Shown here in pieces: positions 1 to 64,000 of a stretch of 64,000 nt of DNA (position 1 is the stretch's first letter; every line of letters begins with the position of its first letter). This DNA comes from Nostoc sp. PCC 7107 (GTDB lineage: Bacteria; Cyanobacteriota; Cyanobacteriia; Cyanobacteriales; Nostocaceae). The translations under genes and the position numbers were made by a program. Where the stretch lies: assembly GCF_000316625.1 (NCBI RefSeq), contig NC_019676.1, positions 1,909,001 to 1,973,000 on the forward strand. Reading direction: 5' to 3'. A model generated the notes under the pieces. That model saw only the letters and a program-made list of their open reading frames with translations. It searched no databases and had not been told where the DNA came from.

Positions 1-1
1 T

Positions 2-1876
2 GGATTGATTGAAATCACAGCAAAGTTTCTTGACGAAGAAGCTAAGAAAATTACTGCCGATTTAAGAGCCAGATTTTTTGATGTGTACGAACCAGGCTGG
101 CCAGAAGCAATGGATGAAAAGATTCCACGTCGCGATATGGTAAATAAATTGGTAGGTTTCTTAAACAGATCAAAGTCTGGATTACGTGTGACGTTGTTAC
201 TTGGCCCTGGATGCGAAGGTAAATCAACTGTATTACGTCAGACTGTTTGTTGCTTAGTTAAGCCTGAGACTAGCTCTAATTTTCGCATTATTTGGTGGGA
301 AGCAGATGACCCAAAAAACCTTGAACACTTTAAGATTCTTTTAGGGCAATTACCTCTATCAAATATTCAAGAGAAATGGTTGATAGTTTTTGATGATCCT
401 TCTACACAACTGATTAAAATAATTTATAATCTATGCTGTGAATCTTTAGGTCGTCGAGATATTGAGTTTTTACTTTGCTGTCGAGATACTGTGTGGAAAA
501 CTTATGGCGAAAAACTAGGGGGCGGAGAGCGGAACTGTTGGGAAAAGCATCTGGAAGCTCCACAAGAAATGGGTGAATTGACAGACGAAGAAGCAAAAAA
601 AATTATCAGAGCTTGGAAAGCAGCAGGCAAATTAGAATATCAAGATGAGGATGAAGCTAATCTTATCCATAAATTACTGGAAGAACAGAAATCAGACACT
701 GAAAGATTTTATTTAGCAGCTATGCTGCGGATTTGTGAAAATAAAACTGTAGAAGAAGGAGTACAATGGCGACTAAAAAAAATACTGACAGATATTAAGA
801 AAAAACCAAAATATCAATTAATTCTAGATGCCTATGCTTGCATAGTAGCAATGCACAAAGAAGGACTCCGTTATTTAAAACCACATGTTTTAGCTAAGGC
901 AATTGACTATAATAAACCAACTCAGTTACGTTCAGATATTCTAGAAGAGCTTGGCAATGAAATTATTTTGCCTGAAAAGGAGAAACAGCCGATTTTAACA
1001 CGTCAGCGAAGTATAGCAGAGGTTGTCTATGAGCTTATGTCGCACTCTCCTTACTCAATAGATTTTGAGGATAAAATATATCCTAAATTAGCTACATCTG
1101 CTCAGAAATTGCTAGGTACTGTCATTGACAGAAAAGGGCAAGAGATACATAACTGGCAATATCACTTTCCAGGTCACTTTGCTAATAACGAACCTAAAAG
1201 AATTGATTTAGCAATTAGAATTGCCGAAAAGTTGTACTCAGAAAACATAGACGAACACCTTCTTACTAATTTGGCTCAACTTTGTCGTGACAATGGTAGA
1301 AGTGATAAAGCTGTAGATATCTTCCGAAAATGCACTTTAGAAAAGAAGGATAGAAAAGTTTACCATACATGGGCTTTGGCAGAATACGAAACCAATAACT
1401 ATGTAAATTCTGTATGTCTATGTGAGTTTGCCTTAGCTAAGAGTACAAGACCTGTACTTGATGGTGAAAGCATCATGATTTACCTCTCAACTGTGGGACT
1501 TGCTTTTGATGGCTTATGTAAAAATTCTGGTGATGTTTATGCACAAGCATTAGGTGCGTCAGCACAACTTGGATTAAAAATTGCTCCAGGAGTTAAGTTT
1601 AACAAAGACCCTGAAGATAAACAGAAGATGAAAGCAATAGAGTACCTAAATAAAAATATTGACCGCGCTAGAGACAATGGTATTACTGTTGCTAAACTTG
1701 AGCCAAAAGCATTGAAAACACTATTTAAAAATCTTCAAACTGGATTTAATAAAGTTAATCAAAGTTTTTTTGAGAAGATGCACCAGGATAGTGACGCAGG
1801 CGTAGAGGAATTGCTCGAACAATTAAATGAATTAACATTTGAGAATTTGAAGCAAGCGTTAGGTATACCCGAATAA
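2..1876 (+). CDS. STAND-like P-loop NTPase, 5' end outside window
   Basis: The reading frame is open to the left edge, so the TTG at position 5 is probably not the true start and an N-terminal domain is likely missing. Counting from that TTG, a Walker A motif GPGCEGKST lies at residues 67-75, a Walker B strand WLIVFDD at about 125-131, and a sensor-like strand ending LLCCRD at about 156-161. This order fits STAND/AAA-type signalling ATPases. The C-terminal third is helical with TPR-like pairs (for example LAQLCRDNGRSDKAVDIFRK). Proteins with this plan often serve as ligand-sensing switches, including in antiviral defence, but nothing here identifies the effector because the N-terminus is absent. 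The family is a confident guess; the role is open. Confidence 0.6.
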   Translation, partial: GLIEITAKFLDEEAKKITADLRARFFDVYEPGWPEAMDEKIPRRDMVNKLVGFLNRSKSGLRVTLLLGPGCEGKSTVLRQTVCCLVKPETSSNFRIIWWEADDPKNLEHFKILLGQLPLSNIQEKWLIVFDDPSTQLIKIIYNLCCESLGRRDIEFLLCCRDTVWKTYGEKLGGGERNCWEKHLEAPQEMGELTDEEAKKIIRAWKAAGKLEYQDEDEANLIHKLLEEQKSDTERFYLAAMLRICENKTVEEGVQWRLKKILTDIKKKPKYQLILDAYACIVAMHKEGLRYLKPHVLAKAIDYNKPTQLRSDILEELGNEIILPEKEKQPILTRQRSIAEVVYELMSHSPYSIDFEDKIYPKLATSAQKLLGTVIDRKGQEIHNWQYHFPGHFANNEPKRIDLAIRIAEKLYSENIDEHLLTNLAQLCRDNGRSDKAVDIFRKCTLEKKDRKVYHTWALAEYETNNYVNSVCLCEFALAKSTRPVLDGESIMIYLSTVGLAFDGLCKNSGDVYAQALGASAQLGLKIAPGVKFNKDPEDKQKMKAIEYLNKNIDRARDNGITVAKLEPKALKTLFKNLQTGFNKVNQSFFEKMHQDSDAGVEELLEQLNELTFENLKQALGIPE

Positions 1877-1935
1877 TCAAGTACTTAAAAAACAAAATTT
1901 AGAACCAGCAGAGATACATATAGAGTAGCGATCGC

Positions 1936-2496
1936 TCAATTTTCTCCGTGCTGATCAGATGTATTTTTTTTCAGCACACTAGGAATTGCTTCTATAACTT
2001 TGTTAGCGATTTGCTCTGGTGTTTCCCCTTCATTTACCATAATGTGCAAATCAGCTTGAGAGTAAAGTGGTTGGCGTTGTTCGAGAAGCGATCGCAATTT
2101 ACCTTGCGGATCAGGATCTTGCAGCAGTGGTCTTGTGGTATCTTCAGCCAAGCGATTATAGAGTAGCTCCACTGGTAAATCTAGCCACACAATCAAACCG
2201 TGGCGCAAGTAACCCCAGTTTTCTCGCCGCACCACAATTCCGCCGCCTGTGGCTACTGTCAAATTAATATGGGCGCTAACTTGTGCCAAAACATCACTTT
2301 CTAACTGGCGGAATGCGGCTTCCCCTTCTTCAGCAAATAACTGAGTGATGGATCTACCTGTGGCCTTAGCAATCACATCATCAGTATCAACAAATCTATA
2401 ACCCAACTGCGGTGCTAATAACCGCCCGACTGTTGTTTTCCCAGCGCCCATCATCCCAATTAAGTATAGGCTGACTCCTTGCAATAAGCTGCTCAT
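1936..2496 (-). CDS. aroK: shikimate kinase
   Basis: This enzyme phosphorylates the 3-hydroxyl of shikimate with ATP in the cytoplasmic chorismate pathway leading to aromatic amino acids. The 186-residue length is normal for the family. The P-loop GMMGAGKTT sits at residues 14-22, the shikimate-binding DTDD at 37-40, FR at 62-63, and the GGG signature (ATGGGIV) at 84-86. A lid-type arginine is present in DTTRPLL. It stands alone between two NTPase genes, facing away from neither in an obvious operon. The upstream spacer contains a nine-base repeat of the TTTTAGATT type. Identification is secure. Confidence 0.95.
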   Translation of the reverse strand: MSSLLQGVSLYLIGMMGAGKTTVGRLLAPQLGYRFVDTDDVIAKATGRSITQLFAEEGEAAFRQLESDVLAQVSAHINLTVATGGGIVVRRENWGYLRHGLIVWLDLPVELLYNRLAEDTTRPLLQDPDPQGKLRSLLEQRQPLYSQADLHIMVNEGETPEQIANKVIEAIPSVLKKNTSDQHGEN

Positions 2497-2640
2497 ACAA
2501 TTTTAGATTTTAGATTTTAGATTTTGAATTGAGAATTGCGTCTGCGTCCAGCTTGTAGTTAACTTATGTCTGGCAATTATGTATTAAACTAATCTCACCA
2601 GTCGCTTTACTCCAGTAAATTCTCAACTCTTCACTTTACT
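2497..2640. repeat. spacer with short tandem TTTTAGATT repeats
   Basis: Directly upstream of aroK the + strand reads a tandem nine-base unit (TTTTAGATT, about three copies at 2502-2526). Such short tandem repeats are typical of filamentous cyanobacterial spacers. The rest of the spacer shows no gene. Confidence 0.5.
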
Positions 2641-4260
2641 TTAAATCTCGGCATTCAGGCGACTATGTTTGATATGGTTTTTTAAGTTGGCGGCAAAAAT
2701 TGTCTGACTCATCAAAAAGTAGCTTTCTTGTTCTTCGCTTAATGTCAAGTTTTCTTCGATTAAGCGCTCAATCATATACTCTCTTAACACTGGAGTTTGC
2801 GAAAAGCTAGAAGCTTGTTGTTCTATTAGGGAGCGCTTATGTAATAAATCCACAGCTTCTAAGATTAATCTTTGCGATAATCTCGGTGATAAACCTGGTA
2901 TGGTGTTTTTCTGCAACTGACGCACAGAAACAGCATTTTGATTCATTGCCAACCAGTACATTAGATGCTTTTCTAATTGTGACAAACGATGGAACTGGTG
3001 ATCTAATATGGCGCGAATCTCGCCAAAAACTACAGTTCCCTGTGCAGTAAACTCATCAATATTGCCATTAAATAACTCTTGAATCGTCGTGGCTACTAAT
3101 TTGAGAAATAGTGGGTTCCCTGCATATTGTTCTGACAAAGTGCGGAATTTATCTTCTGAAGTGTTAAACAACCCTTTATATTTGAGAATTGACAAACTTT
3201 CTGACTGATTTAAGCCTGTTAATCGTAAAGAGCGTACAGGTAGTGTATTGCCTTCTAAGGCTGCTATTTCTGGAGTTTTTTCTCGACTGGTTAATATTAA
3301 GCAGCTTTGATGTTGAGATTCTCCAACCCGTTTAATTAATTCCCCATATAGTTCATATCCTGGACGATATTGAATTTTTGGAGAGAGAAAGGGAGGAATG
3401 GAATTTTTGATCGTTTGATGGCTAGTTGTGAATGTGGGGTAATTATCGCTACTAGATAAAATTACATCAAAATTATCTAAAACAATTAAACATCGGTTAT
3501 GCCGAAAAAAATCTATCAATTGGGAGATGCGCCCTTCTATATTTTCTGAAATTAATGTATTTTGTTTTGGCAATAAAGTCTGAATTAGTTGTTCTATTAT
3601 CTGCTCTGGGGAAGGAGAAAGACGCAGCGATCGCCAGATAACATAATCAAACTGCTCTTGAATTTCTTGTGCCAACTTCACCGAAAAAGCAGTCTTGCCA
3701 ATACCGCCCATACCTAATAGTAGAAGTAAGCGACAGCCTTCTTGCAAAATCCACTGTTGAGTTTTGGCAATTTCTGTGGTTCGTCCTTGAAAAATACTTA
3801 CATCAATTGCTTCACCCCAATCTTGAATTGAGGTTGATTGCATTTTTGCTAACTCTGTCTCTTGAGTTGTTTGTGTTTGTCTGGAAATGATTGCTGCTGG
3901 TAATAGAAATCTATATTTCTTATACCCAGCTTTTTCAAGTAAATAAGTTACACGACTCCAATTTTTTACTTTCACTGAGTAACCAGCTGCATTACTCAGC
4001 ATTTCTTCTATATACTTGTATAATCCATTAGACAAATAGACTCTAACAGTACTGCTACTCCGACTTTGATAAACTATACTGGCAATTTCCGCCGGACTGC
4101 AACCACAGAGTAAACCTCGGAGAAATTTCTTTTCTACAGGTGTTAAAGCTTTACCTTTTGTTGAGGCTAAATCTACGTATAACTTTTCTAACTCCCAATT
4201 ATTTTTAGCCTCAACAAATTCCTCTTCTACTTGGTTTGAATCTGGTGTTGCCATTACCAT
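2641..4260 (-). CDS. NB-ARC ATPase with N-terminal helix-turn-helix
   Basis: A predicted STAND-family signalling ATPase. Residues about 38-90 (LTPVEKKFLRGLLCGCSPAE onward) look like a helix-turn-helix domain of the type found at the N-terminus of many cyanobacterial NB-ARC proteins. The NB-ARC core follows: Walker A GMGGIGKT at 183-190, Walker B CLIVLDNFD at about 257-265, a TSREK sensor-type motif and a GNPLFLKLVA (GxP-like) motif. Unlike many relatives, it ends after the winged-helix region and has no WD40 or TPR sensor array, so at 539 residues it is a short form. The start could be M1 or M3. The ligand and partner are unknown; a role in regulation or defence is inference. Confidence 0.75.
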   Translation of the reverse strand: MVMATPDSNQVEEEFVEAKNNWELEKLYVDLASTKGKALTPVEKKFLRGLLCGCSPAEIASIVYQSRSSSTVRVYLSNGLYKYIEEMLSNAAGYSVKVKNWSRVTYLLEKAGYKKYRFLLPAAIISRQTQTTQETELAKMQSTSIQDWGEAIDVSIFQGRTTEIAKTQQWILQEGCRLLLLLGMGGIGKTAFSVKLAQEIQEQFDYVIWRSLRLSPSPEQIIEQLIQTLLPKQNTLISENIEGRISQLIDFFRHNRCLIVLDNFDVILSSSDNYPTFTTSHQTIKNSIPPFLSPKIQYRPGYELYGELIKRVGESQHQSCLILTSREKTPEIAALEGNTLPVRSLRLTGLNQSESLSILKYKGLFNTSEDKFRTLSEQYAGNPLFLKLVATTIQELFNGNIDEFTAQGTVVFGEIRAILDHQFHRLSQLEKHLMYWLAMNQNAVSVRQLQKNTIPGLSPRLSQRLILEAVDLLHKRSLIEQQASSFSQTPVLREYMIERLIEENLTLSEEQESYFLMSQTIFAANLKNHIKHSRLNAEI

Positions 4261-4719
4261 AATTTATGTATTTAATATAACCCCGGCAATATCCTAACTA
4301 TTATTCGATGAAGTCAGAATAAATAAAAAGTAAATTTATAACGAATTTGCTAACTGTTGTTAGGTGACTTGGATGTTATTGCTTAGATATCTTTAGACTT
4401 AACGGAAATTTTATAAAGCTTGTTTGAAACTTTAAGCAAACAAATTCAGTCAATACAAATCTACGTAGCTTTTGGTCTGTGCTGTGAGAATTTTAGATTG
4501 GCATCACACTGTGTTTTTAACATCACATTATCGGAATTCTAAAATTCTTGGAAATTAAGCTCTCATCAATAATTTTTGCCGAGCAAGGTGTAAAAAATGA
4601 CTGCATTTTTGAGTTTGTAAGAATCAAGCTTTGCAAAATTAAAGGTGTCAACACAAAAACCGATGCGTATTCTACCTGACTAAGCCCAAATTAATGTGGT
4701 GTGTTAAGAGGCATCAACC
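4261..4719. other. intergenic region, no gene seen
   Basis: About 460 bases of AT-rich spacer between two divergent genes. I see no ORF with a ribosome binding site and no strong hairpin. It presumably carries the promoters for both flanking genes. Confidence 0.5.
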
Positions 4720-4920
4720 ATGACTCGAATTCGTGACGTTGTACAACAAGTTTTATCAACTGGCTATCTAACGGTTGAAGCAGAAAACCAATTACGGCAT
4801 TTATTAAGTACCCGCTATGACTTGGAAGATTTCAATGCTTTCATGACTTTGCAGGAAGCTGCTATGAATGGCAAAGTCAAGCAAGAGTCCCGTGAAAGAC
4901 GTGTGAAGTGTGAAGTGTGA
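4720..4920 (+). CDS. small conserved cyanobacterial protein, 66 aa
   Basis: A 66-residue protein beginning MTRIRDVVQQVLSTGYLTVE, with a compact helical pattern (AENQLRHLLSTRYDLEDFNAFMTLQEAAMNGKVKQES). It resembles short hypothetical proteins that I associate with cyanobacteria, but I know no function. The last residues (RVKCEV) and the stop are encoded by a heptameric short tandem repeat (GTGAAGT, about 4903-4923), so the original C-terminus may have been altered by repeat expansion. No signal peptide or membrane segment is visible. Confidence 0.65.
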   Translation: MTRIRDVVQQVLSTGYLTVEAENQLRHLLSTRYDLEDFNAFMTLQEAAMNGKVKQESRERRVKCEV

Positions 4921-4975
4921 AGTATGAAATTTCATGCTTTAGTCTTCTGGCTGTTGACGAATGACAAATGACTAA

Positions 4976-5677
4976 TTACTTACGTGGTTTGTCATCATCC
5001 CCCGACTCATCGTCCTCAAAAAATGACCAGTCATCGTCATCATTAGCATTTGCAGGTTCGTCTTCAGGCTGTTTGTAGGGAGGAATAATCACGCGGTAGT
5101 CAGCATCATAAACAGATTCTGTCTTGCCTACAGCAGTATTTTTTGGTTCGCGGTAGCTGTAAGAGTAAGTTGAACCAGACTGAGAGGAACCTTTAGGCTC
5201 TGGTTGGCGTTCTTCTGGTTCAAAGTTGCGTACAGGTTCAGTTTTTGGTCTGGGAGGAGGTGTTTGTTCTCGCTGTTCCTCAAAGTCCCAATCATCGTTT
5301 TTATTACTGGTTTCCCAATCATCAAATTCTTCAGTTGCAGCGGCCTTATTTGAACTAGCAGATGATGGAGGCGTAAAACGAGTAGATGTCGGTTCTTCTC
5401 GGCGAGGTGTTCTAACACGCCTGGAGCTTGAGGCTGATTTTAATGGAGTTTGTCGTGGTTGCCCTGCAAAATAATTCGACAATTTAAATAAAGTAGTGAT
5501 CAATACAGATGTCAATGCACCCGCAGTAGTAATAAATAAAATCCACATCCCTAGGGGCAATGGTTGAGTACGCATCCCCAAAAACACTAACGATATAGCA
5601 GGCGACCAGTTCTGGACTAACAAAAGTGTTAGGCCTCCGAGTATTGCCACCAATAAGATTAAGCGAATTACAGCCAT
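4976..5677 (-). CDS. LapA-domain membrane protein
   Basis: The first about 75 residues contain two hydrophobic segments (LILLVAILGGLTLLLVQNW and MWILFITTAGALTSVLITTL), joined by a short stretch with the PLGMWIL pattern typical of the LapA/DUF1049 domain. The remaining about 155 residues are acidic and low in complexity (many D, E, P, S), ending in DDDWSFFEDDESGDDDK, and are probably a disordered cytoplasmic tail. In proteobacteria LapA proteins act in lipopolysaccharide assembly; the cyanobacterial role is not established. It precedes ubiX on the same strand but at about 200 bases, with a repeat-rich spacer between them. Confidence 0.75.
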   Translation of the reverse strand: MAVIRLILLVAILGGLTLLLVQNWSPAISLVFLGMRTQPLPLGMWILFITTAGALTSVLITTLFKLSNYFAGQPRQTPLKSASSSRRVRTPRREEPTSTRFTPPSSASSNKAAATEEFDDWETSNKNDDWDFEEQREQTPPPRPKTEPVRNFEPEERQPEPKGSSQSGSTYSYSYREPKNTAVGKTESVYDADYRVIIPPYKQPEDEPANANDDDDWSFFEDDESGDDDKPRK

Positions 5678-5876
5678 AAAAAGGGCAAAAGTTAAAAGGC
5701 AAAAGTCAAAAGTTATTTAGGTCAGTGAAAACAAAAGGTAAGAGTAAAAAAGTAAAAGATAGTCTATCTTACTTTTACCCTTTTACTTTTACCCTTCGGG
5801 TTCGGCAGTTGCTACCCTGCGGGAACGCCTTCGGCGAACAAGTCGGGAGACCCGCCCAACGCACTGCCTCACCTTT
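5678..5876. repeat. repeat-rich spacer (heptamers and a GC-rich dispersed repeat)
   Basis: The first part contains AAAAGTCAAAAGT/AAAGGTAAAAGT-type short tandem repeats and a hairpin formed by complementary AGTAAAAG and CTTTTACT runs. The second part (5790-5870) is GC-rich. Positions 5840-5858 match exactly, in inverse orientation, the sequence at 54760-54778 (TGGGCGGGTCTCCCGACTT). Related GC-rich islands occur near 9862 and 47576. Confidence 0.65.
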
Positions 5877-6497
5877 TTACTTCCTTCCTTGCCAGCGTTG
5901 AATGGGGATGCAGTCAATCTCTAATTGATCTAAAGTTCGGGCGACGACAAAATCTACTAAGTCCTCGATGGTTTGGGGGTTGTGATACCAAGCGGGAATA
6001 GCTGGGACAATTCTCACCCCCGTTTCTGCCAAGGTGGTTAAGTTACGCAGATGAATCAGGCTAAAAGGAGTTTCGCGGGGAACGATAATTAGTTTGCGTC
6101 CTTCTTTGAGTTGGACATCGGCGGCGCGTTCGAGTAAATCGGAACTCAAACCACCAGCGAGCTTGGCAACTGTACTCATACTACATGGGATGATGATCAT
6201 CCCTAAAGTGCGAAAGGAGCCACTAGCAATGTTGGCGCCCACATCACTCCAAGGGTGACAGCGTAGTTTACCTGCAACGGCTACTCCTGCTTGTTCGCGC
6301 CAGAATTGCTCTTGTTGAGTTGGTTCAGCTGGCATTTTAATTTCCTGTTCTGCTTGCCAAACCATGTAAGTTGATTTAGAGGCAACTAATTCAATTTCAT
6401 AGTCAGCGTCAAGCAAATATTTGAGAGCGCGAACGGCATAAATTAGTCCAGAGGCTCCAGTTACGCCGATGATTAAAGGCTTGGTGTGATGTGACAC
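5877..6497 (-). CDS. ubiX: UbiX-type flavin prenyltransferase
   Basis: UbiX makes prenylated FMN, the cofactor of UbiD-type decarboxylases, from FMN and dimethylallyl phosphate. The 206-residue length and motifs fit: IGVTGASGLIYAVRAL at the N-terminus for FMN binding, IIIPCSMSTVAKLAGGLSSD around residues 99-118, and RKLIIVPRETPFSLIHLRN near residue 135. In cyanobacteria the pathway served is probably plastoquinone synthesis; this is inferred, since no ubiD lies in the window. It lies 19 bases downstream of the RNB-family gene on the same strand, so the two are likely cotranscribed. Confidence 0.9.
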   Translation of the reverse strand: MSHHTKPLIIGVTGASGLIYAVRALKYLLDADYEIELVASKSTYMVWQAEQEIKMPAEPTQQEQFWREQAGVAVAGKLRCHPWSDVGANIASGSFRTLGMIIIPCSMSTVAKLAGGLSSDLLERAADVQLKEGRKLIIVPRETPFSLIHLRNLTTLAETGVRIVPAIPAWYHNPQTIEDLVDFVVARTLDQLEIDCIPIQRWQGRK

Positions 6498-6516
6498 GCG
6501 GTTTTCTTAACAAAAC

Positions 6517-8868
6517 TTATTCATCATCAGTGTATGGTTCTAAATCGTTAGGTTCAAGTTCACGGGAGAGATAAATATCATCTCTGTCATCGTTAATACC
6601 AGAATTGCCTAATCCTTTAGGTAGGCCATCGCTACCAACGGTGACTAAATCAATTTGTTGGCGGTAGTAATCAACACTTTTGACTTGGACTGCGACGCGA
6701 TCGCCTAATCTGTAAGAAGCGCGATTTTTCCGACCAAACAAAGCTTGTTGTCTGGCGCGATATTCATACCAGTCATCTTTGAGGGAACTGACATGAACTA
6801 AACCTTCCACCCGTAGGGGGGCGCTGGGATGTTTTTGTTTGGGCGTATCTGTAGTTGGAACTTCAATTTCCACAAAGAATCCGTAAGATTGCACACCAGT
6901 AATTACACCTTGGAAGACCTGACCGATGCGCTGTTTCATCAGTTGGGCTTTTTGCAACCCTGCTAAGTCGGCTTCGGCTTCTTGGACTTCTTTTTCGCGG
7001 TCGTTGAGTTGAATAATTACCCTGGTCAAATCGCTTTGCAGTTCTTGTTGCAATTCTGGGGGTAAGACGTTCCAGTTTACTTCCAGGTGCGAAGAGGAGT
7101 GACGCAGGTTAATCCGGTCTTTAACACGGGTATTGCGGCGATCGCGTCCGTGTTCTAACAGTCTGTAGTAAACTCGTTGCAATAGCAAATCGGGATAGCG
7201 GCGCAAGGGGGAAGTGCAGTGGGTATATTGTGCTAGTGCTAAACCAAAGTGATTGCTTTTGGTGGTGGTATATCCTGCTGGTTTGAGGGTATCTTGCAAC
7301 AGATAAGTTAACACCTGTTCTGAGGGAGATTCTGCAAACGCCTTAGTTAATAGCTGGTAATCTAAGGGTTGAATATCTGTTTCAGGGTCTAGTGTGAGTT
7401 CTACGCCTAAATTGATGGCCAGTTTCAGCATTTCTTGGACATCTTCGGGATCAGGTGCGCCTTGAACTCGCCAAATCGCCGGAATGCCTAAAGCACTTAA
7501 ATGTTCTGCCATTAGTTGGTTGACTAATAGCACAAACTCTGTAAGCAGCGATCGCACGGTTAAATCGTTGACGATAACTGCGCCTAACATCCCTTCATCA
7601 AAGTAAGGATTTTGATTTGGGGGCAGATTTAACTGCAAACTACCACGACCTAAGCGCACTTGTTTGACAATTTGGTGTAGGTTTTCGAGGTCTTGGAGTA
7701 GCTGTACTACTTCCTCGGATTCTTTAGATGCTTGACCACTAAGAATTGCTTCTGCTTTGTCTTTATTAATGGCTGTATCTACACTAATCACACTCGGCTG
7801 AATTTCCCATTCCACTAATTCCCCTGATGTGGGATCAACAGTAATTAAAAATGAGAGGGTGAGGCGATCGCTACCGGCGACTAAAGAACAGCGATCGGCA
7901 ACTGTTTCTGGTAACATGGGCAAGACCAAGTCGCCCAAGTACACAGAACGCCCTCGCTTCAAAGCTTCCCTGTCTAAGATTTCATCGGGGTGGATAAAGT
8001 GAGAAACATCGGTGATGTGAAAGCCCAAGCGCCAGCCTTTGTTAGTTTTTTCTAAACTCAAGGCATTTTCTACCAGCTTGGCATCAGCGTTGACACCAGT
8101 AATTGCTAAGGTAAATAAACCGCGTAAATCTAATCTATTTTTCAGGTCAGCTTTGAGTATCCTTTTGGGTAACTTAGCCGCTGCTTCTTGAACTGGTTCT
8201 GAGAAATTGCGGGATAAATCATGTTTACAAGTAACTAAATCAATATCGGCTGCGGCTTCAGCATCGCTACCCAGAATTTGCACTACCCTACCGACTGGAG
8301 GATATTGTGCCAACGGATAACGTAGCACTTCCACATGGGCGAGATGGTCGATGGCTTCGGCAAAAGTCATGCCGTTTGTTTGTAGCTTGAGTTCAAACAG
8401 CAGGCGATCGTCTAAAGGTACTGCCCGAAAACCGCTTTCGACTTGTTTAATCCGCGCTAGTAAAGTGTGGTTAGAACGTTCTAAAATTAGCTTAACTTCT
8501 CCTTCAGGAGAGCGACGACGGCTGCCTTCTTTCAGAACTCTCACCAAAACGCGATCGCCATTCCAAGCATTACTTAAATGACTTTCGCGGATGTAGATAT
8601 CTTCCGCACCTTCTACATCTTGAATGGCAAAGCAAAAGCCTTTACTAGAACAACGGAGTTTAGCTTCAATCATCCCTTCTTCAAACACGCGGCGATATTT
8701 GCCCCGTTCTTTGACCAAAATCCCGATTTTTTCGAGTATTTCTAAGGCAATATGCAGCTTTTCTAAACTATCTTCATCTTCGCAGCCAAGCTTCTTTTCT
8801 AAAACTTTCCGAGCTACCAATTTATCATCGGTGAAATTGGCAAGGAGTGTAGCGATTGAAAATTCCAT
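6517..8868 (-). CDS. RNB-family protein with degenerate catalytic site (Zam-like)
   Basis: A 783-residue protein with the RNase II/R plan: N-terminal winged helix and cold-shock domains (to about residue 240), RNB domain (about 245-560), and a C-terminal S1 domain (about 640-745, with GVITGVQSYGFFVEIEV). The RNB domain keeps GWRLGFHITDVSHFI and the HCTSPLRRYPDLL arginine motif. However, the segment that in active enzymes carries four catalytic aspartates (DxxxxxDxDD) reads TGVNADAKLVENALSLEK at about residues 254-271, with the aspartates lost. This matches my recollection of cyanobacterial Zam, named for acetazolamide resistance. An RNA-binding rather than RNA-degrading role is inference. Confidence 0.85.
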   Translation of the reverse strand: MEFSIATLLANFTDDKLVARKVLEKKLGCEDEDSLEKLHIALEILEKIGILVKERGKYRRVFEEGMIEAKLRCSSKGFCFAIQDVEGAEDIYIRESHLSNAWNGDRVLVRVLKEGSRRRSPEGEVKLILERSNHTLLARIKQVESGFRAVPLDDRLLFELKLQTNGMTFAEAIDHLAHVEVLRYPLAQYPPVGRVVQILGSDAEAAADIDLVTCKHDLSRNFSEPVQEAAAKLPKRILKADLKNRLDLRGLFTLAITGVNADAKLVENALSLEKTNKGWRLGFHITDVSHFIHPDEILDREALKRGRSVYLGDLVLPMLPETVADRCSLVAGSDRLTLSFLITVDPTSGELVEWEIQPSVISVDTAINKDKAEAILSGQASKESEEVVQLLQDLENLHQIVKQVRLGRGSLQLNLPPNQNPYFDEGMLGAVIVNDLTVRSLLTEFVLLVNQLMAEHLSALGIPAIWRVQGAPDPEDVQEMLKLAINLGVELTLDPETDIQPLDYQLLTKAFAESPSEQVLTYLLQDTLKPAGYTTTKSNHFGLALAQYTHCTSPLRRYPDLLLQRVYYRLLEHGRDRRNTRVKDRINLRHSSSHLEVNWNVLPPELQQELQSDLTRVIIQLNDREKEVQEAEADLAGLQKAQLMKQRIGQVFQGVITGVQSYGFFVEIEVPTTDTPKQKHPSAPLRVEGLVHVSSLKDDWYEYRARQQALFGRKNRASYRLGDRVAVQVKSVDYYRQQIDLVTVGSDGLPKGLGNSGINDDRDDIYLSRELEPNDLEPYTDDE

Positions 8869-8900
8869 GCAGTGAACCGACCTTTGGTCAAAACATCATG

Positions 8901-8930
8901 TTGATTTAATCTGGTTCTGTTCTGTATACC
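8901..8930 (+). promoter_or_regulatory. candidate sigma-70-type promoter
   Basis: TTGATT at 8901-8906 and TATACC at 8925-8930 are separated by 18 bases. This gives a plausible promoter with transcription starting near 8937, just before the structured region downstream. It is divergent from the RNB-family gene. Read by eye only. Confidence 0.4.
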
Positions 8931-8936
8931 CTCACG

Positions 8937-9290
8937 GCCTACAGACACTTAACTAACTGGAAACGAATTGCCTTGAGGCATGGTTCTGTGAAGTTCCGTG
9001 CCTATGAAGTCAACCTACCTTGAGATAAAGTCGCTCCCGCAATCTTGGAACTTCTCACTGCACAACCATTTCAGAGTTAGTTAGCGCTTTTGCCCCTTCA
9101 CTTAACCAAACTGATAAAGTACGCCTGATAAGGGGGTTTTAACTACTCAGTGATTACGCTCAGGGTTTTTGAGAGGCTGGCTTTAGGATTACTCTCCACA
9201 CCGCCCAAAAGCGCTAGGTAGGAAAAACCACAGGTGTTTGATTGTCTAGCTTGAAGGTGTTTTTACGCCATCTAACTCTGATTTTTAACT
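8937..9290 (+). ncRNA. candidate structured non-coding RNA
   Basis: No ORF covers this stretch, yet it can form several perfect long-range helices. P1: 9071-9080 with 9272-9281 (10 bp). P2: 9082-9092 with 9206-9216 (11 bp, TAGCGCTTTTG with CAAAAGCGCTA), nested inside P1. P3: 9093-9098 with 9130-9135. P4: 9223-9228 with 9259-9264. A 5' hairpin pairs 8976-8983 with 8996-9003. Competing helices also exist: 8950-8958 with 9075-9083 (9 bp) and 8990-8997 with 9047-9054 (8 bp). One hairpin pair, and possible extensions of two helices, are G-U only when the + strand is the RNA, which agrees with the candidate promoter at 8901-8930. I found no match from memory to RNase P RNA, tmRNA or 6S RNA. The 3' end is uncertain. 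Confidence 0.5.
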
Positions 9291-9821
9291 AGGAGAAACT
9301 GCCGATAAACCTAATTTTCCCATCTGTAGAATCGGTAACAATCAGGCCAGCAGTTATACAAGCAGTGAGGGCGAACCTTATCTCCATTATTGTAGATTTA
9401 GAGCGTACTTCCAGGAAATAATTCTAGTATAGAGAATTAGGTAAATAGTATAGCATTGAAGGTGAGATCACCTACCTAATAGGGGTGGTAGTAGCCAATA
9501 ATTTCGCCACAAAAATAGCTACTGCCGCAATTACAACACATAATCAAAGCAAAAACATCACCTTGAAGTTTAAGATACCAGAAAAATTGGCGTGAGGCTG
9601 CTGTGGTAGTTTTAGTAGGCGATCGCATTTATTAGGGTGATCAATAAATCTGCCAAAAACTTAAATTTAATTAAATTTTTCTCTACCGACAAAGGAATTT
9701 GGGACTTAAAATTAAAATATTTCCATAGATTTACTGTGGACAAACCCGATTATCTCCCACTACAGTTGCAAATTTCTCAAATTTAGGTGTTCAGGAGATA
9801 CCTCTGAGTAAGCAAAAGTAA
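9291..9821. other. intergenic region, no gene seen
   Basis: Spacer downstream of the candidate RNA. A short palindrome AGGTGAGATCACCT lies near 9461-9474. No ORF with a credible ribosome binding site was seen on either strand. Confidence 0.4.
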
Positions 9822-9986
9822 CTAGTACAACAAGGCAAAAGTAAAAAGTGAGCCATTGCGGTGGACGGGTTTCCCGGCATAAAGCAAATGGCGACCCGAA
9901 GGGCAAAAGGAAAAAGAAAGAATAGTGATACCACAAGCCTTTTAGCAATTCCAGATGGTCTGTTTATTTACGCCGACCTGTACTAG
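9822..9986. mobile_element. MITE-like element with CTAGTACA ends
   Basis: A 165-base element bounded by perfect 8-bp inverted ends, CTAGTACA (9822-9829) and TGTACTAG (9979-9986). It has no coding capacity. Its right arm (about 9917-9986) recurs in inverse orientation at 44686-44759, and its left arm recurs in inverse orientation at about 52391-52435. This is the longest copy in the window. No target duplication could be confirmed. Confidence 0.6.
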
Positions 9987-10048
9987 GGGAATTAATAGAT
10001 AGCATTAACCCCGTAATTTAGCAGACATTAGATTTTGGTGGCAGTATT

Positions 10049-10891
10049 ATGTTGGCTCAATTTCAGAGCTTGTATCCCAACGGCAGTTTAATTTCCGAAT
10101 TAGTAGACATTTTTCAAGGCAAATATATTGTTAAAGTCAGTGTGCAAGTTGATGGTGTCATCCGCGCTACTGGGTTATCAGCTGCCGATACCGTAGAAGC
10201 CGCAGAAGACCAAGCACGGAATAGGGCGCTAATGGTTTTAGGAATGACAAGTTCGCCACAAACCCAGGCTGAACCATCTCCTAAACCAACAATTCCCGTA
10301 CAATCAACTCCTGTTATTAACACAACAGTAGGTGTGCATGAATCCACTTATTCATCTCCCAAAGATAGAGATTTGGAATTAACTACTAGCACAACAGCAA
10401 TATCTCCAGCATCTTCTAGTAGTGAAAATCTCGAACCAGATTTATTTGCCGCAAAGAGACTAAGTACTGATACTTATACTCCAGAGTTGAGTCCTAGTTT
10501 ACCTTTAACTACTAGCCGAGAACCAGCATTTATTCCCCCTGCGGATAATTTAGAAATAGAAGTTCCCCATCAGCCAGAAACGCCAACTTTTTCGGGGATA
10601 AATGCAAGTAATGTCACACCATTTACTCCCCGCAATTATAATTCTTCGGAAACTACCACTACTTCGACAGGAACTAGTAAGAGAAAAAAGAAAGCGGAAG
10701 CAGTTGATTTATCTGATGTGATTGCTAAAACTGATGTTGAACTGCAACGTTTAGGCTGGACACCAGAACAGGGACGGGAACATCTGATTAAAACCTACAA
10801 TAAGCGAGGCCGCACTTTATTAACAGAAGACGAATTGTACAGTTTTTTACAATACCTACAATCTCAACCTGATCCCATTGCGGGGTTTTAA
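10049..10891 (+). CDS. protein with dsRBD-like N-terminus and C-terminal KTD-repeat domain
   Basis: A 280-residue protein in three parts. Residues about 1-66 (YPNGSLISELV...GKYIVKVSVQVDG...AEDQARNRALMVLG) resemble a small alpha/beta RNA-binding fold of the dsRBD kind; this is a resemblance only. Residues about 67-215 are Ser/Thr/Pro-rich and probably disordered, ending in the basic stretch SKRKKKAE. Residues about 220-275 form one copy of a helical domain with the signature AKTDVELQRLGWTPEQGREH...TYNKRGRTLLTEDEL. Three further copies make up the next gene, so the two probably act together. The function is unknown to me; nucleic-acid binding is a reasonable guess. Confidence 0.6.
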   Translation: MLAQFQSLYPNGSLISELVDIFQGKYIVKVSVQVDGVIRATGLSAADTVEAAEDQARNRALMVLGMTSSPQTQAEPSPKPTIPVQSTPVINTTVGVHESTYSSPKDRDLELTTSTTAISPASSSSENLEPDLFAAKRLSTDTYTPELSPSLPLTTSREPAFIPPADNLEIEVPHQPETPTFSGINASNVTPFTPRNYNSSETTTTSTGTSKRKKKAEAVDLSDVIAKTDVELQRLGWTPEQGREHLIKTYNKRGRTLLTEDELYSFLQYLQSQPDPIAGF

Positions 10892-10911
10892 TTAGTTGTT
10901 TTTCATTAGTC

Positions 10912-10948
10912 ATTAGTAATTTGTCCTTGGTAAGGACAAATTACTAAT
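10912..10948. terminator. perfect 17-bp hairpin between the two KTD-domain genes
   Basis: Bases 10912-10928 are the exact reverse complement of 10932-10948, with a three-base loop (GGT). It may attenuate transcription between the genes or act as an RNA processing site. There is no T-run, so a classical terminator is not certain. Confidence 0.5.
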
Positions 10949-10973
10949 AGCTACTATAAAAATTAAGAAAGTT

Positions 10974-11561
10974 ATGAAACCAGTAAATTTAGCAGAAGTA
11001 TTAGCCAAAACTGATATTGAATTGCAACGTTTAGGCTGGACACCGGAACAAGGAAGAGATTATCTAATTAAAACTTATAGTAAGAGAGGGCGGACTTTAT
11101 TAACCGAATCAGAATTACTGGATTTTCTGAGACACTTGGAAGCTCAACCTACACCATCAGAAGAATTTTTAATTGAAATTATCGCTAAAACTGATCAAGA
11201 AATGCAGCGATTAGATGTAAGTGTAGAGTGGGGAAGAGATTATCTGATGAAAACTTATGGTAAGCGATCGCGCCAGTTATTAACAGAAGACGAATTACTA
11301 GATTTTCTTGCTTTCTTAGAATCTCAACCATCACATACAGAGGAATTCATTGAAGCTCAACTAGCAGACAAATTGCTGACTAATTTAGTAGCTAAAACTG
11401 ATGAAGAAATTCAACGATTAGGTTTAAACGAAGAGTGGTTAAGAAATTATCTAATGAAGACTTATGGTAAGAGAGGACGCTATTTATTAACGGAAGAAGA
11501 ATTACTCGAATTTATCCAATACCTTGAATCACAACCCACACCCATAAATGAGTCTACATAA
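10974..11561 (+). CDS. three tandem KTDxExQRLG helical domains
   Basis: The whole 195-residue protein is three copies of a domain of about 55 residues, at about 4-58, 64-119 and 131-187. The shared pattern is (L/I)xAKTDxExQRLxxxxExxRxYLxKTYxKRxRxLLTExELLxFLxxLESQP. The spacing of charged and hydrophobic residues suggests two or three helices per unit. The first copy is nearly identical in its core to the single copy in the preceding gene, which points to duplication. It starts 82 bases after that gene, on the same strand. I do not recognise a function. A scaffold or nucleic-acid-binding role is possible because of the conserved basic KTYxKRGR stretch. Confidence 0.6.
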   Translation: MKPVNLAEVLAKTDIELQRLGWTPEQGRDYLIKTYSKRGRTLLTESELLDFLRHLEAQPTPSEEFLIEIIAKTDQEMQRLDVSVEWGRDYLMKTYGKRSRQLLTEDELLDFLAFLESQPSHTEEFIEAQLADKLLTNLVAKTDEEIQRLGLNEEWLRNYLMKTYGKRGRYLLTEEELLEFIQYLESQPTPINEST

Positions 11562-11565
11562 ATTA

Positions 11566-11592
11566 GTAGGGTGAGCATAATACCCACCCTAC
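11566..11592. terminator. bidirectional terminator between convergent genes
   Basis: GTAGGGTG (11566-11573) pairs with CACCCTAC (11585-11592). It sits between the end of the KTD-repeat gene and the end of clpP1, which converge here. Confidence 0.55.
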
Positions 11593-11608
11593 AACTAATG
11601 ACTAATGA

Positions 11609-12214
11609 CTACACAACCATCATCGGACGGCTACCAGCAGAGTGACGGTCAATAACTTGGTCAATCAAACCGTATTCTCTGGCTTCATCGGGTGACATGA
11701 AAAAGTCGCGTTCGGTGTCTTCGGCGATGCGCTCAATTGGCTGACCAGTGTGTTCAGCTAAAAAGTCGTTGAGTCGCTTTTTGTGATACAAAATTTCCCG
11801 CGCTTGAATTTCAATGTCAGTTGCTTGACCTTGTGCGCCGCCTAAAGGTTGGTGAATCATAATCCGCGAATGGGGTAGACTCATCCGCTTACCTTTAGCA
11901 CCCGCGCTGAGGAGAAAAGCTCCCATACTTGCTGCTAATCCGGTACAAATGGTACAGACATCTGGACGGATATGCTTCATAGTGTCAAAAATACCCATCC
12001 CAGCAGTTACCGAACCGCCAGGGGAATTGATGTACATATAAATGTCTTTTTCTGGGTCTTCTGCATCCAAGAACAGCATTTGGGCAACTATTAAGTTAGC
12101 TAAGTTGCTGTCAATCTGTTGTCCCAAGAAGATGATCCGCTCACGCAATAGCCGTGAGTAGATATCAAAGGCGCGTTCGCCCCGACCCGATTGTTCAATA
12201 ACGATAGGAATCAT
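11609..12214 (-). CDS. clpP1: ATP-dependent Clp protease proteolytic subunit
   Basis: ClpP forms the barrel-shaped serine protease that degrades proteins unfolded by ClpC or ClpX. The 201-residue protein keeps the full triad: Ser96 in [12 protein letters not shown], His121 in [10 protein letters not shown] and Asp at about 169 in TERDFFM. It starts directly at [20 protein letters not shown], without a propeptide of note. No clpX lies beside it and it is not paired with clpR, so among cyanobacterial paralogues it best fits the stand-alone clpP1; that paralogue number is inferred from context. Two more family members lie near 32-33 kb. Confidence 0.92.
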
Positions 12215-12591
12215 GCAGCGTTCTTATAGCTAATTTACATCTATTTTATCGATGAGAACTGGCGAATGGCTGTCATCATCCGCAAGAGAGCTAATTTTCT
12301 CTGATATCTGGCAGATGTAAATCATAACCCAGGCACTTTTTATAAGAAAAAGCGTCTTGGGAGTATGACATCACTTGTACCAGAGAGGATCAACTACAAA
12401 ATATCTAGCGATCGCTCTGACAATGAAACTGCCATACAACTATCTATAAACTGGCATTTTGTCAAGATTTATTTACTAATTTTTCAGGCAATTTTTCAGA
12501 AAATCCCGGCAAATTAGGAAATGTATGAGTACGGGGTGTATTTAGAAAAACGAATTTTACTTGCAGTGCTATCACTTGAGGGAGACCTGCC

Positions 12592-12747
12592 ATGCTCGAA
12601 AAACTTGTGCAAGCCGCCATCATTACTTTCTTGCTTCATCTGATAGCAGGAATTAATTACAATACAAAAATTCAAGCCAGCGTTAAACCACCCGCACCAG
12701 AAATATCTACAACAATTATTAGTTTTCTGTGGCGCTCTTTGCCCTAA
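12592..12747 (+). CDS. possible small protein, 51 aa
   Basis: A short ORF starting MLEKLVQAAIITFLLHLIAG and ending SFLWRSLP. A ribosome binding site (GAGGGAG) lies about eight bases upstream of the ATG. The first 20 residues are hydrophobic or amphipathic and could be a membrane helix. I know no family. The spacer upstream (12215-12591) otherwise shows nothing coding. Confidence 0.4.
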   Translation: MLEKLVQAAIITFLLHLIAGINYNTKIQASVKPPAPEISTTIISFLWRSLP

Positions 12748-12970
12748 TTAAAAAGGCAAAAGTAAAAAGGCAAAAGGCAAAAATCGTTGTTTTCTGGAAT
12801 TTTCAGCGATTTTTTGATAATGGCTTTATTTATGCTGCGCTGTATTAGCGTGATTTTGACAAAACTTTGGTGTAAGTTTTTGGTTGAGTTTTATTTAGGT
12901 GTTTATCTCGCTTAATGCTTCAAAAAGGTAGACTGGGCAAAGAAGGCAACTATCCTCACACAACAAGATC

Positions 12971-15028
12971 ATGACTAATCGCCTTGCCCAAGCTCAGAGT
13001 CTCTACCTGCGTAAACACGCCGAAAATCCGATTGATTGGTGGCCTTGGTGTGATGAAGCGTTGGCGACAGCAAAGGCAGAAAATAAGCCTATCTTTCTTT
13101 CAATTGGGTACTCTAGTTGCCACTGGTGTACTGTGATGGAAGGTGAGGCTTTTTCTGATGGTGCGATCGCCGATTACATGAATACCAATTTTCTGCCTAT
13201 TAAGGTAGACAGAGAAGAACGCCCAGACATAGACAGCATTTATATGCAGGCGTTACAGATGATGACTGGTCAAGGTGGTTGGCCGTTAAATACCTTTCTC
13301 TCGCCTGAAGATTTGGTTCCTTTTTACGCTGGGACTTATTTTCCTGTTGATCCCCGTTATGGTCGTCCTGGTTTTTTACAGGTGCTGCAAGCTCTCCGGC
13401 GCTACTACGACACCGAAAAAGAAGATTTACGCCAACGCAAAGCCGTAATTTTAGATTCGCTGCTCACCTCTGCGGTCTTGCAAAATAGCGATCCCCAAGA
13501 AGTTCAAGAACATGAATTACTTGGCAAAGGTTGGGAAACTAGCACGGGGATCATTACTTCCAATCAATATGGTAATAGCTTCCCAATGATTCCATACTCA
13601 GAGTTAGCACTGCGCGGAACTCGGTTTAATTTGCCATCTCGGTATGATGGTAAACAAATTTGCACTCAGCGAGGGCTAGATTTAGCATTGGGTGGGATTT
13701 ATGATCATGTAGGTGGCGGCTTTCATCGCTATACAGTTGATCCCACCTGGACAGTGCCTCACTTTGAAAAGATGCTGTATGACAATGGACAAATTGTCGA
13801 GTATCTGGCAAATTTATGGAGCGCAGGTATTCAAGAGCCAGCTTTTGCTAGGGCGATCGCGGGAACTGTACAATGGCTACAACGAGAAATGATTGCCCCA
13901 GAAGGCTATTTTTACGCGGCTCAAGATGCGGATAGTTTTACTAATAGTGATGCAGTTGAGCCAGAAGAAGGTGCTTTTTATGTGTGGAGTTATAGCGATT
14001 TAGAACAACTATTAACATCAGAAGAACTGACGCAATTACAACAAGAATTTACAGTTAGTTCTCAGGGAAACTTTGAAAGTCTGAATGTTCTGCAAAGACG
14101 CAATGTAGGACAATTGAGTGCAGAAATAGAAAGGATATTAGCTAAATTATTTACGGCTCGTTATGGTGATAAAGCAGAATCATTAAAAATATTTCCGCCA
14201 GCACGCAACAACCAAGAAGCGAAAACACATAATTGGCCAGGCCGTATTCCGTCGGTGACGGATACAAAAATGATTGTGGCTTGGAATAGCTTGATGATTT
14301 CTGGGTTAGCTAGAGCAGGGGGCGTATTTCAAGAGCCTTTATATTTAGAATTAGCAGCACAAGCAGCTAACTTTATTCTGGAACATCAGTTTGTTGACGG
14401 GCGTTTCCACAGGCTGAATTATCAAGGTGAAGCGACAGTATTAGCACAGTCGGAAGATTACGCATTTTTTATTAAAGCGTTACTGGATTTGCAAGCTTGT
14501 AGCCCAGATGATCAACAATGGTTAGAAAATGCGATCGCTATCCAAGCAGAATTCGACGAATTTCTTTGGAGTGTAGAGCTAGGAGGATATTTTAACACAT
14601 CCAGCGATGCCAGTCAGGATTTAATTATCCGCGAACGCAGCTATACAGATAATGCTACACCTTCAGCAAATGGAGTGGCGATCGCAAATCTTGTAAGATT
14701 GTCTCTACTCACCGATAATTTGCATTATCTGGATTTAGCCGAGCAAGGTTTAAAAGCTTTTAGAAGTGTGATGAGTAGCCATCCTCAAGCTTGCCCCAGC
14801 TTATTTACAGCTTTAGACTGGTATCGCAACTCTACTTTAATTCGCAGCACCACCGAGCAAATTAAATCTCTCATTCCTCAATATTTACCTGTGGGGGCGT
14901 TTAGCATCATCTCCAATTTACCAGACGAGAGTATCGCCTTAGTTTGCCAAGGTTTAAAATGTCTTGCACCAGCGACAAGTGTTGAGCAAATGTTACAGCA
15001 AGTGCAGCAGAGTCAAACTAGAGGATGA
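12971..15028 (+). CDS. thioredoxin-domain protein of the YyaL/DUF255 family
   Basis: A 685-residue cytoplasmic protein. The N-terminal about 160 residues form a DUF255 thioredoxin-like domain: [20 protein letters not shown], then the [11 protein letters not shown] active-site-like CxxC, and [18 protein letters not shown]. The rest looks like the alpha/alpha-barrel of the six-hairpin glycosidase fold ([48 protein letters not shown]). Length and order agree with the bacterial YyaL and animal SPATA20 family. The substrate is unknown; a redox or sugar-related role is often suggested but not shown here. Confidence 0.88.
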
Positions 15029-15052
15029 TTTTAAACACTGGGTTGAAGTCAT

Positions 15053-15178
15053 TCCCGCCTAGAACTAAAGTTCCAGGCTCATAGCCAAAGTCCACTTAAG
15101 TGGACTGGAGTGCATTTCTCGTTGAGTCATCTTGAGATGACTTGCGCTATGAGACTCGTAATTCATTCCGAGGCGGGA
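15053..15178. repeat. palindromic repeat element with TCCCGCCT ends
   Basis: The 126-base element is bounded by inverted ends TCCCGCCT (15053-15060) and AGGCGGGA (15171-15178). Inside lie two perfect 18-base palindromes, at 15089-15106 and 15125-15142, and a TCATAGC/GCTATGA pair. It would fold into a branched stem-loop. It has no coding capacity and looks like a small dispersed cyanobacterial repeat. Confidence 0.6.
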
Positions 15179-15227
15179 CAGATGCACTCAACGAATATTT
15201 GTGTGTAGATGGTAGCATTGAGCCGTA

Positions 15228-15836
15228 ATGAGAGACCAGGACATAAAAGAACAAATAACTCATAACTCAGCACTCACAGCTATTGTCTTAGCTGGCGGAC
15301 AAAGTTCGCGGATGGGACAGGATAAAGCTTTGCTGACTATTCAAGGAGTACCTTTATTGCAGCGAGTTTGTCATATTGCGGCGGCTTGTGCTGATACTGT
15401 TTACATTGTCACTCCCTGGCCGGAACGTTATCAACATTTACCGTTACCTCGTTGTCAGTTTATTCTAGAAGCGCCATTAAATCAGGGGGCGTTGGTAGGA
15501 TTTGCTCAAGGACTTGCACAGGTGCAAACTGATTGGGTGTTGTTACTTGCTTGCGATTTACCGAACTTGCAGGTTGAGGTGTTGCAAGGATGGGCGGCGG
15601 AATTAGATAATGTGAGCGAAGATGCGATCGCCACTTTGGCACATCATACTAAAGGCTGGGAACCTCTGTGTGGTTTTTATCGCCGTCAGTGTCTACCACA
15701 ATTACTATATTTTATCAACCAAGGCGGGCGATCGTTTCAGCAGTGGCTTCAGCAACATTCGGTACAAGTTTTAGCTGTGCCTGATACTAATATGCTACTT
15801 AACTGTAACACTCCCGAAGATTGGTCTTCACTCTAG
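15228..15836 (+). CDS. mobA: molybdenum cofactor guanylyltransferase
   Basis: MobA transfers GMP from GTP to molybdopterin, giving the guanine dinucleotide form of the molybdenum cofactor. The 202-residue protein carries the nucleotide-binding signature AIVLAGGQSSRMGQDKALL near its N-terminus (about residues 18-36), the DWVLLLACDLPNL motif at about residue 104, and GWEPLCGFYRRQC later on. The first about 15 residues (MRDQDIKEQITHNSA) are extra, and translation might start a little later. No other molybdenum genes lie in the window, so its client enzyme, perhaps nitrate reductase, is a guess. Confidence 0.88.
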   Translation: MRDQDIKEQITHNSALTAIVLAGGQSSRMGQDKALLTIQGVPLLQRVCHIAAACADTVYIVTPWPERYQHLPLPRCQFILEAPLNQGALVGFAQGLAQVQTDWVLLLACDLPNLQVEVLQGWAAELDNVSEDAIATLAHHTKGWEPLCGFYRRQCLPQLLYFINQGGRSFQQWLQQHSVQVLAVPDTNMLLNCNTPEDWSSL

Positions 15837-16113
15837 TAAAAACAACATTTAAACCAGCTATTAAGCTCGTATTTATCAATCTTTCTAACAAGTAAAAAGT
15901 TTTACTATAAATTTTTTACAAAAACAAACAAATGTTATTTAATTAACAATAGTTTTGCAACAGACTAATGTATATTATGTAAAGCTTTTCTCAATAAACC
16001 TTGTATACTTAATGGCGGGTAGCATAGCTATAAATTCTTGGGGAATTTTTACTATTGTCTAGACTCGCCTTTTTTCTAAGCAACTCTTATAGTTACTATA
16101 GGTTTATTGTTAT
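15837..16113. other. AT-rich spacer before binding-protein gene
   Basis: About 277 bases, very AT-rich around 15890-15990. It presumably holds the promoter of the following lipoprotein gene. I see no firm operator. Confidence 0.35.
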
Positions 16114-17025
16114 ATGTATCATCGTTGGATATTATCAGTATTAGCAATTATATTAAGTGTATTTTTAAATGCTTGTAGCACTGCAACCAATCAACAGCCA
16201 CAAGCACAAACACCTGCCATTACAGCAACCCTTAATAATCAACAAGTAGCTGAAAGAGTAGTTAGTCTTTCATCCCTAGCGACAGATATTATTTATCAAC
16301 TCGATAAGACCAAACTAGTGGGTATCGCTGGAAATTCATTATTTAAAAATGTCCCTGGTTTTGAGGATATTCCTCGCGTTAGTGAAGGTCAAACTCCTCC
16401 TAATTTAGAAAAAATTGTAGCTCTCAAACCAGATTTAGTAATTGGTATAGAAGGTTTTTCTACCCAAGTAATTCAAAGATTGCAAGAATTAAAAATTCCT
16501 ACTTTATTGACGCAACTCAAAACATGGGACTCTTTAGAAAATCTGACTCAAAAAATTGGTGATTTAATTGGCGAAAACCCTCAAGCTTTATTAAATCGCT
16601 ACAAAAGTTTTTTACCAGATAAACAAGAGCAAAATATTTCTACATTGGTGTTAGTGAGTAATCAACCAATTCTCACACCCAATAAAAGCAGTTGGGCGGG
16701 AAACTTGCTAGAAAAATTTCAACTAAGGAATGTCGCCGCAGAATTACAAGGTAAAAGTCCGTTTGGTGGTTATGTTACCTTATCAGCAGAGAAAGTTTTA
16801 GAAGTTAATCCAGACACAATAATTGTCATCAATCCTCCTCAAGCAAAATCCAACAAAGAGATTATAGAATCTTTTAGTAAAGAACCTTTTTGGCAAAAAC
16901 TCAAAGCCACTCAAAATAATCGAGTTTATATTTTTGACTATTATGGATTAGTAAATCCAGGTAGTATCAATGCGATTGAGAAAACTTCTCAGCAGCTTAA
17001 AAAAGATTTATTTACAGCAAATTAA
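16114..17025 (+). CDS. periplasmic binding lipoprotein for iron complexes or cobalamin
   Basis: A 303-residue ABC-transporter substrate-binding protein. A lipoprotein signal peptide is visible: hydrophobic residues about 5-18 followed by lipobox LNAC, with Cys21 as the lipidation site. The body has the class III (BtuF/FecB/FepB) pattern: RVVSLSSLATDIIYQLDKT, ALKPDLVIGIEGFS around residue 110, and SKEPFWQKLKATQNNRVYIF near the C-terminus. Such proteins capture ferric siderophores, haem or vitamin B12. No permease or ATPase gene lies next to it, so the substrate cannot be fixed. The iron-related cluster 700 bases downstream makes iron the more likely cargo, by inference. Confidence 0.8.
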   Translation: MYHRWILSVLAIILSVFLNACSTATNQQPQAQTPAITATLNNQQVAERVVSLSSLATDIIYQLDKTKLVGIAGNSLFKNVPGFEDIPRVSEGQTPPNLEKIVALKPDLVIGIEGFSTQVIQRLQELKIPTLLTQLKTWDSLENLTQKIGDLIGENPQALLNRYKSFLPDKQEQNISTLVLVSNQPILTPNKSSWAGNLLEKFQLRNVAAELQGKSPFGGYVTLSAEKVLEVNPDTIIVINPPQAKSNKEIIESFSKEPFWQKLKATQNNRVYIFDYYGLVNPGSINAIEKTSQQLKKDLFTAN

Positions 17026-17031
17026 TCTAAA

Positions 17032-17664
17032 ATGAATAATCTTGTTAGTACATCCTGGTTAAGCTATCGAGAAAAGATTAACAATAAGTTTCCCGAATAT
17101 TACAAGTATCTCAATTCACCAGCAAGTGAAGATGAAATTTTACATTTGCAAACGGTACTTGGTTATGAAATTCCAGCAGAGATGAAAACTTTATATCGAC
17201 TCAATAATGGAGAGTCCACAAAAGGACGGGGTGTTTTTTATGGCTTACAATTTCTCTCGCTGTCTGAAGTGGAGCGAAATTGGTTATCTTGGAAGGAAAT
17301 CATTGAGAATGGCTTAGAAGATTTCAATGATTTCTGCACATCTTATCCAGAAGGAGTTATCCAAAGCGTCTATGCACATGAAAAATGGATACCTCTGATG
17401 CACGATGGGGGAGGAAATCACATCGGTATTGATTTAGCACCTGATGTTAATGGATGTGTTGGGCAAATCATCAATTTTGGTAGAGATGAAGATGAAAAAT
17501 GTGTGTTGGCTTCTAATTTGGGAGAATTGTTGAAGCTGCTAGATACAAAATTGGCGGAGAATATTCAAGCAACATCTGAATTGGATGATGATAGAAGAGA
17601 TATGTTTGCACTTGATAACACACATTTATCAGATGCTTTAAAAGCGATTGTTAAAAGTAAGTAG
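17032..17664 (+). CDS. SMI1/KNR4 family protein
   Basis: A 210-residue protein with the SMI1/KNR4 (SUKH) fold signature. It begins SPASEDEILHLQTVLGYEIP and MKTLYRLNNG, then FYGLQFLSLSEVERNWLSWK, and later KWIPLMHDGGGNHIGIDLAP followed by GQIINFGRDEDE. In bacteria such proteins are often immunity proteins against secreted toxins. Here no toxin gene is adjacent; it begins six bases after the binding-protein gene and may share its transcript. Its partner is unknown. Confidence 0.85.
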   Translation: MNNLVSTSWLSYREKINNKFPEYYKYLNSPASEDEILHLQTVLGYEIPAEMKTLYRLNNGESTKGRGVFYGLQFLSLSEVERNWLSWKEIIENGLEDFNDFCTSYPEGVIQSVYAHEKWIPLMHDGGGNHIGIDLAPDVNGCVGQIINFGRDEDEKCVLASNLGELLKLLDTKLAENIQATSELDDDRRDMFALDNTHLSDALKAIVKSK

Positions 17665-17687
17665 GGTGGGCTGTTACGCCTACCCTA
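17662..17687. terminator. bidirectional terminator between convergent genes
   Basis: A ten-pair stem, 17662-17671 with 17678-17687, including one G-T pair. It overlaps the stop codon of the SMI1/KNR4 gene and faces the end of the FTR1 gene. Confidence 0.6.
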
Positions 17688-17707
17688 AAATAGATTTACT
17701 TATCAGG

Positions 17708-18655
17708 TTATTTTTGCAAAAGAGAAATATTTTTATTAGGTTTTGGAACTTCGCCGCCTAAACTGCGGAAATATAACCCGCCAACAGTGAGCAAAAATAA
17801 AACATATCCCACTGCTTGCACAATATATAGATGTTCTCTATAGCCAAATAAAGATTTAAAAATAATGCCAGGGAATTGGTCATCAGGCAAAATACTAGAA
17901 GTATTCCACACTATCGGCCCTAATATGCAAGAGTGAACTTTGGTAAAGTGTTCATAGTAAAAACACAGGCTTTCTGTGGCGCGACTGCTGAGAGCTAAGT
18001 TAGCAACAGCATCATCAAAATGTTTTAATGCAGAAACGACTAACCCGGCCACAATCAACACTAATAAAACGCCCATAACTTGAAAAAATTGGCGGATGTT
18101 GATTTTAACACCTAATTTAAATAACAATACACCAATTGTGGCTGCTACTAATAAACCACCAAGAGCGCCAATGGTAGGAATTAAACCCTGCTGAAAGTTA
18201 GCTGCAATGAACAGCACGGTTTCAAAACCTTCGCGGACTACGGCGATTAAAATTAAACTAAAAACGCCCCAGCCAGCATTGGCGTTTTGTGTCAGTGCTT
18301 CTGTGACAGCGCCTTCTACTTGGGCTTTCATAAATCTGGCTTGTTTCGTCATCCAGATTAGCATCCAACTGAGCATTGCGATCGCCAGCACACTAAATAC
18401 ACCTTCTAGTCCCGGTTCAACTACAGATGTATATTGCGGATTTATTTTTCCTAGTGCTTGAATAACAACACTAAACAGTACACCTATCAATGCACTGACA
18501 GCAATACCAACGCCGACACCAGCATACACCCAAGAATTCAGTCGGGATTGTTTGGCTTTTTTCAATAAAGCCAACACTATCCCCACAACTAAGGCGGCTT
18601 CTACTCCTTCTCGGAGTGTAATTACAAAAGTAGGTAAAGCAGTACTAAAATTCAT
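17708..18655 (-). CDS. FTR1-family high-affinity iron permease
   Basis: A 315-residue integral membrane protein with about seven hydrophobic segments. The two REGxE motifs that define FTR1 and EfeU iron permeases are present: LREGVEAALVVG at about residues 14-25 and VREGFETVLF at about 138-147. The family takes up iron across the inner membrane, usually after oxidation of Fe(II). On the same strand upstream lie a ferritin-like protein, an HhH lipoprotein and a multicopper oxidase, which together suggest an oxidase-coupled uptake system. It starts 116 bases after the ferritin gene, across a tandem-repeat spacer, so it may have its own promoter. Confidence 0.88.
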   Translation of the reverse strand: MNFSTALPTFVITLREGVEAALVVGIVLALLKKAKQSRLNSWVYAGVGVGIAVSALIGVLFSVVIQALGKINPQYTSVVEPGLEGVFSVLAIAMLSWMLIWMTKQARFMKAQVEGAVTEALTQNANAGWGVFSLILIAVVREGFETVLFIAANFQQGLIPTIGALGGLLVAATIGVLLFKLGVKINIRQFFQVMGVLLVLIVAGLVVSALKHFDDAVANLALSSRATESLCFYYEHFTKVHSCILGPIVWNTSSILPDDQFPGIIFKSLFGYREHLYIVQAVGYVLFLLTVGGLYFRSLGGEVPKPNKNISLLQK

Positions 18656-18771
18656 TTTTCTTAGTCCAAAGTCAATAGTCCAAAGTCAATAGTCTAAAGT
18701 CAATGGTCTAAAGTCAAGAGTTGAAAGTCTATATTTTTAACCATTGACCGTTGACCATTGACTATTAACTA
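18656..18771. repeat. short tandem repeats (AGTCCAAAGTCAAT)
   Basis: About four imperfect copies of a 14-base unit run from 18662 to 18718 (two heptamers each), followed by TTGACCA-type heptamers to about 18765. These are typical short tandem repeats of heterocystous cyanobacteria. Confidence 0.7.
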
Positions 18772-19209
18772 TTAGCTAAAATCTCGCAGCATTTTTTTCA
18801 ATTCGACATTATGCAGTTCTTCTTGTCCAATCATCCCACGGGCAAATTCTTCTAAATAGACACTAGCATTGCTGACAGTATCTAAGAGATTTTTGTACAA
18901 TTCCAAGGCTTTCTTTTCATGAGATAAGCTTTCTGCCAAAATATCTTTGACGGAATGCTTAAAAGTTTCTTCCATTGGTGTAATTCTCAGGGTGGGATGC
19001 CCATCTAACCCAGTGAGAATTTCTCCAACTTGCTGGGCATGAAGTAAAGATTCACTTGCTTGTGCCTTAAAAAAACCCACAATAGGAATCCGATTCGGGC
19101 CAGTCACCATCAAAGAATAATGGGTATAACGTACTACTCCTGCTAACTCAAATTCCATAATGGTATTGAGGAGTTCGATAGTCTTTTTTTGGTCAAGTTC
19201 TTGTATCAT
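18772..19209 (-). CDS. ferritin-like/bacterioferritin-family protein
   Basis: A 145-residue four-helix-bundle protein. It has the glutamate and histidine pattern of the ferritin-like superfamily: ELLNTIMEFELAGVVRYTHY in the first helix, QASESLLHAQQVGEIL in the second, LSHEKKALELYKNLL in the third and GQEELHNVELKKML in the fourth. These supply ExxH-type di-iron ligands. It is close in length to bacterioferritin but I see no clear haem-binding methionine. It probably stores or handles iron taken up by the neighbouring permease. Start chosen at MIQELDQKK. Confidence 0.85.
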   Translation of the reverse strand: MIQELDQKKTIELLNTIMEFELAGVVRYTHYSLMVTGPNRIPIVGFFKAQASESLLHAQQVGEILTGLDGHPTLRITPMEETFKHSVKDILAESLSHEKKALELYKNLLDTVSNASVYLEEFARGMIGQEELHNVELKKMLRDFS

Positions 19210-19429
19210 TTGTTAAGTTCAGCAATATACAAATTGAGCCTGATGAGTAATTAATTAGGCATGAATCACTTGAAGAGGACTTCAGAAGCTATAATTCAGA
19301 ATCAATCATCAGCATATAATTCATCCTGAATTCTCTTCTGATAGCTTTTTCATGTTTCATATCTAATTATTTGCTCATAGCTCACTTATTTTAAGCTTTT
19401 GACTCTCTACTTTTCTGTTAGTTTAGAGT

Positions 19430-20470
19430 CTATCGTTGTGCCTGTGTACTTGATTTATCAATAACTTTTTGAGAATTTTGCTCAATGGTTTTGATTAACT
19501 GGGTTACTTCAACAGGGGTTTTAACTGGTTTAGCAGGTGGAATGGCGCTAGGCCAAACTTTGGTGAGTTCACTGAGACTAGCTTCAATTGCTTTGTGTGC
19601 GTCGGGACTATCTTGTGCTACTTGGCTAGAAATACCTTTGTATAGGTCATTAGCATAAAGAACGAAGCCACGAGAGTCTTGATATTCAATGGCTGCGGCT
19701 ATTTTACCATCAGCGATCGCAGCCCCATACTCGGAATTCGCTGAATCTAACAATTCATTAATTACTTGCAGTACAAATCCCGGTTTTTTGCGTTGTGCTT
19801 CTGGTAAAACTGCGATCGCGCCATCTACAGACTGCACAGAAGCAGTAAAATCAGTTTTAACTTTGGCGTTCTTGGGATTCGATTTCACTAAATCTTGCAA
19901 ACCTACCAAAGTTGTCTTAAACTCTTTCACCTTGCGTTCATTTAATTGTTCTTCTACATCAACGTAGATTTCTTCAACTGGGTGTCCAATATGCGGTTCT
20001 GCTTGTTTTGGTAAATTCTTATCTAACAATTCTTGTGCTACTAAAAGATGTCCTTTCATCAAGCCTAACTTTGTCATGTAATCAACATCTTTGGGTTCAC
20101 CTGTAAGAACAACTTCTTGAACAGTTACTTGGTCTTTAATTTGGTCGAACTGTTCTTGAGTAATTACTTTTTTGTTAACTAAATCTTCAGGACTTGCATA
20201 GGGACGGCTGGCCTGAATTTTGTTCGATAAAGCTGGTACGCCTAATTTAGCTTCAAATTTATCTAATTCTGACAATATCGCCGTATTTATATTAATTTTT
20301 GCCTTGCTACCATGACCGCTGTGATTTGTGGTTTCTGTGACTTGGGCTGTGGATGTTGAGTTAGTATCTGGTGCGGATGGCTTTTCTGCGGTTGGGGTGT
20401 TGTTACAAGCACTCAAGCTGACAATTGCCGCCGTAGCAATAGTTAAACAAAAGTATTTAAATTTTTTCAT
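19430..20470 (-). CDS. lipoprotein with ComEA-like HhH domain, iron-cluster partner
   Basis: A 346-residue exported protein. A lipoprotein signal (hydrophobic residues 8-20, LSAC lipobox) is followed by a low-complexity Ser/Thr/Pro linker. Then comes a helix-hairpin-helix region (ININTAILSELDKFEAKLGV...ASPEDLVNKKVITQEQFDQI) of the ComEA type. The larger C-terminal part is helical and includes KGHLLVAQELLDKNLPKQAE and HIGHPVEEIY, histidine and glutamate motifs that recall the EfeO/imelysin style of metal binding. That resemblance is mine and unproven. Its place between a multicopper oxidase and ferritin/FTR1 genes suggests a periplasmic iron-handling role rather than DNA uptake. Confidence 0.6.
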   Translation of the reverse strand: MKKFKYFCLTIATAAIVSLSACNNTPTAEKPSAPDTNSTSTAQVTETTNHSGHGSKAKININTAILSELDKFEAKLGVPALSNKIQASRPYASPEDLVNKKVITQEQFDQIKDQVTVQEVVLTGEPKDVDYMTKLGLMKGHLLVAQELLDKNLPKQAEPHIGHPVEEIYVDVEEQLNERKVKEFKTTLVGLQDLVKSNPKNAKVKTDFTASVQSVDGAIAVLPEAQRKKPGFVLQVINELLDSANSEYGAAIADGKIAAAIEYQDSRGFVLYANDLYKGISSQVAQDSPDAHKAIEASLSELTKVWPSAIPPAKPVKTPVEVTQLIKTIEQNSQKVIDKSSTQAQR

Positions 20471-20675
20471 GTTTTTAACGGTTGGTATGACTGAGTGTCG
20501 TAGATTTAGCTATGCCCATTTTGCAGGTAATGCAATACTTTTGCAACTACTCATGAAATTTTTGAATTTATTTTAATATTTTTTTCAATATAGTTGAGAT
20601 ATAAAGCTATTAATATTACTATTTATGCTTGATCTAACATAGATTTACTAGCTTAATGGAGCTAATAATTTTAGA

Positions 20676-21710
20676 CTAAGTTTGAGAAGACTTATCAGTA
20701 ATTACTTCAAATTGACCCATACAACCGTTTTCTGCGATCGCATCTTGATGCGGATGGAACATATACTTACCTGGATAGCGGAAAGCAAATTCTAAAATAT
20801 GCCGTTCTGCTATACCCATTGTGATCACATCAGTTTTCTCAGTGGGAGTCATAGTCATTCCACTGCGATAAACATCAAAGAAGTTGGCGTGTAAGTGAAA
20901 AGTGGCTGCCGTATCATATTCAATGATGTTGAGAACATACAAGCGAACCAATTGATTTTGATATATCGGGATAGGATTATCCATGAAGTAATGCGGTAAT
21001 CCATTAAAAGCGTAATATTCATTGTGGCTGTCATCATTTACGTCATAACCAGCCATCACTAACACAATTTCATCAGCTGGGGGGCGCGGTGTGGGAGGAT
21101 CAATGATAAACATCCCATACAAACCCTTGGCAATATGGCGAGTGACAGGTTCAATATGACAGTGATACAGATGAACACCATAAGGTTCTGCATCAAATTC
21201 ATAGATTGTGGCGCTACCATTGCTGACGGGACGAATTCCATCCATCTCTGCGGGATGAACACCATGAAAATGTAGAGAATGAGAATGTCCCGCCTTATTG
21301 AGAAATAGTATCCGTACGCGTTCGCCTTGCTTCGCTCGTAGCGTTGGCCCTGGTATGCGACCGTTTAAATCCCAAACGTTGTAGGAAACAGCACTGTTGA
21401 GTTGAATGACAGAAGTCCCCGCCGTTAGTTGGAATTCTCGTACAGTCCGGCCATTTTCCTGTTTAACTACACCATAATCAAAATTTCGTAGCATCTGCAT
21501 AGGTTTAGCAGCTTGGTTTGTTGCGGCTATTTCCAATGGCGGGACTTTGACTATCGACTTACTTTTTGCAGTCAGAGTATGCCAAAGTGTAGCTGTACCT
21601 GCAAATCCAGCACCGCATATTCCTAGTTTTATTAGTTGACGACGACTGAAGAGTTGCTCTTTACCCAGAACGAAGTTGTTGGGCATTACCTTAAAATCAA
21701 AAATTGGCAC
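20676..21710 (-). CDS. two-domain multicopper oxidase, Tat-exported
   Basis: A 344-residue enzyme with two cupredoxin domains, shorter than the usual three-domain laccases. A twin-arginine signal (SRRQLIKLG, about residues 22-30) precedes a hydrophobic stretch. Copper-ligand motifs are complete: HSLHFHG and HLYHCHIEP in the first domain, and TFHLHANFF plus MFHPHQDAIAENGCMGQF in the second. Multicopper oxidases of this kind oxidise Fe(II), other metals or phenols. Beside an FTR1 permease, ferroxidase activity feeding iron uptake is the natural reading, as with yeast Fet3-Ftr1. The start could also be the second Met (MPNNF). Confidence 0.88.
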   Translation of the reverse strand: MPIFDFKVMPNNFVLGKEQLFSRRQLIKLGICGAGFAGTATLWHTLTAKSKSIVKVPPLEIAATNQAAKPMQMLRNFDYGVVKQENGRTVREFQLTAGTSVIQLNSAVSYNVWDLNGRIPGPTLRAKQGERVRILFLNKAGHSHSLHFHGVHPAEMDGIRPVSNGSATIYEFDAEPYGVHLYHCHIEPVTRHIAKGLYGMFIIDPPTPRPPADEIVLVMAGYDVNDDSHNEYYAFNGLPHYFMDNPIPIYQNQLVRLYVLNIIEYDTAATFHLHANFFDVYRSGMTMTPTEKTDVITMGIAERHILEFAFRYPGKYMFHPHQDAIAENGCMGQFEVITDKSSQT

Positions 21711-21758
21711 AAAAAAAGTTGCAAGATATTTTGCAACTATTATTTTAGATCATACTCT

Positions 21759-21778
21759 AAATAATAATTATTATCAAC
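21759..21778 (-). promoter_or_regulatory. possible Fur-box-like palindrome
   Basis: The AT-rich palindrome AAATAATAATTATTATCAAC lies about 50 bases upstream of the multicopper oxidase start. It resembles the Fur consensus GATAATGATAATCATTATC. AT-rich sequence gives such matches by chance, so this is weak. Confidence 0.3.
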
Positions 21779-22024
21779 AATTTATAAAAATTTTATCACA
21801 TCTATCCCAGGTAAGAAATATCCCAAGCGATCGCTTGTTCATCAAACTACACAAAAGTATTAAGTCCCGTTGCAATGAATGAAATAAACACAGTTTTCTG
21901 GTTTGGAGTCCAATTGGTACACTGACTACAGATGAATTACAACAACTTAATCCCGAAGATGCGTCATAGAATTTTGGATTTTGGATGGAAAATCAGACTC
22001 TTTGTGTAGATTCAGTCCTAACCT
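21779..22024. other. intergenic region, no gene seen
   Basis: Spacer between the divergent oxidase and the end of the dipeptidase gene. Short fragments can be translated but none has a start and ribosome binding site worth calling. Confidence 0.4.
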
Positions 22025-22732
22025 CTATAAAATTCGACCATAACAGGCTGTAAAATGATTAGCTGGATTCGCTTGATGATTCAGCCAAGCCCACATTTGA
22101 TCACCGAAACAAAAATGCCACCACTCTCTAGGATTACGTTGAAAGCCAGCTTTTAACATGACATCATTTAACAGCTGACGGTGGGCATGATATTGTTTTG
22201 CATCTGGATGGTGATGATTGGCATAATAATCGGGATGCGATCGCTCTGACAATTCATCTATAGGCGAACCCATATTCACTACTTGGCCTGCATCATCGAC
22301 TAACGTGACATCCACCGCCGCCCCTGTACTATGAGGCGGCGGCGTTTTTTCATCCATACTAGGTACAGCCCAAATTTGGTAAACCGCTTCCCAAATTTCT
22401 TGGCGTTGATTTGGTGATAACTCTGCTTCTATCAGCCGCCTCTCTGTTAATGCTGTCGCAAAGCTGTAATCAACCATAAACTGCTGTACAGTCACCGGGC
22501 GATAGCCGTCAAAAATTTGTATCCGCCAATGAGGATGTAGTGACTCCAAGTAATTTTGGGCTGTGATTAAATTTTCCACAACACGTTGGCGGAGATAATA
22601 TGGAGAATATTCCCCATAAATCGCACCCAGTTTTGCATAAGGATGGGGCGACTCTACCGCAAACAGTTGCAGAGGAATCTCTACCAGAGGTTCACCGCAT
22701 TCAACAATAGAGATATGGTGATAAGGTCTCAT
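22025..22732 (-). CDS. D-alanyl-D-alanine dipeptidase (VanX/DdpX type)
   Basis: A zinc peptidase of family M15D, which splits D-Ala-D-Ala. The 235-residue protein has the diagnostic motifs: IFDGYRPVTVQQFM at about residues 78-91, HSTGAAVDVTLVDD (the zinc-binding SxHxxGxAxD region) at about 137-150, and REWWHFCFGD (the ExxWH catalytic and zinc motif) near residue 205. Many bacteria carry it for peptidoglycan-peptide recycling rather than vancomycin resistance, and no vanHA genes lie nearby. It stands alone. Confidence 0.88.
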   Translation of the reverse strand: MRPYHHISIVECGEPLVEIPLQLFAVESPHPYAKLGAIYGEYSPYYLRQRVVENLITAQNYLESLHPHWRIQIFDGYRPVTVQQFMVDYSFATALTERRLIEAELSPNQRQEIWEAVYQIWAVPSMDEKTPPPHSTGAAVDVTLVDDAGQVVNMGSPIDELSERSHPDYYANHHHPDAKQYHAHRQLLNDVMLKAGFQRNPREWWHFCFGDQMWAWLNHQANPANHFTACYGRIL

Positions 22733-22797
22733 ACCAATTTTGGATTTTAGATTTTGGGTGACTTTCCAGAATCTTAAATCATAATTTTGTTAGGACA

Positions 22798-23943
22798 TTA
22801 ATATCCATAAAGATTTCCCTGTACTCCACCTGTAGTTTGTCCGGGAACGGAAGTATTTGATGGTAGTTGAATGCCTCTAAAAGAGCGATTATTTTGATAA
22901 CTTGCTGGCGCAGCAGGTGTCACAATGTATGCAGAGGGATTTGGTGCAGAGTAGGGTGTAGTGTTAGTTGGCACAGATGAACCAACAGGTTGTGTCGTAG
23001 TAATTGATGGTAATTGATTTGTCAACGGCTGGACAGTATTTACACCGTTATAATAATTTGTGGGTTGGCTGGGTACACTGGGCTGGGTGTAACCAGTACT
23101 GCTATTGAAACTGGTGTTAGGCAGAAAATTCTGACTATTAGTGGGTAAACCTTGAGGAACCGAGTTAGACTGAGTTTTCCCGAAATTATTGCTGTAATTT
23201 GTAGTCGTGCTATTGATGTTAGATAAATTTTGGGGAATTCCGGTATATGAAGTTTGCCCAAAAGTAGTGCTGGGGGTTGAAGTTACACCATTAACGTTAG
23301 ATGGTGATACTTGAGTAGCCGATGGTGCAAGTATCGTTGGTGAAGAACTAATGGAGTTGTATGGATTATTGGCAGTCTGATTTATGCCAACTTGTACAGA
23401 ATATGGGTTTGCGGCTGAACCTGGTGGTTGAGATGACGAATTTAGCAACTGGCTGCTATTTTGTGCGCCAAACTGCAACAAATTTTCGGTTTGGGCGACA
23501 AAAGGATTTTTACTCTCAGATACAGATGTACCATCACTGAATCCTAAACTAGGATTTAATTTAGTCTCTCTGGCAGATTTTTGTTTATTAATTACATCTT
23601 GCAAGAAATCCTTACCCTTTTTCGATTTAGAGTTATCTGTAGGGGAACTCACTATTACAGGGTTAGTTGCTTTTTCAGCATCATTATACAAAACTGGTAA
23701 GTTATCAATATCTGCTGCGATCGCTTTATCTTCTGCTGACAGTGAAGAGTTATCCGCTTTCTGCCTTGTGGCTTCGCTGTTTTGTTTGCTGGTAAACGCA
23801 TTTGGGTTAGACCAATATTCTCTAATTACTAGCCCTAACACTGATAAAAAAATTGCTGTTCCCCAAAAAGCCGGCTTGCTAAAATTCCATAACCTGGCTT
23901 TGAGATAACGTAGGTAAGCGGGTGGATAATGACGATTTGACAT
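22798..23943 (-). CDS. single-pass membrane protein with long Ser/Asn/Gln-rich tail
   Basis: A 381-residue protein. One membrane segment is predicted at about residues 22-41 (FWGTAIFLSVLGLVIREYW), after a short basic N-terminus. The rest is low in complexity, rich in S, N, T, Q and P, and probably disordered outside the cytoplasm, with recurring NSSSQPP-, TNYSNNFG- and NTSFNSST-like stretches. Such composition suggests a surface or cell-wall-associated linker. I do not recognise the family or function. Confidence 0.6.
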   Translation of the reverse strand: MSNRHYPPAYLRYLKARLWNFSKPAFWGTAIFLSVLGLVIREYWSNPNAFTSKQNSEATRQKADNSSLSAEDKAIAADIDNLPVLYNDAEKATNPVIVSSPTDNSKSKKGKDFLQDVINKQKSARETKLNPSLGFSDGTSVSESKNPFVAQTENLLQFGAQNSSQLLNSSSQPPGSAANPYSVQVGINQTANNPYNSISSSPTILAPSATQVSPSNVNGVTSTPSTTFGQTSYTGIPQNLSNINSTTTNYSNNFGKTQSNSVPQGLPTNSQNFLPNTSFNSSTGYTQPSVPSQPTNYYNGVNTVQPLTNQLPSITTTQPVGSSVPTNTTPYSAPNPSAYIVTPAAPASYQNNRSFRGIQLPSNTSVPGQTTGGVQGNLYGY

Positions 23944-24391
23944 GGCTGAGTCTCAGATTTTACTGGCAAATGGTATACCTGGGTGCAAACTTACAGCAAA
24001 TACAAATTGCGTGATGCTGTGACCATCCTAGCTTGATTACGGATAAATAATGAAGATTTAAGTATAAAATTTCATACTTCACACTACGCACTTCATACTT
24101 CTACAAAATGATTCTGCCTATATTTTAAGCTTCGGTCACTTTCGATAACATCATGAACTGAAACCTGCACTAATTTATTGTTATGGCTGGGTAATTTTCC
24201 AAAAGAAGGGGGGGTAGGGACTAGAACGTAGAAAGTAGGGAGTAGTGAATAGATGGACAAGGGAATGAGCAATAACCATAAAACCAAGGCAAGAATCGTC
24301 ATTTCTTCTACCCCTACAACCCTTACACCCTAATACCCCTACACCTGTCAGCCTCCCTTGACCCCCTGCTATTTACCAGGAGACTACAGCA
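23944..24391. other. intergenic region with CCCCTACA repeats
   Basis: About 450 bases. An irregular CCCCTACA/CCCTTACACC repeat runs about 24306-24350, just before the CBS-CP12 gene. No gene with credible signals was seen. Confidence 0.45.
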
Positions 24392-25012
24392 ATGATGAAA
24401 GCTGAAGATATCATGACCAAGGATGTGATTACCATTCGTGGGTCAGCAACTGTCGCTGAAGCAGTTCGCCTAATGAAAGACAAAAACTTGCGTGCTTTGG
24501 TTGTAGATCGTCGCTATGATAATGATGCCTATGGCATGGTTAGCGAAACAGATATTGTCTATAAGGTAATAGCCTACGGTAAAGACCCTAAACTAGTGCG
24601 GGTTTATGAAATTATGAGTAAACCTTGTATTGTTGTCAATCCTGAATTAAGTGTTGAATATGTAGCGCGGTTATTTGCCAACACTGGTATTCGCAGAGCG
24701 CCAGTCATTCAAAGTAAATTGTTAGGCATTATCTCGATTACTGATATTTTGACTAAGAGTAATTTTGTAGAAGCCCCAATAACAATGAGGCTAGAGGAAA
24801 AAATTCAAAAAGCGGTTGAAGCAGCCCGCGCCATTTGTACTCAGTATGGCGCTTACTCTAAAGCCTGTGCGGCTGCTTGGGATGAAGTAGAAGAACTACA
24901 AGCAGAAGCCGCCCATCAAAAAGCGGAAGGTATGGTTTCGGCTAAAGGTTCTTTTGAAGAATACTGTCGGGAAAATCCTAATGCGCCAGAATGCCGGAAC
25001 TATAAACCTTAG
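24392..25012 (+). CDS. CBS-CP12 fusion protein
   Basis: A 206-residue protein. Residues about 1-130 hold a pair of CBS domains (AEDIMTKDVITIRGSATVAE, then YEIMSKPCIVVNPELSVEYV), which usually bind adenine nucleotides. Residues about 137-206 form a CP12 domain: ICTQYGAYSKAC with its cysteine pair, the conserved AAWDEVEELQAEA core, and the C-terminal YCRENPNAPEC pair. CP12 is the redox-controlled linker that inactivates GAPDH and phosphoribulokinase of the Calvin cycle. CBS-CP12 fusions are known from cyanobacteria and are thought to connect energy state to this control. The start is M1 or M2, after an AGGAG ribosome site. Confidence 0.92.
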   Translation: MMKAEDIMTKDVITIRGSATVAEAVRLMKDKNLRALVVDRRYDNDAYGMVSETDIVYKVIAYGKDPKLVRVYEIMSKPCIVVNPELSVEYVARLFANTGIRRAPVIQSKLLGIISITDILTKSNFVEAPITMRLEEKIQKAVEAARAICTQYGAYSKACAAAWDEVEELQAEAAHQKAEGMVSAKGSFEEYCRENPNAPECRNYKP

Positions 25013-25089
25013 AAGTAAAAAGTAAAAAGTAAAAAGTAAAATTAATATTTCTTTTTACTTTTGCCTTTTACCTTTTGCCTTTAAATTTC
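25013..25089. repeat. AGTAAAA heptamer tandem repeat
   Basis: Four AGTAAAA heptamers at about 25014-25041 are followed by a partly complementary TTTTTACTTTTGCC run. The spacer can form a weak hairpin between the convergent genes. Confidence 0.7.
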
Positions 25090-25383
25090 CTACTCCTCGC
25101 TGTTAAGAATTTTCGGTACTTTGAAAAATTCGCCTTCTTGTTCTGGCGCACTTTCGAGGATAGCATCTCGGTCAGGATAAGGTATTAACTCATCCTCTCG
25201 CGTCACATTGCTAACATCAATTGCTCGTGTAGTTGGTAGCACATCACTAACATCTAGCTCACCTAGCTGTTCCACATAATTCAAAATACTTCCTAGCTGA
25301 GTGGTGAATTGCTCTTCTTCGGCTGGTGTCAAGTCTAACCGAGCGAGAAGAGCTACTTTATGAACTTGCTCACGGTCAATCAT
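25090..25383 (-). CDS. gatC: aspartyl/glutamyl-tRNA amidotransferase subunit C
   Basis: GatC is the small subunit of the GatCAB enzyme, which converts Glu-tRNA(Gln) or Asp-tRNA(Asn) to the amide form. The 97-residue length and sequence fit: VHKVALLARLDLTPAEEEQF, LGSILNYVEQLGELD, LPTTRAIDVSNVTREDE, and a C-terminal EFFKVPKIL. gatA and gatB are not in the window. It lies 106 bases after ycf3 on the same strand, across tandem repeats. Confidence 0.94.
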   Translation of the reverse strand: MIDREQVHKVALLARLDLTPAEEEQFTTQLGSILNYVEQLGELDVSDVLPTTRAIDVSNVTREDELIPYPDRDAILESAPEQEGEFFKVPKILNSEE

Positions 25384-25489
25384 GGTTGAGTTAAAAGTTA
25401 AAAGTTAAAAGTCAAATGTCAAAAGCCAAATGTCAAGAGTTTTTGCTTATTACATTATTGCCTATTGACAATTGACTAATGACTCTTGA
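25384..25489. repeat. AGTTAAA/AGTCAAA heptamer repeats
   Basis: Tandem heptamers AGTTAAA/AGTCAAA run about 25388-25437, followed by a partly complementary TTGACTAATGACTC block. No gene. Confidence 0.6.
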
Positions 25490-26011
25490 CTAAAAGAATA
25501 CGTCAATTTGCATCCGCCCAGTAGTTTTCAGCCAGTTTTGAGCTTCAATGTAGTTATTGGGAGCCATTCGTATGGCTCTAATCCAATAATCTGCGGCTTG
25601 GTCAAACAAGGCTTCACCACCGTCATGATCTCCTGCTTCTTTAGCTTTCTCGCCCTGGTAATGATAAATTACTGCGATGTTATTCAAGGCTTGGGGTATG
25701 CGTGGGTTGAGTTCAATTGCTTTGTGATAAAGTTCTAAAGCTTTTTGATGATTGCCGTTACTGGCATAAATTAGCCCCATATTGTAGAAAATATAACTGC
25801 GATCGTTGGAGTCTTCTTCTAGTGTTAGGGCTTCTTCATAATATTCTAATGCTTCGGCATATTCCCCTTCAGCTTGTGCCGACATTCCATCTCGGTAATA
25901 AACAAATGCTTCTTTAGCTTTTCTGTTAGTTGGCAGAATCTTGAGAATGATATCCGCCATGACGGTAAAAGATTTGTCAATAAAGTTATCGTTTTTCTGT
26001 GTTCTTGGCAT
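25490..26011 (-). CDS. ycf3: photosystem I assembly protein Ycf3
   Basis: Ycf3 is a thylakoid-associated chaperone needed to assemble photosystem I. The 173-residue protein begins [20 protein letters not shown] and contains three TPR units: [40 protein letters not shown], and a third starting [16 protein letters not shown]. The length and N-terminal motif match plastid and cyanobacterial homologues. This is a direct sign that the organism is photosynthetic. Confidence 0.95.
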
Positions 26012-26124
26012 AACTGCCTCTATGGTTGTACAGCTAATAGCTCAAAAGATGCTTTTGGAAATTACAGCATTTTTCGGTTGGGTGCTGAGTAAGCACTCAG
26101 CATTTAAGAATTAGCACTCAATAG

Positions 26125-26826
26125 TTAATTTAACTGATTTGGGAGAGTATTCTCTTCACCAAGGGGGATAATACATTCTGGAATGTTGTGCTGGGGCTTA
26201 TTGACCAAATTGCTCACTGGGTAAGCTGTCATTGCTTCAGCGGGATAGGGATATAGTAGTGGCTGAAGTTTTTCTGGCGTTTGTACTTGCGTATCTAGCC
26301 ACAAATCGTAATCTTCGGGAGCCAAAATAACTGGCATCCTGTCATGGATTGGCTCTAACAATGCGTTAGCTGTTGTTGTCACAATGGTACAAGAGGCAAT
26401 TTTTTCTCCTTCCGGTGAGTGCCACATCTCCCATAATCCCGCAAAAGCGAAGGGTTGGCCATGTTCCAGGCGAAAATAAAAGGGCTGTTTTTTACCTTGT
26501 TGCTTTTGCCACTCATAAAAGCCATCAGCTATTACCAAACAACGTCGGCGCTTAAAAGCTGCACGAAAAGCTGGTTTTTCTGCCACTGTTTCGGCTCTGG
26601 CGTTAATTAGCTTTACTCCCATTTTTGCATCTTTTGCCCAGCCCGGAATCAAACCCCAACGTAACTGTTGAAATTCATCCTGTTTACTGGTGGGGCTGTG
26701 TAGCACTGTTGGCACCATTTGTGTAGGTGCAATGTTATATTGAGCAGCTAAATCTGGAATTTGTTGGAGATGGAAAGCCTTGCTGAGAGCATCGGCTGAC
26801 TGATTTAAAGTAAATCTTCCACACAT
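26125..26826 (-). CDS. SOS response-associated peptidase (YedK/HMCES, SRAP)
   Basis: The SRAP domain covers the 233-residue protein. Cys2 (MCGRFTLN), exposed after removal of Met1, forms a thiazolidine crosslink with abasic sites in single-stranded DNA. Other family motifs are present: LRWGLIPGWAK, INARAETV, FYEWQKQQG with the catalytic glutamate, and HDRMPVIL with the conserved histidine. It shields abasic DNA from breakage during replication. It stands alone; no LexA site was identified. Confidence 0.92.
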   Translation of the reverse strand: MCGRFTLNQSADALSKAFHLQQIPDLAAQYNIAPTQMVPTVLHSPTSKQDEFQQLRWGLIPGWAKDAKMGVKLINARAETVAEKPAFRAAFKRRRCLVIADGFYEWQKQQGKKQPFYFRLEHGQPFAFAGLWEMWHSPEGEKIASCTIVTTTANALLEPIHDRMPVILAPEDYDLWLDTQVQTPEKLQPLLYPYPAEAMTAYPVSNLVNKPQHNIPECIIPLGEENTLPNQLN

Positions 26827-27040
26827 ATTTTTAATTTACCCTTGGGAATTAATTTAAACATTGAAAGGTTGATAAATACTAGAAATAATCAATAATTTGT
26901 TTTTTTATTTTTTCAGATAAATCTAGTTTTGATGAAGATGCTTAAAAGGGAAATAATTATCCTGTTCAACTCGAAACATTTTGTAGGATATTGTATTTTA
27001 GAGCCTCATTTCTCTTAATACTCTTCATCATTTTTTTGGC

Positions 27041-27679
27041 ATGGAAACGCTACGTTTGTACGATTTTTTACCCTCTGGTAATGGCTATAAGATACGTCTT
27101 TTATTATCACAAATGGGTATTCCCTATGAAAGAATCGAGGTGAATATCTTGAAGGGAGAAAGTCGGACACCTGAATTCTTAAGTAAGAATCCTAATGGCA
27201 AGATACCTATTTTGGAAGTTGAAGCAGGAAAGTACTTAACAGAATCAAATGCCATATTGGCTTATCTCAGTGAATACACAGAATTTTTACCTTACGATCG
27301 CTTTTTAAAAGCACAGGTTTTTCAATGGTTATTTTTTGAACAATACAGTCATGAACCGTATATTGCCACATCCAGATTTTGGATTTCCATTTTAGGCAAA
27401 GCAGAAGAATATCAGGCGGCTTTAGCACAAAAGCAGGAACCTGGTTATGCAGCATTAAGTGTGATGGAAAAGCATTTGCAATCTCATCTATATTTTGTTG
27501 GCGATCGCTATACAATTGCTGATATTGCTTTATTCGCTTATACCCATGTAGCCGATGAAGGTGGCTTTGATTTATCCAGATTTCCAGCTATTCAAAGATG
27601 GATAGAACGCGTTAAAGCTCAACCTCGATACATCAGCATTACATATCAGCCAATGCCTCAAGAAACTGAGTTTTGCTAA
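27041..27679 (+). CDS. glutathione S-transferase family protein
   Basis: A 212-residue protein with the two-domain GST plan. The N-terminal thioredoxin-like domain (about 1-80) begins LRLYDFLPSGNGYKIRLLLS and includes NPNGKIPILE and the glutathione-contact motif ESNAILAYLSE. The C-terminal domain is helical and ends with the DRYTIADIALFAYTHVADEG motif. It may detoxify electrophiles or peroxides; the substrate cannot be told from sequence. Confidence 0.9.
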   Translation: METLRLYDFLPSGNGYKIRLLLSQMGIPYERIEVNILKGESRTPEFLSKNPNGKIPILEVEAGKYLTESNAILAYLSEYTEFLPYDRFLKAQVFQWLFFEQYSHEPYIATSRFWISILGKAEEYQAALAQKQEPGYAALSVMEKHLQSHLYFVGDRYTIADIALFAYTHVADEGGFDLSRFPAIQRWIERVKAQPRYISITYQPMPQETEFC

Positions 27680-27745
27680 ATAAATGTTTATTTAGAGATT
27701 ATTTATTAAGTAAATCTGGAATGAGGGAAAATTCTAAATCCAGAA

Positions 27746-28171
27746 TTATTCAGTTGCACTCAAGTTTTGAGTTTGCAAAAACTTGTCGGAAAGCCTGTTA
27801 GGTATTGGTCTTGGTCGCATAGTTTTGGCATCTACCCACACCCAAAGGGCTTCAGCTGTGACTAATAAATCATCTTCGTTTTGTTTGCGGATTTCGTAGC
27901 GTCGAACAGCGCGGGTACCACGCATTTCTTTTAACCAGGTGGTAACTTCCAGAGTATCACCTGCCACGGCTGGCCGGAGATAGTCAATTTCTACTCGTCG
28001 CATTACAAATACACCACCCAACTCTCGGTAAACTTCCAAAGTTGCACCGAGATGTTCTGAGTGTTCAATAGCCGCCTGTTCTAAATAGTTTTGGTAGACG
28101 GCATTATTCACATGTCCCAACGCATCCATTTCATAGTGCCGGACACGGAGTAAAGTCTTGAATAATTGCAT
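27746..28171 (-). CDS. 4HBT-family acyl-CoA thioesterase
   Basis: A 141-residue hot-dog-fold protein. It has the 4-hydroxybenzoyl-CoA thioesterase pattern: VRHYEMDALGHVNNAVYQNY (with the catalytic Asp and the HVNNxxY motif) and LEQAAIEHSEHLG. The remainder is strand-rich (VEIDYLRPAVAGDTLEVTTW). One candidate role in cyanobacteria is cleavage of 1,4-dihydroxy-2-naphthoyl-CoA in phylloquinone synthesis, but that is not shown by the sequence. A general YbgC-like thioesterase is equally possible. Confidence 0.85.
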   Translation of the reverse strand: MQLFKTLLRVRHYEMDALGHVNNAVYQNYLEQAAIEHSEHLGATLEVYRELGGVFVMRRVEIDYLRPAVAGDTLEVTTWLKEMRGTRAVRRYEIRKQNEDDLLVTAEALWVWVDAKTMRPRPIPNRLSDKFLQTQNLSATE

Positions 28172-28298
28172 GAAAATAATTGGATGTAAGTGGGTTTAAA
28201 AGAAAATGCCAATTTGGATCACAGGCAAAATTACTGATACATTATTGATGCAACTCTCTTAATTTACGATTTATTGAAGGTATAGAACCAGAATCGTT

Positions 28299-28898
28299 AT
28301 GAAATCTCTACACCGTCCCGATTTATATGGCTGGTCTACTTTCAATCCTGCAAGAAATATTGATTTCAATGGGATTGCCTGGATTCGTCCTGATGGCAAT
28401 ATCTTGATTGACCCAGTAGCTCTATCAAACCACGACTGGAATCATCTGGAATCGCTCGGTGGTGTAGATTGGATTATATTGACTAACTCAGAACATATTC
28501 GGGCTGCAAAAGAAATTGCGGTGCAAACTTATGCTAAAGTAGCTGGCCCGGCAGCAGAAAAAGAATGTTTCCCTATAGCGTGCGATCGCTGGTTGTCTGA
28601 TGGTGATGAGTTTGTCTCTGGATTAACAACGATTGAACTCCAAGGTTCCAAAACTCCCGGCGAACTAGCACTGTTGCTAGAAGAAACTACTTTAATTACA
28701 GGAGATTTGGTAAGGGCGCATAAAGCAGGGACTTTAACTATCTTGGCAAAAGAAAAATTACTTGATCCACAAGCGGCGATCGCTTCTGTACACAGGCTGG
28801 CACAATTGAGTAATGTGGAAACAGTCTTAGTGGGAGATGGCTGGTCAGTGTTTCGAGATGGACACCTGCGTTTAAAAGAATTAGCGGCAACATTATGA
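28299..28898 (+). CDS. metallo-beta-lactamase-fold protein lacking metal ligands
   Basis: A 199-residue protein with the layout of an MBL hydrolase: strands at GNILIDPVAL, DWIILTNSEHIRAAKEIA where the HxHxDH motif should be, a KTPGELALLLEETTLITGDL stretch that normally carries metal ligands, and VLVGDGWSVFRDGH at the end. The usual HxHxDH is replaced by TNSEHIRA and the third histidine is absent, so metal hydrolysis is unlikely in the usual form. Its role is unknown. It could be a binding protein derived from an MBL enzyme. Confidence 0.7.
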   Translation: MKSLHRPDLYGWSTFNPARNIDFNGIAWIRPDGNILIDPVALSNHDWNHLESLGGVDWIILTNSEHIRAAKEIAVQTYAKVAGPAAEKECFPIACDRWLSDGDEFVSGLTTIELQGSKTPGELALLLEETTLITGDLVRAHKAGTLTILAKEKLLDPQAAIASVHRLAQLSNVETVLVGDGWSVFRDGHLRLKELAATL

Positions 28899-28899
28899 T

Positions 28900-29136
28900 A
28901 TGTCTGTTGAGACAAATAAGCTTATGAAAGATATCTCAGTAAAACATCGCCAAATGGCAACAATTTGTCATAAAGTTAAACTTAAGCAGCAAAAAAGCGA
29001 TTTTGCTTATTGGCAAACTCAATCTTATCAATCCCGACTTGAAGCCTTAGAGCAAATTCGCCAAGAATATCATAGTTGTAAAGATAATAGTGCTGAATCA
29101 AGACTTCAAAGAGTTTATACAATTTCTCAACGATAA
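28900..29136 (+). CDS. small protein paired with a broken nucleotidyltransferase
   Basis: A 78-residue charged helical protein, ending ESRLQRVYTISQR. In relatives known to me it sits directly upstream of a nucleotidyltransferase-like gene, with overlapping stop and start, which suggests a toxin-antitoxin-like pair. Here the downstream partner is a pseudogene. It starts one base after the MBL-like gene's stop. The functional assignment is inference from gene order. Confidence 0.5.
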   Translation: MSVETNKLMKDISVKHRQMATICHKVKLKQQKSDFAYWQTQSYQSRLEALEQIRQEYHSCKDNSAESRLQRVYTISQR

Positions 29137-29528
29137 TTAATGTTCGTTATTTGATTGTTGGTGGTTATGCAGTAGCGATACATGGTCATCCTCGCTATAC
29201 CAAAGATATTGACATTTGGATAGAAATGAGCGTAGAAAATGCTAATAACATAATTCAAGCTTTAAAACAATTTGGGTTTAGTTCTTTAGGATTAAAACCA
29301 GAAGATTTCCTGACTCCCGACTAAATTATTCAGCTTGGATATCCTCCTAATAGAATTGATTTATTAACAAGTATTGATGGGGTGAATTTTGAAAATTGTT
29401 ATCCTTTAAGATTAGAATTTAGAATTGATAATATTGTTGTTAATTTTATTGATTTAGATAATCTAAAAAAAAATAAAGCAGCATCAGGAAGACTGCAAGA
29501 TTTAGCTGATTTAGAAAATTTGAATTAA
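29133..29528 (+). pseudogene. broken nucleotidyltransferase-fold gene
   Basis: One frame reads INVRYLIVGGYAVAIHGHPR, then TKDIDIWIEMSVENANNIIQ, with the GG and DxD signature of nucleotidyltransferases. The frame is interrupted by TAA at 29322-29324 and then resumes in frame as IIQLGYPPNRIDLLTSIDGV, ending at 29528. There is no ATG at the expected place: the codon before INVR is ATA (29133-29135), in the overlap with the stop of the preceding gene. Both changes are single-base (CAA to TAA; ATG to ATA), so decay is recent or needs confirmation by reads. Confidence 0.75.
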
Positions 29529-29616
29529 AAATGTAGGTTATGTTGTCACATCGGGTAATTAACCGTCAATAATTCTGTTAAAAGCAACGCATCACAAAGT
29601 CTTAAAAAATATTACT

Positions 29617-30495
29617 GTGCAAGGTTTTCTTAACTTAAACAAACCATTTGACTGGACTTCTCACGACTGTGTAGCGCGGGTACGCAAACTTCTGCGCCTC
29701 AAACGGGTAGGACACGCAGGAACTTTAGATCCGGCGGCGATTGGGGTATTACCAATTGCACTGGGGAAAGCCACAAGATTATTGCAATATCTCCCAGGAG
29801 ACAAAGCTTACAAAGCAACTATTCGTTTTGGTGTGCGTACCACAACGGATGATTTGCAAGGTGAAATTATCACTTCACAACCTTGTACTAATTTGAGTTT
29901 GGCTGAAATAGAAACTGCACTCACACAATTTGTTGGGAAGATTGAACAGATACCGCCAATTTATAGTGCAATTCAAGTTGATGGAAAACGCTTGTATGAT
30001 TTGGCGCGTCAAGGTGAAACTGTAGAGGTTCCAGCACGCACCGTTGAAGTTTTTCAGATAAATATTTTAGATTGGAGAGAAGGAGATTTTCCCGAATTAG
30101 ATGTAGCGATCGCCTGTGGTAGTGGTACATATATTAGAGCGATCGCTCGTGATTTAGGCGCAGCCTTTAACACTGGCGGAACTCTCGCCGCTTTAACTCG
30201 TACCCAAAGCAGTGGTTTTGATTTAAGTAATAGTCTTTCTCTGTCTGATTTAGAAGCACAGTTGCAAGCTGGGAAATTTCAACCAATTCTTCCTGATATC
30301 GCCTTACAACATTTACCCACTGTGACTTTACCTCCAGAATTCGCCCGCAAATGGTGTCAAGGGCAGAAAGTGGCGATTAATTCTTCTATTTCTGGACTTT
30401 TGCGTGTATATGAAGCCGAAAACAAATTCGTAGGAATTGGACAATCACAAGATGAAATATTAATTCCTCAAATGGTTTTTGAACCAATTTCTTAA
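29617..30495 (+). CDS. truB: tRNA pseudouridine-55 synthase
   Basis: TruB isomerises U55 in the T-loop of tRNAs. The 292-residue protein starts at GTG ([20 protein letters not shown]) and keeps the catalytic motif [20 protein letters not shown] with its aspartate at about residue 42. [40 protein letters not shown] and [15 protein letters not shown] follow in the normal order. The C-terminal about 60 residues form a short PUA-like tail. It is a single gene after a decayed locus. Confidence 0.95.
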
Positions 30496-30573
30496 TTTCT
30501 CAATTAAGCTTGGTGTTCTAAAATAATCAGCTAGTGTTTAAGTGTATTTCATCTCACGAGACTGGAGAGCAAT

Positions 30574-30993
30574 ATGTCAGATAAACATCAAGGGAAAGGA
30601 AAATGCTTGTGTGGAGCAGTTAAAATTTTTGTCTCGACAGTGAATAAAAACATTGGCGGATGTCATTGCCAAATATGTAGAAGATGGGGAGGTGGCCCCT
30701 TATTGGTAGTAGAGTGCGGAAGTGATGTTTCTTTTGAAGGTCAAGAAAATATCACGGTATTTGGTTCTTCCCAATGGCTGGAACGTGGCTTTTGCAATCA
30801 ATGTGGCACTCACCTATTTTGTAGATTGAAAGAAACAAGTGAGTACTTTATCCCTGTTGGCATATTTGAGCAGCCAAAAGATTTTATTTTCGATCATCAA
30901 ATATTTATTGATGAAAAGCCTGCTTATTATGACTTTGCGAATGAAACAAACAATATGACTGGAGAAGAGTTTTTTGCTCAGGTTCGTCCATAA
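30574..30993 (+). CDS. GFA-type zinc-binding protein (DUF636)
   Basis: A 139-residue protein of the glutathione-dependent formaldehyde-activating (GFA) fold. Zinc-ligand motifs are GKCLCGAV, GGCHCQICRRW and FCNQCGTHLFC. Such proteins may bind zinc for structure and are of mostly unknown substrate; the name reflects one studied member. The C-terminal half is strand-rich (YFIPVGIFEQPKDFIFDHQI). It ends seven bases before the convergent DnaJ gene. Confidence 0.88.
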   Translation: MSDKHQGKGKCLCGAVKIFVSTVNKNIGGCHCQICRRWGGGPLLVVECGSDVSFEGQENITVFGSSQWLERGFCNQCGTHLFCRLKETSEYFIPVGIFEQPKDFIFDHQIFIDEKPAYYDFANETNNMTGEEFFAQVRP

Positions 30994-30999
30994 CAAATT

Positions 31000-31683
31000 T
31001 CAAAAAGCCTCTTCTATTTTCTGGAAATCGCGTTGCACTTCATTCCACAAAGCTTTGTTATGAGGATCAGTTTTTAGGGCTTTTTTGAGATAAATTCTGG
31101 CTTTGAGAACTTGATTATCGTTAATTAGCGCTCGTCCCCAGATTTGATAGGCGATTGCTAACCATTGGCGTACTTCCGCATCTTTGGGTAAACGCTCAGC
31201 TAAAGCTTCCGCAAGGGCGATCGCTTGGGGAAATCTTTTGGCTTTTAAAAATCTTTGTAATTGCTCATAAGTCTTCCACTTCAGCCGTTGTTCAATTTCT
31301 CCAATATTCGCTGGAGGTGACTGTGGTTTTTCTGTGGTGACTGTGGTTTTAGCCGCAGTTTCTTGACGATTCGCCTTTGGTTCTTCGCACCTAGAAACGA
31401 AGGTTTCAGTAGTGACTGTAGTTTTAGGCGTTGCTTTTGGTTCCTCGCGCCTAGGCGTGAACGGCTGACTTGAAGGCTGTTCGACTGTTTCTTCTGGCGG
31501 TACTACCGTTAAGAGCAGCCTATAAGCTTCTGTCAAGGCAATAAACTTATCCTTAGCTTTTTTGTCATCAGGGTTGATATCGGGATGATATTGCTGCGCC
31601 AGCCGTCTGTAAGACGTTTTGATTTCGGCAAAAGAGGCTCCCGACCTTAAACCCAATAAACGGTAGCAATCTCCTAGATCCAT
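31000..31683 (-). CDS. DnaJ-domain protein with TPR-like C-terminus
   Basis: A 227-residue J-domain protein. Residues about 5-60 form the J domain (DCYRLLGLRSGASFAEIKTS, then YHPDINPDDKKAKDKFIALT), with the HPD motif needed to stimulate Hsp70. A linker of about 60 residues contains a repeated EPKA...KTTVTTE sequence. The C-terminal about 90 residues are helical with TPR-like units (WLAIAYQIWGRALINDNQVL). It lacks the Gly/Phe and zinc-finger domains of general DnaJ, so it is a specialised partner of DnaK of unknown client. Confidence 0.85.
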   Translation of the reverse strand: MDLGDCYRLLGLRSGASFAEIKTSYRRLAQQYHPDINPDDKKAKDKFIALTEAYRLLLTVVPPEETVEQPSSQPFTPRREEPKATPKTTVTTETFVSRCEEPKANRQETAAKTTVTTEKPQSPPANIGEIEQRLKWKTYEQLQRFLKAKRFPQAIALAEALAERLPKDAEVRQWLAIAYQIWGRALINDNQVLKARIYLKKALKTDPHNKALWNEVQRDFQKIEEAF

Positions 31684-31928
31684 GTCGAGATATCAGCTAT
31701 CTAATATACAGCTATCAGCCTTCTGCTTTAAGCATAAGGTTTTAATGATAAACAATAATTTTCTAATTTATAGTTCAAACTAGACAGTTTTGGGAAAGTC
31801 AAAAGGTAAAAGGCAAAAGTCAAAAGAAATTAAGCATCCTTAAAACTTTTGCTTTCTTACAAAGTTAGGCGGGACGGAAACCGACACCGCCTACTTTGCG
31901 CTTTTTACTTTTACCTTTTGACTTCATC
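31684..31928. repeat. repeat-bearing spacer
   Basis: It contains AAAAGGTAAAAGGC-type short tandem repeats and, at about 31859-31885, GTTAGGCGGGACGGAAACCG. This last sequence recurs with few changes at about 53169-53196. Confidence 0.5.
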
Positions 31929-32522
31929 CTAGATTCGTTCTTCAATTACACGGTCAATCAATCCGTATTCTTTAGCTTCTTGGGCAGACATAAAGAAATC
32001 ACGATCCATGTCTTTCTCAATTTTGGCTAGAGGTTGACCAGTGTTTTGAGAGTAAATGTTATTGAGTTGATGGCGAATCCGCAGAATTTCTTTGGCTTCG
32101 ATTTCGATGTCAGTTGCTTGTCCACGGGTTCCACCAGAAGGTTGATGAATCATAATCCGGGAATGGGGTAATGCCAACCGCTTGCCTTTAGTACCAGCAG
32201 TTAACAAGAAAGAACCCATTGACGCAGCTAGACCAACACAAATGGTGACAACATCAGATTTGATGTGTTGCATCGTATCATAAATTGCCAAGCCAGATGT
32301 GACCATCCCACCAGGTGAATTGATATACAGATAAATATCTTTACCTGGGTCTTCCGAATCCAGATACAGCATTACTGCGATGATTTGGTTAGCAATTTCA
32401 TCATCAACATCACGCCCCAAGAAAATAATCCGTTCCCGGTAAAGGCGATCGTAGATGCTAATCCAATCTGTATACTGACCTCCGGGCATCCGGTAAGGAA
32501 CTTTAGGAACGCCTATAGGCAT
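31929..32522 (-). CDS. clpP3: Clp protease proteolytic subunit ClpP3
   Basis: A 197-residue ClpP with a complete triad: Ser101 ([12 protein letters not shown]), His126 ([10 protein letters not shown]) and Asp at about 174 (MDRDFFM). It follows clpR on the same strand by 95 bases. In Synechococcus the clpR-clpP3 pair encodes a mixed ring that works with ClpC and is essential. The paralogue name clpP3 is inferred from this pairing. Confidence 0.9.
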
Positions 32523-32617
32523 TTTTTTGACTCCGTTTGTGATTTAGTAATTATTTAAAGGAAGAGGAAACAGGAAATTTAATTTTTTCTACCTCCTGCC
32601 TCCTGCCTCCTGCCTTC

Positions 32618-33280
32618 TTAAAGGACACTAGCAGGCAGTGGTGGATTAGCGAGTTCTTCTTTTTCAAACACCCGGTCAATTAAACCGTACTCTTTCGCCT
32701 GGTAGGCATTCATGTAGAAGAGACGATCCATGTCTTTGGTGATTTTTTCTCCGGTTTGTCCGGTGGTTCGAGTCAAAATCTCCACCAATGATGCCTTGTT
32801 TGCCAGAACTTCCTTCGCCCGAATTTGAATATCCGTAGCTTGACCTTGGGCGTAGCTCTTGGGCTGGTGCAGGATAATACTAGCGTTGGGTAAGCTGGCG
32901 CGGCAACCTTTGGTACCAGCACTAAGTAGCATTGCTGCCATACCCATCGCCGAACCAATACAAATGGTGTGGATGGGTGGCTTAATGTATTTCATTGTGT
33001 CAAAAATGGCGAAGGCTTCAGTTTCAAAGCCAACAGGTTCGCCACTATAACCGGAAGTACCGGTGGAGTTGATATAGATTTTAATAGGCTTTTCGGGATC
33101 GTCTGACTGTAAATACAATAGTTGAGCGACGATCAATTCTGTGACAGCAGGTACCAGTGGCATTCCCAGATAGACAATTCGCTCCTTTAAAAGAAGGGAG
33201 GGTAAATCTGGCGGCGGTGTCCGGTAGAAGTTATCGCCGTAGTATGGGGCTTGAACAGCCTTGATGGGGGAAATGTCCAT
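32618..33280 (-). CDS. clpR: inactive Clp protease subunit ClpR
   Basis: A 220-residue ClpP homologue. At the place of the catalytic serine it reads IGSAMGMAAMLLSAG, so the serine (GLAASMG in ClpP) is replaced by Gly at about residue 113. The histidine remains in IILHQPKSY. There is also an insertion relative to ClpP (NSTGTSGYSGEPVGFETE) around residues 71-88. This is the ClpR type, found in cyanobacteria and plastids, which forms mixed rings with active ClpP3. It is first in the clpR-clpP3 unit. Confidence 0.92.
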   Translation of the reverse strand: MDISPIKAVQAPYYGDNFYRTPPPDLPSLLLKERIVYLGMPLVPAVTELIVAQLLYLQSDDPEKPIKIYINSTGTSGYSGEPVGFETEAFAIFDTMKYIKPPIHTICIGSAMGMAAMLLSAGTKGCRASLPNASIILHQPKSYAQGQATDIQIRAKEVLANKASLVEILTRTTGQTGEKITKDMDRLFYMNAYQAKEYGLIDRVFEKEELANPPLPASVL

Positions 33281-33559
33281 AGCAACTGATCGCCTGAAAT
33301 TATGCCGTTAACTGTAATACATCCTAGCGCGATGCCTGCTAGTGTCAGGTGCGGTTTCCTCGCTAATGGGCGAGATAGCTGTCATCTGCTCAAGCTAGGC
33401 TTCTAAGATATTGTGAATATATTAATCTATCTGGACAAGATAAGTTTTCCGTAGCGTTGATCTGGCAATTTGAAGTTATTTATAAATATGGTGAGAATTC
33501 GGGATTCAGGAGTCAGGAGGCACAATAGTGAGAACAGTCAATCAATTTTAGATTTTGGA
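33281..33559. other. intergenic region upstream of clpR
   Basis: Spacer holding the presumed promoter of clpR. No gene or strong hairpin seen. Confidence 0.4.
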
Positions 33560-33687
33560 CTTGAGATTTTAGATGTATTCCGCCCGCCCTTCGACAAGCT
33601 CAAAGCATCGCCAGGGTAAGGGGCTTGAGATTTTAGATGTATTCCGCCCACCCTTCGACAAGCTCAAAGCATCGCCAGGGTACGGGG
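33560..33687. repeat. 64-bp tandem duplication
   Basis: Two nearly identical 64-base units, 33560-33623 and 33624-33687. Each begins CTTGAGATTTTAGATGTATT and contains TTCGACAAGCTCAAAGCATC. They differ at few positions (CCCGCCC/CCCACCC; GTAAG/GTACG). The unit has no coding signal and lies 170 bases before the first vWA gene. Confidence 0.75.
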
Positions 33688-33856
33688 CTTGAACCTCAAT
33701 CCAAAATCCAAAATCCAAAATCCAAAATTTAAAATTCGGAAGATCAATGCTCAACTGACCAATCATCTGGAATTGTTGCTAAATTCTGTCTTCTGGCTTT
33801 TGAGTGCTGGATTCTTACTAAATTATGTATATATCCTGAATTAGGAATTTTGGGTT
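33688..33856. repeat. short AATCCAAA tandem repeats
   Basis: AATCCAAA-type units (about 33699-33728) follow the 64-bp duplication. The rest is spacer before the vWA gene. Confidence 0.45.
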
Positions 33857-35113
33857 ATGAAGGTCAATTTGCAGCCTACCCTGAATGATTTGAATGTTGA
33901 CGCGAATCAAACCAGCAGTCAACGTCAGTTGTCTGTTTCAGTATCGGCGATCGCCGATACTCAAGACCGCAATCTTCCGATTAATTTATGTTTAATTCTC
34001 GACCATAGCGGTTCAATGAATGGTAGACCACTAGAAACTGTGAAAAAAGCCGCTAATTTGTTGGTTGACAGACTTAAACCTAGCGATCGCCTGAGTGTGG
34101 TAGTCTTCGATCACCGAGCAACGGTCTTGATCCCAAATCAGTCTGTTGAAGACCCAGAAAAAATCAAAAAGCAAATTAACCGCTTATCTGCTGATGGTGG
34201 AACGGCAATTGATGAAGGTTTGCGTTTGGCGATTGAAGAGTTAGCTAAGGGTAAAAAAGACAGAATTTCTCAAGCTTTTTTGTTAACTGATGGGGAAAAT
34301 GAACATGGTGACAATGATCGCTGCTTTAAATTTGCTCAGTTAGCAGCCGGTTATAACTTAACTTTGAATACTTTGGGCTTTGGTGACAATTGGAACCAAG
34401 ATGTTTTAGAAAGAATTGCTGATGCTGGTTTAGGGACTTTATCTTACATTCAAAAACCAGATCAAGCCATTAATGAGTTTGGGCGTTTATTCAGCCGCTT
34501 ACAAACTGTCGGCTTGACCAATGCTTATCTGTTATTTTCTTTAATGCCGAATGTTCGATTAGCAGAACTCAAGCCTGTGGCCCAAGTTTACCCAGATACT
34601 ATTGAACTTCCTCTCCAACAAGAAGCCGATGGGCGCTTTGCTATCCGCTTGGGTGATTTAATGAAAGACGCAGAACGGGTAATTTTAGCTAATATTTATC
34701 TGGGACAGTTACCTGAAGGTAAACAAGCGATCGCTAATGTCCAAATTCGCTACGATGACCCTGCTCAAAATCAAACTGGGTTATTTACTACCAATCTCCC
34801 CGTGTACGGAAATGTTACCAGGGCTTACCAACCAAATATTAATCCCCAGGTGCAGCAATCTATTTTAGCTTTAGCTAAGTATCGTCAAACCCAACTCGCA
34901 GAAGCAAAATTGCAACAAGGCGATCGCGCCGGGGCGGCAACTATGCTGCAAACTGCTGCTAAAACTGCTTTGCAAATGGGTGATACAGGTGCAGCCACAG
35001 TATTGCAAACTTCTGCCACCCAATTACAATCGGGGGGAGAGTTAAGCGAAAGCGATCGCAAGAAGACTCGCATTGTCTCAAAAACTGTGTTGCAAGATAT
35101 CCCACCGCAATGA
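33857..35113 (+). CDS. von Willebrand factor A domain protein, first copy
   Basis: A 418-residue protein, apparently cytoplasmic (no signal peptide). The vWA domain spans about residues 40-220 and has a full MIDAS: DHSGSMNG (DxSxS) at about 52-59, the threonine in GGTAIDEG, and the aspartate in LLTDGEN. The C-terminal part holds strand-rich sequence and a helical tail with LAKYRQTQLAEAKLQQGDRA. vWA proteins bind partners through a divalent metal. It overlaps the second copy by four bases (ATGA), indicating an operon of paralogues. The partner is unknown. Confidence 0.88.
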   Translation: MKVNLQPTLNDLNVDANQTSSQRQLSVSVSAIADTQDRNLPINLCLILDHSGSMNGRPLETVKKAANLLVDRLKPSDRLSVVVFDHRATVLIPNQSVEDPEKIKKQINRLSADGGTAIDEGLRLAIEELAKGKKDRISQAFLLTDGENEHGDNDRCFKFAQLAAGYNLTLNTLGFGDNWNQDVLERIADAGLGTLSYIQKPDQAINEFGRLFSRLQTVGLTNAYLLFSLMPNVRLAELKPVAQVYPDTIELPLQQEADGRFAIRLGDLMKDAERVILANIYLGQLPEGKQAIANVQIRYDDPAQNQTGLFTTNLPVYGNVTRAYQPNINPQVQQSILALAKYRQTQLAEAKLQQGDRAGAATMLQTAAKTALQMGDTGAATVLQTSATQLQSGGELSESDRKKTRIVSKTVLQDIPPQ

Positions 35114-36390
35114 AAGTTCAATTGCTCTATTCGCTCAATGATCGTAACGTTGACATGAATCAAGTTAGCAGTCAACGTCAATTAGCAATTTCGATTTCTG
35201 CGGTCGCAGATCAGGTTGAGGAGCGTTTACCGCTAAATTTATGCCTAATTCTAGATAAAAGCGGTTCGATGCACGGCAAACCGATGCAAACTGTCATTAC
35301 AGCAGTAGAGCAATTATTAGATAAATTACAGCCTGGCGATCGCATCTCGATTGTGGCTTTTTCTGGTTCTGCGGAAGTGATTGTACACAATCAAGTAATT
35401 CAAGACCCCAGTACGATTAAATTGCTGTTAAAAAACAAACTCAGCGCCAGTGGTGGAACGGCCATTGCGGAAGGTTTGAAGTTGGGAATCACAGAACTTA
35501 TGCAAGGTGCTAAAGGCGCTGTTTCCCAGGCTTTTCTCCTGACCGATGGATATGGTGAAAGCAGTTTGCGGCTGTGGAAGTGGGAAATCGGCAGCGATGA
35601 CAATAAGCGATGTTTAGAACTGGCGCAAAAGGCAGCTAAAATCAATCTGACCATCAACACCCTGGGATTTGGCAATAACTGGAACTCAGATTTACTCGAA
35701 CAAGTTGCTGATGCTGGCGGCGGGAGTTTAGCTTACATTGAGCATCCAGAACAAGTTTTAGAACGATTTAGCCGTTTGTTTAGTCGAATTAGATCAATAG
35801 GGCTAACAAATGCTTATTTGCAGTTTTCACTGGTACCGAATGTCCGACTTGCAGAACTCAAACCCATCGCCCAAGTTTCTCCAGACACAATTGAGTTACC
35901 AGTGCAGCTAGAAACTGATGGTGGCTTTACTGTGCGTTTAGGCGATTTAATGCAGGATGTAGAACGCGTAGTTTTGGTGAATCTTTATTTAGGGCGATTA
36001 CCAGAAGCAGAACAAGTAATTGGACAGATGCAAATTCGTTACGACAACCCAGCATTAAACCAAGAGTGCTTACTCACCCCTAACGTAACGATATCTGCCC
36101 ATGTCGTCAGAACATATCAACCTGACCTCAATCCCCAAGTACAGCAGTCTATTTTGACATTAGCCAAGTATCGCCAAACTCAGTTAGCTGAGATGAAACT
36201 ACAACAGGGCGATCGCCTTGGTGCAGCAACAATGTTGCAAACTGCTGCTAAAACCGCTTTACAAATTGGCGATACGAACGCAGCCAATGTTCTGCAAACA
36301 TCCGCAACTCATCTGCAATCTGGCGAACAACTCTCTTCCGCCGAACTTAAAAAAACACGAATTGTATCGAAGACATCTTTACAAGAATGA
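35110..36390 (+). CDS. von Willebrand factor A domain protein, second copy
   Basis: A 426-residue paralogue of the preceding protein, alike along its whole length. The MIDAS is intact: DKSGSMHG, GGTAIAEG and LLTDGYG. It differs by an insertion of about 13 residues after LLTDGYG (YGESSLRLWKWEIGSDDN). The C-terminal helical tail (LAKYRQTQLAEMKLQQGDRL, then GAATMLQTAAKTALQIGD) is the most conserved part between the copies. Translational coupling to the first copy through ATGA suggests the two proteins are made together and may form a heteromer. Confidence 0.88.
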   Translation: MKVQLLYSLNDRNVDMNQVSSQRQLAISISAVADQVEERLPLNLCLILDKSGSMHGKPMQTVITAVEQLLDKLQPGDRISIVAFSGSAEVIVHNQVIQDPSTIKLLLKNKLSASGGTAIAEGLKLGITELMQGAKGAVSQAFLLTDGYGESSLRLWKWEIGSDDNKRCLELAQKAAKINLTINTLGFGNNWNSDLLEQVADAGGGSLAYIEHPEQVLERFSRLFSRIRSIGLTNAYLQFSLVPNVRLAELKPIAQVSPDTIELPVQLETDGGFTVRLGDLMQDVERVVLVNLYLGRLPEAEQVIGQMQIRYDNPALNQECLLTPNVTISAHVVRTYQPDLNPQVQQSILTLAKYRQTQLAEMKLQQGDRLGAATMLQTAAKTALQIGDTNAANVLQTSATHLQSGEQLSSAELKKTRIVSKTSLQE

Positions 36391-36512
36391 TTAATCGTGC
36401 ATAGAATACATAGCTTCCCCTCATAATCGACTTTTGACAATTACCTGGAATATTTCAGCAATTTTTAATAATTCTGTTACTAAATGTTGCTATATTAAGT
36501 TCCAAGAGAGGT

Positions 36513-36537
36513 AAAAAGCTTATCTCCTAAGCTTTTT
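36513..36537 (+). terminator. hairpin terminator after the vWA pair
   Basis: AAAAAGCTTA (36513-36522) pairs with TAAGCTTTTT (36528-36537); the loop is short and the 3' arm ends in T residues. It lies about 120 bases after the stop. Confidence 0.5.
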
Positions 36538-36745
36538 AGATTGTTACATCTCATTAAATGAGCATAGTTGACCTCCTACAAAATCATCTTTGCTCAGATA
36601 TTAATTTTCAAAAATTCACTAAGAGAATACCTAATACTGTATTAAGAAGCAAAAATAACCAGACTTTACTCTTATCTTAACCAAAAAGTTAAATAATAAT
36701 AAAGAAAGTCTTTTAAAGCACATTTATAGGGTAAATGAAGATTTC
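36538..36745. other. AT-rich spacer, no gene seen
   Basis: Presumed promoter region of the following secreted protein. No ORF or further hairpin seen. Confidence 0.35.
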
Positions 36746-37618
36746 ATGCTAATTAACAAACGTCAACGCTATTTACTAGGACTTGTACTTGCAACTACCT
36801 TAAGTGCAAACATCCAATCTGCAAGCGCTCTCAGTCCAGAGCCAGTGGGCGACTTACAAAGGAGTGCATTAGACACATTTGTAATAGGTTCTAATTTTGC
36901 ACCTTTAGCACCAACTACGTTGCATATTTTCAATAGCAACCAATATGAAGCTTATGCTCATCAAGGGAGCATAAGTCAAAATACTCATTCAACTGCTACC
37001 TTTCCTAACTATGACGGTGGATTATTCCAGGTAGCAGATTCCATGACCAAAGCAATGGAAGAAGCGATCCTTGGTTTTAATATCAATAAATATGACAAAA
37101 CTCTCATGGCTGCTAATAAAGTTTTTGTGAGTAACCAGCATGAAAATGCAATGATGGTTGTCAGTCTTACATCTCAAGAAAGTACTCCTATATCTGGAGA
37201 ACGCGAACCAAAAAAAATTCCACATTCACCAGAGCGAAATCGGCGTTATCAACCTAATTCTCAATATGTCAGACGTGGCACTCTTGTCAGCACTAATTAC
37301 AACGCTATTAGTATGCTGCGGACGATGGAAGATTTACAGAACATCGCTTACTTGGGGATGAACGAAGTTCATACTGAACCAATATCAGATGCTTTAACCA
37401 GAGAACTGAAGGTAACAACTCATGTGGCTTTTGTAACAGATGATTCCTGTGTGAACTTTGCAGATTTCAAACTACCAACAACTTGCCCAAATAAAAATGT
37501 AGATAAGATGGTAGCTACTATGCCCATGATTCATCAAAAAATGTGGCCAGCACAGATGAATAAAGACTTCCATTTTTCGCAGCTTATGAATGTTTCTAAA
37601 GAAATAGCAAGCAAATAA
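36746..37618 (+). CDS. secreted protein, possibly a shortened phosphoesterase relative
   Basis: A 290-residue protein with an N-terminal signal peptide (hydrophobic residues about 9-22, cleavage near ASA-LSP). The segment VRRGTLVSTNYNAISMLRTM, then EDLQNIAYLGMNEVHTEPIS, resembles the C-terminal end of secreted alkaline-phosphatase-like phosphoesterases, which carry a similar YNTTSMLRTIE pattern. An upstream KVFVSNQHENAMMVVSL recalls the beta-propeller part of such enzymes. No phosphatase active site is visible, so it may be an internally deleted remnant or a separate binding protein. I am unsure. Confidence 0.4.
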   Translation: MLINKRQRYLLGLVLATTLSANIQSASALSPEPVGDLQRSALDTFVIGSNFAPLAPTTLHIFNSNQYEAYAHQGSISQNTHSTATFPNYDGGLFQVADSMTKAMEEAILGFNINKYDKTLMAANKVFVSNQHENAMMVVSLTSQESTPISGEREPKKIPHSPERNRRYQPNSQYVRRGTLVSTNYNAISMLRTMEDLQNIAYLGMNEVHTEPISDALTRELKVTTHVAFVTDDSCVNFADFKLPTTCPNKNVDKMVATMPMIHQKMWPAQMNKDFHFSQLMNVSKEIASK

Positions 37619-37761
37619 ACCGCTATAAATATTAGTTGCAAAGCTGATGAAGTGTGTGAGACCATACAAAACATTGCAACTTCAAATCAAACTGGATTTT
37701 TACACAAATAAAATATTTTCTGATAGCGATTTTCTTCTTGGTGAGGTAAAAGGAGAAAGCT
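37619..37761. other. spacer
   Basis: Between the secreted protein and the short ORF below. Nothing coding seen. Confidence 0.3.
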
Positions 37762-37851
37762 ATGCAGCAGATTAATAAACTAGAAAATGCAGAATATCGG
37801 CAAATTATTGCAGCATGTATGTATATAGAATGCTTTTATACCGGATTCTGA
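37762..37851 (+). CDS. very short ORF, 29 aa
   Basis: A strong ribosome binding site (AAAAGGAGAAAGCT) precedes ATG and the peptide MQQINKLENAEYRQIIAACM, ending YIECFYTGF. It may be a leader peptide or the remnant start of a lost gene. I do not recognise it. Confidence 0.25.
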   Translation: MQQINKLENAEYRQIIAACMYIECFYTGF

Positions 37852-38071
37852 AGTAATCAGAAATAAAAATGTAAGTCAAGATGACCTTTAATTACCCTAG
37901 GTTTATCATAATATCACCAATAGCCAAGCTACATAAATTCAGCAAATCAAATTTTTGATGACAGGAAGAAGGTAAAACATGAGTTTTATCTTTCATGATT
38001 TTTCTGTCACAAATTATTTAAAATTCCTGAGTAGTATGTTTTAGTGTTACCAATCACTTCTTGGATTAATA
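37852..38071. other. spacer upstream of ureD
   Basis: AT-rich spacer that should carry the ureD promoter. I looked for an NtcA site (GTA-N8-TAC) and saw only a poor match with wrong spacing. Confidence 0.35.
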
Positions 38072-38908
38072 ATGATTGATAACCTACAAACAGCAGTTGC
38101 TTGGCATGGCAAACTTAACTTAATCTACGCCGATCGCCAAAATTCCACCCAACTAATTTACAATCATCATCAAGCACCGCTAAAAGTGCAACGACCGTTT
38201 TACCCAGAAGGGGAAAAAGTCTGTCATAGCGTTATTTTACATACAGCTGGGGGAGTTGTGGGCAGCGATCGCTTATCATCTCATTTTCACCTCCAACCGA
38301 ACACCCAAGCTTTAATTACTACAGCCGCAGCTAGTAAGATATACCGCAGTAATGGCTTGCAAGCCAGACAAACCATCGATATCCAAATTGATGCGGGTGC
38401 TTGTTTAGAATTCTTACCCCAAGAAACAATTTTATTTAACGGCGCAGATTATCGCCAAGATTTGCGAGTAGAATTAGCCACGGGAGCTTGTTTTTTAGGC
38501 TGGGAAATTACCCGGTGTGGTCGCAGCGCCAGAGGAGAGAAATTTTTAGAGGGAAAATGGCGATCGCATACGGAAATTTGGCAACAAGGTGTTCCATTAT
38601 GGATAGATCGTCAATTTTTACCAGGGAACACAGATATTTTTCACAGTCCACATGGTTTATTTGGACAGCCAATTGTTGGTAGCTTGCTTTGGCTTGGTCA
38701 TCCAGTCTCCACAGAAATCATTGAACAAGTCCGTTCTCTCTTTACTAAACACTTAACAGGAGTGACACAACTAGAACATGGACTTTTGTGTAGATATCGC
38801 GGCGCTTCCACATCAGAAGTGAGAAACTGGTTTACGGCTGTTTGGCAGATACTACGGACATCTTTTTTGAGTCGGAATATCTGTATACCAAGAGTTTGGC
38901 AGATTTAA
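38072..38908 (+). CDS. ureD: urease accessory protein UreD
   Basis: UreD helps load nickel into apo-urease, in a complex with UreF and UreG. The 278-residue length is usual. Typical sequences are RPFYPEGEKVCHSVILHTAG, GGVVGSDRLSSHFHLQPNTQ, LITTAAASKIYRSNG and LEFLPQETILFNGADYRQD. It is the first gene of a ureD-ureA-ureB unit (gap of 22 bases to ureA). ureE, ureF and ureG are not in the window and must lie elsewhere. Confidence 0.92.
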   Translation: MIDNLQTAVAWHGKLNLIYADRQNSTQLIYNHHQAPLKVQRPFYPEGEKVCHSVILHTAGGVVGSDRLSSHFHLQPNTQALITTAAASKIYRSNGLQARQTIDIQIDAGACLEFLPQETILFNGADYRQDLRVELATGACFLGWEITRCGRSARGEKFLEGKWRSHTEIWQQGVPLWIDRQFLPGNTDIFHSPHGLFGQPIVGSLLWLGHPVSTEIIEQVRSLFTKHLTGVTQLEHGLLCRYRGASTSEVRNWFTAVWQILRTSFLSRNICIPRVWQI

Positions 38909-38930
38909 ATGAACTACAAAGGATGCAAAG

Positions 38931-39233
38931 ATGCAACTTACGCCGCAGGAAAAAGATAAACTATTAATTTTTACTGCTGCTTTATTAGCGGAGAGACGAA
39001 AAGAAAGGGGTTTGAAATTAAATTATCCTGAAGCAGTGGCTTATATTTCTGCGGCGATTTTAGAAGGTGCAAGAGATGGACATACTGTTGCAGAATTGAT
39101 GAGTTACGGCACAAATTTATTAACAAGAGATGAGGTGATGGAAGGTGTACCAGAAATGGTGCATGAAGTCCAAGTAGAAGCAACCTTTCCTGATGGGACT
39201 AAGTTAGTAACAGTACATAATCCTATTCGTTAA
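38931..39233 (+). CDS. ureA: urease subunit gamma
   Basis: The 100-residue gamma subunit of cytoplasmic urease, which hydrolyses urea to ammonia and carbamate. It begins [20 protein letters not shown] and contains the family sequences [34 protein letters not shown] and a C-terminal [15 protein letters not shown]. Length and sequence are fully typical. ureB follows by seven bases. Confidence 0.96.
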
Positions 39234-39240
39234 TTTAAAT

Positions 39241-39555
39241 ATGATGATTCCAGGGGAAATTATTCCAGCCGCAGGGGAAATAGAACTAAATGCAGGTCGT
39301 TCTACTGTAAAATTGCAAGTTGCAAATACAGGCGATCGCCCTATACAAATAGGTTCTCATTTTCACTTTTATGAAGTCAACAATGCCCTAAATTTTGATA
39401 GAGAACAAGCGCGGGGGATGCGTCTTGATATTCCCGCCGGGACAGCAGTCCGTTTTGAACCAGGGGATGAAAAGGAAGTTACATTAGTTCCTTTGGTTGG
39501 TAGTCGTCAAGTTTATGGGTTTAATGGCAAAATCAATGGAAATTTATCTACCTAA
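39241..39555 (+). CDS. ureB: urease subunit beta
   Basis: The 104-residue beta subunit. It begins with [19 protein letters not shown] and includes [27 protein letters not shown]-type [20 protein letters not shown] and a C-terminal [16 protein letters not shown]. The start may be the second Met. Its stop codon lies within a strong terminator hairpin. ureC, normally next, is about 2.1 kb further on, beyond two opposite-strand genes. Confidence 0.95.
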
Positions 39556-39573
39556 ATTTATTAGGTAGATAAA
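39543..39573. terminator. 13-bp perfect hairpin ending ureDAB
   Basis: Bases 39543-39555 are the exact reverse complement of 39561-39573, with a five-base loop. It includes the ureB stop codon and lies between the convergent ends of ureB and the TOPRIM-like gene. It probably ends transcription from both sides. Confidence 0.65.
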
Positions 39574-39582
39574 TAATATGTT

Positions 39583-40332
39583 CTACGTACCTGAGATTGA
39601 TTTAGCAACTATCTGTGTAGTTGCAATTAAATTTTGTGTAAAAGTAGCATATCCCTTTGGACAAAAATTTTTGATAATTTCTAAATCAATCTCAAAAGCA
39701 AGTTTCCAACGAATTTGTAGAGGGCGTTGATTGGTAACATTTTCAGATAGGTATGCTGATTTAGTGATCGCATTTTCTAAAATATCTTTTCCTCCATCTA
39801 ATTCTTTTAAATTTTCTAGATGTTCAATCTCTACACCTAAAATTCTTGATATAGTTGGGGTGTCCGCCAACAACCATATTTCAAAATTTTTAATTGCTAA
39901 ACCTCCTGCACTGCGATCAACAATTTTTTGCCCGTTAGTATCTAGATGGTAATCACGAATTTTATTTAAGGCGCGTTCTAAGTCAATTTGTCTTTGTTGA
40001 AGCTTATCATCTGCATCAACCACAATCAGGATCATATCAACTTCTTCAGGTTTCCACGCGATAATCACCTGTGCTAAATATTTTGGATCTAAAATTGAGT
40101 GTCCTACACGCCTTTTAAAAACTCGACTTTCGCTGATGGATGGATGTCTTTGGACAAAATCACAATCAGGCAAACCCAAATTATTGATTTCTCGTCTAAT
40201 TAAGGTATGCAATGCCCCTTCTTTATCTCTTTCAATAACTTTTCCACCATCTTCTGGCTTAATGTAGGGAATACTTGCTCCGAGTTCTGCCTCTCCTTCA
40301 GCAATTAGCCCAATACGAATCGCCCGATTCAT
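39583..40332 (-). CDS. TOPRIM-like (DUF4276-type) protein, second gene of AAA pair
   Basis: A 249-residue protein. IRIGLIAEGEAE near the N-terminus (about 5-16) and DMILIVVDADDK at about residues 98-109 match the two acidic motifs of TOPRIM-type nucleases (the EG..E and DxD strands). A later GGLAIKNFEIWLLAD adds to the DUF4276-like pattern. TOPRIM folds bind Mg2+ and cut or bind nucleic acid. Its start overlaps the stop of the ATPase gene (ATGA, 40329-40332), so the two are translationally coupled. By analogy with AbiL- and PARIS-type pairs, it may be the effector, with the ATPase as sensor; this is inference. Confidence 0.65.
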   Translation of the reverse strand: MNRAIRIGLIAEGEAELGASIPYIKPEDGGKVIERDKEGALHTLIRREINNLGLPDCDFVQRHPSISESRVFKRRVGHSILDPKYLAQVIIAWKPEEVDMILIVVDADDKLQQRQIDLERALNKIRDYHLDTNGQKIVDRSAGGLAIKNFEIWLLADTPTISRILGVEIEHLENLKELDGGKDILENAITKSAYLSENVTNQRPLQIRWKLAFEIDLEIIKNFCPKGYATFTQNLIATTQIVAKSISGT

Positions 40333-41459
40333 ACTGGATTACCTCCAAACACATTCGTAAACCAAAGTTCACCTAATGCTCCATCATAAGCTTCTAAGGC
40401 TTTTTGGAAGCGTTCTGAATCAACGGGTAAGGAATGTATTTGAGTTTTACCTGCGGTGTCTAACTCAACAGCACGCACTTGGTGAGGTTCTACATAATTT
40501 AGTAATACTGGAGAATGAGTTGTGATTAAAACTTGAACAGGTTTACCTGTAATACCCTCTGTAGAAATTATTTGCAATAATTCCATCATTTTGTGCAACA
40601 ACCAAGGATGAACTCCGTTTTCTATCTCTTCAAAACAAATAATACTGGGGGTATTTTCTTGATAAAGTGCGGTTAGAAATGCCAAAATTCTAAGTGTACC
40701 ATCAGATATATCAGAAGCAGGGATATGATGTTCAGAATATCTATCGATTAATTCCAGTAAAAAGGTTCTATCTTCTCTCCGCAGTAAAGAAATTCTCTGT
40801 ATATTAGGAACAAGCCGTGTCAAACGTTCCTCCAACTCATCAAAACTTTTACGATTACTCAGCAAAATATCAGCTAGAGCATCAACAACTCCCTGTCCCG
40901 TTTTATCCATCCCACTAGTTGATGGAACATTATTAGAGAGACTAATCGGGGCAAAATCGTAAATACTAACTTTTCTAATTGCCTTAGCTACAGTAAAATT
41001 TAAATAATGATTAGAAACTAAAAAATTCCTGAGTTCTTTTGTATATTGACTTCTTCCAAGAGGACTCTGAGGATAGCCTGGATCTTGACCATTAATAGTC
41101 ACTATTCGTTGAGGATAATCAAGACGAACTGAAATGAATGAAATCGATTCTTGGCTTTCTATATTTTGACAAGAAATAACCTCAAATAAAAGATAATCTT
41201 GCTTACCCTGCCAGAATTTTGATTGAATGTTTTGATAGTTAGGATTTACAGTTATTAAAGATTGAGCAAAAAAAGATATTGCCTCTGAAACACTAGTATT
41301 AATTACTAACCTTTGGAGAAAGTCAGATAATACATATAAAGCTTCACAAATATTTGACTTACCAGAACCATTAGGGCCAATAAATACAGTTAATGGTTCT
41401 AAATCAACTTCATTATCAAACAGGCTCTTGTAGTGCTGAATTCGCAGTTTAGATAACAT
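40329..41459 (-). CDS. AAA (ABC/SMC-type) ATPase, first gene of pair
   Basis: A 376-residue ATPase of the AAA_15/AAA_21 (OLD-like, SMC-related) kind. It begins MLSKLRIQHYKSLFDNEVDL and has Walker A GPNGSGKSN at about residues 28-36, a signature-like SDGTLRILAFLTALY at about 256-270, Walker B IICFEEIENGVHP and a switch histidine in LITTHSPVLLNY. No nuclease domain is fused to it; that function may be in the downstream TOPRIM-like protein. The pair lies on the opposite strand to urease genes, between ureB and ureC. Confidence 0.85.
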   Translation of the reverse strand: MLSKLRIQHYKSLFDNEVDLEPLTVFIGPNGSGKSNICEALYVLSDFLQRLVINTSVSEAISFFAQSLITVNPNYQNIQSKFWQGKQDYLLFEVISCQNIESQESISFISVRLDYPQRIVTINGQDPGYPQSPLGRSQYTKELRNFLVSNHYLNFTVAKAIRKVSIYDFAPISLSNNVPSTSGMDKTGQGVVDALADILLSNRKSFDELEERLTRLVPNIQRISLLRREDRTFLLELIDRYSEHHIPASDISDGTLRILAFLTALYQENTPSIICFEEIENGVHPWLLHKMMELLQIISTEGITGKPVQVLITTHSPVLLNYVEPHQVRAVELDTAGKTQIHSLPVDSERFQKALEAYDGALGELWFTNVFGGNPV

Positions 41460-41671
41460 TTTACCTTGGTTTTATATTCCTCTGTTTGCTTAAGATAATT
41501 CTATAGTTTAGTCATTTATAACTTTGGTTTCACCTACTCTAAAATTTTATTTACATACACTGACCACTACTAAAAAATTATAACTAAATTATAAATTTAT
41601 ACAAAAATTACCCCTGCTCTTGCCAAAATAGCTCAAAAATAATGAAAGCAAAATAGTTATAAAAGTATATT
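41460..41671. promoter_or_regulatory. divergent spacer, presumed promoter for ureC and the ATPase
   Basis: A 212-base AT-rich spacer. As ureC is cut off from ureDAB by the inserted pair and a terminator, its promoter must be here. TATAAA-like boxes are too many to choose one. No GTA-N8-TAC (NtcA) site was seen. Confidence 0.4.
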
Positions 41672-43378
41672 ATGCCTTACAGAATCTCTCGCCAAGCATA
41701 CGCAGAAACATACGGGCCAACAGTAGGCGATCGCATCCGTCTCGCTGATACAGAATTATTTATCGAAGTCGAACAAGACTTTACTACCTACGGCGATGAA
41801 GTAAAATTTGGCGGTGGTAAAGTTATTCGGGATGGCATGGGACAATCCCCCATTTCTAACGCCGATGGCGCTGTAGATTTAGTCATTACCAATGCTTTGA
41901 TTCTTGATTGGTGGGGAGTTGTCAAAGCAGACATCGGTATTAAAGATGGCAAGATATTTAAAATCGGGAAAGCGGGTAATCCATATATTCAAGACAATGT
42001 AGATATTATTATTGGCCCTGGAACCGAAGCCTTAGCCGGGGAAGGAATGATTCTCACCGCTGGCGGGATTGATAGCCATATACATTTTATTTGTCCCCAA
42101 CAAATTGAAGTTGCGATCGCCTCTGGAATCACAACGATGATTGGTGGCGGAACTGGGCCTGCTACGGGAACTAACGCCACTACCTGCACTCCCGGCCCTT
42201 GGAACATTTACCGGATGTTACAAGCGGCCGATGCTTTTCCTGTCAACTTAGGTTTTCTGGGTAAAGGTAATGCTAGTCAACCCCAAGCACTAGCAGAACA
42301 AGTCCAAGCAGGTGCAATTGGTTTAAAGCTGCATGAAGACTGGGGAACAACTCCCGCGACGATTGATACTTGTTTGAGTGTGGCTGATGAGTACGATGTG
42401 CAAGTAGCCATCCACACCGATACTCTCAACGAAGCTGGGTTTGTGGAAGATACGATCGCCGCCTTTAAAAACCGTACCATTCACACATACCACACTGAAG
42501 GCGCAGGGGGTGGACACGCACCAGATATTATTAAAGTCTGCGGTCAAGCCAATGTTTTACCGTCTTCTACCAATCCTACCCGTCCCTACACCCTCAACAC
42601 CTTAGACGAACACCTAGATATGTTGATGGTATGTCATCATCTCGACCCAGCGATTCCCGAAGATGTCGCTTTTGCAGAGTCTCGGATACGCCGAGAAACC
42701 ATCGCCGCTGAAGATATTTTGCATGATTTAGGGGCGTTTAGTATGATTTCTTCTGACTCCCAAGCAATGGGGAGAGTGGGTGAGGTGATAATTCGCACAT
42801 GGCAAACAGCCCACAAAATGAAAGTACAACGGGGAAGTCTGGAAGGAGATAGTCAAGCTGACAATTTACGCGCCAAAAGATATGTTGCCAAGTACACCAT
42901 TAACCCAGCGATTACGCATGGTATTGCCGATTTTGTCGGTTCAGTGGAAGCCGGAAAACTCGCAGACTTATGTTTATGGCGACCTGCGTTTTTTGGTGTC
43001 AAACCAGAGATAGTAATTAAAGGTGGAATGATCGCTTGGGCGCAAATGGGTGATGCTAACGCCAGTATTCCTACACCGCAACCAGTACATACAAGGCCGA
43101 TGTTTGGTAGTTTTGCTGGTGCTAGACATGCTACATCCTTCACTTTTGTTTCTCAAGCAGCCTTAGAAAGAGAAATCCCTAGTCAGTTACAATTGCAAAA
43201 ACCAGCTGTTGCTGTTACAGGAACACGTCAGTTGAGTAAAGGCGACTTGAAACTCAATGATGCGTTACCGCAAATAGAGGTAGATGCTGAAACTTACGAA
43301 GTGAGGGCAGACGGGGAATTGCTGACTTGTGAACCTGCAACAGTTTTACCAATGGCGCAGCGTTACTTTCTATTTTGA
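41672..43378 (+). CDS. ureC: urease subunit alpha
   Basis: The 568-residue catalytic subunit, which hydrolyses urea at a di-nickel centre. It begins [20 protein letters not shown]. Nickel and catalytic motifs are all present: [26 protein letters not shown] with the carbamylated lysine, [29 protein letters not shown], and the flap [19 protein letters not shown] region. It is intact and full length, so urease should be functional despite the split locus. A different start is not needed. Confidence 0.96.
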
Positions 43379-43549
43379 TATTAAAAATGAGAAAAGAGAA
43401 AGCGATCGCCTTCTCTCTTCTCATTTATCAGTCCCACTAGTTTTTAACTACCTGTCATATCATGTTCGTCTAATTACATATCAGCGTTCACGATGAGTAT
43501 TAAACTAGACGCTATATTACAGAAGTTTTTCCCACCAAATTTGATACTT
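43379..43549. other. spacer after ureC
   Basis: Contains an AGAAAGCGATCGCCTTCTCT palindrome around a HIP1 octamer at about 43397-43416, possibly a terminator between ureC and the convergent gene. No coding feature. Confidence 0.4.
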
Positions 43550-44236
43550 TTACTTGGAAGGAGATACAGAACCTGGTTGAATGCTACTGTCAGGTGTACC
43601 GCTAGAATCTGGTGCGGGAGTTACACTACCAGGAGTTGTGGAATCTGGTGCTGTTGTGCTGCCTGGGGCTGGCGTAATTTGATTAGGAATTGTGGAATCT
43701 GGTGCTGTTGTGCTACCAGGAGTTGTGGAATCTGGTGCTGGAGTTAAACTACCAGGAGTTGTAGAATCTGGTGCTGGAGTTAAACTACCAGGAGTTGTAG
43801 AATCTGGTGTAGTTGTGCTACCTGGGGCTGGTGTAATTTGATTCGGAGTTGTGGAATCTGGTAAAGTTGTGCCGCCTGGGGCTGGTGTTGTATTGGTAGG
43901 ATTGGTAGTATCTGGTACTGTAGTACTGTCGGGAGTCGATTCAGGTGCGGTTGTGCTGTCGGGTGTTGTACTTTCAGAAGGCTGTGTTTCGGGTACAGTG
44001 GTAGTACCGGAAGAAGTTGGAGTGAGTGGTTGACCGTTGGGACAACGAGAATTTAAGGGGAAACGTTCACACAGAATTTTTAACCCTTCTGGTGACAACT
44101 CAATTTCCGTTGGTGAACTAGTGGATGTGCTACTGGATTGAGCAATTGGGGAGTTACTGGATTGAGCAACTGCAACGTTAGCACTGAAAGCCAAAGTCAA
44201 AGCTGTACCAATCAACGACAGAGATTTTCCCTTCAT
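43550..44236 (-). CDS. secreted Pro/Thr/Ser-rich repeat protein
   Basis: A 228-residue exported protein. A signal peptide ends near residue 24 (VAVAQSS). A short conserved part follows (LSPEGLKILCERFPLNSRCP, about 46-65), with two cysteines. The remaining about 150 residues are imperfect repeats of a TTPGS-TPAPDS type unit (about 12 residues; for example DSTTPGSLTPAP repeated). Such regions are usually extended and surface-exposed. The repeat tract is probably variable in length between strains. Function unknown. Confidence 0.7.
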   Translation of the reverse strand: MKGKSLSLIGTALTLAFSANVAVAQSSNSPIAQSSSTSTSSPTEIELSPEGLKILCERFPLNSRCPNGQPLTPTSSGTTTVPETQPSESTTPDSTTAPESTPDSTTVPDTTNPTNTTPAPGGTTLPDSTTPNQITPAPGSTTTPDSTTPGSLTPAPDSTTPGSLTPAPDSTTPGSTTAPDSTIPNQITPAPGSTTAPDSTTPGSVTPAPDSSGTPDSSIQPGSVSPSK

Positions 44237-44685
44237 TATGAAATTAACCTCAACGGAAACAGAACACTCGCCCCATTAAACCAAACAATTAAATTTAGAA
44301 AATCATCCTAAAAGCTGATGTTTATTTATGCTGTTGAATTTAGCTGTAGATGCTAGAAAATATTAGTCTTAATGGTTTACCTCAAGCATCTTAGTTGTTA
44401 TAAATACAAAAATATCAGCAAGTAAATCTAGTTATCAAAAGGAAAATGCCTGATAAAATCAGAGATGCAAAATATAAAACAGAAATTTATCAATGTAATG
44501 CAGATAACTCAACCAATTAAATTTAATTACTGTCCATGATATTGTCTAGAAAATTATTAAAATGTTTTATCTGACGCGACTCAATATTCTACAAACTATT
44601 CCAACCATTCCCACTTTTGTTATTTGAGCTACTGAAACATCCTCTAAATAATGCTGAAAGTTATATTCTTCAACCAAAATCTAAA
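44237..44685. other. intergenic region, no gene seen
   Basis: AT-rich spacer of about 450 bases. No ORF, repeat or strong hairpin noticed. Confidence 0.4.
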
Positions 44686-44796
44686 CTAGTACAGGTCGGC
44701 GTAAATCAACAGATTATCTGGAATTGCTAAAAAGCTTGTGGTATTACTATTCTTTCTTTTGACTTTTGACTTTTAACTTTTGCCTTGTTTTACTTT
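44686..44796. mobile_element. MITE-like element, second copy (inverted, shorter)
   Basis: It begins CTAGTACAGGTCGG and continues with sequence (44686-44759) that is the near reverse complement of 9917-9986. It ends TTTTGCCTTGTTTTAC, matching the other arm of the 9822-9986 copy, with a decayed right end. The inner GC-rich block of the longer copy is missing. Confidence 0.6.
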
Positions 44797-44874
44797 GCGA
44801 TCGCTTCAAAATCCGAAAAATTGTAGAGCAAGGTTGTATATTATTTCGTTAGTACTCAATTTAAGTACAAGCTT

Positions 44875-45009
44875 ATGGTAGAACCCTTAACAGCAGCAGT
44901 GATTGTCTCTCTATTTTTCTCGGAAGCAATCAAAGAAAGTGGTAAAATTTTAGGTAAAGATGCGATTGATACATTTGCGAAACTAGTAGACACCAAATCT
45001 TGCACCTGA
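44875..45009 (+). pseudogene. short N-terminal fragment, 44 aa
   Basis: The ORF MVEPLTAAVIVSLFFSEAIK, then ESGKILGKDAIDTFAKLVDT, looks like the first part of a family of Nostoc proteins starting MVEP(L/I)TAA. It stops soon after, so it is either a small protein or a truncated gene. The rest of the spacer to 45253 is non-coding. Confidence 0.4.
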
Positions 45010-45253
45010 TGATTAAAATCGCAGTTAATTTAATTGGGTGATCGCAAGTCAGCTTGATTTTTTAGGCGATCGCTATGTGTAGTCTAATTTCAATCTTGTA
45101 TTGTTAAGCTGATAGATAAATGTGGCTGAAGGTGCAATGATCTGGAATTGCCCCAACTTCTGCTGTGGCTTATGAGTAAAATGGTGAGAGACCTGTCAGG
45201 AAATCGCCATTAGCCGATTCTTCACTGCCAAATAATCGTGATCTAAATAGCCG
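45010..45253. other. spacer before the FHA-PBP gene
   Basis: No gene seen; includes a HIP1 octamer-like site and the presumed promoter. Confidence 0.3.
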
Positions 45254-47524
45254 ATGAGTTCCCCCCAACCTCCCCAAAAGCCACAAACTATCCTTGGTCA
45301 ACTGACTCAAGCAGTACATACAATTCAAGCTAGGGTCGATTTTTCCAAGCTGGCGCTCAAGCCAAATGCCAAAGTACCGGAACTCTGGGTACAGGATGCA
45401 GGGGCGGATAAGGCGGAGGTCTATCCATTGTTGGGCGATCGCTATATTCTAGGAAGAAGTTCTAAATCTTGCGATATAGTCGTTCGCAACCCAGTTGTCA
45501 GCCAAATTCATCTGTCTTTGTCGCGGGACTCTACCCAACGCAAACCTATTTTCGTGATTCGAGATGAAAACTCGACCAATGGTATTTATCTGGGGAAACG
45601 GCGGCTCCCTTCCTTAGAACTACGGCATGGCGATATTATCACTCTAGGGCCGCCAGAACTAGCTGCATCAGTCCGACTACAATATGTTGACCCGCCAGCA
45701 TGGTATCTCAAAGCTGCAACCTGGGCAGGTTATGGCGTTGGTGGTGCAACTGCGTTGTTAGCCTTGGTCATTGGTGTGGAATGGCTGAAATTTACCGTTC
45801 GACCTTTACCTACCGCTACTCGCGCCCCAGTGATAGTTTATGCCCGTGATGGCTCCACACCTCTACGTGAACCACGCACCACAGCCCACGTAGACAGAAA
45901 GCGCTTACAAGATTTTGGCCCTTATTTAGCTAACGCCGTAGTTGCCTCAGAAGATAGTCGTTACTACTGGCACGTTGGTGTAGACCCCTTGGGGATTTTG
46001 CGTGCGGTGTTAATTAATAGCCGCAGTGGAGATTTACAGCAAGGAGCCAGTACAGTTACCCAACAAGTAGCTCGCAGTTTATTCCGCGATTATGTTGGTT
46101 CGCAAGACTCCCTCGGCCGCAAATTGCGTGAGGCAATTGTAGCTCTTAAGCTAGAAACGTTTTATAGCAAAGATGACATTTTGCTGACTTATTTAAATCG
46201 AGTATTTTTGGGGGGAGATACTTCTGGTTTTGAAGATGCAGCGCAATTTTATTTTGAAAAGTCAGCGCAAGAACTAACTCTGGCAGAAGCCGCTACATTA
46301 GTGGGAATTTTGCCTGCTCCCAATGCTTTTGATTTTTGTGGCGATGGCCCAAATAAACTAGAAGCGGCTGATTACCGCAATCGCGTAATTAAGCGAATGT
46401 TGGAAATGGGCAAAATCTCCCAAGAAGATGCAAACCGGGCGAGACGTTCCACAGTTCAAGTCAGCCCCAAAGTCTGCGAACAGCAAGCCAAAACTATTGC
46501 TCCCTATTTTTATAGTTATGTCTTTCAAGAGATGGAATCAATCTTAGGGGCAGGTGCAGCCAGAGAAGGAAACTACATCATTGAAACTCAGCTAGATCAA
46601 TCAATTCAAGCCCAAGCTGAAGCATCACTGCGGAACTCAGTTAATACTGCTGGCTCAAGCTTTCGTTTTTCCCAAGGAGCGATCGTTACTTTAGACTCCA
46701 AAACGGGCAGTATTCTGGCAATGGTCGGCGGTACTGATTACCGCAAAAGCCAATTCAATCGTGCTTTCCAAGCCAAAAGACAACCAGGTTCTACCTTTAA
46801 AATTTTTGCCTATGCTGCGGCTATTCAACAAGGAATATCACCTTACAAAACTTATTCTTGCGCCCCTTTACCTTGGCAAGGCTTTACTTATAAACCTTGT
46901 CGTGCTGGTGCAGATGTCAGCTTAGATATTGCTACAGGTCTGGCCCTTTCCGAAAACCCCATTGCTCTCAGAGTCGCCCGCGAAGTCGGTTTGAATAAAG
47001 TTGTGGCAATGGCGCAGAAGTTGGGGGTAAAGTCACAGCTTGATCCGGTTCCTGGCTTGGTATTAGGTCAAAGTGTGGTAAATGTTTTAGAAATGACAGG
47101 GGCGTTTGGTGCTATTGGTAATCAAGGTGTGTGGAATCCACCTCATGCTATTAGCCGAATTCTGGACAGTGGTGATTGTAAGGATCGTAAAGATTTAAAA
47201 AGCTGCCGTGTCATCTATTCTTTTGAGCAAGACCGCGAGGCTAACAAGCGAGTTCTTTCTACAGAGGTAGCTGATGAAATGACTACCTTAATGCGGGGAG
47301 TAGTTTCTAGAGGTACTGGTCGTAGTGCAGCTATTGGTTTAGGAGAAGCTGGTAAAACAGGTACTACGGATAAGAACGTGGATTTATGGTTTATTGGCTT
47401 TATTCCTAGCCGCCGACTAGTGACAGGTGTCTGGTTAGGCAATGATAATAATTCCCCCACTTCTGGTAGCAGCGCCCAAGCGGCTCAACTGTGGGGGAGG
47501 TATATGGGGAGAATTGCTAAGTAG
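45254..47524 (+). CDS. class A penicillin-binding protein with N-terminal FHA domain
   Basis: A 756-residue bifunctional peptidoglycan synthase. Residues about 60-135 form an FHA domain (RYILGRSSKSCDIVVRNPVV, SQIHLSLSR, ENSTNGIYLG), which binds phosphothreonine. A membrane segment follows at about 155-178. The glycosyltransferase 51 domain (about 205-385) has ASEDSRYYWHVGVDPLG and QGASTVTQQVARSLF. The transpeptidase domain has SxxK (GSTFK, about residue 513), SEN (ALSENP) and KTG (AGKTGTTD, about 700). Fusion to FHA suggests that wall synthesis is steered by a Ser/Thr kinase. It is a stand-alone gene. Confidence 0.93.
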   Translation: MSSPQPPQKPQTILGQLTQAVHTIQARVDFSKLALKPNAKVPELWVQDAGADKAEVYPLLGDRYILGRSSKSCDIVVRNPVVSQIHLSLSRDSTQRKPIFVIRDENSTNGIYLGKRRLPSLELRHGDIITLGPPELAASVRLQYVDPPAWYLKAATWAGYGVGGATALLALVIGVEWLKFTVRPLPTATRAPVIVYARDGSTPLREPRTTAHVDRKRLQDFGPYLANAVVASEDSRYYWHVGVDPLGILRAVLINSRSGDLQQGASTVTQQVARSLFRDYVGSQDSLGRKLREAIVALKLETFYSKDDILLTYLNRVFLGGDTSGFEDAAQFYFEKSAQELTLAEAATLVGILPAPNAFDFCGDGPNKLEAADYRNRVIKRMLEMGKISQEDANRARRSTVQVSPKVCEQQAKTIAPYFYSYVFQEMESILGAGAAREGNYIIETQLDQSIQAQAEASLRNSVNTAGSSFRFSQGAIVTLDSKTGSILAMVGGTDYRKSQFNRAFQAKRQPGSTFKIFAYAAAIQQGISPYKTYSCAPLPWQGFTYKPCRAGADVSLDIATGLALSENPIALRVAREVGLNKVVAMAQKLGVKSQLDPVPGLVLGQSVVNVLEMTGAFGAIGNQGVWNPPHAISRILDSGDCKDRKDLKSCRVIYSFEQDREANKRVLSTEVADEMTTLMRGVVSRGTGRSAAIGLGEAGKTGTTDKNVDLWFIGFIPSRRLVTGVWLGNDNNSPTSGSSAQAAQLWGRYMGRIAK

Positions 47525-47622
47525 AAGGCAGGAGAAAAATATTTTTTACTCAGAACTCAGCGAGAAGTTGCGTGCGCGGGTTCCCCGCGTTGAGCAAACT
47601 TCGGTGACTCAGCACTTTTAAT

Positions 47623-49620
47623 TTAGTGACCTAGTAGTTTATCTCGCAGATGTTTAATGCGATCGCGCAATTTTGCCGCTTCTTCAAATTCTAGTTTTTT
47701 TGACGCATCTTTCATCTGTGCTTCTAGCTTGCCGATCAATCCGGGAATCTCCTCTAAAGGTAATTCATCGATATGTTCATCAACAACTTTTAACTCTGTG
47801 GCATTTAATCTGCGAGATACATCTAAAAATGACAAAATGGCATTACTCGATTTTTTGATAATTGGTTGTGGTGTAATTCCATGTATCCGGTTATGTGCTG
47901 TTTGAATACCACGTCTTCTGTCGGTTTCTTCGATAGCTCTAATCATGCTGTTTGTTAAATTATCAGCATATAAAATCGCTTGTCCATGAATGTGCCGTGC
48001 GGCTCTACCAATAGTTTGAATTAAAGAGCGTTCAGCGCGTAAGAAACCTTCTTTATCAGCATCTAAAATTGCCACTAAAGAAACTTCTGGTAAATCTAAA
48101 CCTTCCCGCAGCAAGTTTACCCCAACTAACACATCAAAATTGCCATCACGTAAATTTTGGATAATTTCAATCCGTTCAATCGAATTAATTTCTGAGTGCA
48201 AATACCGCACCCGAACACTGTGGTCTTGCAAATATTCGGTCAAATCTTCCGCCATCCGCTTTGTTAATGTTGTAATCAAAGTTCTTTCATGACGGTCAAC
48301 TCTGTCTTTAATTTCTCCTAGCAAGTCATCGATTTGTCCTTCAGTCGGACGCACAGAAATTTCTGGGTCAATTACGCCAGTGGGACGAATTACTTGTTCA
48401 ACTATGTGATTTTCCGAAACTTCTAATTCCCAATTACCGGGTGTAGCGGAAACAAAAATACACTGGTTAACTTTCTGCCAAAATTCATCTGCTTTTAAAG
48501 GACGATTATCGGCGGCGCTGGGAAGACGAAATCCATGTTCAATTAAAACTTTTTTCCTAGCTTGGTCGCCGTTATACATACCTCGAATTTGCGGCACAGT
48601 TACATGAGATTCATCAATTACTAATAGCCAATCTTTCGGAAAATAATCAATTAAACATTCTGGTGGTTCTCCAGCTTGTCGGCCTGCAAGGTGACGGGAA
48701 TAGTTTTCAACACCGTTGCAATAACCAACTTCCCGCAGCATTTCTAAGTCATAACGAGTGCGCTGATCTATGCGTTGTGCTTCTAATAGTTTGCCTGCCG
48801 TTTCTAATTCTAATTTTTGCTGTTTTAATTCAAAAGCAATATCATCGCAAGCAACTTCTAATCGTTCTTCTGGGGTAACAAAGTGACGGGCTGGATAAAT
48901 ATTTACAGCATCCAAACTATTAATAATTTCGCCTGTCACAGGGTCAACATAGCGAATCGCATCAATTTCATCCCCAAAAAATTCAACACGAATGATTCTA
49001 TCTTCGTAGGCGGGGCCAATTTCTAAAACATCACCCCGGACGCGAAAACGTCCCCGACCCATTTCTACATCGTTGCGGCTATACTGCACAGATGCTAAAT
49101 CACGCAAAACTTCCCGTTGATTGACTTCCATACCAATCTTCAAAGGTATGGCTGCTTTGAGATATTCGGAGGGAATTCCTAAACCGTAGATACAGCTAAT
49201 AGAAGCAACAACTATGACATCACGGCGTTCAAACAGCGATCGCGTCGCGGAGTGACGCAACATATCAATTTCATCATTAATTGCCGCTGTCTTTTCAATA
49301 TAAGTATCTGTTACCGGAATATACGCTTCTGGTTGATAATAATCGTAGTAGCTGACAAAATACTCGACCGCATTTTGAGGAAAGAACTCACGTAACTCAT
49401 TACAAAGTTGTGCAGCTAAGGTTTTGTTATGTGCCAAAACTAAAGTTGGCTTGCCAATTTTCTCAATTACTGCCGCTACTGTAAAGGTTTTGCCGGTTCC
49501 TGTGGCTCCCAGTAAGGTTTGGTAACGATTACTCGCTTGGATACTGGAAACAAGTTGAGCGATCGCTTGTGGTTGATCGCCTGTCGGCGTAAAGGGAGCT
49601 TGAAGACAAAATTCTGTCAT
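47623..49620 (-). CDS. uvrB: excinuclease ABC subunit B
   Basis: UvrB is the damage-verification helicase of nucleotide excision repair. The 665-residue length is normal. Walker [11 protein letters not shown] is at about residues 39-48; the beta-hairpin [20 protein letters not shown] is intact, as are [14 protein letters not shown] and [17 protein letters not shown]. The C-terminal UVR domain (about 625-660) that contacts UvrC is present ([20 protein letters not shown]). Stands alone. Confidence 0.96.
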
Positions 49621-49744
49621 ACAGTTTGCTAGTAATAGCCTATCTCATGGTAACGATATCACTCTGTACCTGCGGCACTACAGAACCCAAGTAAATAAAC
49701 AGAAATATTATTTTACAAATATTTATTCTTTAAATTTACTTATC
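49621..49744. other. spacer upstream of uvrB
   Basis: Presumed promoter region. No LexA-type site recognised. Confidence 0.3.
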
Positions 49745-49835
49745 AGGACTTACGCACAGGCTACGGAAAATCGAACCACAGAGACGCAGAGGTCACGGAG
49801 AAATGAGAGTTTGAGAGGTGTTTTGCGTAAGTCCT
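49745..49835. mobile_element. MITE-like element with AGGACTTACGCA ends
   Basis: A 91-base element bounded by perfect 12-bp inverted ends, AGGACTTACGCA (49745-49756) and TGCGTAAGTCCT (49824-49835). The interior includes CACAGAGACGCAGAGG, a sequence often seen in such cyanobacterial elements (compare CACGCAGAGGCGCAGAGG at 54730). No coding capacity. Confidence 0.7.
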
Positions 49836-49966
49836 ACTTATGTATAAGTTTTGCAGATAATTATATCTATGCAAGGTTTTTTAAGGGTAAACTTTGATAT
49901 ATGGAAAAAATTTCATTTTTCCTCAAATATTGTCAAGGTCAATTAAGAACCCAGAGGTATTAGTTT

Positions 49967-50428
49967 ATGAGCATAAGCAGCACTGGCAAAACAGCTAGTC
50001 CTCGTCAAAGAGGTGCCAAGCTCAAGGGAGAAGCAATGGTGGAAGTTGAAAATAATCAAGGTCAAGCTGTGAATAACGATCAAAACACTCAAAATCTAGA
50101 TAAATCCGAAAATCCTGGAACACTTGCCGTTGCTGGAATTAGACCTATCGCCAGCAGTGATTTACAAGTTGCTGAGACAATCTCAATTGCAGGTCTACGT
50201 CCTATTTCTGCCAGTAACTTAGAAATAGTAGGGACAATCGACGTGATGGGGATTCGTCCAATTGGTGCTAGCCATATCCAAATTTTTGACAGTATTAACC
50301 TTTCTGGTATGCGTCCAATTGCCTCAAGTGCATTGGTAATTTCTAACAGCTATTCTGTAATGGGTAATCGTCCAGTAGCTTCAAATATTATGGAAAATTC
50401 TGAAATTCTTATGGGTTTTATCGACTAG
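49967..50428 (+). CDS. protein with five 20-residue GxRPIxxS repeats
   Basis: A 153-residue protein. The N-terminal about 50 residues are polar. From about residue 52 on there are five units of 20 residues with the pattern (V/I)xGxRPIASSxLxIxxTIx: AGIRPIASSDLQVAET, AGLRPISASNLEIVGT, MGIRPIGASHIQIFDS, SGMRPIASSALVISNS and MGNRPVASN. The constant period and alternating hydrophobics suggest a repeating beta structure. No signal peptide is seen. I know of no function. A terminator follows. Confidence 0.65.
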   Translation: MSISSTGKTASPRQRGAKLKGEAMVEVENNQGQAVNNDQNTQNLDKSENPGTLAVAGIRPIASSDLQVAETISIAGLRPISASNLEIVGTIDVMGIRPIGASHIQIFDSINLSGMRPIASSALVISNSYSVMGNRPVASNIMENSEILMGFID

Positions 50429-50457
50429 AGCAAAAAAGCATTTTGAATTATCTTATC

Positions 50458-50488
50458 AACCCGACCTCTTCAAGAGACCGGGTTTTTT
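50458..50488 (+). terminator. rho-independent terminator
   Basis: AACCCG (50458-50463) pairs with CGGGTT (50479-50484), with further pairing inside, followed by a run of T. It lies 30 bases after the repeat-protein gene. Confidence 0.75.
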
Positions 50489-50753
50489 AATGATTTTGAT
50501 AGTAGAAAATTATTGATTGATATAAGTACATATTTAACTTAATTTACAAGTTTATTTTTCATAATTTCGACTTTTTTAAGCAGTTGTAGTTTTAGTTTAT
50601 TGTTAGTATCTCTCTTTTTATAGAGGCCAATAATATGTCCTGTGGTGGAAGGCTAGAGCCAAATATAAAGTTACCTTGTAAAAGTAATCACCAGGAATTT
50701 CAAAGTTTATTCAAAGCTTTGAATCTGAATTTATATACTGTTAGGAGACTAAG
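50489..50753. other. spacer upstream of CsbD gene
   Basis: AT-rich, no ORF. It presumably holds a stress-responsive promoter, though no site was recognised. Confidence 0.35.
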
Positions 50754-50936
50754 ATGAGCTTAGAAGATCGTGCAAAAGCTACTGCTAAAAATATTGAAGG
50801 TAAAGCCCAAGAAGCACTAGGTAATGTAACTGGCGACCCAGAAGACAAAGCAGAAGGTAAAGCCAAACAAGCTGAAAGTGAAGTACGTCACGGTATAGAA
50901 GATGTCAAAGATTCTGTAAAAAGGAAGATTGACTAG
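50754..50936 (+). CDS. CsbD-family stress protein
   Basis: A 60-residue hydrophilic protein with the CsbD pattern: EDRAKATAKNIEGKAQEALG, NVTGDPEDKAEGKAKQAESE. Such proteins are general-stress proteins of unknown biochemical role, common in bacteria and often present in many copies in Nostoc. A ribosome binding site (TTAGGAGACTAAG) precedes the start. Confidence 0.88.
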   Translation: MSLEDRAKATAKNIEGKAQEALGNVTGDPEDKAEGKAKQAESEVRHGIEDVKDSVKRKID

Positions 50937-51233
50937 GATTAATTGTGTTCCACAATGACTAGAAAGATGGAATCTAGATAATTTTTCAATTTACTAAACA
51001 CATTTGAAGAATTAGAAATTAGATTCTCATTCCGATCTTTCTAATTAAGCTATGCTGACAGAGAGCAAAAAATTAAACTGTAGAGATGTGAAGTATTGCG
51101 TCTCTACATTTATGCTCTCCTTAGCTAGAGAAATGATTAATTGTGAAGTTACAAAACATACTATTGCATTTCCCTAGTTAATAATTACAAGTAATTTTAC
51201 ATATTTGAAAGGGTTTATTTTAGGAGTGAGATA
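50937..51233. other. spacer, no gene seen
   Basis: About 300 bases without a convincing ORF. A GTAGAGATG...GCGTCTCTAC inverted repeat lies at about 51080-51107. Confidence 0.4.
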
Positions 51234-51674
51234 ATGATACTGCTGGAGCAGATTCGGAAAATTGCGATCGCTGGGATTTTAATTGTGGTGTTAACGGTAA
51301 CTACCGCCTGTGGTGGCTCTACTTTAACCCAAGCTGATCGCACAACAAACCCGCCTGTAATTGGTCGAGATGTAACTTACAGCGAACTAGAAAGAGGTAA
51401 TACTCCCGGCGGTCAAAATTTTGGGAACTGGGTGGTGCAAACATCCAAGGGATTAGTTAAAGATGCGTACGTGAGAGATAACAATAAATTAGGTGTTGTG
51501 ATTTCTCGTGATGTTCGTCCCAATGAAGTCCGACCTTTGGCTAAATCTCTAGTTCAAGGTTTTCGGAAGAATTTTCCTAATCAAGATTTAACTGTTTTGG
51601 TTTACAGTCCTGATAAAAAGTTAATTTTGACAACTCAATACGATATTCAGACTAATCAGGTGAAGTATAGCTAA
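51234..51674 (+). CDS. putative lipoprotein, 146 aa
   Basis: A basic and hydrophobic N-terminus (KIAIAGILIVVLTVTTAC) ends in a TTAC lipobox with Cys26. The mature part is small (about 120 residues) and polar, with FPNQDLTVLVYSPDKKLI. An AGGAG ribosome site lies upstream of the ATG. I do not recognise the family. Same strand as the CsbD gene and the next gene, at gaps of about 300 and 80 bases. Confidence 0.65.
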   Translation: MILLEQIRKIAIAGILIVVLTVTTACGGSTLTQADRTTNPPVIGRDVTYSELERGNTPGGQNFGNWVVQTSKGLVKDAYVRDNNKLGVVISRDVRPNEVRPLAKSLVQGFRKNFPNQDLTVLVYSPDKKLILTTQYDIQTNQVKYS

Positions 51675-51754
51675 TTTGACTTTTAGCTAGAAATGTTCGC
51701 TGCGACTAAAAACTAACAATTCTAGAATTGTGCTTGAATCAGGAGATAGAAAAA

Positions 51755-52276
51755 ATGTCAACTAGTGAAGAATACAGACGGCAAATAATGCAAGACTTAG
51801 CTCAAGGTGATGTGGAATCATTAAATGATCCATCAACTGACACAGCTACTCAGTACGACAATTTTGACGATTTTGCTCAACGGACAACGACAGATCAACG
51901 CCGTCAATTATTTGGTCAATCGGTTAATCCACAGCAGATTCCCTCCAGCCAAATGGAGCCAGAATTACAAAAAGCGATCGCCCAAATTAAACCTAATGAA
52001 CGAGATGATGTGGCTCGTGCCTTTTTTAAACACCTGAAAGGTAGAGGTTTAGATGATCGCCACTTGGAACAACAGCTAGGTCTTTCTACACATCACGCCA
52101 ACCGTATGAATGCTGATGATGTTAGCAAACTTGCCTCTTTCGCTTATCACAACCATCCAGACGTTTTCCGTGAAGTTCTGGCAGAGCAACCAGGGATTAT
52201 TAAATTCCTCAGCAATCCTGTCGTCGCTGCAATCGTAGGTATCGCAGCCGCGAAATGGCTGGGTAGCCGTAAATAA
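51755..52276 (+). CDS. conserved hypothetical protein, 173 aa
   Basis: I place the start at ATG 51755 (MSTSEEYRRQIMQDLAQGD) because a ribosome binding site AGGAGA lies just upstream; the frame is open further back to a TTG at 51728. The protein is polar and Gln-rich at the N-terminus, with a helical middle (ERDDVARAFFKHLKGRGLDD) and a short hydrophobic C-terminal segment (NPVVAAIVGIAAAKWLGSRK) that could anchor it in the membrane. The ending is like those of several small cyanobacterial proteins. Function unknown. Confidence 0.65.
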   Translation: MSTSEEYRRQIMQDLAQGDVESLNDPSTDTATQYDNFDDFAQRTTTDQRRQLFGQSVNPQQIPSSQMEPELQKAIAQIKPNERDDVARAFFKHLKGRGLDDRHLEQQLGLSTHHANRMNADDVSKLASFAYHNHPDVFREVLAEQPGIIKFLSNPVVAAIVGIAAAKWLGSRK

Positions 52277-52300
52277 TTTTTTCTGGAGAGTCAGACATTC

Positions 52301-52326
52301 AGGTGGTTTTACCCACCTTTTTTTAT
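52301..52326 (+). terminator. rho-independent terminator
   Basis: AGGTGG (52301-52306) pairs with CCACCT (52313-52318), followed by a T-run. It lies 25 bases after the preceding gene. Confidence 0.8.
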
Positions 52327-52709
52327 GGCTAAACAGCAATGTAGTTTCAATCGAATGATTTTTCTCTCAGGTAATGCAATATTTATGCTGCTTCACCGCA
52401 GTGGCTCACTTTTTACTTTTGCCTTTTTGTACTAGCCTATTTCTTTTGATATATACCCATCAACTATAATCAAAACTCTCGGCAGAGATATAATAAATTT
52501 TCTTTTGCTAAAAATATAATTAGAATCTTAAAAAGCAGTAATTGTATTACAAGTTATCTCATAAAATATTTATATACCTAATTTAGGATTATGTAGGGAA
52601 TTGTAATGCAAAATATATTCTTCTTTTTAAGATTATTGAGGCTATAGTTCTCAAAACTGAGATTTTTTCTTTAACAAATATCAAGCCATTACAAATATAT
52701 AGTAATATT
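52327..52709. other. intergenic region with a fragment of the CTAGTACA element
   Basis: At about 52391-52435 the sequence CACCGCAGTGGCTCACTTTT through TTTGTACTAG matches the inverse of about 9822-9862, one arm of the MITE-like element. The rest is AT-rich with no gene. Confidence 0.5.
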
Positions 52710-53102
52710 ATGTTTGTTAAAACAGAAATAAACAAAACAAGAGAAATCAATAATCCTTATTTAAGCCGTAGCGAAGTTCAACAAGAAAAAATACAACCTC
52801 AAGGCTTAAACATTCCATCTGCGACTTTATATTTAAGTCCTATCGGTCTTCTTTTTAGTTGGATAATTTTTTTCCTAGTATTACGCAAAATCCAGAGGTT
52901 TCTGGACAATAAAATGGTGTTTAGTGTCAAGGGCTTGCATCAAGTTCCTTGTAAAAATTGCCGATTCTATTCTAATAACCATTACCTTAAATGTGCAGTG
53001 CAGCCTTCTATTGTACTTACTGATGAAGCTAAAAACTGCTCTGAGTTTTCTGCCAAACAAGATAAGTTATCTCAAAAACAATTTTTTCACAGAAGAGACT
53101 AG
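52710..53102 (+). CDS. small membrane protein with Cys motif
   Basis: A 130-residue protein with one hydrophobic segment at about residues 45-62 (LSPIGLLFSWIIFFLVLRKI). The C-terminal part has a four-cysteine pattern: VPCKNCRFYSNNHYLKCAVQ and LTDEAKNCSEF, that is CxxC-x10-C-x15-C. The pattern could bind a metal. It is reminiscent of short cyanobacterial proteins of unknown function. Confidence 0.65.
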   Translation: MFVKTEINKTREINNPYLSRSEVQQEKIQPQGLNIPSATLYLSPIGLLFSWIIFFLVLRKIQRFLDNKMVFSVKGLHQVPCKNCRFYSNNHYLKCAVQPSIVLTDEAKNCSEFSAKQDKLSQKQFFHRRD

Positions 53103-53544
53103 TACCGCCGTGAAGTCAAAAGAATGGTATTGCAGGTTTTTGTATCCTTTTGGATTGTCTGTGGTCTTACAAAGTTTGACGGGACGGAAACCGATACAGA
53201 CAAGAATAGTCAGACAAGCAGCAGAGACTCAAGTAAAGGAATTGGCATAAAAAGTTGTGATGGCTAAGTATTGACCCTGATACTATTTACATGTACCGAA
53301 CTTTATACTACAGAAGTGATGTTTCTAACTTCATAATTAATCACTTACTCAGAATAGAGGTACACTGACTGATATTAATAAAGTCTTCTCGCCAAAAGCA
53401 GAGGGAGACAAATTTTAAAGATTTTATTTGGCAACTTGTCTTTTTACTCATAAAATCAAAGACAAGCTAAAGTTCTGTAGAACAGAAGCCTAAGTATGCC
53501 CGTCTTTCATCAATCAGGGTTAAAAAGCTATCACGAAAACTCAA
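53103..53544. other. intergenic region, no gene seen
   Basis: At about 53169-53196 it carries GACGGGACGGAAACCGATAC, a near copy of the sequence at about 31863-31885. Otherwise AT-rich with no convincing ORF. Confidence 0.4.
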
Positions 53545-54465
53545 ATGCTAGAAATGGTAGATCGAATAAATGATATTGCTTGGCAAGCCCACCAGGGGAG
53601 TGTTGCAGCAATTATTCAATTATTAAACGAAAAGTTAGCCCAATCTGGTGTCAGAACCAGAGCTATTTTTGCTGATGGAGTCTTACAACTTCTCTGTGAA
53701 GCATCGAAAATAGAGCAACTGGAACAATCGACCGTAGTAGAACAAATACAAAAAATTCTGGAGTCGATTGCACCACGGAATATTCACCGAGTCAATATTA
53801 ATAGCCGTATTGTCAGGGAAGAACAGTTACTGTGGCTAAAAGAAATTTATGGCGATCGCGAAAATCAATTACTGTGGTCACAGGAGATTACCCTAGCTCA
53901 ACCACATGTAGTCAAGCAGCTAATTCAAGATTTCACCGGCGCTACAACTCAATTAGCACAATCAGCCCGGCTCAAAACTCAATCTTCTCGTACTTCTGTA
54001 CTTACCAACAGAGACAAATATCGATATTTACCCAAAACCAGAATCCCAACAGCCTTAAGTCTGGGGTTTTTGTTGTTATTGGGTGGGGTCGTATATGCTC
54101 AATTAGGTGATAAGCTGAAAATTTTAGTTCAACTAGAAACATCCAAGCCCTCGACCACAGCCAAAGCCAACGAACGCAAACCAGCACCAGTCAGTGCTGC
54201 TAAAAATAATTTTGGCGACAGTGATGAAGAAAGTGATCCTTTTGGATCGGCTGTGCGAATTGCCAACCAAGCTACTATTAATGGTAAAACTGCGACGACT
54301 TCAATTCAATGGTTGGATTTAGCAGCCAAATGGCAACGGGCATCTGATTTAATGGCAGCAGTACCACAAAATCACACTCGCTATCGAGAAGCTCAGATTC
54401 GTACTGAACTATATAGAAAGTATAGTGAAGCTGCTCAAAAAGAAGCTCAAAAAAGCCCGACTTAA
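53545..54465 (+). CDS. conserved cyanobacterial membrane-anchored protein
   Basis: A 306-residue protein in three parts. Residues about 1-115 are helical and amphipathic, with HQGSVAAIIQLLNEKLAQSG and LLCEASKIEQLEQSTVVEQI. A single membrane segment lies at about 170-188 (ALSLGFLLLLGGVVYAQLGD). The last about 110 residues are Lys/Ala-rich and helical (WLDLAAKWQRASDLMAAVPQ). This C-terminal pattern occurs in several cyanobacterial proteins of unknown function. Start at M1 or M4. No functional assignment is possible. Confidence 0.65.
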   Translation: MLEMVDRINDIAWQAHQGSVAAIIQLLNEKLAQSGVRTRAIFADGVLQLLCEASKIEQLEQSTVVEQIQKILESIAPRNIHRVNINSRIVREEQLLWLKEIYGDRENQLLWSQEITLAQPHVVKQLIQDFTGATTQLAQSARLKTQSSRTSVLTNRDKYRYLPKTRIPTALSLGFLLLLGGVVYAQLGDKLKILVQLETSKPSTTAKANERKPAPVSAAKNNFGDSDEESDPFGSAVRIANQATINGKTATTSIQWLDLAAKWQRASDLMAAVPQNHTRYREAQIRTELYRKYSEAAQKEAQKSPT

Positions 54466-54661
54466 GCTAAACGCCTTTGTTAATAACGATAGCTCTGATT
54501 TTTTATCTAAAAATATGTAATAAATACTACCAAAATATTAGCATTTGATAGACCTAGAACAAATATACCTTTTCATGATTTGACATATTTTTGTCATCAA
54601 AATGTCATTTTGATCAGGCAAACTGAATTTATCTAGATAAAACAAGGTGTAAGTGTGACTC

Positions 54662-54684
54662 GGCGGTCTTTCCGCCTTTTTTTA
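54662..54684 (+). terminator. rho-independent terminator
   Basis: GGCGG (54662-54666) pairs with CCGCC (54672-54676), followed by seven T residues. It lies about 200 bases downstream of the preceding gene. Confidence 0.75.
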
Positions 54685-54870
54685 TTTTAGGGCAGTTTTT
54701 GGTGCGATCGCACTAAAATATTTTTGTCTCACGCAGAGGCGCAGAGGAGGACACTTGCATGGGCGGGTCTCCCGACTTGAGCAAAGTGTCCGTCGCGCAG
54801 AGAGGATTTTGTGCTTTTATAATCTTGTTATCTACTACCTACGCAGAATGCAGGCAAAAAAGCGATCGCT
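54685..54870. repeat. spacer with dispersed GC-rich repeat
   Basis: CACGCAGAGGCGCAGAGG (about 54730) and TGGGCGGGTCTCCCGACTT (54760-54778) are repeat sequences; the second is an exact inverse copy of 5840-5858. A HIP1 octamer lies just before recQ. Confidence 0.55.
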
Positions 54871-57027
54871 ATGCTTCAGTATCCCAATCTCGAACAGGCG
54901 CTAAAATATCACTTCGGGTATGATCAATTCCGTCCGGGACAGCGAAAAATTATCGAAGATGCGCTACAAAATCGAGATTTGCTGGTAGTTATGCCGACTG
55001 GTGGGGGAAAGTCTTTGTGCTTTCAGTTACCAGCGTTGGTAAAGAAGGGATTGACGGTGGTGGTGTCGCCGTTAATTGCGTTGATGCAAGACCAAGTAGA
55101 AGCACTGCGAAATAATAATATTAGCGCGACATTTCTCAATAGTAGTTTGAATCCTTATCAGGTGCGATCGCGGGAAGAAGCGATTCTTAACGGTAAGGTT
55201 AGATTACTCTATGTCGCCCCAGAACGGTTGATGAGTGAAAGGTTTTTGCCGTTTCTCGATTTAGTACATCACCAAGTTGGCATTTCTACCTTTGCAATTG
55301 ATGAGGCGCACTGTGTTTCGGAGTGGGGACATGATTTTCGTCCAGAATATCGCCAGTTGCGCTCATTGCGATCGCGTTATCCCCATGTTCCGATGATTGC
55401 GTTGACAGCAACAGCGACTGAACGCGTCCGTTCTGATATCATTCAACAAATCGGCTTAAAGCAGCCAAGTATTCACATTGCGAGTTTTAATCGCCAAAAT
55501 CTTTATTACGAAGTCCGCCCGAAAACTAAATATGCTTACGCAGAATTATTAGAATTAATTCGAGAAATTGACGGTTCCGCAATTATTTATTGTCTGACTC
55601 GGAAAAAAGTTGATGAATTAACTTTTAAACTGCAAAATGATAAAGTTTCTGTTCTTGCCTATCATGCAGGATTAAGTGATGAAGAACGCAGCAAAAATCA
55701 AACCCGATTTATTAGAGATGATGCGCGGGTGATGGTGGCGACGATAGCTTTTGGAATGGGGATTAATAAACCAGATGTGCGATTAGTAATTCACTTTGAT
55801 ATTCCCCGAAATTTAGAAAGTTACTATCAAGAATCTGGGCGGGCAGGGAGAGATGGTGAACCTTCTCGCTGTACAATCTTTTTTAGTTTTGGTGATATTA
55901 AAACTATTGAATGGAGTATTAACCAAAAAACTGATGCTCAAGAACAGTTGATTGCTAAACAACAACTGCGGCAAATGATAGACTACGCTGAGGGGACAGA
56001 TTGTCGGCGAACAATTCAACTCAGTTATTTTGGCGAAAGGTTTCTGGGAAATTGCGCCAACTGTGACAATTGTCGTCATCCCAAACCCGTGGAAGATTGG
56101 ACAATTGAAGCGATGAAGTTTTTATCTTGTGTGGCGCGTTGCAAAGAAAGATTTGGGATGCTGCATATTATTGATGTGTTGCGCGGGGCGAAAAATCAGA
56201 AGATTACGCAATACGAACACGATAAATTATCTACTTACGGTATTGGTAAAGATAGAAGTGTGGAAGAATGGCGAATGTTGGGGCGATCGCTTTTACATCA
56301 AGGTTTGCTAGAACAAACTAGTGATGGTTATTCTGTTTTAAAGTTAAACGCCCACAGTTGGGAAGTGATGCGACGACAGCGCCAAGTGGAAATGGCTGTG
56401 TCTGCAACCCAAAAACTAAGTTTAATCGAAGAAAGTCCCAAAGCTGCTGAGGCTGAAGAATTATTACATAAATTGCGATCGCTGCGTAAAGAACTGGCTG
56501 ATGAACAGTCGGTTCCACCTTACGTGATCTTTCATGACTCGACGTTAAAGTTAATGGCACAGGTACAACCAAAAACTTTAGTTGAATTTAGTAAACTATC
56601 TGGTGTTGGGAGTCATAAACTTGCCCAATATGGGGAAAAGTTCTTAGCAGAAATTCGGACTTACCGTGATGGGAAAAATTCTGTTAATTCTGCGGTTGAT
56701 GTTCTACCTTCACTCAGTTTAATTTCTGGAACTGAATTACAGACTCTACAGTTACATCAACAAGGTTTAAGTGTTGCTGAAATTGCCAAACAACGCAAAC
56801 TAAGCCCAGCGACAGTTGTCAGCCATTTAGCTAGATTAATTGAAAAAAATCAGCCTGTCGATTTAAATTTATTAGTACCTATGGAACATCATCAAAAAAT
56901 TTGGCAAGTTCTCGAAGTTCTTGGTGATATTCCTCTCACTCCGTTAAAAGAACAACTAGGTACAGCCTACACTTTTGATGAAATCCGTTTAGTTAAAGAG
57001 AAGTGGCGGCGAGAAAAACGTAAATAA
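54871..57027 (+). CDS. recQ: ATP-dependent DNA helicase RecQ
   Basis: A 718-residue 3'-5' helicase for recombination and fork repair. Helicase motifs: [15 protein letters not shown] (Walker A, about residues 40-54), [17 protein letters not shown] (motif II and the RecQ aromatic loop), TATAT, and [15 protein letters not shown] (motif VI). The zinc site follows ([19 protein letters not shown]). An RQC region, an HRDC domain (about 520-600) and a C-terminal HTH domain ([20 protein letters not shown]) complete it. All signature parts are intact. Confidence 0.95.
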
Positions 57028-57100
57028 ATTAGTTTTGGCGATCGCTCCAACTAGATAAGTATTATCTCACATTGATGACAACAGCGATCACCTGACATTT

Positions 57101-57244
57101 TTAAGCTATTTCTGAACTAGATATGGGTTGATTTGCTACTTCCGATTTGGTTTTATCAGCCAAAATTACCGACAACAGTTTTGGCAACATCAAACAAGCA
57201 ACAGTATTCAGGAGGGTTAGCAATAGTCCATCGATAAAACTCAT
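57101..57244 (-). CDS. small membrane protein, 47 aa (paralogue of 62979-63221)
   Basis: The ORF reads MSFIDGLLLTLLNTVACLML, PKLLSVILADKTKSEVANQ, PISSSEIA. A ribosome binding site AAAGGAG lies seven bases before ATG. The N-terminal about 28 residues are hydrophobic. It aligns without gaps to the ORF at 62979-63221, with 17 identities in the first 30 residues. Two independent copies make it likely to be real. Function unknown. Confidence 0.6.
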   Translation of the reverse strand: MSFIDGLLLTLLNTVACLMLPKLLSVILADKTKSEVANQPISSSEIA

Positions 57245-57427
57245 AAATAAACTCCTTTTTTTAATTTTGTTTGTTATTTATCTAGTTTGAAACATATTGC
57301 GTCAAATAAACTACATTAGTGCTTTTGATTTTCTTCTCATCTTCATAAGCTAGTTCAATATTTAGTTTTGTAAAATATAAACACAAATATCCAGTTCATC
57401 AAGTACTCAACGCATAAGCTCGATAAT
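57245..57427. other. spacer, no further gene seen
   Basis: AT-rich, between the divergent small ORF and the Uma2 gene. Confidence 0.3.
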
Positions 57428-58057
57428 ATGACTCAAACACAAGTCGAACCCAAACTATACAGCTTCGATGAATTTATCAGCTGGTATCCTGAAAATTCGG
57501 AAGTCCGGTACGAACTGCATGATGGAGTAATTATCGAAATGCCAAAGCCAAAGGGAAAACATTCAAATATCACAGGTTCCCTAATTGAGCAACTATTGAT
57601 AATTATTAGGCAGATAGGCTTTGGGGGAGTCTGGACTATTCCCAGAGAATCGATTATCAAACCCAAACGAGAAAAATCTGGCTATGAGCCAGATATCATC
57701 GTTTTAAACAAACAAGTTCTTGGAGATGAACCCCGGTGGGAAAGCGAATCGATTATCCAAAATCCTGATTCAGTCAAATTAATTGTTGAAGTAGTTTCCA
57801 CTAATTGGCGTGACGATTATTACGATAAATTTCGAGATTATGAAGAAATGGGCATTGAGGAATATTGGATTATCGATTATGCAGCACTGGGGGCGAGAAA
57901 GTTTATCGGGAATCCTAAGCAGCCTACAATTTTTGTTTGTAACTTAGTTGATAAAGAATATCAGATGGTCACTTTTATAGGAAATATGACTGTTGTTTCT
58001 CCTACTTTGCCTCAATTTAATTTAACCGCACAGCAAATTTTTGATTTAGCTTCGTAG
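57428..58057 (+). CDS. Uma2-family (DUF820) endonuclease-like protein
   Basis: A 209-residue protein of the PD-(D/E)xK-type Uma2 family, very abundant in cyanobacteria. Typical features are YSFDEFISWYPENSEVRYEL, EMPKPKGKHSNITGSL, GYEPDIIVLNKQVL (the acidic PD motif) and KLIVEVVSTNWRDDYYDK (ExV followed by the K-rich end of the core). Activity is presumed from the fold; the targets are unknown. Similar genes often sit at the edge of repeats. Confidence 0.85.
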   Translation: MTQTQVEPKLYSFDEFISWYPENSEVRYELHDGVIIEMPKPKGKHSNITGSLIEQLLIIIRQIGFGGVWTIPRESIIKPKREKSGYEPDIIVLNKQVLGDEPRWESESIIQNPDSVKLIVEVVSTNWRDDYYDKFRDYEEMGIEEYWIIDYAALGARKFIGNPKQPTIFVCNLVDKEYQMVTFIGNMTVVSPTLPQFNLTAQQIFDLAS

Positions 58058-58257
58058 TAGAGCCTTAACTAAGAGCGTATGACTTTCTCAAGTTACATAG
58101 CGGAAAACCTTTTTTATCGCTCAACTGCTTATTTGCTAGTTGCATCCTCAAAAATATCAGGGATTTTGTTGTTGTAAAGATGATTGACGACTGCTATCTT
58201 AGCAAAACCTAGTGTATATACTTAAAAGTAGAAGTTTTATATTTATTTGGGTAGATT

Positions 58258-59916
58258 GTGAGAAATCCTAAGCTACTTGCTTTATTTTTAAGCTTATCTC
58301 TAGCGACAACACCACAATTGGCATCTGCCCAAACTCCCATTGATTCACTATTTCAACAAGGAATCGCAGCCCAAGAAACTGGTGAATATTCCAAAGCGGA
58401 AGCAATTTGGCGTGTCGTTCTGGGAATTGACTCCTATAATGCTGGTGCATACAACAATATGGGTAATGCGCTGCGTTCCCAACAGAAACTGGATGAAGCT
58501 CTAGCTGCATATCAAACAGCAATCAAAATCAACCCTAAATTAGCCAATGCCTACAATGGTCTAGGCAACGTGCTAAGGGATCAGGGAAAATTAGATGAAG
58601 CGTTGGCCACATATAAAATAGCAATCAAACTGGATGGGAAACTAGCCAATGCTTACAACGGTATGGGCAATGTGCTGTCGGAGCAGGGAAAATTGAATGA
58701 GTCCATAGCAGCATATCAAAAATCAATCCAACTTGACCCAAAAAATGCCTTGCCATACAACGGTATGGGCAATGTGCTAATATACCAAGGCAAATTAGAT
58801 GAAGCGATCGCTTCATATCGTAAAGCCATTCAATTCGACCCCAAATATGCAGTAACATATCATAATCTAGGCCTTGCGCTATACAACCAGAAGAAACTGG
58901 ATGAAGCACTTGCAGCATACAAAAAAGCTATCCAAATCGACCCTAAATATACTTCTGCCTACGTCAGCTTGGGACTTGCACTATCTGAGCAGGGAAAACT
59001 GGATGAAGCGATGGCTAAATATCGGCAAGCCCTTAGTTTACCAGAGGATAAATCTGCAACTCCTACAACTGTCCATACATTGGCTCATAATAATTTAGGA
59101 TTTGCTTTACAGAGACAAGGCAAGTTAAAAGAAGCAATTGAAGAGTATAAACAAGCTATCTCCATAGATTCCAATTTCGTGACTGCTCAAACCAACCTCA
59201 AAGAAGCAGAACGGCTATTAGCATTGCAACGAAATCCACAAGAAGAATCTTTAGCTAGTATCTTGCGTTCTGTGGTGCGGATAAATATTGAAATTCCTAG
59301 TACCAGTGGTATTGCTACTGGCTGGGTAGTGAAACGTGAAGAAAATACAGCCTGGATTATTACAAATCGTCATGTAGTAAGTGAAGCTCAACGAATCAAA
59401 CGCCCAAATAAAAAAATCAATTTAGAATTTTACAGTCAACCACCATATAGTAGCGTTGCTTCCCAATACGAAGCCGAGATTATACAAGTCACAAAGCCCG
59501 ACGATAAATTAGATTTAGCTTTACTCAAAGTTACAGGGATACCAAAAGATATCAAAGCTTTGACAATATCTTCTGATAGCGTGCGTCTGACTACCGAGGT
59601 TTTTGTTATTGGTCATCCTAGCAATGGCGCTGACTGGACAATCGAATCGGGCAGAATTAGCAATGTAATCCCTCAAAAAAACCAACTCCAAATCACAGGA
59701 ACCCTTGCAGAAGGCAACTCTGGTGGGCCAGTTATTAATAAAGAGACACAGCAGGTTGTCGGTCTTGTCGCCTACATTAGAGATTATAGTCAACAACGAG
59801 AAGATAGAACCCAACTTCAACCGTCCAATCTTCCTCCCGCCACAGGTGGCTTTGGTTTTGCCTACAGTATGGACGTAGTAGTAGTACAACTTCGTAAATG
59901 GGGAATACCTTTATGA
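58258..59916 (+). CDS. secreted TPR protein with trypsin-like serine protease domain
   Basis: A 552-residue exported protein, started at GTG ([20 protein letters not shown]), with signal-peptide cleavage near residue 25 (ASAQ). About eight TPR units follow (residues about 30-315; for example [40 protein letters not shown]). The C-terminal about 220 residues are an HtrA-like trypsin domain: His in [12 protein letters not shown], Asp in [10 protein letters not shown] and Ser in [13 protein letters not shown]. Triad complete. The TPR part may bind substrates or scaffold complexes in the periplasm. Confidence 0.88.
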
Positions 59917-60043
59917 GGTGATTGGAAATAAATATAACTATGTTACGAAAAAACCTTTAGTTAGGACATCAGCTTCTGTCGTTAGGACACCAGTGGTTGT
60001 CGTTATAAAACCATAATTTAATAACCAATAACAAATAAAAGCG

Positions 60044-60748
60044 ATGATGATGAAATATAAACTTTTATTCACTAATTTATTTATTTTCAGCCTTAGCACC
60101 CTCCCATCACAAGCTTGTCCCTCTGGCAACCCCCAAACAATTGGCTATATTCGCCGAGATAACAACCGTTGCGAAGGCATACAACCAAGAGATGTCGTCG
60201 CTGGTATTAAATTAATTTCCATTGCTACTCGTGGCATTACTAGCTATCCTAACCTTATAACTCTGCAAATTCCTCGTTTGGGTAACACCACTCCAGAAGT
60301 AACAGTACAATCTTTGAGCAAAAATTATCTTTTAAATAACTTATCTTTAAAACAAAATCAAGGTCTTTTTACCTTTCCCTTCAAACCTGATGTTTTAAAC
60401 AAAGCGGCAGTTCCTCCCAACAGTCTACGCGCCCTTGCTAAAGTAGATGATTCAGTTTATGTCCCAGTTACCATTGGGAAGCCTTCTGGGCGATATGAAT
60501 TTGTGTTTTATACTTCTCGTCGGGCAACATTTCCTACCTTTGCAATTTTGCGTAAAGGTAAAGTTATCTACACAAGCCCACGGAATAATTACCAAAATGG
60601 TGAAGTTGTATTTACTTGGAACGCTCTCAAAGCCCCTGCTGGTCGTTATCAAATCCATGTTATGGCGCAACAAGAACGTATTGGCAGAAAAGATGAGCCA
60701 TTTGAACGGCGTTATGATTTTGACCACAATCCCAACTGGCTGAAATAA
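60044..60748 (+). CDS. secreted protein of unknown function
   Basis: A 234-residue exported protein; the signal peptide (KYKLLFTNLFIFSLSTLPSQ) ends near residue 24. The start is one of three adjacent Met codons. The mature part is strand-rich (PSGRYEFVFYTSRRATFPTF) and ends RRYDFDHNPNWLK. It precedes a membrane-protein gene by three bases, so the two are probably one operon. Family not recognised. Confidence 0.6.
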   Translation: MMMKYKLLFTNLFIFSLSTLPSQACPSGNPQTIGYIRRDNNRCEGIQPRDVVAGIKLISIATRGITSYPNLITLQIPRLGNTTPEVTVQSLSKNYLLNNLSLKQNQGLFTFPFKPDVLNKAAVPPNSLRALAKVDDSVYVPVTIGKPSGRYEFVFYTSRRATFPTFAILRKGKVIYTSPRNNYQNGEVVFTWNALKAPAGRYQIHVMAQQERIGRKDEPFERRYDFDHNPNWLK

Positions 60749-60751
60749 ATC

Positions 60752-61924
60752 ATGGCATTTAGGCAGAAGACTAGCAAATTACTGCGAATTATCAAAAATT
60801 TAATTATTGTTTTGGTACGTTCTGTTTATACAGTTATTAAATTAATTTTCCAAGTTTTGAACCAGTTGAGTAAATATTTAGCTGGCAAAAGATTATTTGT
60901 GATTGTACTGTTGTTATTAATAATTTTTGGTATTGTTAGTCTTTTTATTCTGATTCCTGGCACTCATATTTTTGAAGGTAATCTCGTTGTAAAAGAAGTG
61001 AGTTTTACCTATAATGACCAGCAATCCAAGCTATTTTTACAATCTGTTAGGCGAATTAAAAAGCTAGAAACAGAAGGTGTTCAAACATTAACCTTCACCG
61101 GCAAATTTATCAGCCAATCTTCGCCAACAATAAATAAGTTAAATACGCTCAAAATTAATTTAACTGATAGTCAGAGTAAGTTAATTATTACCCCAATTAA
61201 CTCGCCAACAACCAGTGAAATAGATTTAAATGAACTCCGACTACAACCAAATACCAAAGTCGAAGGCTTAACGTATGACTTTTATCGTCAAAGAATAGCT
61301 TTTTCTCTTAAACCCCAAGCTACACCAGAGTTAGGCAATCAGCCAAATATTTTAAATCTTTATTTAGGAGAACAACCAGTAAAAATTACTTTACAAGGCT
61401 ACAAATTACCAGAAGTAAAATTACCAGAAATTCAAGATTCACAAACACCACTAGAATTTACTTTAAATCCCGATATTAAAGAATTAAATTTGAAAATTAG
61501 TCAAGATAATACTATTTACCTGACTGCATCGGAATTACCAGAATATGATGAACAATGGTTTCGGAGCAAAATTGCTACCAAAGATGTTATTTTTGAGCGT
61601 TTAGAAAGAAGTGGTGATATTAGAGATGATTTAGCAATTTCTACGATCATCGAAGGCAAAGTCCAAATGGCAGAACAGGAACGAGAAATTAAACAGGGTC
61701 AATTTCTTATGGCCACAAAACCTGATATGCCTTTAGGGGACTTCCAGAGAATAAAATATACAATTAATAAAAATGATAATCATTATGAAAGAGAGAGAGC
61801 AGTTGCCGACGGCAACTGCTCTCTCCCACCAAAATATATGCAAGATAAATGCCTGTACTCAAAAATACAAGAGCGCAGTGAGCAGAATGGCTATTGCCGC
61901 GAAAAACCGTTATTTAACTTCTAA
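60752..61924 (+). pseudogene. membrane protein gene, 5' part, broken by an insertion
   Basis: A frame of 390 residues with a membrane segment at about 47-70 (LFVIVLLLLIIFGIVSLFIL) and a strand-rich extracytoplasmic part. The last about 60 residues (from about KYTINKNDNHYE) are encoded by the inverted repeat and hairpin of the inserted element. So the real protein probably continued into the frame at 62573-62854. The gene belongs with the preceding secreted-protein gene. Function unknown. Confidence 0.6.
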
Positions 61925-62599
61925 CAATTACGTTGCTCCGTAGCAAATATCAACAAACCACTTGCCTAAGTTTGGTAAATTCTCTTGACCAAAATTAGTC
62001 AAACGTGAAATTTTATTTTCAATTTCTTGCATGGCTTCTTTAGTTAAACGCACCCCAGTAGCATAAGTTTGAGTTACTAACTTAACAACTGGATGTTTGC
62101 CATTCCAAGTCATAGTTTTAGCAAAGTTTAATGCGGTTTCGACTTCATCTAGGATGCTGCCATTCCAATGATTTTCTAATATAGCCCAAGTTCTTTCAAT
62201 CGGGTTATATTTGCTGTGATATGGAGGATAATATGCTAAACGTATATTTAGTTGATGTTTTTGAGAGAATTCAACTATACGTTTCATAAACTGAGTACGT
62301 CGAGAGTTATTCTGACCTCCATTGTCTTGATTAATAAGTAAAGTTTTAATTTCGGGAAATCGCCAACTTTGGGACTAATGAATCTGCGTTTGGCTGCTCC
62401 TTTTAATTGCTGTGCAGTTTCCTTCAGCAAGTTTTTCAATGAATCCGTTAATTCCATTGACACCTATGCACATCCAAAAATTGAATCATCATTGAATTTA
62501 CTACAAAAAGGGAAGGAAGAGGTTCCCAACGGCAACCTCTTCCTTCCCCCACCGGAATGATTATCATTTTTATTGTTTGTATATTTTATTCTCTGGAAG
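61741..62599. mobile_element. decayed ISAzo13-type element with 44-bp flanking inverted repeats
   Basis: Left repeat 61741-61784 and right repeat 62556-62599 are inverse copies with 42 of 44 positions identical. Within them lie two similar hairpins in the same orientation (about 61793-61830 and 62515-62555, both with GCCGACGGCAAC-like centres). The interior holds a deleted transposase gene on the minus strand. Total length 859 bases. The exact transposon ends and target duplication could not be fixed. Confidence 0.6.
61928..62457 (-). pseudogene. ISAzo13-type transposase with internal deletion
   Basis: The N-terminal fragment MELTDSLKNLLKETAQQLKG, then AAKRRF, starts at 62457. It joins, across a deletion and a frame change, the C-terminal part: RFPEIKTLLINQDNGGQNNS, RRTQFMKRIVEF and YYPPYHSKYNPIERTWAILE. 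This includes later DDE-type acidic residues. The middle of the usual about 400-residue enzyme is missing. It cannot be active; the element depends on a helper elsewhere, if mobile at all. Confidence 0.75.
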
Positions 62600-62854
62600 T
62601 CCCTAGATATAAAATTAATACGCCATATTCACATTGTGCCTAAAAAGGGTTTAGAAGTTCGTTTCGTTGGGAAAACTCAACAAATTAAAATTGGGCTAGA
62701 TAAAAGTTTTCCGGTATCCAGCATCAAAGGTAGTTTTTTAGATGGAATTTTACCTCGTGATACAATTATTGCTGTATTTTCTTTTACAGCTGGTACAATT
62801 ACCTCTTTGTTGACTTACGTAATTGAAAATGCTTCTAAACCAGGTTCAAAATAA
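62573..62854 (+). pseudogene. membrane protein gene, 3' part after the insertion
   Basis: The frame DIKLIRHIHIVPKKGLEVRF, then VGKTQQIKIGLDKSFPVSSI, ends with a hydrophobic segment (DTIIAVFSFTAGTITSLLTY). It looks like the C-terminal part of the protein interrupted at about 61741. The apparent start lies inside the inserted element's right repeat, so this is probably a fragment, not a gene of its own. Confidence 0.55.
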
Positions 62855-62922
62855 AGTTATTATCCATCTTTGATAAAATACTTAATTTTATGAAATTCAT
62901 AAATTATTCTTGAGTTAAAGAT

Positions 62923-62955
62923 AACCCCAACTTCTTGGAAAAGTTGGGATTATTT
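62923..62955. terminator. bidirectional terminator
   Basis: CCCAACTT (62926-62933) pairs with AAGTTGGG (62941-62948), flanked by AT-rich sequence. It lies between the convergent ends of the membrane-protein fragment and the small minus-strand ORF. Confidence 0.65.
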
Positions 62956-62978
62956 AAGTCTTTTGGTGCAGAGATTAA

Positions 62979-63221
62979 TCAATAGCTAGAACATTTGGAA
63001 CAAAAATGAGGACTGAATTTACAATATTGACTGCCTGTTATTGCATAAACCGTACAATAGGGAAAACTAGTAATTTCCACTTTAGCTTTCTGCGAAGTCA
63101 GAACTTTTGTAGATGCTTGATTAGTTCTGATTTTAGCTAGAATCCCAGAGAGAAGCTTAGGAAATGCTAAACAAGCAATAGCATTAATCAGAGTGAGACA
63201 TATTGCATCTGTGAAATCTAT
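62979..63221 (-). CDS. small membrane protein, 80 aa, no ATG (paralogue of 57101-57244)
   Basis: The frame reads IDFTDAICLTLINAIACLAF, PKLLSGILAKIRTNQASTKV and ends with a Cys-rich tail (GSQYCKFSPHFCSKCSSY). It aligns without gaps to the 47-aa ORF at 57101-57244 (17 of 30 identities). At the aligned start position the codon is ATA, preceded by GGGGGTGA at a fitting distance; an in-frame stop lies just upstream. It may be a gene with lost start, or use a non-standard start. Confidence 0.45.
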   Translation of the reverse strand: MDFTDAICLTLINAIACLAFPKLLSGILAKIRTNQASTKVLTSQKAKVEITSFPYCTVYAITGSQYCKFSPHFCSKCSSY

Positions 63222-63473
63222 AGGTAATCACCCCCATTGAGAAGCTAGGTGGTCGCTGTTATTGACTGCAAACATCCAAATTAAGCAATCATTTGCGGAT
63301 ATATTGCTTAAAGTTTATATAAATTCACTTTAACATAAATTTTTATCAATACAACCGTTATTTTTGCGAAATAGCGGACACAATCGGCGATGTAAAAATT
63401 TAGGAGAGTATTGTAGTCTCAATAGCAGAATAAACTGGAACTAAAAAAATTAGTACACTTTTGGTAATGTTTT
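63222..63473. other. spacer before the right-edge gene
   Basis: AT-rich; presumably the promoter of the acyl-activating enzyme gene. No further ORF seen. Confidence 0.3.
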
Positions 63474-64000
63474 ATGTCAAACACCCAACCTGCGTCTTCC
63501 ATATTATTGAACATGAGCGAGCGAGAAAAGCTGGCATTTCAAGGTGCTGTAGATTACACAAAAGTAAATTTACTTTCAGAGATTTGGCCTTTAGCAGCTA
63601 AGCACTTTGGCAATATTGTGGCGTTGCGAAACCCGCACTCTAAGCCAGAAACAGCGATTACATATATCCAGTTAGCGGAACAAATTCAACAATTTGCGGC
63701 TGGGTTGCAGGGGTTAGAAGTCCAAGTAGGCGATCGCATTTCCTTAATTGCAGATAACAGTCCCCGCTGGTTCATCGCCGATCAAGGTATCATCACAGCT
63801 GGCGGTGTGGATGCAGTACGTAGTTCGCAAGCCGAAAAAGAAGAACTGCTGTTTATTATTGCCAACAGTGGCAGTACAGTTTTGGTAGTTGAAGATTTAA
63901 AAACCTTGAATAGACTGCGCGACAGGCTATGTGACTTACCAATTCGCGTAGTTATCTTACTCTCTGATGAAACACCACCAACGGATGATCATCTGAAAAT
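63474..64000 (+). CDS. AMP-binding acyl-activating enzyme, 3' end outside window
   Basis: The first about 175 residues of a long-chain acyl-CoA or acyl-ACP synthetase. After a polar start (MSNTQPASSILLNMSEREKL) the typical N-terminal fold follows: ALRNPHSKPETAITYIQLAE, GDRISLIADNSPRWFIADQG, and ITAGGVDAVRSSQAEKEELL. The AMP-binding P-loop and catalytic parts lie beyond the right edge. In cyanobacteria the main member is acyl-ACP synthetase (Aas), which recycles free fatty acids, so that is the likely function. Confidence 0.85.
   Translation, partial: MSNTQPASSILLNMSEREKLAFQGAVDYTKVNLLSEIWPLAAKHFGNIVALRNPHSKPETAITYIQLAEQIQQFAAGLQGLEVQVGDRISLIADNSPRWFIADQGIITAGGVDAVRSSQAEKEELLFIIANSGSTVLVVEDLKTLNRLRDRLCDLPIRVVILLSDETPPTDDHLK

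Follow-up and report, generated by a model that had tools for sequence, protein, structure and literature searches.

A candidate anti-phage pair of ATPase and TOPRIM-like genes exchanged between cyanobacterial genera within the urease operon

Introduction

In the urease operon of Nostoc sp. PCC 7107 two genes on the opposite strand, here called A and B, separate ureB from ureC, which raises the questions of what the pair encodes and how it came to lie among the subunit genes of a single enzyme. Islands, prophages and plasmids are where defence modules are mostly followed. A first-pass annotation of the window (a 64,000-nucleotide stretch of contig NC_019676.1) had read the pair as an ATPase with a TOPRIM-like partner, related to known phage-defence pairs and possibly mobile. 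Among the 15 of 19 titles listed by a literature search, none points to the ureB–ureC gap as a hotspot; an unknown gene between ureDAB and ureC has been noted in PCC 7120 (PMC6737895). Here, we address the identity of the two proteins, the distribution of the pair and its route into the gap.

Results

Layout of the locus

The annotated order of ureD, ureA and ureB followed about 2.1 kb later by ureC, all on the plus strand and interrupted by two minus-strand genes, was confirmed (Table 1). Pfam recognised the four ure genes, 2,116 bp separate the ureB stop from the ureC start, and the end of A overlaps the start of B by 4 bp (ATGA). Since the two genes overlap, they are probably cotranscribed. 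The frames of ureD, ureA, ureB, A, B and ureC are all intact, as had been claimed for the urease subunits, and both A and B evolve under purifying selection. A and B are the only open reading frames of at least 90 aa in the gap of the window, with neither a transposase or integrase nor a helicase gene among them. No long terminal repeats surround the pair in the window (one repeat pair, I3, 19 nt at 79%, is chance-like), and an RNA-family scan of the gap gave no match. The hairpin proposed for the end of ureDAB is present between the convergent ureB and B, its arms measuring 14 bp and not 13 bp (-16.3 kcal/mol, z -5.3 versus shuffles, equalled by 1 of 200 shuffles). The proposal that ureC has its own promoter was not borne out: four weak promoter-like matches precede ureC, versus 1.5 +/- 1.4 in shuffles. 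The divergent region between A and ureC aligned by blastn (70-75%) only to other carriers of the pair in this slot among the loci compared.

Table 1. Features of the urease locus (positions in the window).
Feature	Position	Strand	Evidence
ureD (urease accessory)	38072..38908	+	Pfam UreD 3e-62
ureA (gamma subunit)	38931..39233	+	Pfam Urease_gamma 2e-48
ureB (beta subunit)	39241..39555	+	Pfam Urease_beta 4e-48
14-bp inverted repeat spanning the ureB stop	39542..39574 (arms 39542-39555 / 39561-39574)		Repeat search and folding
B, 249 aa, predicted OLD-like TOPRIM protein and two-metal nuclease	39583..40332	-	PADLOC, predicted model, conservation
A, 376 aa, ABC ATPase	40329..41459	-	Pfam, PADLOC, conservation, fold
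Divergent intergenic region, 212 bp, belongs to the cassette	41460..41671		blastn, alignment
ureC (alpha subunit), intact	41672..43378	+	Pfam; first 600 bp cluster with the window's genus (tree)

The two proteins

Protein A matched Pfam AAA_21 (2e-32) and, among PADLOC models, best HEC-01A (1.1e-46; PADLOC-DB 2.0.0); it also matched AriA (3.1e-35). Conservation places the Walker A motif at residues 28-36, with the annotated string GPNGSGKSN present, the signature at 252-257, Walker B with its glutamates at 273-278 and the H-loop at 313-316. Fold matches include PtuA and the heads of both SMC and Rad50. The motifs and the predicted fold together describe a complete ABC ATPase of the SMC/OLD/PtuA type.

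For protein B all eight PADLOC matches were to HEC-01B, the best of them weak (1.1e-06, residues 39-242), and a profile compared with the sequences of solved structures gave chance-like matches only (best E 0.012). The predicted model has a pLDDT of 87. Foldseek by itself left the fold undecided; in the fold comparison the C-terminal domains of OLD proteins ranked highest, with Z-scores of 7.1-7.6 that amount to a middling match, the class 2 OLD C-terminal region being the closest solved fold. AriB was not among the structures listed, and no HNH match was found in Pfam. Both annotated strings, EGEAE and VVDADDK, are present. The TOPRIM motifs E and DxD are represented by E12, D106 and D108, which are invariant across 33 aligned rows, and the predicted two-metal site comprises E12, E16, D106, D108, E151 and K182. 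B is predicted to fold like the TOPRIM domain of OLD and to carry conserved acidic residues of the two-metal type, and may be a nuclease. Its tentative earlier assignment to DUF4276 (PF14103) was rejected at 14.8 bits, below the gathering cut-off of 30.2.

Pfam, PADLOC, the predicted model and the fold comparison, middling as the latter is for B, thus support an ABC ATPase with a TOPRIM-like partner, and the matches to HEC-01A, HEC-01B and AriA bear out the suggested kinship to known or candidate defence pairs. The best labels for the two proteins are the PADLOC candidates HEC-01A and HEC-01B, and together they form a split, OLD-like candidate anti-phage pair of the HEC-01 type, its defence role being inferred from these relationships. 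The pair had been suggested to be uncharacterised; none of the papers found under the names DUF4276, HEC-01 or Hma-embedded is devoted to it, yet PADLOC already lists the pairing as a candidate.

Distribution, contexts and degraded copies

B was present in 11 of 120 relatives and, across the class, in 15 of 388 genomes (the window genome included in both counts), in none of 10 congeners searched, and at 26 loci in a genome-contig collection, one of them in Chloroflexota. No relatives of B were found in phage and plasmid collections (one tblastn scan each) or in IMG/VR (a single scan with two short peptide patterns). The pair lies inside the ureB–ureC gap in the window, Fischerella muscicola, Nostoc NMS7, Hassallia byssoidea and Cyanomargarita calcarea. 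In Calothrix elsteri it adjoins ureC at a contig end, where the ureC side alone is visible; counting this species, carriers in the urease gap span six genera, and the slot copies share one orientation. Seven further intact copies are flanked by an ABC-F-type ATPase gene on one side and an iPGM gene on the other, and the remaining copies occur in other contexts. The pair thus comes and goes and is not always found between ureB and ureC, in keeping with the mobility suggested at first pass.

Its recurrence beside ureC in six genera could point to an accessory pair acting in urea metabolism. Such a role is extremely improbable: the pair runs on the opposite strand, urease genes are common in genomes without it, and other copies lie elsewhere.

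The neighbourhoods of the copies outside urease loci bear on a second alternative, a DNA-repair or housekeeping ATPase–nuclease resembling Rad50/SMC and without a defence role. We scanned 149 of 154 selected open reading frames near 17 such copies, five long ones being left out. Among the 25 commonest of 165 Pfam families the recurrent neighbours were iPGM (7), ABC-F type (7), Usp (6) and Na/H exchanger (5), alongside Uma2 (7), DUF29 (5) and RelE (2), so that among the families listed they are largely housekeeping genes and lend no support by association to a defence role. The commonest PADLOC matches, mad8 (8), mad3 (7) and PDC-S03 (5) among the 25 commonest of 125 families, are presumably cross-matches to ABC and transport proteins; DpdF, LeoA, PD-T4-6, PsyrT and reverse-transcriptase models match single neighbours among the families listed. 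The housekeeping neighbours, the ABC-F-type and iPGM genes at seven loci for example, and the SMC- and Rad50-like fold of A are what a repair function would lead one to expect. We nevertheless regard it as quite unlikely, as all 10 of the congeners searched and 109 of 120 relatives lack the pair, which is also repeatedly broken.

Degraded pairs occur at eight loci (L062, L064, L066, L067, L072, L073, L074 and L099), some of them from MAGs in which sequencing error is possible. L072 and L099 likewise lie between ABC-F-type and iPGM genes and L064 adjoins an ABC-F gene; no ure gene was found in the stretches around the eight copies. L066 and L067 keep a full-length A beside a B that is internally deleted or truncated. 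Such a pattern, in a pair that is patchy and transferred, would suit a selfish, toxin–antitoxin-like addiction module in which A restrains B, so that losing A first is harmful and phage defence is secondary or absent. This reading overlaps with a defence function, and we hold it to be unlikely, though the most serious of the alternatives, because the named families nearest to it are defence pairs, either known or candidate.

Occupants of the ureB–ureC gap

The gap-length counts draw on 152 ureB rows and 151 ureC rows, out of 190 and 199 genomes with a match, respectively. Both genes were found in 135 genomes, seven of which were removed because the two lay on different contigs or strands or at a great distance. 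Among the matches listed, the resulting 128 paired genomes had gaps below 150 bp in 45 cases, of 150-300 bp in three and above 300 bp in 80, so other genes frequently fill this space. Contents were inspected in 100 of the 127 non-window genomes, namely all 79 with gaps above 300 bp and 21 hand-picked from the 48 below. Of these 100 loci 89 were measurable upstream: a gap above 300 bp separated ureA from ureB in 14 and ureD from ureA in none, the latter within stretches reaching 1.9 kb upstream of ureB, from which a long gap could escape. Gap open reading frames of at least 60 aa encoded DUF1349 (25 genomes), PDDEXK_3/GxxExxY (16), Coq4 (12), an antitoxin-like family (10) and an mCpol protein (2, one a fragment). 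These names rest on one Pfam-scanned representative per family; 'antitoxin-like' and 'protease-like' are labels given by eye to families whose representatives had no Pfam match. At 10 of the 100 loci the ureB stop was overshot, which shortened the spacer and may have cost some gap open reading frames, the gap-length counts being unaffected.

Exchange between genera

Among the window, Fischerella, NMS7 and Hassallia, A and B show much less synonymous divergence than the genes on either side (Table 2). The copies in Calothrix and Cyanomargarita (dS 0.46-0.94 versus 0.95-2.17 for ureC) are older by this measure. In a quick ureC tree (600 bp, 101 rows) the rows nearest to the window, NMS7, Hassallia and Fischerella belong to their own genera. 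Branch support was 78 for placing group g1 on one side, 97 for g22 and 99 for g5; the three g7 rows that include NMS7 form a supported set, though g7 taken as a whole requires two changes.

Table 2. Synonymous divergence (dS) of the pair and its flanks; ureB is short, and values above about 1 are near saturation.
Genomes	A	B	ureC	ureB
Window-Fischerella	0.46	0.30	1.26	1.45
Window-NMS7	0.27	0.27	1.07	1.33
Window-Hassallia	0.26	0.26	1.87	0.68
Fischerella-NMS7	0.35	0.22	0.98	0.71
Fischerella-Hassallia	0.35	0.27	1.25	1.37
NMS7-Hassallia	0.07	0.05	0.84	1.20

As a control we counted the cross-genus pairs, which are non-independent, in which the dS of a gap gene is less than half that of ureC, the window not being counted. 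This held for 0 of 162 pairs for DUF1349, 0 of 45 for Coq4 and 0 of 5 for cupin, versus 31 of 109 for GxxExxY, 20 of 32 for the antitoxin-like family, 10 of 14 for the protease-like family, 3 of 6 for A and 4 of 6 for B. The small cluster cl14 gave 0 of 2 and cl18 1 of 1; cross-genus pairs were absent from cl19, cl20 and cl26. For copies in the ABC-F–iPGM gap the signal is less clear (6 of 21 for both A and B). DUF1349, Coq4 and cupin genes, considered as mobile cargo, were rejected in view of their vertical inheritance. The gap thus holds both old residents and transferred genes, with the ATPase–TOPRIM pair among the latter.

The edges of the exchanged tract are clearest between NMS7 and Hassallia. 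Over 2,132 columns, non-coding DNA included, the two are 96.6% identical; ureB before the tract is 77.1% identical and the sequence after it 84.1%. Its left edge falls inside the final ~24 bp of ureB; its right-hand edge, where no obvious homology is seen, is ~14 bp short of the ureC ATG. Vertical inheritance under unusual synonymous-site constraint could also lower dS, and the shared orientation of the slot copies would allow a single origin. This explanation is strongly disfavoured and very improbable, given that only 3.4% of the columns differ, non-coding ones included, versus 22.9% in ureB before the tract and 15.9% after it, and that the congeners examined carry gap contents other than the pair; in Nostoc G593, near NMS7 by ureC, the gap measures 51 bp.

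The low dS of the pair relative to its flanks, the tracking of genus by ureC, the sharp tract ends and the vertical gap genes that lack such a deficit lead us to whole-gap exchange within the operon. At the level of nucleotide divergence, they show that close copies of the pair have moved between cyanobacterial genera as one gap-replacing cassette, without the flanking urease genes. Sliding identity revealed no donor-like flanks in ureDAB and ureC of the window: the closest congener lies above every carrier in each interval, and in places carriers tie with more distant congeners.

NMS7 and Hassallia share the UreB tail GHLDT, which none of their congeners examined has; LDS/LDT tails also occur in eight examined genomes without the pair, of other or the same genera. 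Within g7, tails go with gap contents (NGSL with DUF1349 in 17 of 17, NGNL with a compact gap in 5 of 5, LPLI with Coq4 in 4 of 4), NGNL also being paired with other contents. Across all genera NGSL accompanies DUF1349 in 20 of 25, and Coq4 is found with five tails in 12 genomes. On the ureB-facing side of the pair, Cyanomargarita carries a frame-broken 160-bp duplicate of the beginning of ureC that is 89% identical to the intact gene, as though a fragment bearing both the pair and a ureC start had once recombined next to the resident one.

Discussion

We consider it probable that A and B constitute a split, OLD-like candidate defence module of the HEC-01 type, which resides in the ureB–ureC gap and has moved between genera as a whole-gap cassette. 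By analogy with PARIS, OLD and Septu, A would sense an infection-related trigger and control B, holding it until triggered; B might then cut nucleic acid, with DNA the target if it acts like OLD and tRNA if it acts like AriB, and halt phage growth, probably by abortive infection.

As the cassette lacks a recombinase of its own, we infer that it would enter by recombination anchored at the conserved 3' end of ureB and near the ureC start, and recombination in the conserved ureB end best explains the use of this slot. More tentatively, and with rather less than even confidence, we propose that the ureB–ureC junction of this cyanobacterial family serves as a recombinase-free docking site, with the last ureB codons in the exchange unit and the whole gap contents, candidate defence modules included, swapping between genera by homologous recombination in the ureB end and ureC start. 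Both the overall reading of A and B and the docking-site proposal are held slightly less firmly because LDS/LDT tails occur in eight genomes without the pair and the fold match of B is middling. If the docking-site reading is true, a housekeeping operon provides an address for the exchange of immune cargo.

The pair adds a member to a candidate defence type, and its unusual aspect is the mode of exchange inside an operon: the candidate module moves by replacing the 2.1-kb gap that separates core urease genes, and no recombinase of its own betrays it. The cassette boundaries are sharp enough for testing the entry route, and a compact, intact and naturally exchanged pair of ATPase and TOPRIM-like protein offers a test case for HEC-01 defence and for DNA versus tRNA as its target.

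Among known systems, HEC-01 (Hma-embedded candidate 1, PADLOC-DB 2.0.0) likewise consists of adjacent HEC-01A and HEC-01B family genes, the match of the window's B being weak (1.1e-06). Among the papers searched, HEC-01 appears only as a name in a list of Desulfovibrio piger systems (PMC12724379), and a statement that several HECs, including HEC-06, are active does not name it (PMC12988326). PARIS also places its ATPase (AriA) and TOPRIM protein (AriB) on separate genes (PMC10568477). B had no match at E <= 1 to AriB or to AbiLii of AbiL (AbiLi/AbiLii) in PADLOC, a library that may lack models for either, and differs from Septu/retron PtuA systems in having no HNH match in Pfam. OLD nucleases of class 1 and class 2 (the latter including Gabija GajA) share the combination of ABC ATPase and TOPRIM but carry it on a single chain, whereas the window has two overlapping reading frames; unlike Gabija, the window's gap has no helicase gene. 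Integration hotspots bounded by core genes hold variable cargo flanked by fixed housekeeping genes. The same is true of the gap described here, which lies instead within an operon encoding the subunits of one enzyme and whose exchanged tract enters the last codons of ureB.

Gap contents and UreB C-terminal tails

Among the matches listed, the gap between ureB and ureC exceeded 300 bp in 80 of the 128 paired genomes of the family. Its contents in the 100 fetched ureB-ureC loci (L103-L202) were of mixed origin when gap-gene dS was compared with ureC dS in cross-genus genome pairs: DUF1349 and Coq4 were vertical, GxxExxY and others transferred. The last ureB codons of the fetched loci showed that UreB C-terminal tails tend to track gap content. 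In one genus (g7), the tail NGSL was accompanied by DUF1349 in the gap in 17/17 cases and the tail LPLI by Coq4 in 4/4; for all genera together, NGSL was paired with DUF1349 in 20/25. This tendency hints that the exchange unit includes the end of ureB.

The gap of L181 (genome G022) held a 467 aa mCpol (minimal CRISPR polymerase) protein and that of L154 (G585) an mCpol ORF of 104 aa. At the 89 measurable loci of L103-L202, the ureA-ureB spacer was >300 bp in 14 and the ureD-ureA spacer in none.

Within the window, two neighbouring similar genes of ~420 aa each have a DxSxS-like motif, judged by eye to be of the von Willebrand A type; they look like the product of a tandem duplication. The protein encoded beside ureC carries many Ser/Thr/Pro near-repeats.

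Features of the window and of loci carrying the ATPase/TOPRIM-like pair
Feature	Sequence	Position	Strand
ureB-ureC gap	window	39555-41672	
Two ~420-aa genes	window	33857-36390	
Ser/Thr/Pro near-repeat protein	window	43550-44236	minus
ureC 5' end duplicate	L069 (Cyanomargarita)	12003-12162	
Intact pair, ABC-F-type/iPGM interval (n=7)	L049, L050, L052, L054, L055, L057, L071		

A second location of the pair

The ureC 5' end duplicate in Cyanomargarita is frame-broken and adjoins the pair. In two degraded copies (L066, L067), the ATPase gene A is full-length and the TOPRIM-like gene B internally deleted or truncated. The second home of the pair is flanked by an ABC-F-type ATPase gene and an iPGM gene; a third degraded copy adjoins the ABC-F gene, and the interval itself contains two degraded copies together with the intact ones.
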